This document shows, piece by piece, positions 1 through 34,599 of a DNA stretch of 34,599 nucleotides (positions are counted from its first letter, which is position 1; each line of letters starts with the position of its first letter). A program made the position numbers and the translations under genes. The notes under the pieces are model-generated. The model had not been told where the DNA came from. It ran no database searches and saw only the letters and a list, made by a program, of their open reading frames with translations. The stretch is from Candidatus Thalassarchaeum betae (GTDB taxonomy: Archaea; Thermoplasmatota; Poseidoniia; Poseidoniales; Thalassarchaeaceae), in NCBI GenBank assembly GCA_022447095.1, contig JAKUUP010000017.1, forward strand, positions 1 through 34,599. The letters are read 5' to 3'.

Positions 1-1
1 G

Positions 2-1486
2 ATTCAGAGCAACGGGGGTTGGGGGTCAGTCGGATCCGATGGCCTAGTGTCCAACTTCATCTTGAACGCGCTGCTGCTGCTGCTTGGGCCATTTTGCTTG
101 TGGATTGGAGGGGCTCTTGTGCTCGGTAGGATAGGCGCCGCTGGACCGAACATCCTGACTGCGCTACTGTCATGGTCACCCGCGATTTCAGACATCCGGC
201 GCGGACTGCGCGGATCCGGCTCTAGCGAGTCAGTTAATCGCCTCGCAGTCATCATGCTTCTCACTCTATCAATCGTCACTCTAGCCGCCGTCCAGGGGTA
301 CACCGGCACAATCGTAGACGAACGTACGACCTCAGCTCAAACGGGTGCAGACATACAAGTTCAGTTCGACTCTCCTGTCACCGAGCAGCAGGCTAGAGAC
401 GAGGTAATGCTCGCCATCCAACGCACTGGCGACAGCGACATCATCGACATCGATTCGATGACATCGGTGGCCGACCTCTTCGCAAACCCTGAGGGAAAGT
501 CCGCGCTGCTTCGAACATGGGTACTGTTCGACGGACACGAGGACACGCTGATATGGGACACACAGGCGATTCCTGGGGATGACATCGACGCGATAGTTTC
601 TGGCTGGTCAGACGGTGGATTCACTGCAGGCGAGGCAGCTAGGGACGTACTGGATGACCTCGAAACCGGTTCAGAGCAGACCTTTGAGTATACGGAGTAC
701 GACTTTCAACTGGGTCCGGACTTCGAGTTGGTTGTGATGACCACCGTTACCGAATCCACAGTAACATACCAAGGAAGGCACAGTTGGGTCCCAGGTCTTT
801 CCTCTTCTGAGGCAGAACAGGCCATAGTGATTGGCGAATCGACCTACCGAGAACTCGTTGGCAACGCCACTGCAGACTCCTACGCATCCACACGCTGGTT
901 CTTCGAGCTGTGCGACCAGAGCGACGAGGACTGCGCAGACGCCCTCAGAACAGTCAGTGTCGAGATAGGCAACGGAAACGGTGTCACGGCGGCATCGGAC
1001 TGGTCGACGGCTCACAGGGACAACGAGCGCAATGGTGGCCTGAGCTTCGGTACCCCCGGACTGCTCAGCCTGCAATTCGTTGTGGCATCGCTGGCCTCGG
1101 TGGCCTCCGCCTTCGTATTCCTCTCGCTTGTGCTGACCCAGCGCAAGCGTGAACTGGCTATACTGCAGGCGATAGGGGCTAGCCCCAACCAGGTCATTCG
1201 GTTAGTCCTCTTTGAGATTCTCGCTATTCTGCTTGTGAGCATGGGACTGGGGGTCATACTAGGTCTAGCCATCGCTGAGTCTTTCAACGGCTTCTTCGGC
1301 ATTTTTGGATTCATATTCCAGTTGTTCCTCGGCCAGAGCGCGCCGATAAGCAGAGAACTCGTCTGGCCTTGGCTAGACCTTGCATTGGTTAACGCGTCCG
1401 TGCTGATTGCTGTGATGGTGGCACTGCTCTACACCACTCGCAGGGCATTGCAGGCGGATTTGGCTGTGGTCTTGAAGGGGGAGTAG
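2..1486 (+). CDS. FtsX/MacB-type ABC transporter permease, 5'-truncated by the window edge
   Basis: The frame is open from base 2 with no stop before the first possible start (GTG at 47), so the true start probably lies outside the window and this is the C-terminal part of a longer, probably two-module permease. Counting from the GTG, there is a hydrophobic segment at about 5-30, a second membrane segment at about 65-88 preceded by the basic DIRRGLRG stretch typical of an FtsX module start, a large extracytoplasmic domain at about 90-335, then three C-terminal membrane segments. The first of these is followed by RKRELAILQAIGAS, a strong FtsX-family signature. The stop is one base before the ATPase gene, so the two form an ABC pair of the LolCDE/MacB kind. 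Such systems move lipids, lipoproteins or peptides or do mechanical work at the membrane; the substrate here is unknown. Confidence 0.85.
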   Translation: MQSNGGWGSVGSDGLVSNFILNALLLLLGPFCLWIGGALVLGRIGAAGPNILTALLSWSPAISDIRRGLRGSGSSESVNRLAVIMLLTLSIVTLAAVQGYTGTIVDERTTSAQTGADIQVQFDSPVTEQQARDEVMLAIQRTGDSDIIDIDSMTSVADLFANPEGKSALLRTWVLFDGHEDTLIWDTQAIPGDDIDAIVSGWSDGGFTAGEAARDVLDDLETGSEQTFEYTEYDFQLGPDFELVVMTTVTESTVTYQGRHSWVPGLSSSEAEQAIVIGESTYRELVGNATADSYASTRWFFELCDQSDEDCADALRTVSVEIGNGNGVTAASDWSTAHRDNERNGGLSFGTPGLLSLQFVVASLASVASAFVFLSLVLTQRKRELAILQAIGASPNQVIRLVLFEILAILLVSMGLGVILGLAIAESFNGFFGIFGFIFQLFLGQSAPISRELVWPWLDLALVNASVLIAVMVALLYTTRRALQADLAVVLKGE

Positions 1487-1487
1487 C

Positions 1488-2480
1488 ATGCAGAACGGAC
1501 ACAAGGAGATTCTCAAGGCTGACGGACTCTATCATGTCTACGAGTCGAAGGCGGAGGACGGCAACGTCGTCGCTCTTCGCGGTCTGCACGTGACGGTTTA
1601 CGAGGGCGAGGCCGTGGCAATCATCGGTCCATCTGGTTCGGGCAAGTCGACTCTACTGAAGTGCCTCGGCGGTCTGATGAAACCCTCGGCTGGAGGGGTG
1701 GAGTTGGCAGGTAGCAGGATGACTAGGCTGACTGGGACGGAACTCGTGAAACTGCGCCAGAAAACAGTCTCTTTCATCTTCCAGGACTCGAATCTTCTAC
1801 CACATATGAACGCTCTAGACAACGTCGCCCAGCCCCTTCGTCATCAAGGGGTCTTGCCAGGAGATGCCAGAGCCAAGGCGCAGGCACTTCTGGATCGCCT
1901 TGGGATGGGAGAAAGATCCCGTGGGATGCCCGAGGAACTCTCCGGTGGCGAGCAACAGAGAGTGGCAATAGCACGAGCCCTAATCACTGAACCAAAACTA
2001 ATCCTAGCAGACGAGCCAACCGGCGCTCTTGACCCAATTACAAGCAGAGAGGTGCTGGAACTCTTCGCGAAGCTGCACAACGAGGAAGATGTTTCGTTCT
2101 TCCTTGTAACTCACAACAGGGAGGTCGCTGCTTTCTGCGAACGCTCGCTCGAACTCAGAGATGGACGATTCGTCGCCCAGCACGGCACCGATGTCGACAT
2201 CGCCGACCTCTCAGGCAGCCGGGAACTCATCATAGACGATACCGGGACAGTCACCCTCCCCCCAGACGTGCTCGCGAAGATCGGCGGCCCGGGGCGATTT
2301 GAGTTGCCCGACATCTCTCGCGACTCCCTTAATCTCGAGCGGGTCGACATGGAGCGTCTGCAGGTCGAGGGCAAGTCGAATCTAACTTTAGCAGAGACCT
2401 GCCCAGCCTGCTTCCACGTCTACGGCGACAGCGAAGAGCAACGTTGTCCCGACTGCGGCTCGAGTAGACCGATGGTTTAG
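1488..2480 (+). CDS. ABC transporter ATP-binding protein (LolD/MacB-like) with C-terminal zinc-ribbon-like tail
   Basis: This is the ATPase partner of the FtsX-type permease, starting one base after its stop. Visible motifs are Walker A GPSGSGKST (47-55), the Q-loop FQDSNLLPH (about 98-106), signature LSGGEQQRVAIARAL (151-165), Walker B LILADEPTGALD (171-182) and the H-loop LVTHN (206-210). The ABC domain ends near residue 232, which is the usual length of LolD-type ATPases. About 100 further residues follow. They contain a linker and a CPAC (305-308)...CPDC (320-323) pair that looks like a zinc ribbon. The tail is not standard for LolD/MacB and may be a regulatory or docking module. The last four bases overlap the convergent Taw1 gene (shared TTAG). 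Confidence 0.9.
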   Translation: MQNGHKEILKADGLYHVYESKAEDGNVVALRGLHVTVYEGEAVAIIGPSGSGKSTLLKCLGGLMKPSAGGVELAGSRMTRLTGTELVKLRQKTVSFIFQDSNLLPHMNALDNVAQPLRHQGVLPGDARAKAQALLDRLGMGERSRGMPEELSGGEQQRVAIARALITEPKLILADEPTGALDPITSREVLELFAKLHNEEDVSFFLVTHNREVAAFCERSLELRDGRFVAQHGTDVDIADLSGSRELIIDDTGTVTLPPDVLAKIGGPGRFELPDISRDSLNLERVDMERLQVEGKSNLTLAETCPACFHVYGDSEEQRCPDCGSSRPMV

Positions 2481-3493
2481 GCCTGAGGCAGCACGTACTG
2501 CTGCGGCTTGGCGATTCCGAGGTCCTTGGGTAGTTCGCGCACCTTCTCCGGTAGGGTGATTGGAACCATCTCCCTGCCAATTAGAGCAACGCGACTCTCC
2601 CTGCGGTCTGAGAGCACCTCACGACCCACAAGTGGAGCTAGTCGGTTGGAGAAATCGAGAATATCTTGGTGATACGGCATGCTCTCGATGGTGAGGTTGT
2701 TGCGACTGTTGCCGACATACACGTACCCCTTTGCCTCGATGAAGTCCGGGTCGGCGATGTTGTCGAGGCGCGCATAGTCCTCGTGGTAACCTAGCGATTC
2801 GCCCTTGATGAGCGTATGACGGCACACTGTGCGGGTGTCGAGGCTGGGCAGCAGTTCGAGGGTCTGCTCGAGCTTGTGGAATGCTGCTTGGTCGAACTTG
2901 GGTTTGCACAGCCGGTCGAAGATATCCTTGTTGGGAGCATCAACACTGACGTAGAGCTGAGTGGGCAGCGGGTCGAGTTTCTCGATGACCTTGGGCAGAC
3001 TGCCGTTGGTCACGAGGAAGGTGGAGACTCCATGCTGGTGACAGATGTCGAGGAACTCGCCCAGACGAGAGTAGAGCGTGGGCTCGCCGTTGAGTGAGAT
3101 GGCGACGTGCTTGGGGTTCTGCGCCTCGCGAAACTTCTCGGGGTCGGCCTTCGGGTTGCCCCCGTATCCAGTGATGAGGCGGCGGTGGCCGCGGACCGAC
3201 TCTAGGAACAGTTCGTACGGGTCGTCGTCGATCTTGTGCAGTGTGTCCGAGTGCGGCTCCCTCCAGCAGTATGTGCAGGCGAGGTTGCAGGTGTCCACGT
3301 TGGGCGCCATCTGCATGCAGCCATGGCTCTCGATGCCGTAGAAGGTGCCCTTGTAGCACGAGCGGTCGTTGATCAGGCTCTGCTTGGTCCAGTGGCAGAC
3401 CTTGACACCACCGTGCTCTCCGACAAGCTGGTACTTCTGCTTGGACAGACGCGCCGCTATCTTCGGCTCTATGCGCGTTATCGGGCTCTGCAT
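2477..3493 (-). CDS. taw1: 4-demethylwyosine synthase (Taw1/TYW1), radical SAM tRNA-modifying enzyme
   Basis: Taw1 condenses N1-methylguanosine-37 of tRNA-Phe with two carbons of pyruvate to form the tricyclic 4-demethylwyosine. Counting from the ATG at 3493, the radical-SAM CX3CX2C motif CNLACTYC has cysteines at 69, 73 and 76. The three cysteines of the second iron-sulfur cluster are at 33, 46 and 59, with the 13/13/10 spacing of archaeal TYW1 as I recall it. The Lys in VCHWTKQSL is a candidate for the pyruvate Schiff-base residue. HVAISLNGEPTLY and FLVTNGSLP are typical of the barrel. The reading frame extends nine codons further to 3520, but GGGGTGA lies just before the ATG at 3493 and favours it (338 aa, usual for the family). 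A second wyosine gene (Taw2-like) is at 14370-15260. Confidence 0.93.
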   Translation of the reverse strand: MQSPITRIEPKIAARLSKQKYQLVGEHGGVKVCHWTKQSLINDRSCYKGTFYGIESHGCMQMAPNVDTCNLACTYCWREPHSDTLHKIDDDPYELFLESVRGHRRLITGYGGNPKADPEKFREAQNPKHVAISLNGEPTLYSRLGEFLDICHQHGVSTFLVTNGSLPKVIEKLDPLPTQLYVSVDAPNKDIFDRLCKPKFDQAAFHKLEQTLELLPSLDTRTVCRHTLIKGESLGYHEDYARLDNIADPDFIEAKGYVYVGNSRNNLTIESMPYHQDILDFSNRLAPLVGREVLSDRRESRVALIGREMVPITLPEKVRELPKDLGIAKPQQYVLPQA

Positions 3494-3587
3494 GCACTCA
3501 CCCCCGACTCCGCATCCCACAGAGGGGCCGTGTCAGGGCAGGGTCGCGTAGGCACATTCGGTCTTGAAACTGCCCTGTTCGACTCAA

Positions 3588-3597
3588 GTGATATACA
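3588..3597 (+). promoter_or_regulatory. TATA-like box of the M28 peptidase gene (leaderless)
   Basis: The sequence GTGATATACA is centred about 23 bases before the ATG at 3616 and 26 before the in-frame ATG at 3619. This is the archaeal TATA-to-start distance, so the mRNA is probably leaderless. No Shine-Dalgarno sequence is seen before the start. Confidence 0.5.
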
Positions 3598-3615
3598 GCC
3601 AGCGCCAATCCGCAG

Positions 3616-5100
3616 ATGATGCCTCGTATCCCAGCGATATGCATCGCCCTCGTCATCCTAACCACTCCCCTTGCGGGATGCTTCTCCTTTGAGGAAGAAT
3701 CCTCGATACAATCCGAGGACCTCAGCATATCCCCCGGTGTGCTGGTTGGCGCGCACTTCCAATCAGTCGAGTTCAGTTCTTCCAGTTCGATGAGCGTGCA
3801 TGTGCCCTACCTCGTAATCGATGCCGAATCGGGATACGTCATCAACGGGACGACCCTCGACTTCGACGGAGGGGGAACGACCACCATCGAGATGCTGGCC
3901 CCTTCGAACCTGCACTCAGCTCATTTCCTTCTCGGCGAACTCGGCCGCGACAGTTGGCCGCTGCGAGCGACCAACCAGAGTTGGGAGGAGTGGTTCAACT
4001 CGAGCGAATTCGATGTCTCAGCATACTCCTTCCTTGAGCACCCGGTGCTGAGGGAGAATGAGTCGGGGTACACGATAGAGGAAGGCGCTCTGCACAGCAC
4101 CGGTATCATCGACGGGCTCAGTGTCTACGAGTGGCTGGAGTTCTTCGCCGACCCGGATTCTGGATACAACGATCGCTGGGGCCCCTTCACGCTTTACGAC
4201 CCGGTATACGAACGGGCCGCATCTTTCATGCAGAACGAACTACAGGGAATGGGGTATGACGCCCAAGTCCACCGATACAGGCTCTCTAGCTCGCCGTACG
4301 CAGTCAACGTCTGTGGCTACAAGGAGGGCACGATGTTCCCCAATGAGTGGCTGGTCCTCGGCGCGCACCTCGACATCGCCGAGGCTGGAAGCCCACCGGG
4401 CGGCGGTACGCATATCGGAGCTCATGACAATGGCGCGGGAGTTGCCTTGGTCCTAGAGGCGGCCCGGGGCCTCGCGCAGTTCGATCACCGCAGGACCATC
4501 GTCGTGTGCTTCTGGTCCAACGAGGAGAACGGCTACGACGGCGTAGACAGCTGGATCGATAACATCCCAACAGGGGTCACTCTGTCCAACTATCTCAATG
4601 CGGACGCAGTGGGAACCAACTGGCCGGGGTACTACACCCTCGTCGTCGACATCATCCCTGAGACTGATAATCAGATTAACGAGCAGTGGCCCATGGTCAG
4701 GCTGACAGAGTGGATCGGCTCCAACAACAATAACATCGCCGAGGCTCTGCGCCTAGGCAGGGAGATCTACAACACGGAGGGCTACGCCTCGATGAAGGAC
4801 GTGGACTCGAGTGACCAGAAGAGACTCTCCATATCGGTACACGAGTCACAGAGGGGAAGGAGCGACTACGAGAGGATAGCAGACCAGCTCGGCGTGGTCT
4901 CGATGGACTTCGGCTCGCTCACCGGTGGCTCGGACTGCTACCACGCGCCCTGCGACACACTCGATACGATGGTCGACATGATGGTGACCGACAACGGAAC
5001 CGGCGTACAGAACCTCGTGGAGTCATTCGACCTGATCTCGTGGTGGCTGTTCGATCTGGCGATGTACCTAGACGAGACGCCAATCTACAACGAATCCTAG
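3616..5100 (+). CDS. M28-family zinc metallopeptidase, predicted lipoprotein
   Basis: A hydrophobic signal segment (about 4-20) ends in a lipobox LAGC with Cys22, suggesting a lipid-anchored extracellular protein. Residues about 30-230 form an unassigned N-terminal region. The catalytic domain follows, with M28 metal and active-site candidates in order: H251 (GAHLD), D271 (GAHDNGAG), the E303-E304 pair (SNEENG), D330 (NYLNADAVG) and H443 (CYHAPCDT). All five positions expected of a two-zinc aminopeptidase-type M28 enzyme are present, so it is likely active on peptides outside the cell; the substrate is unknown. Two in-frame ATGs (3616, 3619) cannot be separated. The gene ends in a CTAG shared with the convergent UPF0145 gene. 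Confidence 0.88.
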   Translation: MMPRIPAICIALVILTTPLAGCFSFEEESSIQSEDLSISPGVLVGAHFQSVEFSSSSSMSVHVPYLVIDAESGYVINGTTLDFDGGGTTTIEMLAPSNLHSAHFLLGELGRDSWPLRATNQSWEEWFNSSEFDVSAYSFLEHPVLRENESGYTIEEGALHSTGIIDGLSVYEWLEFFADPDSGYNDRWGPFTLYDPVYERAASFMQNELQGMGYDAQVHRYRLSSSPYAVNVCGYKEGTMFPNEWLVLGAHLDIAEAGSPPGGGTHIGAHDNGAGVALVLEAARGLAQFDHRRTIVVCFWSNEENGYDGVDSWIDNIPTGVTLSNYLNADAVGTNWPGYYTLVVDIIPETDNQINEQWPMVRLTEWIGSNNNNIAEALRLGREIYNTEGYASMKDVDSSDQKRLSISVHESQRGRSDYERIADQLGVVSMDFGSLTGGSDCYHAPCDTLDTMVDMMVTDNGTGVQNLVESFDLISWWLFDLAMYLDETPIYNES

Positions 5101-5630
5101 CCGTACTTGACCCCAGTGCCGTAGGCGAACACTTCGACTGCTTTGACGCCCCCCTGTCCACCTTGAGGGGCCATATCTGCAGTATCTATTCGAACATTAA
5201 TCACATCATCCCATCCGTTGGCTATGGCGCTCTCTCGCAATCTCTGCATGGCCTCAGCCCTCCCTGCAGACACTACCTTCTGGAACGTGTCAATCGAGCC
5301 CCCAATCAGGTTGTTGATGTATCCAATCAGGAGATGCCAGTGACTGGGTCCGAAGACGACTCCGGCCCACACAATCCCACTTGAGGTGATGTCGGTGCGA
5401 TAGCCGCCGTCAATGGTTGTGAGGGGGTCGCGACCGAGCGAATCTCGTAGCAAGGCCTCTCTCGACGTTGTGTCGGCAATCTGCTGATTCAGTTTCTTGG
5501 TGCTGAATAGGACAGCCCAAATGAGCATCACTGGATAGGCTATCGTCCACAATATTCCGAATAGAGCAAGAAGTAAGAAGGGAAGGGATAGGGCTAGACC
5601 CACTATCAGCCAGGTACCTCCCTCTGCCAT
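5097..5630 (-). CDS. Membrane-anchored UPF0145 (YbjQ-like) domain protein
   Basis: Residues about 7-43 form one or two hydrophobic segments, followed by a polar linker. The C-terminal 80 residues match the UPF0145/YbjQ pattern: IGGSIDTFQKVVSAGR, then AMQRLRESAIANGWDDVINVRIDTA and the terminal EVFAYGTGVK. The family is annotated as putative heavy-metal-binding, but its function is not established. A fused membrane anchor is unlike the usual soluble protein of about 105 residues. It is the last gene of a minus-strand run, 14 bases after the second UPF0145 gene. Its stop codon overlaps that of the M28 peptidase gene (CTAG). Confidence 0.8.
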   Translation of the reverse strand: MAEGGTWLIVGLALSLPFLLLALFGILWTIAYPVMLIWAVLFSTKKLNQQIADTTSREALLRDSLGRDPLTTIDGGYRTDITSSGIVWAGVVFGPSHWHLLIGYINNLIGGSIDTFQKVVSAGRAEAMQRLRESAIANGWDDVINVRIDTADMAPQGGQGGVKAVEVFAYGTGVKYG

Positions 5631-5644
5631 CGAAAAACCCCCGA

Positions 5645-5986
5645 TTACTCGGTCTTAACCGCTGTACCGTAGGCGAACAGTTCCGCCGCACCAGCAGTTA
5701 CCGCTGAAGTAGCGAATCTGACATTCACAATCGCGGTGGCCCCTCGTGACATCGCATCTGCCACCATTCTGCCAATCGCCTCTTGGCGGGACTCCTCTAG
5801 CAACTCGGTGTACTTCACGAGCTCTCCGCCCATGATGTTCCGGAGTCCTTGAGTTATGTCTCTGCCGATATTCTTCGCTCTGACCGTCGAGCCGCTGACA
5901 ACCCCGAGAGTCTCGGTAATCATCATGCCCGGTATCGTTTCCGTATTCACCACTAGTATTCCTTGAACCATCTGTTCCATAATCAT
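5645..5986 (-). CDS. UPF0145 (YbjQ-like) family protein, soluble
   Basis: This 113-residue protein is the normal size for the UPF0145/YbjQ family. Visible family features are the N-terminal VVNTETIPGMMITETLGVVSGSTVRAK (first strand and turn), the central helix EESRQEAIGRMVADAMSRGA, the strand AIVNVRFATS and the closing AELFAYGTAVK. The family forms small oligomers and is listed as putative heavy-metal-binding, with no settled role. It sits between a multi-pass membrane protein gene (19 bases upstream) and a membrane-anchored paralogue (14 bases downstream), so the two homologues are probably co-expressed and may assemble together. An alternative start is the ATG at 5980. Confidence 0.85.
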   Translation of the reverse strand: MIMEQMVQGILVVNTETIPGMMITETLGVVSGSTVRAKNIGRDITQGLRNIMGGELVKYTELLEESRQEAIGRMVADAMSRGATAIVNVRFATSAVTAGAAELFAYGTAVKTE

Positions 5987-6005
5987 GCCACAGATGGGTG
6001 ATGCT

Positions 6006-6689
6006 TCAAGATTGGGGCTCCTCGTCGGGACGGAACCCAGAGGATATGTCGAAGGAGGTCGCAGGCTTGGACTTGCTCGCGACTAGGCCTAGAATCCCGA
6101 GGAAACAAATATTGCAGATTATTATCTGCCCCCATCCGCCAATCATTGCCAACGTTTCAAAGAACTCAATATTCACCGCCTCCGCCTCAGGGCCATAATC
6201 CAATTCGGGCATGAAACCAATCTTAGCCATCATCCACATCAGCCCGATTCCACCTAGGAAGTTGATTCCTATCCAGGCCCCCACCAGTTTGATTCCAAGT
6301 TCCCGATCACCCCTCCAAAGTACTGGGACGCAGAACAGTCCAATGATGGCTAGCAAACCGCTGTATAAGGCCGAGAATTCCAACACCCCCATCATCTCGT
6401 CAGTATATTCCACCATGGAATCCCAGAATTCCTTATTCTCTTCCCAGTTGGCCTTATCCTCATCCGTCCCGTCCTCTGGATAGGGCTCGATTTCTGCATA
6501 ATCATCAGGCATGAGCCTATCGACCATCATGGGAGAAAGAATGCCCGATGCGACAGCTAACAGCATGTACACCGTCAGCAGCGCCATGAAGATGGCCAGT
6601 CCCTTCAGCCACCACGGTGAAGGCTCGCCGGGGTCATACGGTGCCTCTGTCCCTGCCATGGCCATGGAGGGGCGTGGAAGAGGATGCAT
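6006..6689 (-). CDS. Multi-pass membrane protein of unknown function
   Basis: I do not recognise the family. The 227-residue product has hydrophobic segments at about 28-52, 100-122, 131-154 and 182-205. An acidic loop at about 58-95 is rich in Asp, Glu and Trp and would lie between the first and second segments. The tail is polar. Possible starts are the ATGs at 6689, 6665 and 6659; none has a clear Shine-Dalgarno sequence. The gene is 16 bases downstream of the RimK-associated protease-like gene and 19 upstream of the UPF0145 pair. Its DNA is visibly richer in A and T than most neighbours, which might mean a later arrival or weaker codon selection. Confidence 0.7.
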   Translation of the reverse strand: MHPLPRPSMAMAGTEAPYDPGEPSPWWLKGLAIFMALLTVYMLLAVASGILSPMMVDRLMPDDYAEIEPYPEDGTDEDKANWEENKEFWDSMVEYTDEMMGVLEFSALYSGLLAIIGLFCVPVLWRGDRELGIKLVGAWIGINFLGGIGLMWMMAKIGFMPELDYGPEAEAVNIEFFETLAMIGGWGQIIICNICFLGILGLVASKSKPATSFDISSGFRPDEEPQS

Positions 6690-6705
6690 TTGAGGACTGG
6701 TGAAA

Positions 6706-7149
6706 TCAGTATTCCAGTACTACTCGGGGGTGAGTCCGCTTGCTCGAGTGGATGCACTGTCTACCTGGATGTATGCAGAAGCGCTCGCGCAGGAACTTCC
6801 TGCCGAGGATGAACCTGTGCCGCATCAGTGAACGGTCCTTCAGGCAGACCTCGATATCGTAGTCCATACCCGCAATCTCGAGGGTGGTTCGGATGACCGG
6901 ACGCATGGTTTCGTGACCCCCGGTGTCGCGCACGCGGCGCCAGTCAGAAAGCGGGCGCTCGACCCATCCACCGTCCTCGCTGAGGCGAAATCTGACTTGA
7001 GTCTCAAGGTCGGACTCGATGACCTCGATTTCGCTCGCGTGGAGAGTGTTGGACCACGCACCGGTGTCCATCTTGGCGAGCAGCGGCTCGCCCTCTAGCT
7101 CCGGTATCCCGACCCACTCGCGCCAGCCGATCATTACGAGTTCGTGCAT
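6706..7149 (-). CDS. RimK-associated putative ATP-dependent zinc protease family (retropepsin-like)
   Basis: The 147-residue protein matches the family annotated as 'ATP-dependent zinc protease', often found next to rimK: GWREWVGIPELEG at the start, LAKMDTGAWSNTLHA with the DTGA signature (28-31), then RRVRDTGGHETMRPVIRTTLEIAG and the terminal RHRFILGRKFLRERFCIHPGR. The DTG motif and fold resemble retropepsin-like aspartic proteases, so the zinc label may be wrong. In bacteria relatives accompany ATP-grasp RimK ligases, but none is in this window. The ATG at 7149 has GAGGG about seven bases upstream. It heads a run of four minus-strand genes with gaps of 14-19 bases, probably one transcript. 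Confidence 0.8.
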   Translation of the reverse strand: MHELVMIGWREWVGIPELEGEPLLAKMDTGAWSNTLHASEIEVIESDLETQVRFRLSEDGGWVERPLSDWRRVRDTGGHETMRPVIRTTLEIAGMDYDIEVCLKDRSLMRHRFILGRKFLRERFCIHPGRQCIHSSKRTHPRVVLEY

Positions 7150-7342
7150 ACCGTTTCCCTCTATCGGCCGCGGCCAGAAGGGGTTTTTGAAGTCGATGGT
7201 TACACTACCGAATTTTGCTCATAAGAAGCCATCACAGCGGAGTGAAAATCCGACAACAATTCGAACTGTTCCGAGCTTCCGGAGGGCACATTCAGGCGCT
7301 TTTACGGAATCGTTCAAGTAGCGATGCCATAGGCCATACCTA
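7150..7342. other. Divergent intergenic region upstream of guaB
   Basis: This is the longest gene-free stretch in the window, between the divergently transcribed protease-like gene and guaB. It should hold both promoters. A TTTTAC element near 7299-7305 is a possible TATA-like box for guaB, giving a short leader, but the match is weak. I see no convincing RNA gene, hairpin or riboswitch in it. Confidence 0.4.
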
Positions 7343-8812
7343 ATGGCACAAGACGACATCCCTGAGGCTCTGACCTTCGATGACGTCCTCCTGCTCCCGG
7401 CAGAATCGGCGGTCCTTCCAGCCGGGGTTGACACCCAGACTCGTCTGACCAACTCGATACCACTCAATATCCCACTTGTATCAGCAGCTATGGACACCGT
7501 CACCGAGAGCAACATGGCCATCGCCATGGCACAGGCCGGCGGCATCGGCGTAATCCACCGGAACATGAGTGTGGAGGAGCAAGCCGCCGAGGTCTATCGC
7601 GTCAAGCGCTTCGAGTCCGGTCTCGTCCTCGACCCAGTCACCATCTCTCCAGACAACACCATCGGCGAATTGAGAGCAGTCAAGTCCCAGCACGGCTTCT
7701 CCGGCTTCCCCGTAATCGACGATTCAGACGCTCTGGTCGGCATCATCACAAATCGCGACATCAGATTCGTCTCAGATGACTCCGTCAAAGTCTCAACCAT
7801 GATGACCACAGATGTCGTCACAGTCCCCGAGCACGCTGACCCGGAGATCGCCAAGAAGCTCCTGCACCAGCACCGTATCGAGAAACTCATCGTCGTGGAC
7901 GATGAGGGTCGTTGCGCCGGGATGATGACGGTGCGCGACATCCAGCGTAGCCGAGACAACCCGAAGTCCTGCAAGGACTCACAGGGCCGTCTGCGAGTCG
8001 CAGCGGCCACCGGGACCGGCGACAAGGGAGTCGCTCGCGCACTGACGCTCTATGAGGCCGGTGCCGACGCTGTTGTCGTCGACACCGCACACGGCCATTC
8101 GCACGGTGTTATCGACGCAGTCAGGGCGATTCGCGAACAGGCACCCGATGGCGCTCAGATTATCGCCGGAAACATCGCCACCGGCGCGGCCGCCGAGATG
8201 CTCATCGAGGCCGGCGCTGATGCGCTGAAGGTCGGTATAGGGCCGGGCTCGATATGCACGACCAGAATTGTCTCCGGCGTCGGCGTGCCACAGCTAACCG
8301 CGGTCCAAAGCGTCGTCGATGTCTGTAACAAGCACGATATCCCGGTCATCGCCGATGGCGGGATCAAGTACAGCGGCGACATCGCCAAGGCAATCGCCGC
8401 CGGTGCCGATTCGGTGATGGTTGGCTCGGTGCTGGCGGGCACCGACGAGTCACCTGGAGAGATAATCCTCTACCAAGGCCGCTCGTACAAGGTCTATCGG
8501 GGAATGGGTTCCGTGGGCGCGATGAGCCATGGTGCAGGCGCGCACGAGCGGTACTTCCAGTCTGAGCAGGGTGACACCAGCAAGTACGTACCCGAGGGAA
8601 TCGAGGGAAGGGTCCCTGCTAGAGGGCCGGTGGACAACGCCCTCTACCAGATGATAGGTGGACTGCGCTCGTCGATGGGCTACACCGGCAACGGCACCAT
8701 CGCTGAGATGAAGGTCAACTGTGACTTTGTCCGAATCACCAATGCGGGTCTTTCTGAGAGTCACGTCCACGACATCGAGATCACCCGCGAGGCGCCAAAC
8801 TACCGTAGGTGA
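7343..8812 (+). CDS. guaB: Inosine-5'-monophosphate dehydrogenase
   Basis: GuaB oxidises IMP to XMP with NAD+, the first committed step to guanine nucleotides. The 489-residue length is typical. The N-terminal barrel strand has [10 protein letters not shown] (11-20). Two CBS domains are inserted at about residues 93-205 ([19 protein letters not shown] and [20 protein letters not shown]). The catalytic loop GPGSICTTR has the nucleophile Cys305. The later [11 protein letters not shown] and the [24 protein letters not shown] region are the usual IMP-binding and C-terminal parts. It is complete and probably active. It leads a run with msrA (four bases after its stop) and alkB. Confidence 0.97.
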
Positions 8813-8816
8813 GGCG

Positions 8817-9338
8817 ATGGAGAGCATCGTTCTCGGCGGGGGCTGCTTCTGGTGCGTAGAGGGGGCGCTGAAAGGCCTCCGCGGAGTCAGCGAAGTGATG
8901 TCTGGATATTCTGGCGGGCATGTCGACAACCCGACCTACGAGCAGGTATGTGGCAAGCGCACCGGGCACGCCGAGGTCGTGCGTGTCAGATTCGACCCTG
9001 AAGTCATCGGACGACGCACGCTCCTCGAGGTCTTCTTCACCTGTCACGACCCCACTCAACTGAACAGACAGGGCAACGACATCGGCCCGCAGTACCGCAG
9101 TGCGGTTTTCTACGCCGATGAGGGCCAGAGAGCCGATACTAAGGCAGTGATAGACAGTCTGGCAGACTCATTTCACGACCCCATCGTCACTGAGGTGACG
9201 CCGCTAGGGGAGTTCTGGATGGCAGAGGCCTACCACCACGACTACTTCGTGAACAATCCCGGGAATTCCTACTGCAGAATCGTCGTCGCTCCAAAAATCG
9301 CTAAGACGAGAGCCGAACACGCCTCATTGTATGAGTGA
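8817..9338 (+). CDS. msrA: Peptide methionine sulfoxide reductase MsrA
   Basis: MsrA reduces methionine-S-sulfoxide in proteins, repairing oxidative damage. The start at 8817, four bases after the guaB stop, puts the family motif GGGCFWC at residues 7-13 with Cys10 as catalytic nucleophile. MSGYSGGHVDNPTYEQVC, TGHAEVVRVRFDP and QYRSAVFY are characteristic. The length of 173 residues is normal for the single-domain enzyme, and no fused MsrB is present. The frame extends upstream into guaB to about 8721, but that part does not resemble MsrA. The stop lies inside the first codons of alkB (eight-base overlap), so translation is probably coupled. Confidence 0.95.
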   Translation: MESIVLGGGCFWCVEGALKGLRGVSEVMSGYSGGHVDNPTYEQVCGKRTGHAEVVRVRFDPEVIGRRTLLEVFFTCHDPTQLNRQGNDIGPQYRSAVFYADEGQRADTKAVIDSLADSFHDPIVTEVTPLGEFWMAEAYHHDYFVNNPGNSYCRIVVAPKIAKTRAEHASLYE

Positions 9339-10353
9339 GGCCGCCGAACTCGCCCCCGAGCCATGGCCGGTTCATCTCCTAGGACTGATTAACCCCCTGA
9401 TCGTCATCATCGGCAACATGCTTGGCGGAGCCTACACGGCGATGGGAGTCGTGTTCATCTGGGGATTGGGGCCCATTCTGGACATCGTCATGGGCCAGAC
9501 GAAGGAAGCCCCCCCTCCAAGAGATTCAGGTCTGCCCTTCGAGACCCTTCTCTGGGTCCATAGTACGCTACATTTCGTAGTACTGGCCTCTTTCTTCCGC
9601 TTCGCCTACCTTGAGGGAACTGTCTCCATCTGGCTGGCCACGGCAGCCCTGTCCACAGGGCTCTCCGCAGCGTCCTCGGCCATCATCACCGCTCACGAGC
9701 TCGGACACAAGAAGCCCAAGAGCCCGGGTTGGAGGATGGCAAGGCTACTGCTGTTCAGCGTCAACTACTCGCACTTCACCACGGAGCACAACCACAACCA
9801 CCACAAGTGGGTAGCGACGAACCGTGACCCCGCCAGTGCTACTGAGGAACAGGGGATCTGGATTTTCTGGGCCAAGACCATCCCCGCCCAGTTCCTCTCC
9901 TCAGTAAGAGTCCACAACGGCAAGGGCCGCACCGGCTTGAGGAACCCCTCCTACCAAGGGCTGATACTACAGTTGGTAGCGCTGGCCACACTTTTCATCT
10001 TGCCCGGCGGAGCTCCGATGGCGATTGGATGGCTCTTACTCTCCCTTATCGCCATCCTGACCCTCGAATATGTGAATTACATTCGGCACTGGGGACTGAG
10101 GAGGGGCGAGAACGAGCGCCAGACTGCGATGCAATCGTGGAACACCGAAGCACGCTGGTCGCGCTGGTCGCTGCTTGAGCTGACCCGCCACTCGGACCAC
10201 CATATGCGCGCCAGCGTACCCTTCTGGCAACTTAGACCGCATGAGGACGCACCGGAGTTACCTGCCGGATACTACGCCTGCTGGTGGCCCTGCCTGATAC
10301 CTCCTGTTTGGAAGCGTTGGGCGGGCAAGCGCATACCCCGTAACACCACTTGA
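9331..10353 (+). CDS. alkB: AlkB-type integral-membrane non-haem diiron monooxygenase (alkane 1-monooxygenase family)
   Basis: The full nine-histidine set of the AlkB family is visible: HELGH (H122, H126), EHNHNHH (H153, H157, H158), NYIRHWG (H253) and RHSDHH (H287, H290, H291). The C-terminal ELPAGYYACWWPCLIPPVWKRW matches the usual AlkB ending. Hydrophobic segments lie at about 14-34, 36-54, 72-93, 97-125, 205-226 and 229-248. AlkB hydroxylates the terminal carbon of medium-chain alkanes and needs rubredoxin and rubredoxin reductase, neither of which is in the window. The third box has Arg-His-Trp-Gly where classical AlkB has Glu-His-Tyr-Gly, so the substrate could differ, for example another hydrocarbon or a lipid chain. 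The start overlaps msrA by eight bases. Confidence 0.88.
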   Translation: MSEAAELAPEPWPVHLLGLINPLIVIIGNMLGGAYTAMGVVFIWGLGPILDIVMGQTKEAPPPRDSGLPFETLLWVHSTLHFVVLASFFRFAYLEGTVSIWLATAALSTGLSAASSAIITAHELGHKKPKSPGWRMARLLLFSVNYSHFTTEHNHNHHKWVATNRDPASATEEQGIWIFWAKTIPAQFLSSVRVHNGKGRTGLRNPSYQGLILQLVALATLFILPGGAPMAIGWLLLSLIAILTLEYVNYIRHWGLRRGENERQTAMQSWNTEARWSRWSLLELTRHSDHHMRASVPFWQLRPHEDAPELPAGYYACWWPCLIPPVWKRWAGKRIPRNTT

Positions 10354-10368
10354 GACCGACTCATCGAG

Positions 10369-10378
10369 AGTAATATTC
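10369..10378 (+). promoter_or_regulatory. TATA-like box before the 10406 membrane-protein gene
   Basis: AGTAATATTC is centred about 32 bases before the ATG at 10406. This predicts transcription starting near 10400, with a leader of only a few bases. Confidence 0.4.
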
Positions 10379-10405
10379 AACTGTGCTGCTAATCCGAGCG
10401 CGGAT

Positions 10406-10840
10406 ATGGTTCCGGACAGGGCTGGAGACGACGACGCTCCCTCGGACAAGGCATGGACCATCCACGCCGCCATCGTCGGTGTCAACATGGGTAACATGCT
10501 ATTCCGCGGTCTTGAACTGAACCCCGAAAATCCTGACATGGGGGCAATCATAGGATTGGCCGTTCTAGCAGCCGCGCTCCCATTCCAAGCCGTCTTCTTC
10601 CTCATCAACTCTTACATCCGGGAATTCGAGAACGCCAATGACCCCGAGTACGTTATGCTGGTCAGGCTGTCAATCATCTGTCAGATGGTTTCCTATCTTT
10701 CGCTGCTGGGAATCGCTTGGCTGTTCTACAACACCCATCAGTACATCGGCATCGCTTTCGCGTCGGGAGCAATTATCGCCATCGTGTTGGTCAGATCGGC
10801 GATGAACCAAGCAGCCACCCTTCGAGAGTCGGCGATTTGA
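10406..10840 (+). CDS. Small multi-pass membrane protein of unknown function
   Basis: I do not recognise this 144-residue protein. After a polar, acidic N-terminus (1-15) it has hydrophobic segments at about 18-34, 45-68, 84-106 and 111-130, so probably four membrane passes, and a short polar tail. There are no catalytic motifs I can name. The ATG at 10406 is preceded by a TATA-like element, suggesting its own promoter rather than read-through from alkB 52 bases upstream. It is followed by another membrane protein gene after 42 bases. Confidence 0.65.
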   Translation: MVPDRAGDDDAPSDKAWTIHAAIVGVNMGNMLFRGLELNPENPDMGAIIGLAVLAAALPFQAVFFLINSYIREFENANDPEYVMLVRLSIICQMVSYLSLLGIAWLFYNTHQYIGIAFASGAIIAIVLVRSAMNQAATLRESAI

Positions 10841-10882
10841 TTCCGTAGTGAGGTTGATGGCAGTCAGTTGCCACTGCAGTCC

Positions 10883-11692
10883 ATGGCAGAGGCCATCGCC
10901 TTCCCCAGCCTACCGCCAGCCTCACCTTGGGATGCGTACCTGCTGATGCTCGCGATCCCGCTCATCATGAGGGTGGTCTTTGTCGCACCTCCACTCATCG
11001 ATCTGGTCAACACCTATGCCCCGCCAGGTGAGAGGACCAAGCACGTCAAGTGGTTCTTCGCAAGGCTGAAGCAACTGCCAATCGAGGGATTCTGGCTAAT
11101 CGTCACCAACGAAATCCTCGCGTTCATGCTCCCTGTCATAGTCGCCGTCGGCGCTCGGATATGGTTCGGCCCCATCGGATGGCTGAGTTGGGAGGATACG
11201 CCACAAATCGGCGTTATTCTGCTGCTAGCCGCCGGCGCAGCTTGGCTGATTGCCGACTTCAACAAGGTCACACGCTCGCGTCGGGATATTCAGATGCTCG
11301 CGAAGTACAACCTCACCACAGCTAAGATGGTCGTGCAGACAGCCGTGGTCGGGCGCGAGATACTCAAAGGAGTCAAGGAGTTCGAGGTACCGCGCCCGTG
11401 GAGGACCATCATCGAAGTCGAGCACACCATTGATGGCGAGTTCACTCCGGCCCCCAAGAAGAACCCGCTCACAGACATGATTTCCAACCTGCTCGACATG
11501 GGCGCTGATGCAGTGGAGTCCGTATTGGAGCAGGCTAAGGGCCCCGCCTCGGAGGCAATGGACAAGCTGGATCAGGACATCCAGGCCAGAATCACAGCCC
11601 GCGCCCGCGCATCCACCCGCTCGCTCGTACGCGACATCGCTTTCTCTATCGCGCCTCTGCTGGTTCTAGCCGGACTGCAGAGGCTGGTCTAG
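10883..11692 (+). CDS. Membrane protein of unknown function with amphipathic C-terminal region
   Basis: The family is not recognised. Counting from the ATG at 10883 (269 aa), hydrophobic segments lie at about 17-38, 69-90 and 103-125. A cytoplasmic-looking central part (about 128-175) is basic then mixed. The region of about 180-248 is helical in character with many Ala, Asp, Lys and Arg (SNLLDMGADAVESVLEQAKG onward). A final hydrophobic stretch ends the protein (about 249-265). A TTG five codons earlier (10868) is possible but less likely. The 3' end overlaps the convergent MFS transporter gene by 27 bases. No function is proposed. Confidence 0.65.
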   Translation: MAEAIAFPSLPPASPWDAYLLMLAIPLIMRVVFVAPPLIDLVNTYAPPGERTKHVKWFFARLKQLPIEGFWLIVTNEILAFMLPVIVAVGARIWFGPIGWLSWEDTPQIGVILLLAAGAAWLIADFNKVTRSRRDIQMLAKYNLTTAKMVVQTAVVGREILKGVKEFEVPRPWRTIIEVEHTIDGEFTPAPKKNPLTDMISNLLDMGADAVESVLEQAKGPASEAMDKLDQDIQARITARARASTRSLVRDIAFSIAPLLVLAGLQRLV

Positions 11693-12928
11693 CAATTCCC
11701 GCTCGTGCGACGAGGCTAGCAATATCCAAGCCAATCCGAGGACGATTTGAACCATCCCTGTAAGTGCAATCAATTCCCTGAGTTCGAGAAGTCCGTTCTC
11801 CATTATGAGTCCCCCTGCTACTGCTGAAATCCCCATCGTCAAAGTGATTCCAAAGTGGTCGGTTCCAGCCACCCTGCCGCGCCATTCGTCTGCAGCCCTC
11901 TCCTGTAAGAAAGTGGTCGAAAGTACCCAGTTAAGGCCACTCGCAGCATGTGAGAAGAACACCAGAATCAGAACTATCCCACTCCACTCGACAGCCGAGA
12001 CAGCGATGTAGAACAGCCCGCAGACCCCCACAGCGAGTCCCAGAAGATACGGCCTCAGACGTGGGTTCTCCATCAATGGTCTTCCTGCGATGGGGCCGAA
12101 GCCACTACCAAATCCTCTAGCCATAAACAGAATCCCGATTCCCGCCGCAACCTCGCCGAAGCCGGCTTCCATTCCTATCAAAATCAGCAGGAATACCTGA
12201 GCTCCACCTCCGGAGGCCCACAGGCCCTTGGCGAACACCACTCTGCGCAGCGGTGGACTGGATAGGATGTATCTCCATCCAGCAGCGATCTCTTCGACGA
12301 CCACTCGAGGAGTGACACTCTTCCTCTCTGTGGTGTCCGGGCCGCCGGACGGCAGTGTCATGATTACCAGAGCCGCTGCAACGAAGGTCACGGTGTCTAT
12401 CCATAGCGCCGTCTGGATGCCATAGATGGAGATAGTCAGCCCACCTATCGCAGAACCCAGCCCTAGTGCCACTGACCACCCTCCAGAGGCCAAGGCATTG
12501 GCAGTCAACAGTTCCTGATCGTCACAGATGTTGGGAAGATAGGCGTACTCAGCAGGGTCGAAGACCGCTCTAGCCGCCACCATCACCACCGCCAGTACAT
12601 ACACCGATGTCAGACTCCCAAGCAAATCTAAGGCGAGTACGAAAACGAGAACAACCAGAGAACCGACGTTAGCACCCAGCATGAGTCCCTTGCGTGAATA
12701 TCGGTCCGCCAGCATCCCCGTGAACGGAGTTACTAGGGCTAGCGCAAAACTCCTCGAGGCCATCACACCGGCAATCGCTAGTGGCGAGTTATCGGTGGCC
12801 TCTCCGGCCAGTATGAACAGAGCGATAACGGTGAACCAGTCGCCGATGAACGAGATTTCGTTCGCAATGAACAGGCGGCGGAACGGTGAGTTCCTTCTCA
12901 GCAACTCGACGTAACCTATGCTACCCAT
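11666..12928 (-). CDS. Major facilitator superfamily transporter
   Basis: A 420-residue protein with about twelve hydrophobic segments in two halves. The loop between the second and third segments has GMLADRYSRKGLML, the MFS motif G-x3-D-R/K-x-G-R-K/R. ANEISFIGDWFTVIALFILAGEATDNSPLAIAGVMASRSF-type N-terminal sequence places it with the efflux-like group that includes EntS-type exporters; the substrate cannot be told. The frame reaches a GTG at 12952, but a TATA-like element on the minus strand lies about 28 bases before the ATG at 12928, which suggests that start with a leaderless mRNA. The end overlaps the upstream plus-strand gene by 27 bases. Confidence 0.9.
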   Translation of the reverse strand: MGSIGYVELLRRNSPFRRLFIANEISFIGDWFTVIALFILAGEATDNSPLAIAGVMASRSFALALVTPFTGMLADRYSRKGLMLGANVGSLVVLVFVLALDLLGSLTSVYVLAVVMVAARAVFDPAEYAYLPNICDDQELLTANALASGGWSVALGLGSAIGGLTISIYGIQTALWIDTVTFVAAALVIMTLPSGGPDTTERKSVTPRVVVEEIAAGWRYILSSPPLRRVVFAKGLWASGGGAQVFLLILIGMEAGFGEVAAGIGILFMARGFGSGFGPIAGRPLMENPRLRPYLLGLAVGVCGLFYIAVSAVEWSGIVLILVFFSHAASGLNWVLSTTFLQERAADEWRGRVAGTDHFGITLTMGISAVAGGLIMENGLLELRELIALTGMVQIVLGLAWILLASSHERELLDQPLQSG

Positions 12929-12951
12929 CGCCCATGCGCGCGGCCCGGACA

Positions 12952-12960
12952 CTATGATAC
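12952..12960 (-). promoter_or_regulatory. TATA-like box of the MFS transporter gene
   Basis: On the minus strand GTATCATAG is centred about 28 bases before the ATG at 12928. This supports that start over the GTG at 12952, which the element itself overlaps. Confidence 0.4.
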
Positions 12961-13008
12961 TCGCCCCCGGATGAGAACCCCTAAGACCGACCCGCTAGAG
13001 CCGGTAGC

Positions 13009-13545
13009 GTGGTCGAGGAGAGGCTGGTCTGGATTGATCTCGAGATGACCGGGCTGGACCCGGACGAGAACACGATCATCGAGATTGCCACCATAGTCAC
13101 CGAGGGCGACCTCACTATGGTCGCCGAGGGACCGGCTATCGCCATATCACAGCCTGAGCCGGAGCTGGCGAAAATGGACGAGTGGAATCTCACCCATCAC
13201 ACCGAGAACGGACTTCTCGACAGAGTCAGGAACGAGGGGGTGCCGATGGCCGAGGCCGAGGCCATGACTCTGGAGTTCTTGCAGGAACACTGCATAGAGG
13301 GAGTTCATCCACTCTGTGGCAACACCATAGGTCAGGACAGGCGCTTCCTACGCAGATATATGCCAGCATTGCACGAATTCTTCCATTATCGCAGCGTCGA
13401 TGTGACCTCGATTAAGCAATTAGTCGACAGATGGTACCCGGATCTCCCCCGCGCGACCAAGCCATCCGGTCACCGCGCGCTTGACGACATCCGCGGTAGC
13501 ATAGCCGAGCTCGAGCACTACCGAGAACACGTCTTTAGAGACTAA
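13009..13545 (+). CDS. orn: Oligoribonuclease (DEDDh 3'-5' exonuclease)
   Basis: Orn degrades short RNA oligonucleotides (nanoRNA) to mononucleotides, the last step of RNA turnover. All DEDDh residues are visible: D10 and E12 in WIDLEMTGL, D110 in CGNTIGQDRRFL, and H155 with D160 in HRALDDIRGSI. The length of 178 residues matches the bacterial and mitochondrial enzyme. ELAKMDEWNLTHHTENGL is also typical of Orn. The start is the GTG at 13009; no ATG precedes the first catalytic motif. Orn is common in Proteobacteria and eukaryotes but unusual in archaea, so gene transfer from bacteria is likely. The gene stands alone, divergent from the MFS gene. Confidence 0.93.
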   Translation: MVEERLVWIDLEMTGLDPDENTIIEIATIVTEGDLTMVAEGPAIAISQPEPELAKMDEWNLTHHTENGLLDRVRNEGVPMAEAEAMTLEFLQEHCIEGVHPLCGNTIGQDRRFLRRYMPALHEFFHYRSVDVTSIKQLVDRWYPDLPRATKPSGHRALDDIRGSIAELEHYREHVFRD

Positions 13546-13633
13546 TTTTCAAATGGCACTGACTCTTTGTACCAATCTTTTGTTAATAATTATTAAAGAT
13601 ATAAAAACGCTGTACTGCGGTTATGAGTAAATG
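13546..13633. terminator. AT-rich intergenic region between convergent genes, probable bidirectional terminator
   Basis: This 88-base stretch is strikingly AT-rich against its GC-rich neighbours. It has T-runs on both strands (TTTT right after the orn stop; GTTTTTATATCTTT read toward the left). It contains a perfect 14-base palindrome, TTAATAATTATTAA (13583-13596), within a wider imperfect inverted repeat ATCTTT/AAAGAT (13575-13580 and 13595-13600). It probably ends transcription of both orn and the JAMM gene. Confidence 0.5.
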
Positions 13634-14332
13634 TTAATCATGAGGTTTTTTCCAACCGATTGGCAGACCTTCAGAGTCGGTTAGGACCACGTTCACCCCG
13701 AAACCCCTCCGGTGGAAGGAGATGAGCTCCAATCCGTGGATTAGATGGCCGGTAACCGCCCTGCCTATGACTGGATTGCCGCTCTCTTCTGGCGAAAGCT
13801 CCCTGCGTTCGCCCTCTATATCGTCGAACCATGGTAGAATCCCCTCGGGAGAGTAGCGAACACCTAGGATCATGTCGCTCCCTTCGGTCCACTGTGCAGC
13901 CTCGGCATCCGCCCCGCTGGGTATGGCCGGGGCGTTGGGGTGAGTATGCAGCCAATGCGAGAAGCGACCACCGCGCACGCCTCTGTCTTTGGAGAACAGG
14001 CCGTCCATCCACTCTTCCGGGACGTGGTGGACCGAGTAGGAGTCGCCGCGATTGACTAGATGAGGCTCGCCGAGCACGAATCCTTGCCCCGAGAACAGAC
14101 CACTCTCGAAGTCGACACCGCAGTATGAGTCCTCGACCTCTCTCCTGTGCGGCATCTCTGGATCGATGTCCATTCCCACGAGGATCTCGTCTGGCAAGGA
14201 CTGAAAAGTCCAGTCCAGAATTTGTGCGAGAGTCTCGACTGGCATCAGTACGTGCGCCGGGTAGCCGTCCCTCCCCTCGAGCGACTGTTCGTTGTACTGC
14301 GCCGCAGCCTCAAGCAGCCAATCAGCGACCAT
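13634..14332 (-). CDS. JAMM/MPN-domain metalloprotease-like protein
   Basis: The key observation is an intact JAMM signature in HWLHTHPNAPAIPSGADAE: H129-x-H131-x7-S139-x2-D142, the zinc-binding core of JAB1/MPN/Mov34 proteases. The upstream catalytic Glu cannot be fixed by eye. The family includes deubiquitinases, archaeal desampylases that remove ubiquitin-like SAMPs, and bacterial RadC-like and cysteine-releasing enzymes. At 232 residues it is longer than a minimal JAMM domain of about 130, with about 90 residues before the motif region and a C-terminal extension that includes NPVIGRAVTGHLIHGLELISFHRRG. It lies 37 bases downstream of the Taw2-like gene on the same strand, so co-transcription is likely. 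A role in removing ubiquitin-like modifiers or in sulfur transfer is inference only. Confidence 0.8.
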   Translation of the reverse strand: MVADWLLEAAAQYNEQSLEGRDGYPAHVLMPVETLAQILDWTFQSLPDEILVGMDIDPEMPHRREVEDSYCGVDFESGLFSGQGFVLGEPHLVNRGDSYSVHHVPEEWMDGLFSKDRGVRGGRFSHWLHTHPNAPAIPSGADAEAAQWTEGSDMILGVRYSPEGILPWFDDIEGERRELSPEESGNPVIGRAVTGHLIHGLELISFHRRGFGVNVVLTDSEGLPIGWKKPHD

Positions 14333-14369
14333 GGATGCCGGCTAGGGTCGCTCGCCTTGAGTTCGACTG

Positions 14370-15260
14370 CTAGCGATCGGACACCACCACATCAAGCACC
14401 ACGTGGTCCCAGTGCGGGGCGTAACTCTTCACCATCACAGGCCGTTCCGAATCGAGCGAGCAGCCGGGCTCGATGGCCTGCAGACTCCGTCCGACCGCCT
14501 CGGCCCATGTGTCATGGTCGTCCGCTGCTGCCACCCCGTGGATGTGCAGGGTCCCGCCAGATGGCCCGAGAACTGCCATGGCGACCTCGTAACCGTCCTC
14601 GGACGTTGGCAGTAGCCCCAGAATCACGCGGTCGGCCACACCGGTGAGATTAGCCGCAGTGATACGATTATCGCCGACGTGAATGGTACATCTCTCGGAT
14701 ACTCCGTTGCTCTCGAGATTCGAGTCGAGTGCCTGTACAGCATTGGGGTTCCACTCGCAGCAGTGGACGTGCCCGACCAGCGAGTGGACGAGCATCGGTA
14801 GCGTGTAGTAGCCGATGCCCGAGTAGAGGTCGACCACGACCTCACCGGCTCGAGCGACCTCTCCCATTCTGCGCCGCTCGTTGACGTTGCCAGCGGAGAA
14901 CATGCACTGTGTCAGGTTGTAGCCGTACTCGACCCCGCTCTCCCGGCGCACCACCCAGTCGTCATCACCCAGCAGCATCTCTACCGAGCTCTCCCGCATC
15001 TCGCCCGAGATCTCGCCCATCCTGCCTACCCTGTCGACCTTGAGCGCATCAGAAACCACCCTCCAGAGCTCGTCTGAGGTGTGTTCTGACCATTCCTCTC
15101 GGAACGCCGAACCTGGTAGCAGGACGACGTCGGAAAACCTCTCCCATTTGCTCGGAAGCAGTTCTAGGAGTGCTTTGCACTCCTCATCCGAAACTCCTCG
15201 TTTCTCTAGAAGCCCGCCGACGGCATCACCCAGACGGCGATGTGGGTCCTCCCTGTGCAT
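14370..15260 (-). CDS. taw2: tRNA wybutosine-synthesis aminocarboxypropyltransferase (Taw2/TYW2-like)
   Basis: Taw2 transfers the 3-amino-3-carboxypropyl group of SAM to 4-demethylwyosine-37 in tRNA-Phe, the step after Taw1. Visible family features are LPSKWERFSDVVLLP (35-49), YGYNLTQCMFSAGNVNERRRM before the Rossmann core, the SAM-binding VVDLYSGIGYYTLPMLV, the acidic-ribose strand HVHCCEWNPNAVQAL, and the late LGLLPTSEDGYEVA motif. The length of 296 residues fits. The close relative Trm5 (m1G37 methyltransferase) is the main alternative, but the CMFSAGN segment and LGLLPTSE favour TYW2. It starts at the ATG at 15260, is divergent from the large surface-protein gene and is followed by the JAMM gene. 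Confidence 0.9.
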   Translation of the reverse strand: MHREDPHRRLGDAVGGLLEKRGVSDEECKALLELLPSKWERFSDVVLLPGSAFREEWSEHTSDELWRVVSDALKVDRVGRMGEISGEMRESSVEMLLGDDDWVVRRESGVEYGYNLTQCMFSAGNVNERRRMGEVARAGEVVVDLYSGIGYYTLPMLVHSLVGHVHCCEWNPNAVQALDSNLESNGVSERCTIHVGDNRITAANLTGVADRVILGLLPTSEDGYEVAMAVLGPSGGTLHIHGVAAADDHDTWAEAVGRSLQAIEPGCSLDSERPVMVKSYAPHWDHVVLDVVVSDR

Positions 15261-15309
15261 CTGACCTGAGGCCGACGCATTTCGGATTCAGACTTATGGT
15301 CAGAAGTGT

Positions 15310-18258
15310 ATGCCTGGCACTGTGAAGCGTGCAGCCGTGCTGTTGGCCCTGCTGTTCCTAGCACCGCTGGCCTCGGCCGACCCACCTCCTGGACAGCCCG
15401 ATGTGGTGAACGACATCTGCTCGACTTGGAACAGCGCGGACGGAGTCTGCGACGACTACGACTCGGCACTTGACTACACTCCGAGCGATGAGTGGATGAG
15501 GAGCTCGGTCGAAATCGACATCGAGGATGCGGAGATGGTCGAGATGAAGGTCGGCTTAGCGGTTCACGAGATGTCGAGAGACGACCTCAGAATGGATGAC
15601 CTCGACCTCGAGGGAGACAGCAAACCATGGGACGGCATTCCTGCGGATTACATTCGTAACTACCAGAGCCTGAGTCGAGGCGGCGGCGACACAGTCTCCG
15701 ATTTGATGCTCGAGAGAGTAGAGGAGATCATGGAGGAGTTCATCGACATCAACTTCCCCAATGTCAACACGACTACCATCACTACGGTCTCAGAGATCGA
15801 TTTCAAGTCTCAGCCGGACGCCAACTGCGTCTACAGCGCCGACCAAGACTCGATTGACGAGGTCAACGGCTTCGACAACGACCCGTTCTACCCGCCACTG
15901 TGCTTCGAGGTCGTGCTGCAGATGGAAGTAGACTCCGAATCCTTCGGGCTCAAGCCCGAGACCTCCGATATCAACCGCATGATGCAGGGGATGCTGACCA
16001 TGGGGGCGGCACTGAACTCCGATTTCACTGCCAGCTCCTCGCCCGGACACTCCATCGAACTCTCGGTCTTCCCCCCTCCCTATGCCAACGTGCTGAGCGT
16101 CGAGTCCCCCGGTGAAACGAAGACGAGGCAACTGGACGGCCATCCTCAGACCTACTCGATACTCGAAATCGACAACACCCAGGCCGTTACAGAGGCTAAC
16201 ATCAACGAGGTGGAACTGGCCTCTAGGCTCGTCCACCGCGAGTTGGACACCCCGACGGCCAGCATCGATTCGGACGAACCCTCGCTAGTCGTCGACCTGA
16301 TAGTGGATGCAACGGATCCTCAGAACTCGCGCTTCGACCTCGAGATAGCCATCCACCATTTGGGCTCCGATACCCTAGACGAGTGGGATGCGAAACTCCA
16401 CGATGGCTCGATCGAGTTGCCATGGGTGACCTCCGATGGCATCAGGATGCTCGATCAGGAGGTCGATGAGGACCTGACGGCCATCCTTGATGGGATTCCC
16501 ATCGAAGCGATGTCAACGGCCTTCTCCGACGCTCTCGGGGCGAATATCTGGTTCGGTACCCCGCAATTCGCCGAAGCGGACGACGAGGGCGGCCTCGACT
16601 TCCGACACACTCCGGGTAAGACTTGCGACGAGTCCCTCGAAGTCAGCTACTGCATCGAGGGGCGGCACGCCATGGACGGGACCTGGCCCGTTGTACTGCA
16701 GACCACCTCGCAGTCGACTCCGATGCGAGTCTCCTCGGTGGTTGAGAGGATGCTGGAGAACAGTGGCGGCGACATCACCACCATCGACCTCTCGAAGGTC
16801 ACTGACGAGGATTTGGCCTCGATGATGAACGTGGTCGAGGTGGAGTTATCCACAGACACCGGTTGGCTGCAGGACCTGCTGCCAGTCGACATGCCCAGCA
16901 CTGAATTCAGACTTACCCTGCACCTCCCAGAATGGATTGAATCCACCATTGGCGACCCGTCAACCGTGGTCATCTGGGCCCCTGTAGTCGGTGGTGGCGA
17001 ACAGGACTTCGGTTTCGCCGGAACCAGGATTTTCGACTGGAGACATCCGATATGCCTCGAGTCCGATCCCTGTGAGAACGACAGCCCCGACCTGATTTGC
17101 GGGTCTAACCAGAAGACATGCGTCTCGTTCGACATCAAGGTCGACATCGAGAAGTTCGCAGTGCGAGAGACCAGATTCGCAGCAGAGGTCGAGTTCTCCG
17201 CCGAGGTGGTCCTTGAGATCTACAGGCTGGGGATCGATCTCGACGAGGAGGGAATAGAGCTCCATCCGGTGCCATCCGACCTCCTGAGGCGGATGATAGT
17301 GATGGGGGACCGGCTGGAGGGCGGGCTGCTCTCCGGCTCGGACCTAGAGGCGCCTCTGGATCTGGGAGTAGGTGACCAGATCGACGTTGAGGTGTCCAAT
17401 CAGGGAATGCAAGAGCTGGCCGAGGAGCTCACCATCAGGTCCAGTGAGATTATCGATGCCGAGGGGCCTTTCGAAACCGCCCCCATGGACTTCGGCATGG
17501 GCCCATACGTCTTCTCCGCCGACTTCGTGGCCACCCCCTTCGTGGCTTCGTTTGATGAAATCACAATGCCCAGCAACGCCGAGGTCGGCGACACCGTGCC
17601 GCTGCGGCTGGGCTCCATCATCGAGAGCACGGTCGTCAGCGCGGCGCTCAAGGGGGACACGATCGACATCAGAGTACAGCCCGCCGCTATCGGCTTCGCC
17701 ATCGCCAACCGGCTCGCGATGGCCTTCGGCGCGCCGGTGTTCACCGACTCGGGCGTCCAGGTCGAGGGCGCGGAGTTCTTCGTCGAGGTCACCCCTCTGA
17801 TGGAGCACACCGTTTTCGGGACCATCCGCTCCTCGGCGAGGATGGAGATACACCTGCCAAGCTCGGTCAGGTTGCTCAGCTTCGAGAGCCAGATGGGGCT
17901 AGGGGAACTGACCGAGGTCGATGGCAGGCAGGTAGTCGTCTACAGGACCCCGCTGTGCCCGGATGCGACGACATGGGCGCAGTGCAGCAAGAACTCCGAC
18001 ATCGTGTCGTACTCGGTCGAGGTCAGCTGGCTGTTCGTCCTAGGTGAGCTCGCTCCGTACATCTTCGTACTGCTCTTCGCCATCGGGATACTCATCAGCA
18101 GACGCAGGAGGCTCAGCAAGGAACACAAGGAGGAGAGCGAGCAGAAGACTGCAGAGGAGGAGCAGAAGCTGACTGAGATAGCCATGGAGGAAGAGTTCGG
18201 CAAGCTCGACGACAAGATCGTGGTCGTCGATGAGTCGTACTTTGAAGAGGACCCTTAG
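15310..18258 (+). CDS. Large secreted, membrane-anchored surface protein with internal repeats
   Basis: No known family recognised. This 982-residue, strongly acidic protein has a signal peptide (about 5-23, ending ASA), a long extracellular part and one C-terminal membrane helix (about 909-930). A basic RRRR stop-transfer stretch and a Glu/Lys-rich cytoplasmic tail follow. Internal repeats are visible: about 199-232 (FEVVLQMEVD...TSDINRMMQGMLTMG) resembles 631-668 (AEVVLEIYRL...PSDLLRRMIVMGDRL). A second type, FRLTLHLPEWIEST (533-546), resembles ARMEIHLPSSVRLLS (843-857) and is followed in each case by cysteine pairs that may form disulfides. It is divergent from Taw2. It may be a cell-envelope or adhesion protein. 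Confidence 0.85.
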   Translation: MPGTVKRAAVLLALLFLAPLASADPPPGQPDVVNDICSTWNSADGVCDDYDSALDYTPSDEWMRSSVEIDIEDAEMVEMKVGLAVHEMSRDDLRMDDLDLEGDSKPWDGIPADYIRNYQSLSRGGGDTVSDLMLERVEEIMEEFIDINFPNVNTTTITTVSEIDFKSQPDANCVYSADQDSIDEVNGFDNDPFYPPLCFEVVLQMEVDSESFGLKPETSDINRMMQGMLTMGAALNSDFTASSSPGHSIELSVFPPPYANVLSVESPGETKTRQLDGHPQTYSILEIDNTQAVTEANINEVELASRLVHRELDTPTASIDSDEPSLVVDLIVDATDPQNSRFDLEIAIHHLGSDTLDEWDAKLHDGSIELPWVTSDGIRMLDQEVDEDLTAILDGIPIEAMSTAFSDALGANIWFGTPQFAEADDEGGLDFRHTPGKTCDESLEVSYCIEGRHAMDGTWPVVLQTTSQSTPMRVSSVVERMLENSGGDITTIDLSKVTDEDLASMMNVVEVELSTDTGWLQDLLPVDMPSTEFRLTLHLPEWIESTIGDPSTVVIWAPVVGGGEQDFGFAGTRIFDWRHPICLESDPCENDSPDLICGSNQKTCVSFDIKVDIEKFAVRETRFAAEVEFSAEVVLEIYRLGIDLDEEGIELHPVPSDLLRRMIVMGDRLEGGLLSGSDLEAPLDLGVGDQIDVEVSNQGMQELAEELTIRSSEIIDAEGPFETAPMDFGMGPYVFSADFVATPFVASFDEITMPSNAEVGDTVPLRLGSIIESTVVSAALKGDTIDIRVQPAAIGFAIANRLAMAFGAPVFTDSGVQVEGAEFFVEVTPLMEHTVFGTIRSSARMEIHLPSSVRLLSFESQMGLGELTEVDGRQVVVYRTPLCPDATTWAQCSKNSDIVSYSVEVSWLFVLGELAPYIFVLLFAIGILISRRRRLSKEHKEESEQKTAEEEQKLTEIAMEEEFGKLDDKIVVVDESYFEEDP

Positions 18259-18279
18259 GCTTGGTTGGCCGGGACCAGA

Positions 18280-18289
18280 ATAATATAAG
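18280..18289 (+). promoter_or_regulatory. TATA-like box for the 18310 gene (leaderless)
   Basis: ATAATATAAG is centred about 25 bases before the ATG at 18310, the usual archaeal distance to a transcription start. It points to a leaderless mRNA and to the ATG at 18310 rather than the GTG at 18301. Confidence 0.55.
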
Positions 18290-18309
18290 CGCAAATACCC
18301 GTGATTGCT

Positions 18310-18774
18310 ATGGATAACAATAGGATTCACCCGCTCCAAGTAGGGGCTCTCCTATTGTTCATAATAGGGGGATTCTTCACTCACGCCGGCTCAGACCCAG
18401 TTTGCGACTCCAATGATAGTGGTGAATATGTATGGGGACAAGCGGCATGGACTTGGGAAGAACAGACTTGCGAACCCAATGCATGGGACGAATTAGGCTA
18501 TGGCTTCCTAGACGCCACTGGCATCCTCAAGAACGCTGCAAACACAATCGGTTTCGGATTATGGGCCTTGGCATTCTATTGTTGGGTGCACTTTCGCCAG
18601 ACTCAGAAGAACGAAGAGGCTGAGAAATTACCAGAAGCGCCGACCGAGGAGACGACGTCGAGGTCAGCAGAGGAGGTGCAGCAGCTGTACGAAAACCTCG
18701 GCTTGGAACCTACCAAAGACACTGACGAAACACCTCCGGAACCAGAGGCCGACAAGAATTGGTGGGAAGACTAG
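18310..18774 (+). CDS. Small membrane protein of unknown function with acidic tail
   Basis: Not recognised. The 154-residue product has a hydrophobic segment at about 9-24, an external-looking loop with two cysteines (CDSNDSGEYVWG...EEQTCEPN) that could form a disulfide, and a second hydrophobic segment at about 71-91. A long polar tail rich in Glu, Pro and Thr ends in NWWED. The GTG at 18301 adds three residues, but the TATA-like element 25 bases before 18310 favours the ATG. The DNA is more AT-rich than its neighbours. Its last four bases (CTAG) are shared with the convergent uvrC stop. Confidence 0.7.
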   Translation: MDNNRIHPLQVGALLLFIIGGFFTHAGSDPVCDSNDSGEYVWGQAAWTWEEQTCEPNAWDELGYGFLDATGILKNAANTIGFGLWALAFYCWVHFRQTQKNEEAEKLPEAPTEETTSRSAEEVQQLYENLGLEPTKDTDETPPEPEADKNWWED

Positions 18775-20498
18775 CCGTTCAGGTGCCCGTGTATCCGCTC
18801 GGCCATCGCCTTGCCGATACCCGGGACCTCGCGCAACTCCCTGACACTGGCGTGCTCTATCCCGCGCCTGCCGCCGAAGTGACGCAGCAGCGCCTGGATC
18901 TTCTTCGCTCCTATGCCATCGATTTCCTCCAGCGGATCACCCATGGCACCCTTCCCACGACGCCTTCTGTGGTAGCGGTTGACGAAGCGGTGAGCCTCAT
19001 CGCGAGCGTGGACGAGAACCCTGCCGTGCTTGCTTAGAATCAGTGGTTCGCGGCCGTCCATGTGCAGTGTTTCCTCCCGCTTGGCCAGAGCAGCCACCGG
19101 GAAGCGTCCCGCCAGACCGTGGCCATCCAGCATCCCCTCTATGGCCGAGAGGTGTGTCTGGCCGCCGTCGAGCAGCAGCAGGTCGGGCCAGCCGTCTTGG
19201 TGCTTGAGCCAGCGCTCGACGACTTCGGCCATCATCCGAAGGTCGTCGGGAGTGTCGCTCCTCACGCGATAGGTCCTGTACTCCTTCTTGGCCGGTCGGC
19301 CCTTGCGCAGCACCACAGAGGCGCCCACACGCTCGTCACCTTGCAACTGAGCCATATCGAAGCAGACGATGTGGTCCAAGGAGTCCAGTTCGAGCATCTT
19401 CGCGCCGTCATTCGCGGCAGCCTGCTCCAGACTACCAGAACGGCTCTTCCTGTGGCGTGTGACTTGGACATCGGCGTTCTGGTCGGCCATCTTGCGCAGC
19501 CGTGCTAACTCACCGCGCTGGGGCACTCTGACCTCGACCGCGCCGCCGCGCCGCTCGACGAGCCAGTCTCCCATCGACTCTCCGATGGGGGCCGGGACCA
19601 GCACGGTGCGCGGCGGGCGGGCGCCCGCGTAGTGCTCTGCCAGAACGAGGGCAACAGATTCGGCGATGTCGCCACGGTGAATCAGAGGGTACTCCAACTG
19701 ACCCTGAACGATGCCGTCCTTGGCGTTGAGGACCACCACTACACCGACGTCGCCGCGAGAGGCGAAGCCAATGGCATCGCAGTCTTGGTAGAACCGGCTG
19801 TGGACGACCTGCTGCGAGACGGTTCTCTGGACTGCGCCAATCAGGTCCCTCGTCTTGGCAGCGCCCTCGTAATCAAGAGACTCTGAAGCCGTGTCCATGT
19901 CCTCCTGCAAGGACTCGATGAGGACACCTGCATCCCCGTCAAGCACGCTCATCGCCGCGTTCACCTGAGTGTCGTAGCCAGTGGCATCGATGCACGGAGC
20001 CTGACACAGCCCGATATGCATCGCCAAACACCCTTGGGGCAGTAGTTCCGGGCAGTCGCGTATGCCGAACTGGCGACGTAGCAACTGGATGACGCGCTTC
20101 GCCGCACCGGCGTCTGCAAACGGACCCCAGCGTAACGCATCCTCTGGCGGGTGCCTAGTGTAGATGATGCGAGGGTGCTCGTCGGAGGTCAGGGCGATGA
20201 ACGGGTAGGACTTGTCGTCTTTCAGCATCGAGTTGTACCGAGGCTTGTGCTCGCGGATCAACTGCCGCTCTAGGATTAACGCCTCGCTCGGGCTCTTGGT
20301 CACGATGAAGTCGACACGGTCCGAGTCGCTTACCAGCCGAGGGACCATCTTCCGGTTGGGGTTGGGCGCGAAGTAGGATCTCACGCGCGAACGCAGGTCA
20401 GTGGCCTTCCCAACGTACGTCACTCGGTCATCGACCCTTCGAAAAAGGTAGACTCCGGGCTTGTCGGGCAAGTCCAGACTAGTTGAGTCCACTACCAT
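18771..20498 (-). CDS. uvrC: Excinuclease ABC subunit C
   Basis: UvrC makes the two incisions of nucleotide excision repair after UvrAB recognises damage. Domains in order are: a GIY-YIG nuclease (PGVYLF at 14-19, TYVGK at 27-31, catalytic Glu78 in ALILERQLIREHKPRYN); an iron-sulfur-type cysteine set C149, C157, C165, C169; a UVR helix pair for UvrB (about 195-235); an RNase H-like endonuclease with VCFDMAQLQGDERVGA and LLLDGG; and C-terminal helix-hairpin-helix motifs (EIDGIGAKK, EVPGIGKAMAERI). The 575 residues counted from the ATG at 20498 are normal for the family. The frame stays open 80 codons further upstream, but that part does not resemble UvrC and would run into the divergent gene. 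uvrA and uvrB are not in the window. Confidence 0.95.
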   Translation of the reverse strand: MVVDSTSLDLPDKPGVYLFRRVDDRVTYVGKATDLRSRVRSYFAPNPNRKMVPRLVSDSDRVDFIVTKSPSEALILERQLIREHKPRYNSMLKDDKSYPFIALTSDEHPRIIYTRHPPEDALRWGPFADAGAAKRVIQLLRRQFGIRDCPELLPQGCLAMHIGLCQAPCIDATGYDTQVNAAMSVLDGDAGVLIESLQEDMDTASESLDYEGAAKTRDLIGAVQRTVSQQVVHSRFYQDCDAIGFASRGDVGVVVVLNAKDGIVQGQLEYPLIHRGDIAESVALVLAEHYAGARPPRTVLVPAPIGESMGDWLVERRGGAVEVRVPQRGELARLRKMADQNADVQVTRHRKSRSGSLEQAAANDGAKMLELDSLDHIVCFDMAQLQGDERVGASVVLRKGRPAKKEYRTYRVRSDTPDDLRMMAEVVERWLKHQDGWPDLLLLDGGQTHLSAIEGMLDGHGLAGRFPVAALAKREETLHMDGREPLILSKHGRVLVHARDEAHRFVNRYHRRRRGKGAMGDPLEEIDGIGAKKIQALLRHFGGRRGIEHASVRELREVPGIGKAMAERIHGHLNG

Positions 20499-20527
20499 GT
20501 CGGTTGATGCGCTGTAGGTGAACGCCC

Positions 20528-22723
20528 ATGAACCCGTGCCTTCGCTCGCGCGCCATGCTCTCCGAGGCGCAACTGCGTATCCTGTCCCGCCTCGCTGAGT
20601 TCGGGACTGAGTTGGAGGATGCATGGGACGTCCCCCGCGCGCTATCGCTCCCGGGTCTTGCTGAGTCTCTTGGAGTGGTCCGCTCGGCCCTCCACGCCCC
20701 GCTTTCGTCCCTCGAGTCCGAGGGCTATGCGACCACACGAAGCGCGCACGTCATCGGCGGCGGCTCGCGCCGTCGCACGGTCATTCACATCACAGAGCCC
20801 GGTCGCGAGGCTCTTTCGGAGTATGGGACCCCGCCCGCGGTGCGAAGGGGCCGCCGTTTCGGCCCGCTTCCCGACCCTATCGCCCTGCACGGCAGGGACG
20901 ACGACACCATCGCAATCTCCTCCTCTTTGCTAGGAGGCTCCAGCATCCTCCTCAGTGGCTTGCCTGGAATCGGTAAGTCGTGCCTCGCTCGGACCGTTGC
21001 TGAGGAGGCCCTTACCAAGGGCTGGACCGTGCGATGGGCGTCGTGCAACGCCGACACCGACGCTACCGCGATCGGTGGGATGTGGCTAGGCGCGGATTCA
21101 CCGTCCTCGGCCTCAGCCATCGCCGCCGCTGCCGAAGGCCCCCGAACGCTCTTGGTGGTCGACGAGGCCCAGGAGTTGCACTCTCGCCACGCTACCGGTG
21201 TGGCGGAACTCCTGCTCGAGGTTTCATCCGGTGCAGGCCCGACTCTAGCAGTGGTCAGAGCGCCGAGCCCATTCGGGATCCCAGACGGCTTCAAGGAGGT
21301 CAGGTTGGAAGGACTCGCACCGGAACACGCCGTATCCCTACTCTCCGAAGACACCGATCGAGACACTGCGAGAGAGGTGGCAGAGGCTCTCGGAGGTCAC
21401 CCGTTGGCGCTTCACCTATGGTCTCCGAAGGAGGACATCCCTGAGAGGGGCGAGGCTGTTCAAGAGTATGTCGAGGCAACGGTCATCCGACGTCTCAGTG
21501 AGGGCGGTATCAGCTCCCTAGACGAACTCTGTCTAGCACCGTTCGCACTTGAGACCAGAGAGATGTTTGATGGAGAGGGCACCGACGAATTGGAGGACTC
21601 TGCTATTCTAAGGTGGAGCGAACTCATGGTCGAGCCGCACCACCTGATCCGCAATGTCAGACGCGGCTCGTGGTCCGATGAGCAGACAGCCACACTGCAT
21701 TCCGAGGCGGCTCGTAAGTGGGCCTCCCGAGATGGAGTCAGGGCCCGCAGAATGGAAGGCCACCATCTTTTGCACTCCGGCGAGTCCGACTTAGAGTGGT
21801 TGACAGAGCATCTGCCGAGCATCACAGAGCAGGACAGTGCGGCCGCAGCGGTCTTGATTGAGCAGGCGGTCGGGCTCAGTGATGATGAATCACTGCGTGA
21901 GACGGCAGCTGATCTGGCTCTGGAGCGTGGCGAGGCAGAGATAGCTGAGTCACACATAGAGAAACTCTCTGTCGGAGCGGCCAGGAAGTTGCGCTCAGCG
22001 CGACTAGCGCGCTTGAGGGGTGACTCTCGAACCGCTGACGAGATGGAGGCCAGCGCACTTGCCGAACTCCCACCTTCAGAGCGCGCCAAGAGGACCATCT
22101 CGTCTCTGGTGCGGTGCTACGATGACCGACTGCCCGGACCGATCGGGGCGAGTCTCGCAGGTGAACTGGCCAAAGGCATCGAAGCAGTCGACCTATCGGC
22201 ACTGCCGGAGTCTGACCACAGCGCCGCCAGTCTCGCTCTCGAGCTGTTGAGGCACCGGCTCGCACTGGACACCAGCGATGTCCCGGCCGCCGCGAGAGCT
22301 CGCAGCGCTCTCGAATCCGCATTGGGTCCGAATCATCCACACATGGCGATGCTGGACCTGCGCGCCCAACTGGCTTCTCGTACCGACGGTAGGGCGTCCG
22401 ACGAGGCCATGGCCTCGGCTAGGTCCCTCATAGAGTCCTGCGATGAGATGCCAGAGAGGATTCGCATCATCCACGCTACTCTCGAATCCTCTGGAAACCC
22501 TCCCGATTGGCTCGTCAAAGCGCACTTTTCGATTACCACTGAGTCTTTGCGCGAGGATATGGCCATGCACCGGAGACTGTGTGCCCAGCGTTGGTACTGG
22601 AGAGGAGTGCTGGAGCCCGATCGAAGGCTCTCGCACTGGCGTGAGGCAATCAGCCGGTTCAAAACCGCAGAGTGCAATACGGCTGCATCTGAGTTGCTGC
22701 AGATGATGACGAGTTCAATTTAG
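20528..22723 (+). CDS. STAND-like P-loop ATPase with N-terminal winged helix and C-terminal helical repeats
   Basis: Architecture of this 731-residue protein: a winged-helix DNA-binding domain (about 10-102: AQLRILSRLAEFG, LPGLAESLGVVRSALHAPLSSLESEGY, then wing and ITEPGREAL); an NB-ARC/STAND-type ATPase with Walker A GLPGIGKS (144-151), Walker B TLLVVDEAQEL (207-217) and the GLPL-like GGHPLALHL (289-297); then a long alpha-helical region (about 390-720) with TPR-like Ala/Leu/Glu spacing. STAND proteins are signal-triggered switches used in transcription control (MalT-like) and in defence. The DNA-binding head favours a regulator. The start at 20528 has AGGTGA six bases upstream. It is divergent from uvrC with only 29 bases between the starts. 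Confidence 0.8.
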   Translation: MNPCLRSRAMLSEAQLRILSRLAEFGTELEDAWDVPRALSLPGLAESLGVVRSALHAPLSSLESEGYATTRSAHVIGGGSRRRTVIHITEPGREALSEYGTPPAVRRGRRFGPLPDPIALHGRDDDTIAISSSLLGGSSILLSGLPGIGKSCLARTVAEEALTKGWTVRWASCNADTDATAIGGMWLGADSPSSASAIAAAAEGPRTLLVVDEAQELHSRHATGVAELLLEVSSGAGPTLAVVRAPSPFGIPDGFKEVRLEGLAPEHAVSLLSEDTDRDTAREVAEALGGHPLALHLWSPKEDIPERGEAVQEYVEATVIRRLSEGGISSLDELCLAPFALETREMFDGEGTDELEDSAILRWSELMVEPHHLIRNVRRGSWSDEQTATLHSEAARKWASRDGVRARRMEGHHLLHSGESDLEWLTEHLPSITEQDSAAAAVLIEQAVGLSDDESLRETAADLALERGEAEIAESHIEKLSVGAARKLRSARLARLRGDSRTADEMEASALAELPPSERAKRTISSLVRCYDDRLPGPIGASLAGELAKGIEAVDLSALPESDHSAASLALELLRHRLALDTSDVPAAARARSALESALGPNHPHMAMLDLRAQLASRTDGRASDEAMASARSLIESCDEMPERIRIIHATLESSGNPPDWLVKAHFSITTESLREDMAMHRRLCAQRWYWRGVLEPDRRLSHWREAISRFKTAECNTAASELLQMMTSSI

Positions 22724-22959
22724 ATCTCAGCGCCGATCAGAGTCCGAGTCTCGACGATCCCTGAAATTCCACGCACTCCCTGTACGATGCACTTGGTCAA
22801 TTCAGCCTCGTCCTCAGCCTCGACCTTTACGAACAGGTCGTGCGGACCGAAAACGATCCACTGCCCGACGACACCGTCAATCCTACTGACCGCTTCGCGA
22901 ACATCGACCTCCGCCCCGGTCTCAGTGGTGATGAGGATGAATCCCACAGCCATCATCAC
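22720..22959 (-). CDS. Stand-alone Lrp/AsnC ligand-binding (RAM) domain protein
   Basis: The 79-residue protein corresponds to the C-terminal effector-binding (RAM) domain of Lrp/AsnC regulators without a DNA-binding helix-turn-helix. It shows the beta-alpha-beta-beta-alpha-beta pattern: VGFILITTETGAEVDVREAVSRI, VVGQWIVFGPHDLFVKVEAED, ELTKCIVQGVRGISGIVETRTLI. In archaea such stand-alone RAM proteins bind amino acids and can act as partners of full-length Lrp proteins. The gene overlaps its upstream paralogue by the four bases ATGA, so translation is coupled. The stop shares TTAG with the STAND gene. The first Met cannot be fixed among three consecutive ATGs. Confidence 0.88.
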   Translation of the reverse strand: MMMAVGFILITTETGAEVDVREAVSRIDGVVGQWIVFGPHDLFVKVEAEDEAELTKCIVQGVRGISGIVETRTLIGAEI

Positions 22960-23189
22960 ACCTCCACTGCAATCAGAGTCTCAGTCTTGATGACCCCTGA
23001 GATCGAGCGCATGTTCCCAATGAGTGTTCGAGCCATCTCCTTCTCGTCATCGAAGTCGATACGCGCCACGAGGTCGTACTCTCCGTATGCTACATGCGTC
23101 TCACTGACGCTGTCGATGTCGAGCAGAGAGAGATATACGTCGCGCTCGCAGCCTGGTTCAGCCTTGATCAGAACGAAGGCAGTACTCAT
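22956..23189 (-). CDS. Stand-alone Lrp/AsnC ligand-binding (RAM) domain protein, first of a tandem pair
   Basis: A 77-residue paralogue of the next gene with the same RAM fold pattern: TAFVLIKAEPGCERDVYLSLLDIDSV, THVAYGEYDLVARIDFDDEKE, ARTLIGNMRSISGVIKTETLI. The G-x-Y-D-L segment and the I-S-G-V/I-x-T-T/R-T-L ending are standard for AsnC_trans_reg domains. No helix-turn-helix is encoded before it. The ATG at 23189 has GAGGT about nine bases upstream. A CATAAA element (minus strand, near 23232-23226) could be its TATA box, giving a short leader. The two proteins could form hetero-oligomers. Confidence 0.88.
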   Translation of the reverse strand: MSTAFVLIKAEPGCERDVYLSLLDIDSVSETHVAYGEYDLVARIDFDDEKEMARTLIGNMRSISGVIKTETLIAVEV

Positions 23190-23223
23190 TTCCAGACCTC
23201 TAGACGAGCATCGCGCTTGGTTG

Positions 23224-23234
23224 CTGTTTATGAC
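23224..23234. promoter_or_regulatory. TATA-like element between the RAM pair and the surface-protein gene
   Basis: CTGTTTATGAC reads as a TATA-like element in both directions (CATAAA on the minus strand). On the minus strand it predicts a start near 23202, about 13 bases before the RAM gene ATG. On the plus strand it would leave a leader of about 55 bases before 23308. Confidence 0.35.
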
Positions 23235-23307
23235 CTCTGCTGTTGGACGGATTCCGCGCGCTCATGTGTGCGCAAGGGATAACAGGCAGAGGGCGAGCGG
23301 AGAAGCC

Positions 23308-26300
23308 ATGCAAGTTCATGTTTCGGCGGCCCGCAGGCGTGCTGTTGCGTTGATACTCTTGCTGCTTGTTTCTGCAGCCCCACTCGTTCCCGTCGCAACG
23401 GGCGCTGGGACGCGTACGACGACGGTGTGGTCCGGGACAGTGGTCCTCCAGGATGGCTACACGGTCGAGAGTGGGGACATCCTCGTGGTGCAATCGGGCA
23501 CCACTATCCAACTCGGTGATGACGAGACCATCACTGTCGACGGCAGACTCACCGTACAAGGTACGACTACGGCCCCTGTGCTGCTGGAATCGATATTAGG
23601 CAACCACGATGGCATTGTTTTCAACTCGACCAGCTTCGGCCTCGGCTCCAAACTGGAGAATCTCACGATCACCGATGCCGAGTACGGCGTGACCATCTAC
23701 GGCAGCGATCCGATTCTCAACGATCTCACGGTCATAAACGCAGATAGGGTGGCAGTCGATCTGTTCAGCAGCGCATCACCGAGGATCAACGACCTCGTGA
23801 TCGACGGCGGTGGGCAGGACGTGCACGCGTTCTCGACCTCATGGAGGTACGGCATCGGACTGTCGATTGGTGCTTACTCAGCACCGATAGTCAACGGCGT
23901 GACAATAGACGGACTGATCTCACGCGGCCTCAACTACTGGGGTAACTCCGGCGGTATGATATCGAACCTGCAGATTTCCAACATCAGCGGTGCTACTCTC
24001 GCCATCGCAGCCGGCATCTGGGTCGAGGACTCGCGACCTCTCATCACCGACTCCGAGGTCACCCGCTGCGACAACGGCATCTTCGTCAGGCACATTACAT
24101 CGGGCTGGACTACCCGTCCAACCTTCGTTCGTGCGACAGTCGAAGACAGTCAGTATCGTGGCATCATGGTCGAGCAGTACAATCACAGCTTGTATTCAAA
24201 CGTGCCTTACAACGCCGTTTTCGAAGACCTCGAACTGCGGGGGACCGGCGGCCCGGACGCCAAGACGCCCGGGCTTGGATACGCCGCATTCGAGGTCAAC
24301 ACCAGTGGCGTACAAATCGATGAGGCGCTTATCGAGGACAATCCCGTGGTCGGCTTCAAGGCATACATGATCGGCCCTTCCACTATCCTCAATGACATCT
24401 CCTTGCTGCGAAACGGCAGACCCAGCACCGCAGCGCCGCTCAACGACAGGGCTGGCATGTTCATGCGCAGCGCCAACTGGGCGCCTACGATCAACGACCT
24501 TGAGGTGCGCAACTCCAGTGGCCCTGGAGTACTTCTGTGGAAGGGCGGCGCGCAGGGCTCGAACTGGGTGATTGCCGACAACGGGGCCACCGGTGTCGAC
24601 CTACGTGAGTTCCACCCCGATTTCTCCGGCATACTCAGCATGGACAACGACGGGCACGGCGTCTCGGTGCGAGACTCGAGCAATGTCGAACTGTCATACG
24701 TCACCACCTACCGCAATGGCATCGGCGCCGCCTTCCCAGAACTGGGAGCCGGTTTTTACTTCGACGAGTCGAACGACGTCATGAGCGGTGGCAAGAATGC
24801 GAGTTGCTTCGAATGCACCTCAATCGAGGACCAGCACGGAATAGTGGTTCGCGACAGCATCGATCTGCAACTGATTGCGAATGAGATCAGGGACCCAGCC
24901 AACGCTCCCGCGCTCGACGTGGACAACACCGGGATGGACCACGACGGCAACATCCTCATCGACGACATGAAGATCGAGCTTAATTCGACGGATCACGCGG
25001 TCAAGTTGGACGAAGTGGATGGCACGGTGTACGGACTTGACTTGAACGGCGACAACGGCGGCCTTCTCTGGGATGCCAACGGCGAGGAGCCGTCATACCT
25101 CGTGAATAGCATCATCTGGGGCAACCAGAACTCATGCTTCGATATGGTCGACCAGACCGGACTCCTCATCGACAACGTCGGTCTTGCCTGCGATACGGCC
25201 GCTTCCGCCAGTTTTTCTTCGAGTTTCGCCAACTTCACCGACTCCTGGATAATCACCGGGTACGCAGACAGCTTTGAGATGCTGGGAGACAGTCACCTGC
25301 GCTGGATCTCCTCCGCTCCGCTAGACACACCGACCTATACAGGACAGGACAACATCCTCGACGTGATGTGGTTCGTCGAGGTACACGCAGTCAACCACCA
25401 CCTCCTACACATCCCCTACGCCGACATCAACCTAACTTTCGACCTTTACGAAGCGGATTACAACGACACCCTACCTTACTCCGGACAGGACTTGTTCGGT
25501 CCCTTCATCGGCGAGCGTTGGACACCTCTGCAGGGTTGGTCGGACGTTAACACCGTCCACACAGGTTGCGATTACGTCGGCGTTCATAACGACTCAAACG
25601 CCCACGCTCTGGATGCCGACATATCTGTCACTTGCTTGCTCGATCTTCCTAACCAGCCGCCGTTCATCCTGTGGGCCTCGCCTGAGGATGAGGGCGTCTA
25701 CGCCAGTGGAGGAGAGGTGCTGTTCGACGCCAGCGAGTCATGGGACCTCGATTATGACGAGCTTAGTTACACCTGGACCAGCAGCATCGACGGCAACCTG
25801 CTCACCGCCTGTGGTGCGTCTGGCTCGGGCAATGGCTCCTATTTACTCGCAAACGCCGCTGACCAGATTACTTGCCTGTCTGACGGGACGCACCAGATTA
25901 CACTCGAGGTGTGCGACACTGACAGCCACTGTGTGTGGGAGACCAGAGAGATCGAGTTGGTGAATCTGCCCCCCGTGCTCTCAGTGGGAACGACCCCGGC
26001 CATCTCTGCTTGGGGCACGCTGTACATCGGAATTACGGCAAACGTTACCATTCACCTCGGAGGCACCTATGACCCGGAGGACGACGAGCTGAACTGCTGG
26101 GTCGAGACCTCCTACGGGTCAGGCTCCGGCCAGCCCCCTGCGGGAGACCCGGAGTGTCCCGGCACCATCATCCACACCTTCCCGGGCGCTCCGAACCAGT
26201 TCTCGGCCACAGTCTATGCCTCTGATGGAATCAACGTACCTGTTTCATGGACGTTCAACGTCGAACTGTACAACGAGATCCCGCTCGCTGTCATGGAGGT

Positions 26301-27957
26301 CTCCCGCACCGGCGAGACCTCCTCAGCCACCGTACACCTCGACGGCACCAACACCTTCGATCCCGAGGGCGATGAGGTGAAGTTCGAGTTCTGGAGCGAC
26401 CGCGATGGACTACTGTCATCCGGTATCACCACCGACTCTGCAGTCGAGTGGATAGGCACATTGTCCAAGGGCGATCACGTCATCACGATGTATGCCAGCG
26501 ACAACCGCCCGAACCACGCAGGTATGTGGAATTCGATTTCGGTAGAAATGAGCGTTGCCAACTCCCCGCCGGTGGCGATGATTGCCAGCCCCTCAGACGG
26601 CATACTGACCGACTCGGGCGAGCTGCTGGTATTCGACGGGACCGGCTCTGGCGATTGGGATGCAGCCTGCTCTGACCTGCCTTACAACGGCAGCGGACTC
26701 GTGTGCAACCCGCTGACAGACAAGAGCACAGACCTAGTCAGCGTACTCTGGGAGAGCGACCTGATGAGCGAGCCAATGGGAAGCGGATGGGTACTCGAGA
26801 CGAGACTACCCGAGGGCGTGCACCAAGTCACACTCACCGTTGAGGACGGCTCGGGTGACTCCGACGTCGCTGAGATCATGGTCAGAGTCAACGAGGCGGC
26901 ACCGGTACTGATTCTCGACTCGCCTATGCCCGACATCGAGGTCTACTCCAATCTCCCAGTGCTGTTCGACTTCCGGCGCTCGTTCGACCCGGACGGCGAC
27001 GACTTCACCGTTAGCGTGTACTCCGACTTGCTCGGTACGCCAATCCTTGAGGACAAGACGACCGAGTACTGGTACAACGACTACCTGCCAGCGGGAGTTC
27101 ACACACTGCGTTTCGAACTCACCGACACCAACGGGATGCAGCGGACCCACTCGCAGAGCCTCACGGTGCTCGAAACCGGTCCTATGGCAGTCATCACGGG
27201 GCTATCTGAGGGCCAGTACATCCCACCGGGCGAGCCAGTTGTGCTCAACGCCTCCGGTTCCTACGACTATGACGATGACATCGTACTCTACCAATGGAGC
27301 CTGCGCGACGGCACGCTACTGAGCGACAAGATAGTCTACTCGGCCAACTTCTCGCCCGGACCAATTCAGGTTAATCTGCTGGTCAAGGACTCCCGAGGAG
27401 CAGCATCCTCAATGTCGATCAATCTCACCATCGGCTCCAGCTCACCGCAACTATTTGAGTTCGAGGTCTCTCCCTCAAGCATCGATCTCGAGGAGCCAAC
27501 GACGGTCTTCCTAACCGTCAGGCTGGTTGACCTCGACGGCACTACCAACATAGTGGGGGGCGAGCTTCGCGCTGGAGGCGTATCGCAGTCACTGGAGTTC
27601 CGCGACGACGGCATGGAGGGCGATTTGTTCGCAGGTGACGATATCTGGTCGTACAGGTCCGTCTGGACGCTCACCGGCAGTAGCGCTAGGGTCGAGGTGT
27701 GGGCTATGGACGGCGACATGGTTAGCCCCGGGTTGATTGAGATCATACCAATAGAGTCGCCTGAGGACACTGGCCTGTTCGACTGGCTTCTGGGCAGCGG
27801 TCTACCATTCCTCATCGTAGCACTCACGATCGCGATTATGGCCGGAATCGCCTACACGAGTAACCGTAGGAGGCAGATATCGAAAGATCTTGAGATGATA
27901 GAGTCCTGGTCGGGTTTCGACCCTCGCGAGCTCGATGACGAGTTCGATCAGTCCTGA
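23308..27957 (+). CDS. Giant surface protein: signal peptide, beta-helix region, PKD-like repeats, C-terminal anchor
   Basis: The predicted start at 23308 (GGAG nine bases before) gives 1549 residues. The frame is open upstream to 22840, but that part is antisense to the RAM genes and lacks a signal sequence. A signal peptide covers about 1-32 (RRR followed by LILLLLVSAAPLVPVATGA). Residues about 40-600 have repeated strands such as GVTIYGSDPILNDLTVINA and ASPRINDLVIDGGG, typical of a right-handed parallel beta-helix. From about 782, six PKD/Ig-like units begin near 782, 886, 988, 1085, 1195 and 1289, with the N-x-P-P-x opening and F-D-P-D/E-G-D motifs. Another beta domain follows near 1378. 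A membrane helix (about 1493-1515) and short tail end it. It is probably a cell-wall, adhesion or glycan-binding protein. Confidence 0.88.
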   Translation: MQVHVSAARRRAVALILLLLVSAAPLVPVATGAGTRTTTVWSGTVVLQDGYTVESGDILVVQSGTTIQLGDDETITVDGRLTVQGTTTAPVLLESILGNHDGIVFNSTSFGLGSKLENLTITDAEYGVTIYGSDPILNDLTVINADRVAVDLFSSASPRINDLVIDGGGQDVHAFSTSWRYGIGLSIGAYSAPIVNGVTIDGLISRGLNYWGNSGGMISNLQISNISGATLAIAAGIWVEDSRPLITDSEVTRCDNGIFVRHITSGWTTRPTFVRATVEDSQYRGIMVEQYNHSLYSNVPYNAVFEDLELRGTGGPDAKTPGLGYAAFEVNTSGVQIDEALIEDNPVVGFKAYMIGPSTILNDISLLRNGRPSTAAPLNDRAGMFMRSANWAPTINDLEVRNSSGPGVLLWKGGAQGSNWVIADNGATGVDLREFHPDFSGILSMDNDGHGVSVRDSSNVELSYVTTYRNGIGAAFPELGAGFYFDESNDVMSGGKNASCFECTSIEDQHGIVVRDSIDLQLIANEIRDPANAPALDVDNTGMDHDGNILIDDMKIELNSTDHAVKLDEVDGTVYGLDLNGDNGGLLWDANGEEPSYLVNSIIWGNQNSCFDMVDQTGLLIDNVGLACDTAASASFSSSFANFTDSWIITGYADSFEMLGDSHLRWISSAPLDTPTYTGQDNILDVMWFVEVHAVNHHLLHIPYADINLTFDLYEADYNDTLPYSGQDLFGPFIGERWTPLQGWSDVNTVHTGCDYVGVHNDSNAHALDADISVTCLLDLPNQPPFILWASPEDEGVYASGGEVLFDASESWDLDYDELSYTWTSSIDGNLLTACGASGSGNGSYLLANAADQITCLSDGTHQITLEVCDTDSHCVWETREIELVNLPPVLSVGTTPAISAWGTLYIGITANVTIHLGGTYDPEDDELNCWVETSYGSGSGQPPAGDPECPGTIIHTFPGAPNQFSATVYASDGINVPVSWTFNVELYNEIPLAVMEVSRTGETSSATVHLDGTNTFDPEGDEVKFEFWSDRDGLLSSGITTDSAVEWIGTLSKGDHVITMYASDNRPNHAGMWNSISVEMSVANSPPVAMIASPSDGILTDSGELLVFDGTGSGDWDAACSDLPYNGSGLVCNPLTDKSTDLVSVLWESDLMSEPMGSGWVLETRLPEGVHQVTLTVEDGSGDSDVAEIMVRVNEAAPVLILDSPMPDIEVYSNLPVLFDFRRSFDPDGDDFTVSVYSDLLGTPILEDKTTEYWYNDYLPAGVHTLRFELTDTNGMQRTHSQSLTVLETGPMAVITGLSEGQYIPPGEPVVLNASGSYDYDDDIVLYQWSLRDGTLLSDKIVYSANFSPGPIQVNLLVKDSRGAASSMSINLTIGSSSPQLFEFEVSPSSIDLEEPTTVFLTVRLVDLDGTTNIVGGELRAGGVSQSLEFRDDGMEGDLFAGDDIWSYRSVWTLTGSSARVEVWAMDGDMVSPGLIEIIPIESPEDTGLFDWLLGSGLPFLIVALTIAIMAGIAYTSNRRRQISKDLEMIESWSGFDPRELDDEFDQS

Positions 27958-28685
27958 TTCGGACCCCAAGGGGTAATCTGCTGAGTTAGTCCTAGTCTGT
28001 GAGTGAAGAGGAACCGTAGGTTGAGCAGACCGTCGCCCCAGGTGTTGATTACGGCTTCTCCGACGCGCTCGCGGTAGGGAACGCTGACCTCAACGGTCTT
28101 CTCCCGGCCCAGATAACGTCGAGCGCGAATCTTGAATTCTTGGGAAAGCGGCATCCCGTCGTGCTTAGGGCGAACCCGCTCGTCCTCAAATATCGACTTG
28201 CGGAAAACCCACATCCCGGTTTGCGAGTCGTGGATGCCGTACCAGTAGAGCAGTGTGGCGGTAGTCGACAGGACCCAGTTACCGAATCCGTGCATCCCGG
28301 ACATAGAGCCCGCCTCGGCTCGGCGCAGTCTGTCGCAGGTGATCCAGAGCAGATCCTCCTCGAGCAACTTGCGAACCAGTCCCGGTACCTCCTCACCGGG
28401 GTAGGTGCAGTCCGCATCCATGGTCACGATGATCTCACCGGGGGCAATTGCGAAACCGGTCTTGTAGGCGCGACCGTATCCCTTGCGCGATTCGTTGTAG
28501 ACCGTCGCACCCTCGCCCTTGGCCAGTTCGCAGGTGCGGTCTGTCGAGTTGCCGTCGACTATCAGGAAGTCCAGTTTCTCGCACCAGCCGTCATTCGGAA
28601 CCGAGCGGATGGTGTCGACGATGGCAGCCTCTTCGTTTCTAGTGGGGATGACCACGGTGACATGAACGGGAAGAGTCTCAACCAT
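27948..28685 (-). CDS. Family 2 glycosyltransferase (dolichyl-phosphate-sugar synthase-like)
   Basis: The 245-residue protein has the GT-A fold start VTVVIPTRNEEAAIVDTIRSV (9-29), the nucleotide-binding LIVDGNSTDRT (41-51) and the metal-binding DAD motif in IVTMDADCTYPG (90-92). It lacks C-terminal membrane helices, like the soluble dolichol-phosphate mannose or glucose synthases; WGDGLLNLRFLF near the end is common in that group. It probably moves a sugar to a polyprenyl phosphate for surface glycosylation. The frame extends 111 codons upstream, but the GT2 domain begins right at the ATG at 28685 and the extension is antisense to the GT4 gene. The end overlaps the surface-protein gene by ten bases. 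Confidence 0.9.
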   Translation of the reverse strand: MVETLPVHVTVVIPTRNEEAAIVDTIRSVPNDGWCEKLDFLIVDGNSTDRTCELAKGEGATVYNESRKGYGRAYKTGFAIAPGEIIVTMDADCTYPGEEVPGLVRKLLEEDLLWITCDRLRRAEAGSMSGMHGFGNWVLSTTATLLYWYGIHDSQTGMWVFRKSIFEDERVRPKHDGMPLSQEFKIRARRYLGREKTVEVSVPYRERVGEAVINTWGDGLLNLRFLFTHRLGLTQQITPWGPNQD

Positions 28686-28791
28686 GCTATCAGGGCGGGC
28701 CACCGAAGATTCTGCTTTGAATGATGCGAATACCTGCCCTGAGCCCGTTCGCTTGAAAGCCGGGCGTCTGAGCGCAAAGCAAGGGGTAGAG

Positions 28792-30033
28792 ATGCATATT
28801 GCCATGCTGTCGGCCGAATACCCGCCCCGCTGGGGCGGAATGGGGTCCACTGTGTACCACTTATCGGCTGTGCTAGCCGCGAAGGGACACCGGGTAACGG
28901 TCATCACACGCTCTGGTGGGGGCGGCCAGCCGCCACCGATAGAGGGGGTGGAGGTGCTAACGGTCGGCTGGGTCCCGATCCCCATGGCCTTCACCCGTTC
29001 GTACGGGCGTAGCGCCATGCGAGCGCTGAAGCGCCTTCATGCTCAGGATCCAGTCAGCATCGTCCACCTTCACTGCCCTATGATTTCCTGGAGCGCGAAG
29101 CAGTTCGCTCACTGCCGCGATAACATCGCCCCGGTCGTATCCTCGCTGCACGGCACGTGGCTAGGCGAGCGTGATGGTCTAGTCACCGCCTCGGAGCAGA
29201 AGGAAGCGGCGGTTTGGGCCAATCCAAACGACCTCGCAATCCTCCTGACCGCCAAGCACTACGCCGGCTACGAGCGAGCTGCCGTCAATGGCTCGAGAAT
29301 CTGCGTCTCGAACTCGCTCGCGACCAAGCGCGACTTCGAGTCCCGGTACTCACCACCACCCGACTGGGACTGCGAGGTCGTTCACTGGGGCGTAGATACC
29401 AGCATGTTCGTCCCGCTGCACCGCGACGACGAGGACGCGATGTCTGCACACGCAGCTATCCGCCACAGATATGGTTCTCAGTCGAGCGATTCAATACTGC
29501 TCCTCGCAGTCGGAAGACTTGCTGCTAGGAAGGGCTACGGCTCACTCCTGAGGGCCTTCGCTAAGGTCAGCAACTCAATCCCCGCAGCCCGTTTGGTGAT
29601 CGTCGGCAGGGGGCACCTGCGCTCGCGTTTGGAGAGCCAAGCGAGAAAACTCGGGATCGGCGATGCGGTGACCATCGAGTCGGGGATGGCGTTTGAGGAA
29701 CTCGCAGCGCTGTTCCGCTCGGCCGACTTGGTGGTGTATCCCTCGTACTATGAGGGACAGGGACTCATCCCGCTGGAGGCGATGGCTTCAGGCACACCAG
29801 TGGTGACGGTGGACCACGGGCCACTGCCCGAAATGGTTGACAACAGCGTCGGCAGTCTATTCAAAATGGGAGACATCGATTCGATGGCAGACGCCATCCT
29901 GATGGAGATGTCCGACAGGACGACTCTGCTAGAGAAGGGAGAGGCAGGTCGACGCAGGGTGCTTGAGAGATTCACCTACAATCACGATGCTGAGCGCTTC
30001 ATAGAGATATACAGAAGAGCATCTGGGAACTGA
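28792..30033 (+). CDS. Family 4 glycosyltransferase (GT-B fold)
   Basis: The 413-residue protein starts with MHIAMLSAEYPPRWGGMGSTVYHL, the usual N-terminal glycine-rich acceptor loop of GT4 enzymes. The C-terminal Rossmann half has LLLAVGRLAARKGYGSLLRAF, ARLVIVGRG and the E-x7-E motif EGQGLIPLE that binds the sugar nucleotide, followed by AMASGTPVVTVDHGPLPEMV. It is a retaining transferase; donor and acceptor cannot be told. The ATG at 28792 has AAGGGG about eight bases upstream; the open frame before it (from 28684) would overlap the divergent GT2 gene and has no GT4 features. With the GT2 gene 106 bases away it forms a divergent glycosylation pair beside a large surface protein. Confidence 0.92.
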   Translation: MHIAMLSAEYPPRWGGMGSTVYHLSAVLAAKGHRVTVITRSGGGGQPPPIEGVEVLTVGWVPIPMAFTRSYGRSAMRALKRLHAQDPVSIVHLHCPMISWSAKQFAHCRDNIAPVVSSLHGTWLGERDGLVTASEQKEAAVWANPNDLAILLTAKHYAGYERAAVNGSRICVSNSLATKRDFESRYSPPPDWDCEVVHWGVDTSMFVPLHRDDEDAMSAHAAIRHRYGSQSSDSILLLAVGRLAARKGYGSLLRAFAKVSNSIPAARLVIVGRGHLRSRLESQARKLGIGDAVTIESGMAFEELAALFRSADLVVYPSYYEGQGLIPLEAMASGTPVVTVDHGPLPEMVDNSVGSLFKMGDIDSMADAILMEMSDRTTLLEKGEAGRRRVLERFTYNHDAERFIEIYRRASGN

Positions 30034-30086
30034 TTGGGCCGGGGAATTATTGATGCGTGGTACGCACTAGCGTAGGTTGGGAGAGC

Positions 30087-31157
30087 ATGGGAGAGAGACA
30101 GACCCTGAGTGATTTGCAGTCCAGTACGGTGGCGAACATAGCAATCATCCTGATGGTCTCGGTCTTGGCCATCATCCACCTCAAAGCAGTCATCCAGCCA
30201 CTGGTAATCGCCGTCCTACTCTTCCTATTGATCCGACCTGCTGCACAATGGCTGGAGGAACGGCCGCTGATGCAGAAGAATTACGCCCACCCATTGATGC
30301 CCTACGGGGTTTTGGTGGCCCTCCTCTTCATCGTGCTGTGGATGGCCTCGCAAATCCTGTACTCCAACCTCACGGCCTTCACCGATGAGGTCCCAGTGTT
30401 GACCGAGCAACTCAATGACAAGGTGGCGTGGCTTGAAGGGATCTCGGTAATGGGATACAGTTTCGACACCAGCGGGCTGACAGAACTCATCACCGTGGAG
30501 ACCATCAACGAGTACATTGCCTCGTTCGTAGGCTCGCTGGCGAGTTTCACCGCCAGCGCGGCGACCGTCCTCATCTTCCTGCTCTTCATCATACTCGAGG
30601 CTGAGACACTCCCTCGCAGGCTCAAGGCAGCGTTCCCGGAGGACGCCGCGCGTATCGAGGGGATCACCAGCAACGCGGGGGAAGGGATCAACACCTACGT
30701 TGTGACGAGGGCCACCGTAGCCTTAGGGCAGGCCGTGGTCGCCGGAATAGTGCTCTGGTACCTTGGTGTTCCCGGTTGGTTCATGTGGGCCTCGATCACC
30801 TTCATGATGGACTTCATCCCTTACGTGGGGGCTCTGATATCCCTGATTCCGCCCATCTTCATCGGGCTCATCATGCTCTCCGGCCCTCAGGCCATCGCAC
30901 TCATCTTGGTTTTGGTGGCCAATCAGCAGGCCTGGGGCGCCGTGGTCGAGCCTCAGCTAGCCGGACAGAGGCTCGACATCTCCCCTATCGTGCTCCTTCT
31001 TCTAGTGGCATTCTGGGGCTGGGCGTGGGGCGTCATGGGGATGGTCCTCGGCGTACCTCTGGCCGTCATCATGAAGATCGCTCTGGAGTCCGACCCGAGG
31101 ACCCGGCCGATTGCACTGCTACTGTCACAAGACCCGAAGCCCGTAGAAGAAGAGTGA
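30087..31157 (+). CDS. AI-2E family (UPF0118/PerM-like) membrane transporter
   Basis: The 356-residue protein has the AI-2E family layout. Paired N-terminal hydrophobic segments (about 17-35 and 38-54) are followed by a third (about 72-92). A less hydrophobic region (about 95-150) comes next, and then four or five membrane segments. PGWFMWASITFMMDFIPYVGALISLIPP and the late LLLLVAFWGWAWGVMGMVLGVPLAVIMKI are the conserved signature parts. Members have been linked to export of autoinducer-2 or to Na+/H+ exchange, so the name does not prove a substrate. The frame begins at a GTG (30057), but the ATG at 30087 with GGGAG before it is preferred. It ends three bases before the convergent pyrophosphokinase-like gene. 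Confidence 0.9.
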   Translation: MGERQTLSDLQSSTVANIAIILMVSVLAIIHLKAVIQPLVIAVLLFLLIRPAAQWLEERPLMQKNYAHPLMPYGVLVALLFIVLWMASQILYSNLTAFTDEVPVLTEQLNDKVAWLEGISVMGYSFDTSGLTELITVETINEYIASFVGSLASFTASAATVLIFLLFIILEAETLPRRLKAAFPEDAARIEGITSNAGEGINTYVVTRATVALGQAVVAGIVLWYLGVPGWFMWASITFMMDFIPYVGALISLIPPIFIGLIMLSGPQAIALILVLVANQQAWGAVVEPQLAGQRLDISPIVLLLLVAFWGWAWGVMGMVLGVPLAVIMKIALESDPRTRPIALLLSQDPKPVEEE

Positions 31158-31160
31158 CTA

Positions 31161-31772
31161 CTAATCCCTCGTTATGATCACCGCGAGAACCCCGTCGGCA
31201 CTAATCCGAACTACTTCTCCGGTGCCCCGGTTGTGAAGTCCCCTAGTAGATAGCCCAAGAGGCACTCCGTCCAGATTCCATGCGGCCCCTTGCAGATGGA
31301 CTCCTTTACATGGAGTCAGAGCAAAGACAGAGAACTCCTGACCCTCAGTCATATCGAACTCCGTCCCGCCGTCCTGTGGGTGAATCCTGTGGGTGATAGA
31401 ATCCTCATGGTGGATGCGGATGCGTGCCCCTCCCGGCGCTTCGCAGAGCGCAGCCCAGCCTCCTAGGACGTGTCCCGTAGAGCCTCCGTCAGAGCCCACT
31501 ACATCGATATCTGTGTAGCCTCTCTCGATAAGCAGCGCTATTGATTTGGCAAGGTCGCTGCTGGAGTCGTTGGGTAGCTCGTGGGTCCTGCCCTCCCATT
31601 GACCGAGTTCGACCGAATCGAGGTCACCGAGGACCTCCTTGACTGCGATTCCAGCCCTAGCGGCCTTGTCTGCGCCTCCATCGACTCCGAATACAGTGGA
31701 TTCAGCATGCATCAGGGCCTGTACAATGTGCTCGGAAGGCTGCTGGCCGTTGCACCAGAGGAACGCGCGCAT
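31161..31772 (-). CDS. Thiamine pyrophosphokinase-like protein with altered motif
   Basis: This 203-residue protein aligns by eye to thiamine pyrophosphokinases (ATP + thiamine to TPP + AMP). It has VFGVDGGADKAARAGI (28-42), EVLGDLDSV (46-54), NDSSSDLAKSIALLIERGYTDIDVVGS (68-94) and the C-terminal beta domain. The normally conserved G-G-R-x-D-H segment reads G-G-S-T-G-H (96-101), losing the Arg and Asp, so the substrate or activity may have changed. The frame can start at a GTG (31781) overlapping the upstream stop. However, GAGGTG about six bases before the ATG at 31772 favours the latter. It is co-transcribed with the M29-like gene. An MptE-like pterin kinase relation is an alternative. Confidence 0.75.
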   Translation of the reverse strand: MRAFLWCNGQQPSEHIVQALMHAESTVFGVDGGADKAARAGIAVKEVLGDLDSVELGQWEGRTHELPNDSSSDLAKSIALLIERGYTDIDVVGSDGGSTGHVLGGWAALCEAPGGARIRIHHEDSITHRIHPQDGGTEFDMTEGQEFSVFALTPCKGVHLQGAAWNLDGVPLGLSTRGLHNRGTGEVVRISADGVLAVIITRD

Positions 31773-31777
31773 CAGAT

Positions 31778-32809
31778 TCACCTCTTGCGAGCTGTGACCT
31801 TTCCCTCGACCACGAGATCGACATCGTTCAACTCGACGGTCGGTTTGAGTATGACACCACGCATATGCACTCCTACATTCGCAGTCCCACCAAGAGCAGA
31901 GTTGTCACCGAATCCAAAATAAGCGGAGCCGCGAACAACCTGGTCCTCGAGACGATTCCCCGTAAGTCTGGCTCGTGAGTTCATCCCGAAGCCGAACTCG
32001 GCGACCGTGTTCACCAGATCGGTCTTGGACTGGCGCAGCCCGACCTTGGCCTCGTCGAGGATAGCCCGGATACTCTCAGCGAGATCACCGCCTGTGATGC
32101 TGACTACCAGACCGTCCTCTACTAGGAAAGTCAGCGGTTCATCGAGCAGATTGCCCTCCCATGCGCCGTCAATCACTATCTTACCGCTCATCGTCCCCTC
32201 TTTCGGAAGGACGAACACCTTCCCGGCAGGAAGGTTCGTGATCTGCCCAGGCCGATTACAGATACCGTTGTCCTCCAAGACCCATCTGAGTCCGGTACGG
32301 AATGTGATGTCGGTCCCTGTGGGGCTCGTCACACGCACGTCGCGACGCCTGCGAAGCATCGGGTTGAGCCCCGATATCTCGCGCTGCAGGGCGTTGTAGT
32401 CGGCAGTCATTCCGCCGATTGCAAGCATCTCCTCGTCGATGCCAGGCATCGAGGCTATCCTAGCCCCTTGCTGTGAGGCGGTGATCCTCGCCCGGGTGTG
32501 AGTCAGTGAGTTTCGAGTGGCGAGCAGCACAACGTTCTGACGACGCATCAGGTCGCCAACGGAAGCAGGGGGCTCGTTGCCCTGCCTATGACTCCGCGGC
32601 ATCATCATCATGAGTATCCGGTCGGTGACCTCGGCCGCCGCCTCGTACAGGGACCGCCCCACTTCGGCAGTTGAGGGGTCAGTGACCACCAGTACGTGCT
32701 CGTGAGGGCGAACCTGCATACAGGTCCTCACGACAGAGCGGGCTGCGGTGAGCATGGCCTCCTCACGCTCACCGTCGTCGCCAATGGAAACATCGGACTC
32801 CTCGGCCAT
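31778..32809 (-). CDS. M29-like aminopeptidase (aminopeptidase T / NicX-related)
   Basis: The 343-residue protein resembles the M29 aminopeptidase / leucyl aminopeptidase superfamily. It shows the N-terminal ACVRT-like VVRTCMQVRPHEHVLVVTD, the central NLPAGKVFVLPKEGTMSGKIVIDGAW (containing the metal-site Glu), the helix NTVAEFGFGMNSRARLTGNRLEDQVVRGSAYFGFGDNSALGG, and VGVHMRGVILKPTVEL. The usual H-L/F-D before the last strand appears as H-M-R, so one ligand position may differ. Alternatives in the same superfamily are ring-cleaving dioxygenases such as NicX. The first ATG (32809) is used; a second in-frame ATG lies 18 codons later. The stop overlaps the thiamine-kinase-like frame by four bases. 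Confidence 0.8.
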   Translation of the reverse strand: MAEESDVSIGDDGEREEAMLTAARSVVRTCMQVRPHEHVLVVTDPSTAEVGRSLYEAAAEVTDRILMMMMPRSHRQGNEPPASVGDLMRRQNVVLLATRNSLTHTRARITASQQGARIASMPGIDEEMLAIGGMTADYNALQREISGLNPMLRRRRDVRVTSPTGTDITFRTGLRWVLEDNGICNRPGQITNLPAGKVFVLPKEGTMSGKIVIDGAWEGNLLDEPLTFLVEDGLVVSITGGDLAESIRAILDEAKVGLRQSKTDLVNTVAEFGFGMNSRARLTGNRLEDQVVRGSAYFGFGDNSALGGTANVGVHMRGVILKPTVELNDVDLVVEGKVTARKR

Positions 32810-32911
32810 CGCTCTTCAGCCCGTGATGGGAGTTCCACTATTCAACACCACTCTGTATTGTCAAATCTATTCACCACGGCAGTCATAGGTGAAGGAGGTC
32901 TGCGCAGAGTG

Positions 32912-33754
32912 ATGGAAGGCGTCCGGACGGTGCGTCTCGTAGCTGCGCTTGCGGTAGCTGCAATGCTCGCCGGAGGCTGGATGATGAATGCACCAGTCGA
33001 CGACATCACCGACGCCGTCGATGATGTTGGGGACGCAGCCCCCACGTTCGCCGAAGAGGACGCCTCGGAGGACTCTGATGGGGAGCCTGTACTGAGACGT
33101 GGGGAGAAGGATGATTCGGACGACTCCGGGATGGACCTGCCGACCAGGCTTCTCGTCGGCGGGGTCGGCGCACTTGGCTCGCTCGCACTTGGCTCGATAC
33201 TGTTTGAGGTCATGCGAGTCACCGTACTGGTCGCACTGATCTCGCCGATGCTCGCTAGGATGAAGAAGAACCGCGAGGACATGCTCACTCGTGGTAGGCT
33301 GCTCGGTTACTTGGAGGCAAACGCGGGAATCCACTTCTCGGCCCTGCGTGACGCCCTAGGACTTGCGAACGGGGTCACGGCATACCACCTCCATACCCTT
33401 GAGTCGCAGGGCCAGATCATCTCATGGAGGGACGGCAAGCTGCGACGTTACGCGGTCTCCACCCTCACCAGGGAGGAAGTCAGCCGGATTCGCAACCCGA
33501 TTGCCGGCACCCGCCTTGCGATCCTCGAGGTCCTTGCTGAGTCCGGCAACATCGGTCTCTCAGGCACCGAGATTCGCGTGAGGCTGGCCATTTCCCGACA
33601 GTTGCTGAGCCATCACCTGAGCGAGTTGCGCAATGGCGAGATGGTGGAAGCAGCCTCCGAGGCCCTGCGCCCCAATTGGCGACTCTCCGATACCGGGAAG
33701 GACGTGCTGATCACCTCCAGAGAGGTCGCTCGGGTCGAGGCTGCGGCCGTATGA
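32912..33754 (+). CDS. Membrane-anchored regulator with two winged-helix domains
   Basis: Counting from the ATG at 32912 (280 aa), a hydrophobic segment at about 8-24 is followed by an acidic extracellular-looking stretch (about 29-76, many Asp and Glu) and a second long hydrophobic segment (about 80-113). Two winged-helix DNA-binding domains follow: 125-182 (RLLGYLEANAGIHFSALRDAL...AYHLHTLESQGQI, ArsR-like) and about 198-265 (RLAILEVLAESGNIGLSGTEIRVRL...HHLSELRNGEMV). This anchored double-wHTH layout is known from several archaeal regulators and suggests sensing at the membrane. The frame opens upstream to 32696, but that part is antisense to the M29 gene. GGAGGT lies 13-18 bases before the ATG. 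The Pcs-like gene follows 46 bases later. Confidence 0.82.
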   Translation: MEGVRTVRLVAALAVAAMLAGGWMMNAPVDDITDAVDDVGDAAPTFAEEDASEDSDGEPVLRRGEKDDSDDSGMDLPTRLLVGGVGALGSLALGSILFEVMRVTVLVALISPMLARMKKNREDMLTRGRLLGYLEANAGIHFSALRDALGLANGVTAYHLHTLESQGQIISWRDGKLRRYAVSTLTREEVSRIRNPIAGTRLAILEVLAESGNIGLSGTEIRVRLAISRQLLSHHLSELRNGEMVEAASEALRPNWRLSDTGKDVLITSREVARVEAAAV

Positions 33755-33800
33755 TTCAGGCCCACGAGGATTCAAGGGGTCGAAGCAACAGGAGAAACCT

Positions 33801-34520
33801 GTGAGTCAAGAAGACGGCAGCACCGCCCAGCGCCGTGCGCTGGCGATGTCCGTGCACCTGCTCACGGCGTCCGGCGCACTCTGGGCACTCCTCGCGCTGG
33901 ACGCCATAATCGCCGGGGACTACCGGATGGCCTTCCTCTGGATGTTCGTCGCGATGTTCGTCGACTCCGTCGATGGACCGCTGGCCAGGAAGGTCGACGT
34001 CAAGCGTCACACACCGCATATCGATGGGGCCAGGCTCGACGACGTCATTGACTACATCAACTACACATTCGTCCCAATCGTCCTACTGATCCACGCCGGC
34101 TGGCTGCCCGATCCAGCCCCTCTGTGGGCTGCCTTCCCCCTCGTAGCCAGCGCCTTGGCGTTCTCCAACACCGAGTCCAAGGACACCGAAGAGGGCTTCT
34201 TCCTCGGCTTCCCCTCGTACTGGAATGTCTTCGCCTTCTACGTCGTGGTGCTGGCCACAGCCGGCAGTGAGTGGTTCGTGCTGCTGCTGATGCTGGCCTT
34301 CAGCGCCCTGAGCGTGATGCCGGTGCGCTTCGTATACCCGAACCGCTTCGACGGGATGCGCTGGTTCTTCTTCGGAGGGGGCATAGTCTGGATAGTCTCG
34401 ATGCTCTTCGCAGCGCTGCAGTACCCCGACACCCCGCTGTTGTTGGTGCAGGTCTCCCTGGTCTATCCGGCACTGTACTTCGGCCTCTCTGTGTGGCTGG
34501 ACCGGCAAACTGTTTCATAG
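33801..34520 (+). CDS. pcs: CDP-alcohol phosphatidyltransferase, phosphatidylcholine-synthase-like
   Basis: The CDP-alcohol phosphotransferase motif is present as D58-G59-x2-A62-R63-x12-G76-x3-D80-x3-D84, with an extra Asp at 55 (DSVDGPLARKVDVKRHTPHIDGARLDDVIDYINY region). The longer spacing between AR and G, the Val-Lys stretch and the following LDDVIDYINYTFVP resemble bacterial phosphatidylcholine synthase (Pcs), which joins choline to CDP-diacylglycerol. About seven hydrophobic segments span the 239 residues. In an archaeon the lipid substrate could be CDP-archaeol and the alcohol is unknown. The start is a GTG at 33801 with AGGAGA six bases upstream. It probably shares a transcript with the membrane-anchored regulator. 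Confidence 0.83.
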   Translation: MSQEDGSTAQRRALAMSVHLLTASGALWALLALDAIIAGDYRMAFLWMFVAMFVDSVDGPLARKVDVKRHTPHIDGARLDDVIDYINYTFVPIVLLIHAGWLPDPAPLWAAFPLVASALAFSNTESKDTEEGFFLGFPSYWNVFAFYVVVLATAGSEWFVLLLMLAFSALSVMPVRFVYPNRFDGMRWFFFGGGIVWIVSMLFAALQYPDTPLLLVQVSLVYPALYFGLSVWLDRQTVS

Positions 34521-34599
34521 GGTACCCTCTGATTCATCTTCTCGGCGTTGAAGAATGTCCAATCATTGAACCAAGTTACTTATGTCTAGTACACCGATG
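34521..34599 (+). other. Window-end intergenic segment, possible promoter of the next gene
   Basis: No gene is contained. A TATA-like TTACTTATG lies at 34576-34584 and the window ends on an ATG (34597-34599). The distance of about 17 bases is shorter than that seen at the other leaderless starts, so whether this ATG is used cannot be judged here. Confidence 0.25.

Follow-up and report, generated by a model that had tools for sequence, protein, structure and literature searches.

We tentatively propose that archaea of the class Poseidoniia possess a separate family of AlkB-like proteins, in which the glutamate of the AlkB active site is replaced by arginine or glutamine and rubredoxin is replaced by a [2Fe-2S] ferredoxin. 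The chemistry or the substrate of this family may be unlike that of classical AlkB, and the gene may later have been passed to marine Gammaproteobacteria. Judged from its sequence, the protein described here is AlkB-like, yet it fails three features that help to define AlkB: the Glu ligand, the rubredoxin partner and placement inside the characterised clade. Because the active site differs and no rubredoxin donor was found in the class, naming this enzyme an alkane hydroxylase is premature.

The AlkB-like gene and its neighbors

The window, that is, the whole stretch of 34,599 nucleotides that was analyzed, derives from a Marine Group II (MGII) archaeon of the Poseidoniales, subgroup MGIIb, whose genome (1.35 Mb) is 98% complete. 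The gene run is as follows.

7343..8812, + strand: guaB (IMP dehydrogenase), which opens the run
8817..9338, + strand: msrA, peptide-methionine (S)-S-oxide reductase; the ORF as listed begins at 8721 and the start near 8817 is inferred from the domain
9331..10353, + strand: intact ORF with ATG start for a 340-aa protein, putatively a membrane diiron monooxygenase of AlkB-like type; its motif is NYIRHWG, with Arg252 in place of the AlkB Glu
10406..10840, + strand: tm144, hydrophobic 144-aa protein of unknown function; downstream neighbor kept across many MGIIb genera
10868..11692, + strand: tm274, hydrophobic 274-aa protein of unknown function; conserved neighbor downstream

The MsrA domain begins near residue 33 of the listed msrA ORF. 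Therefore, the listed start is probably too early, and the real start would be the ATG near 8817, which lies 4 bp past guaB. Because msrA ends at 9338, it overlaps the AlkB-like gene by 8 bp. The initial annotation, which described a complete AlkB-type gene in an archaeal run with guaB and msrA and an eight-base overlap with the latter, was accurate on all of these points. Its remark that AlkB is classically bacterial is kept, but the presence of alkB (alkane 1-monooxygenase) in MGII had already been published (PMC6461757; PMC8166890; PMC10703444).

Neither tm144 nor tm274 had a match in Pfam or NCBIfam, and the pair stays together across MGIIb genera. Elsewhere in the window, an oligoribonuclease gene (orn, a gene type known best from bacteria) lies at 13009-13545, a position conserved in MGIIb. 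The product of 22840-27957 (1705 aa) combines right-handed beta-helix and PKD domains; this large protein is probably secreted or exposed on the cell surface.

Sequence and predicted fold

Pfam assigns the AlkB-like protein to the FA_desaturase superfamily (PF00487), of which it is the sole gene in the genome, and an NCBIfam search gave no family for it. When the PDB was searched with phmmer, just two chains were matched: both are alkane 1-monooxygenase (E 4e-36 and 4e-34), and desaturases were absent among these sequence matches. An AF2 model was built on 23 family members and had a pLDDT of 80.5, with a weaker C-terminal part. In a Foldseek search of the PDB with this model, the sole significant matches were the AlkB structures 8sbb and 8f6t (TM 0.63, E ~3e-8), and desaturases were again absent among the significant fold matches. 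A fatty acid desaturase was therefore rejected, since it is matched at the level of the Pfam superfamily only and both PDB searches give AlkB. In sequence comparison, canonical AlkB proteins score 105-145 bits, and the identity with FtAlkB is about 25%. Thus, sequence, predicted fold and the tree described below agree, and support the initial assignment of an AlkB-type protein rather than a generic desaturase. The gene is real and intact and looks functional.

Active site and docking residues

The nine ligand histidines of FtAlkB, as listed in PMC10113152, correspond one to one in the alignment with H122, H126, H153, H157, H158, H253, H287, H290 and H291. These histidines lie in four motifs and are invariant in 103 aligned homologues, except for one ambiguous X. 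The C-terminal LPxGY motif is also shared with FtAlkB. Both features had been claimed in the initial annotation and are present. The annotation further placed an Arg for Glu substitution in the third His box: the substitution stands (Arg252), but its location does not, because Arg252 lies within the NYxEHYG motif, which holds a single ligand histidine.

Arg252 aligns with the iron-binding Glu271 of FtAlkB. That residue is an Fe2 ligand at a distance of 3.2 A from the substrate, and it has been proposed to donate a proton to the second oxygen (PMC10113152), and a second structure paper also describes a conserved Glu near the iron (PMC10110569). At position 252, 65 of the 103 sequences have Arg (the MGIIb type and its bacterial relatives), 25 have Gln (mainly MGIIa and XylM) and 13 have Glu (canonical AlkB, the Polaromonas fusion and a second MGII type). 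Glu was found at the NYxEHYG motif in 10/10 canonical AlkB proteins and in 0/85 sequences of the MGII family or its recipients. Because XylM has Gln at this position, hydroxylation may survive the loss of Glu. In addition, the tunnel leucines of AlkB are conserved in the window protein, and four of the six rubredoxin-docking arginines of FtAlkB are gone from it (R148W, R169H, R215T and R284, which is deleted).

Nearly all MGIIb-type members carry a positive charge where AlkB has an Fe2 ligand, which might mean that Arg has removed the hydroxylase function, leaving a non-oxygenase or degenerate diiron protein. We consider this extremely improbable, since the nine histidines are all retained and purifying selection is strong.

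Distribution of the gene and exchange at the msrA-tm144 interval

Relatives of the AlkB-like protein were found at 65 loci elsewhere, mostly in MGII, and the closest named loci belong to Marine Group II or Ca. Thalassarchaeaceae. A match was present in 43/60 relatives and in 100/390 genomes of the phylum; among the matches listed, all are in the class Poseidoniia. They fall in two families of the order (f1 and f2) and in three genomes of family f3, where two full copies show 64% identity. Among the 100, a few weaker matches represent a distinct AlkB type that bears Glu (L099, 194-1312, - strand; L104; L106), which occurs in other MGIIb genera and groups with the ferredoxin-fused AlkB of Polaromonas. 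In comparisons with unsaturated synonymous sites, dN/dS against orthologues was ~0.05-0.1. Because relatives occupy 65 loci and dN/dS is this low, the gene is not a chance ORF; it is old and under purifying selection.

The order guaB-msrA-AlkB-tm144-tm274-MFS-orn recurs across MGIIb genera, and the msrA overlap is conserved in several of them. Other MGIIb copies and the MGIIa copies are located elsewhere. Even inside one genus the gene is patchy. In three genomes of the same genus (G009, G011 and G012), a gene for a 479-aa FAD_binding_4/ALO oxidase lies between msrA and tm144, at the following positions.

L175, 3525-4964 (G011): FAD_binding_4/ALO oxidase gene
L176, 3159-4598 (G012): FAD_binding_4/ALO oxidase gene
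L177, 3445-4884 (G009): FAD_binding_4/ALO oxidase gene

In G011, sequence for the final 21 residues of the AlkB-like protein is still present beside the oxidase gene. In four further genomes (G022, G032, G017 and G027), tm144 directly follows msrA, so that guaB, msrA and tm144 persist where the AlkB-like gene is absent. The msrA-tm144 interval is thus evidently an exchange hotspot. Because the oxidase can occupy the slot and the gene can be missing while msrA is kept, the AlkB-like gene is an exchangeable passenger, and the overlap is no evidence of joint function. The coupling with msrA suggested by the initial annotation was therefore rejected: the link is only positional.

Phylogeny and transfer to bacteria

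In an IQ-TREE tree of 73 rows, rooted with XylM, the MGII family and L061 form their own clade (100/99) outside characterized AlkB. The family adjoins canonical AlkB (97/88) on a long stem (1.69 changes per column). The phylogeny that the initial annotation had called for thus places the protein near AlkB but not within it. A single clade of the family and XylM was not rejected by the AU test (p 0.36), nor were other deep groupings. Because these alternatives are left unrejected, the sister relationship to AlkB is provisional.

This AU result bears on the idea that the protein resembles XylM in function and hydroxylates aromatic methyl groups or other small molecules; a ferredoxin-type donor would be plausible for such an enzyme, and the Gln shared by XylM and the MGIIa proteins would agree with it. 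However, XylM scores 68 bits, below canonical AlkB, and none of the genes for a XylA-like reductase or an aromatic pathway was seen beside the AlkB-like gene. Such an activity is very unlikely.

Copies from gammaproteobacterial bins show 72-76% identity (L010, L013, L014, L015, L016 and L018). Five of them nest within the MGIIb clade of the window, L014 is placed beside L006, and a copy from a Rhodoferax bin (L058) lies near another MGIIb group. A constraint that grouped the archaeal Arg-type sequences to the exclusion of the bacteria was rejected (p 0.013); this grouping had been chosen post hoc from the tree. Bacterial-type genes flank the AlkB-like copy on both sides in several of the gammaproteobacterial-bin contigs, and the arrangement around these copies is common to several MAGs. 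Misbinned archaeal contigs were rejected as an explanation for L013, L014, L016 and L018, which also carry nitrile hydratase, Opp/Nik-type transporter and 2-hydroxyacid dehydrogenase genes. Because the gammaproteobacterial copies nest inside MGIIb, the simplest reading is that the gene moved from archaea to bacteria, as the tree suggests.

L061 (5965-8275), from a bin labeled Gammaproteobacterium, has a Gln-type AlkB-like gene; after it, the first part of an MGIIb tm144 runs into a frame that resembles an aminotransferase. The contig is apparently rearranged or chimeric, and little weight was given to it.

Electron donor

Absence of a rubredoxin-type donor from related genomes was one of two outcomes that the initial annotation had named as refuting it, and this is the outcome obtained. 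No rubredoxin (PF00301) was found in the window's own genome, in the 60 MGII relatives or, above cut-off, in the 293 Poseidoniia genomes, where one sub-threshold match contained stop codons. Positive controls were detected, and the same search found rubredoxin in 6/8 genomes of bacterial-labeled carriers. Because the count for the class is 0/293, reading the protein as part of a classical AlkB-AlkG-AlkT alkane hydroxylase is weakened.

The protein could still be an ordinary alkane 1-monooxygenase that supports growth on biogenic n-alkanes, tolerates the Glu-to-Arg change and uses an unrecognized rubredoxin-like donor. AlkB proteins are its nearest solved relatives, the tunnel leucines are kept, and the KO annotation was published as such (PMC6461757). 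The absence of rubredoxin above cut-off, the missing ligand Glu and most of the docking arginines, and the separate long-stemmed clade make this unlikely.

We favor a ferredoxin instead. The window's own genome encodes a plant-type [2Fe-2S] ferredoxin (99 aa) and an FAD_binding_1/NAD_binding_1 reductase, and a Fer2 ferredoxin is present in 52/60 relatives. The gene after XylM encodes a 2Fe-2S protein, and the AlkB of Polaromonas carries Fer2-FAD-NAD domains as a fusion. The ferredoxin gene is not adjacent to the AlkB-like gene, and a motif scan beside homologues in other MGII gave no credible ferredoxin or rubredoxin gene. Ferredoxin also occurs in genomes that lack the AlkB-like gene, so its presence fails to separate carriers from non-carriers. 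By analogy with the XylM and Polaromonas systems, we infer the pairing of ferredoxin and AlkB-like enzyme in MGII.

Proposed function

In three genomes of two genera (G016, G036 and G033), an aldehyde dehydrogenase gene, adjoined by one for enoyl-CoA hydratase, is located one to two genes upstream of the AlkB-like gene and shares its strand; the window itself lacks this neighborhood. Several MGIIa genomes have a fused 3-hydroxyacyl-CoA dehydrogenase/enoyl-CoA hydratase-like gene, assigned by eye, about three genes away. Fatty-acid degradation genes are reported for all MGII genera (PMC6461757). These hints fit a hydroxylation that feeds beta-oxidation and name no substrate.

We therefore lean towards an O2-dependent AlkB-like hydroxylase of a hydrophobic chain. 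The membrane diiron enzyme would insert OH into a chain drawn from the membrane. A flavin reductase would reduce the small [2Fe-2S] ferredoxin of plant type, which would in turn pass electrons to the enzyme, in the way that XylM and the Polaromonas fusion are supplied by ferredoxin-type domains. The resulting alcohol would pass through aldehyde dehydrogenase into the fatty-acid degradation that MGII encode. Its probable role is therefore the scavenging of alkyl or lipid chains from phytoplankton-derived matter, with n-alkanes as one candidate substrate. Against this reading, the positive charge of Arg at the usual Glu site could alter or abolish hydroxylation.

The chain might also be the host's own: the enzyme would then hydroxylate an isoprenoid or other membrane lipid inside the cell membrane. 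MGII have archaeal ether-lipid genes (PMC6461757), and the gene is old and broad across MGIIa and MGIIb. However, it is patchy within one genus and occurs in bacteria that presumably have no archaeal lipids. Because of this patchiness and the bacterial carriers, an accessory catabolic trait fits better than a core lipid step, and lipid tailoring is rather improbable.

Comparison with known systems

MGII are among the most abundant archaea of the surface ocean. They are counted as potential alkane degraders on the basis of the annotation of this gene. If the AlkB Glu and rubredoxin are indeed both missing, inferences on marine hydrocarbon turnover that rest on MGII should be tested directly. 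At the residue that is proposed to transfer protons in AlkB, the family supplies natural variants, and it is also a candidate example of gene flow out of archaea into bacteria.

The MGII alkane 1-monooxygenase annotations of Rinke et al. 2019 (PMC6461757), matched by annotation, very probably concern the same proteins. In the sections consulted, they are reported as presence or absence, and the active-site change, the lack of a donor, the replacement of the gene and its transfer are not mentioned; an earlier description of the active-site variant may exist in subscription journals.

FtAlkB (8f6t / 8sbb) resembles the AlkB-like protein in its membrane diiron fold, predicted here, and in the nine His ligands, tunnel leucines and C-terminal LPxGY motif. 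It differs in having Glu271, where the family has Arg or Gln, and a loop of five residues, missing in the AlkB-like protein, that precedes the ER of GRYER; its docking arginines are mostly lost in the AlkB-like protein, whose host class gave no rubredoxin above cut-off. XylM (pWW0) is alike in Pfam superfamily, histidine pattern and a motif without Glu, and it uses a 2Fe-2S donor; it is more distant in sequence than AlkB, and its XylA-type 2Fe-2S reductase is not beside the archaeal gene. The Polaromonas AlkB keeps Glu, and its relatives occur in MGII L099 and L104 and not in the window genome; it shows that an AlkB-type enzyme can be joined to Fer2-FAD-NAD modules, which presumably supply its electrons.

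Follow-up and report, generated by a model that had tools for sequence, protein, structure and literature searches.

Bacterial phosphatidylcholine synthases (Pcs), such as those of Sinorhizobium meliloti, Agrobacterium, Legionella and Pseudomonas, are proteins of ~240 aa with a GFPxxWN block and a CDP-alcohol transferase signature in which AR is separated from the following G by 12 residues (x12; PMC3972451), as against x7-8 in the general CDP-alcohol transferase signature, the Asp residues of which bind metal and CDP (PMC9385802). Marine group II (MGII), uncultured archaea described as outnumbering all other planktonic archaea in surface seawater (PMC6461757), were reported to be without G1P dehydrogenase and to have a G3P dehydrogenase and archaeal lipid genes (PMC6461757, PMC7852524, PMC6962369) as well as PlsC homologues (PMC6461757; PMC6962369), and it was suggested from genomic work that they may make mixed bacterial/archaeal lipids (PMC6461757). 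Their membrane lipids were left as a question in published work (PMC6962369), with a conflicting result elsewhere (PMC7291766). In lipidomics of MGII-dominated water, neither archaeol-based nor unusual polar lipids were detected, and the phosphatidylcholine (PC) that was detected was ascribed to bacterial or eukaryotic sources in that study (PMC6962369). No report of Pcs in archaea was found in the main texts of openly accessible papers; automatic annotation may already name archaeal Pcs. Pcs is a known kind of enzyme, here in a new domain. Archaeal ether lipids with choline headgroups do occur in nature, archaetidylcholine having reportedly been found in the distant hyperthermophile Methanopyrus kandleri by Nishihara et al. 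in 2002.

The window, i.e., the whole stretch of 34,599 nucleotides that was analyzed, is the complete contig C9 of a MAG of 1.35 Mb in 70 contigs, estimated to be 98% complete. Its closest named relative is a contig of Ca. Thalassarchaeum, which belongs to marine group IIb, and records of MED-G34 and of other MGII are also near. A pcs-like gene was located with the following features.

33801..34520 (+), pcs-like gene: complete ORF with GTG start, 239 aa, CDP-alcohol phosphatidyltransferase of the Pcs clade
33963..34052 (+), catalytic signature D55xxD58G59xxA62R63-x12-G76xxxD80xxxD84, from regular-expression match and alignment
34206..34241 (+), GFPSYWNVFAFY block, residues 136-147, from alignments: candidate substrate loop
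33763..33800 (+), conserved non-coding leader abutting the GTG start, from comparison of the genus copies
33790-33794 (+), AGGAG in the leader upstream of GTG: candidate ribosome-binding site
34521..34599 (+), downstream flank up to the contig end, homologous to two other pcs loci of the genus (L003/L004), in which it is continued by a dockerin-repeat gene

The product is predicted to lie in the membrane and carries the CDP-alcohol transferase signature, residues 55-84 being DSVDGPLARKVDVKRHTPHIDGARLDDVID, i.e., Dx2DGx2AR-x12-Gx3Dx3D. When any spacing from 5 to 20 was allowed, the sole match in the six frames of the window was this gene, and 0 matches were obtained in 300 mononucleotide shuffles of the window. 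The GFPSYWNVFAFY block was invariant among 11 aligned proteins (archaeal and closest bacterial), and the GFPxxWN contained in it is present also in the Pcs of S. meliloti and Pseudomonas. The AlphaFold model (mean pLDDT 79, pTM 0.77) consisted of 8 long helices, as against the eight transmembrane segments expected of a Pcs. Its best Foldseek matches were solved CDP-alcohol transferases, as expected of superfamily membership, with the archaeal PS synthase 7POW at the top (E 8e-6) and no solved bacterial Pcs among the structure matches. A sequence search of solved structures with the protein gave no useful match, and its PF01066 score was near the cut-off, just under it in one search and just over it in another. 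Judged by signature, profiles and tree, all of which agree, the gene belongs to the Pcs clade in the broad sense.

The favored reading, to which a probability of roughly 0.6 was assigned, is that Ca. Thalassarchaeum has a Pcs-type enzyme derived from a bacterium, which would place a choline headgroup in one step on a CDP-archaeol-type lipid. From its family, the Asp pairs D55/D58 and D80/D84 would be expected to bind two divalent ions (Mg/Mn) and the CDP pyrophosphate, and D84 may act as the base on the choline hydroxyl, by analogy with D93, the base of M. tuberculosis PgsA1 (PMC9385802). Choline would displace CMP from the CDP-activated lipid in one step to give a choline-headgroup phospholipid. 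The usual donor would be of the CDP-archaeol type and made by CarS. Archaetidylcholine, or an analogue with a mixed backbone, would then be the product; its backbone may be G3P, as suggested by the report of MGII without G1P dehydrogenase. The fuller proposal is that the acquired Pcs provides the genus with archaetidylcholine, or else with a choline phospholipid of mixed ether/ester type on G3P; it is put forward tentatively, its odds being somewhat less than even.

The donor was considered from the lipid genes of the genus. CarS was detected in 12 of the 13 genus genomes (host copy on C18, L095:3435-4115). The CTP_transf_1 match was the CarS gene itself and a separate CdsA was not found in the genus genomes, so that CarS is the sole CDP-lipid synthase detected, which points to a donor probably of the CDP-archaeol type; in this the enzyme would differ from bacterial Pcs, the presumed donor lipid coming from CarS and not from CdsA. 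GGGPS (PF01884), the first ether-bond enzyme, was found in 8/13 genomes and was not found in the MAG of the window, as a result of either an assembly gap or real absence. Acyltransferase genes (PF01553) were present in all 13 genomes, and some of them are PlsC-like (~95 bits); in the host, the match is one of 36-39 bits inside a 493-aa protein (G000:C5, L096:973-2454 (-)). Frames of ~500 aa corresponding to this protein, with its weak PlsC-like domain, occur throughout the genus, and from its sequence an ester-lipid enzyme is possible.

The main rival to archaetidylcholine as the product is PC proper, which Pcs would make from a CDP-diacylglycerol-type donor in membranes that are wholly or partly of the bacterial type. 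This agrees with the acyltransferases of all 13 genomes, with the reported combination of G3P dehydrogenase and PlsC homologues without G1P dehydrogenase in MGII (PMC6461757, PMC6962369), and with the PC among the lipids of MGII-rich waters (PMC6962369), the lipidomics leaning towards ordinary PC as the product, or else towards dominance of other MGII genera there. It is opposed by CarS, an archaeal ether-lipid enzyme, as the only CDP-lipid synthase detected and by the low score of the acyltransferase match in the window's own genome, and it was rated as unlikely, yet as the alternative that survives best. If choline is the acceptor, an archaeol-type donor is the better supported of the two by the gene content, and was considered reasonably probable.

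The acceptor was judged by kinship with bacterial relatives. In the nearest of these, encoded at the Phycisphaerae locus L009 (51% identity), a CHT1-type choline transporter lies immediately upstream of pcs, its frame overlapping the longest pcs frame; it scored 583 bits to 9rws and 487 bits to human CHT1, and the next SSF/SGLT score was 58. At L060, which is on a different Pcs branch, pcs is directly preceded, on its own strand, by a transporter 54% identical to that of L009. Both were obtained in the Planctomycetota search.

L009:6467-7990 (+), bacterial CHT1-type choline transporter (SLC5A7 relative), adjoining pcs
L060:2297-3661 (-), bacterial CHT1-type choline transporter (SLC5A7 relative), adjoining pcs

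From this gene order, the transporter and pcs likely form a pair for choline uptake and lipid synthesis at both loci. Since pcs of L009 stands beside a CHT1-type choline transporter, choline is favored over other alcohols, and by this analogy choline is quite probably also the acceptor of the archaeal enzyme; the pairing of the two genes was the strongest indication obtained of choline use in this clade. As a separate observation, the fragment L009:5298-5513 matches residues 1-77 of the transporter just downstream at 82% identity and represents a partial duplication.

An enzyme of the Pcs clade with a changed acceptor, using ethanolamine, methylated ethanolamines, serine or an osmolyte-type alcohol, was regarded as improbable. 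Choline importers of the BCCT and OpuAC types were found in none of the 13 genus genomes, no choline-related gene was seen beside the archaeal pcs copies, and within the archaeal pcs loci compared there was no CHT1-type transporter such as that of L009. The signature alone does not reveal acceptor specificity, and the scores are far below the curated Pcs equivalog cut-offs: all five NCBIfam Pcs models (NF045884-NF045888) matched the protein over nearly its full length at 128-151 bits, under cut-offs of 300-440 bits, which places it outside those five subfamilies. The bacterial clade members L009, L010 and L012 were likewise under these cut-offs, which therefore mark off subfamilies. A changed acceptor is opposed by the coupling of the sister bacterial protein to a choline transporter and by the retention of the signature together with the GFPSYWN block; a PS synthase heads the matches to solved structures, yet the sequence profiles reject the PS synthase family.

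The preliminary description of this DNA had held that the AR-x12-G spacing resembles bacterial Pcs rather than the usual archaeal enzymes with x8, and both the profile scores and the spacing in the reference set agree with this. The competing profiles scored 41 (arch_ser_synth, NF038087; cut-off 240), 37 (pssA), 29 (TIGR04217; cut-off 200) and 27 bits (archin_ph_syn, NF040950; cut-off 180), so the Pcs models were ~110 bits above the archaetidylserine synthase (AS) model. The spacing was x12 in 7/7 full-length Thalassarchaeum proteins and in every bacterial Pcs matched by the regular expression, and x8 in every matched AS-like protein, in the archaetidylinositol phosphate synthase (AIPS)-like protein of the host and in E. 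coli PgsA. The AS/PssA enzymes (NF038087, TIGR00473; 7POW) share the superfamily and the general fold but differ in spacing, in score and in forming a separate clade. The host AIPS-like enzyme (G000:C70, L001:1423-2103) is of the same superfamily but has x8; its best score was 96 bits to archin_ph_syn, with no match to a Pcs model at the limit used. An ordinary AS or AIPS with altered motif spacing is thus very improbable: the PF01066 superfamily in common and the archaeal PS synthase at the top of the Foldseek matches are outweighed by the profiles, by the tree described below and by the AIPS-like enzyme that the host already has, and no decarboxylase gene was seen beside pcs, as against an upstream neighbor resembling PS decarboxylase in an AS-like control.

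The main tree was built from 45 proteins with AS, AIPS and Pgs outgroups, and a second tree with AS-like outgroups alone. In the 45-protein tree, the 7 full-length archaeal copies formed a single clade (support 100/98), which was grouped with 3 Planctomycetota proteins (100/99), and all Pcs were apart from AS/AIPS/Pgs (89/81). With the AS-like outgroup alone, Pcs and outgroup were split at 100/100 across a long branch, and separation of the archaeal-planctomycete set from other Pcs was again well supported. The clustering with archaetidylinositol or archaetidylserine synthases by which the preliminary description could have been overturned was hence absent. In AU tests, attachment of the archaeal Pcs nearest the AS outgroup had p values of 0.28 and 0.36 and so was retained, the outgroup branch being very long; no position of the root within Pcs is claimed. 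A single clade of archaeal and plasmid-borne proteobacterial Pcs was rejected (p 7e-7).

The nearest relatives are thus Pcs-like proteins of Planctomycetota (Phycisphaerae L009, Neorhodopirellula L012, and G485), which have x12; identity to those of L009 and L012 was 38-51%, and GFPSYWNVFAFY is identical in both. The archaeal protein differs from the plasmid-borne Pcs of named bacteria in its host and in an identity of ~33-38%. Among 390 Thermoplasmatota genomes, scores in the Pcs range were confined to Ca. Thalassarchaeum, all others giving <=41 bits, and Pcs was found in 4/294 sampled Planctomycetota, in 13/247 of the phylum of L010, and also in Proteobacteria. The divergence of the protein was ~22% within the archaea vs 49% to the nearest bacterium. 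Phage records and viral contigs gave no match to the gene. Carriage by plasmids was considered and rejected, as there were just eight plasmid matches, all proteobacterial and with <60% identity. Bacterial origin and the direction of transfer were inferred from taxonomic distribution: probably a bacterium, most likely one resembling planctomycetes, passed the gene to an ancestral lineage of Ca. Thalassarchaeum (MGIIb). The acquisition of bacterial lipid chemistry that had been suggested earlier, as one possibility beside choline-type or other alcohol headgroups on archaeal lipids, is in this way supported by profile scores, motif spacing, phylogeny and confinement to one archaeal genus together.

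Within the genus, full-length pcs was present in 7/13 genomes (the window's own, G002, G005, G006, G007, G009 and G011) and was not found in 5, which are 67-86% complete. The remaining genome, G012, has a deleted remnant in which codons ~81-233 are absent and GGCTGGA stands at each deletion end; this may be recent gene loss in one member of the genus or an assembly error. The remnant was seen as short in-frame stretches at L020:1472-1777 (-) and L024:10787-11026 (-). For every pair of archaeal copies dN/dS was 0.07-0.13, which shows purifying selection on the protein. The genus copies start to match at 33763-33766, ~38 bases before GTG, despite differing upstream genes. Two regions are occupied by pcs, either the edges of one gene block or a position beside a Na/Ca exchanger. 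In the window, L003/L004 and G012, pcs is at different edges of the block, which contains glycosyltransferase, AI-2E-type transporter, TPK-like, M29-like and HTH genes and is inverted relative to pcs in L003/L004; in L005-L008 it follows the Na/Ca exchanger, three genes from an AIPS-like gene. No transposase adjoining pcs was seen at the genus loci (window, L003, L004, L005-L008, L024). Two glycosyltransferase ORFs of the window, 27948-29018 (-) and 28684-30033 (+), overlap head-to-head by 335 bases, and both frames are open and alignable in G012; a shorter start, e.g. MHIAMLSAEYPPRW, is likelier for the second.

Genes neighboring pcs in the window also occur on Ca. Thalassarchaeum and MGII contigs. 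Bacterial contamination or a chimeric contig end in the MAG, to which the position of the gene 79 bases before the end of the contig and its bacterial kin might point, can practically be dismissed, since six other assemblies have 77-92% identical genes within MGII/Thalassarchaeum contigs, genes common to the window flank two of these six copies, and the closest bacterial protein is just 51% identical. On these sequence comparisons, the pcs-like gene is real and selected and is no contaminant.

If the favored reading of a choline headgroup on a CDP-archaeol-type lipid is true, the product would be a hybrid lipid, made by a bacterial headgroup enzyme acting on a CarS-activated archaeal core, and could be the membrane lipid still sought in some marine group II archaea. 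A genus-specific, selected Pcs narrows the search to a single headgroup and a single clade, and makes this part of the MGII membrane question directly testable. The entry of a bacterial headgroup enzyme into an archaeal membrane pathway would bear on the 'lipid divide', and the choline phospholipids of seawater need not be exclusively bacterial or eukaryotic.
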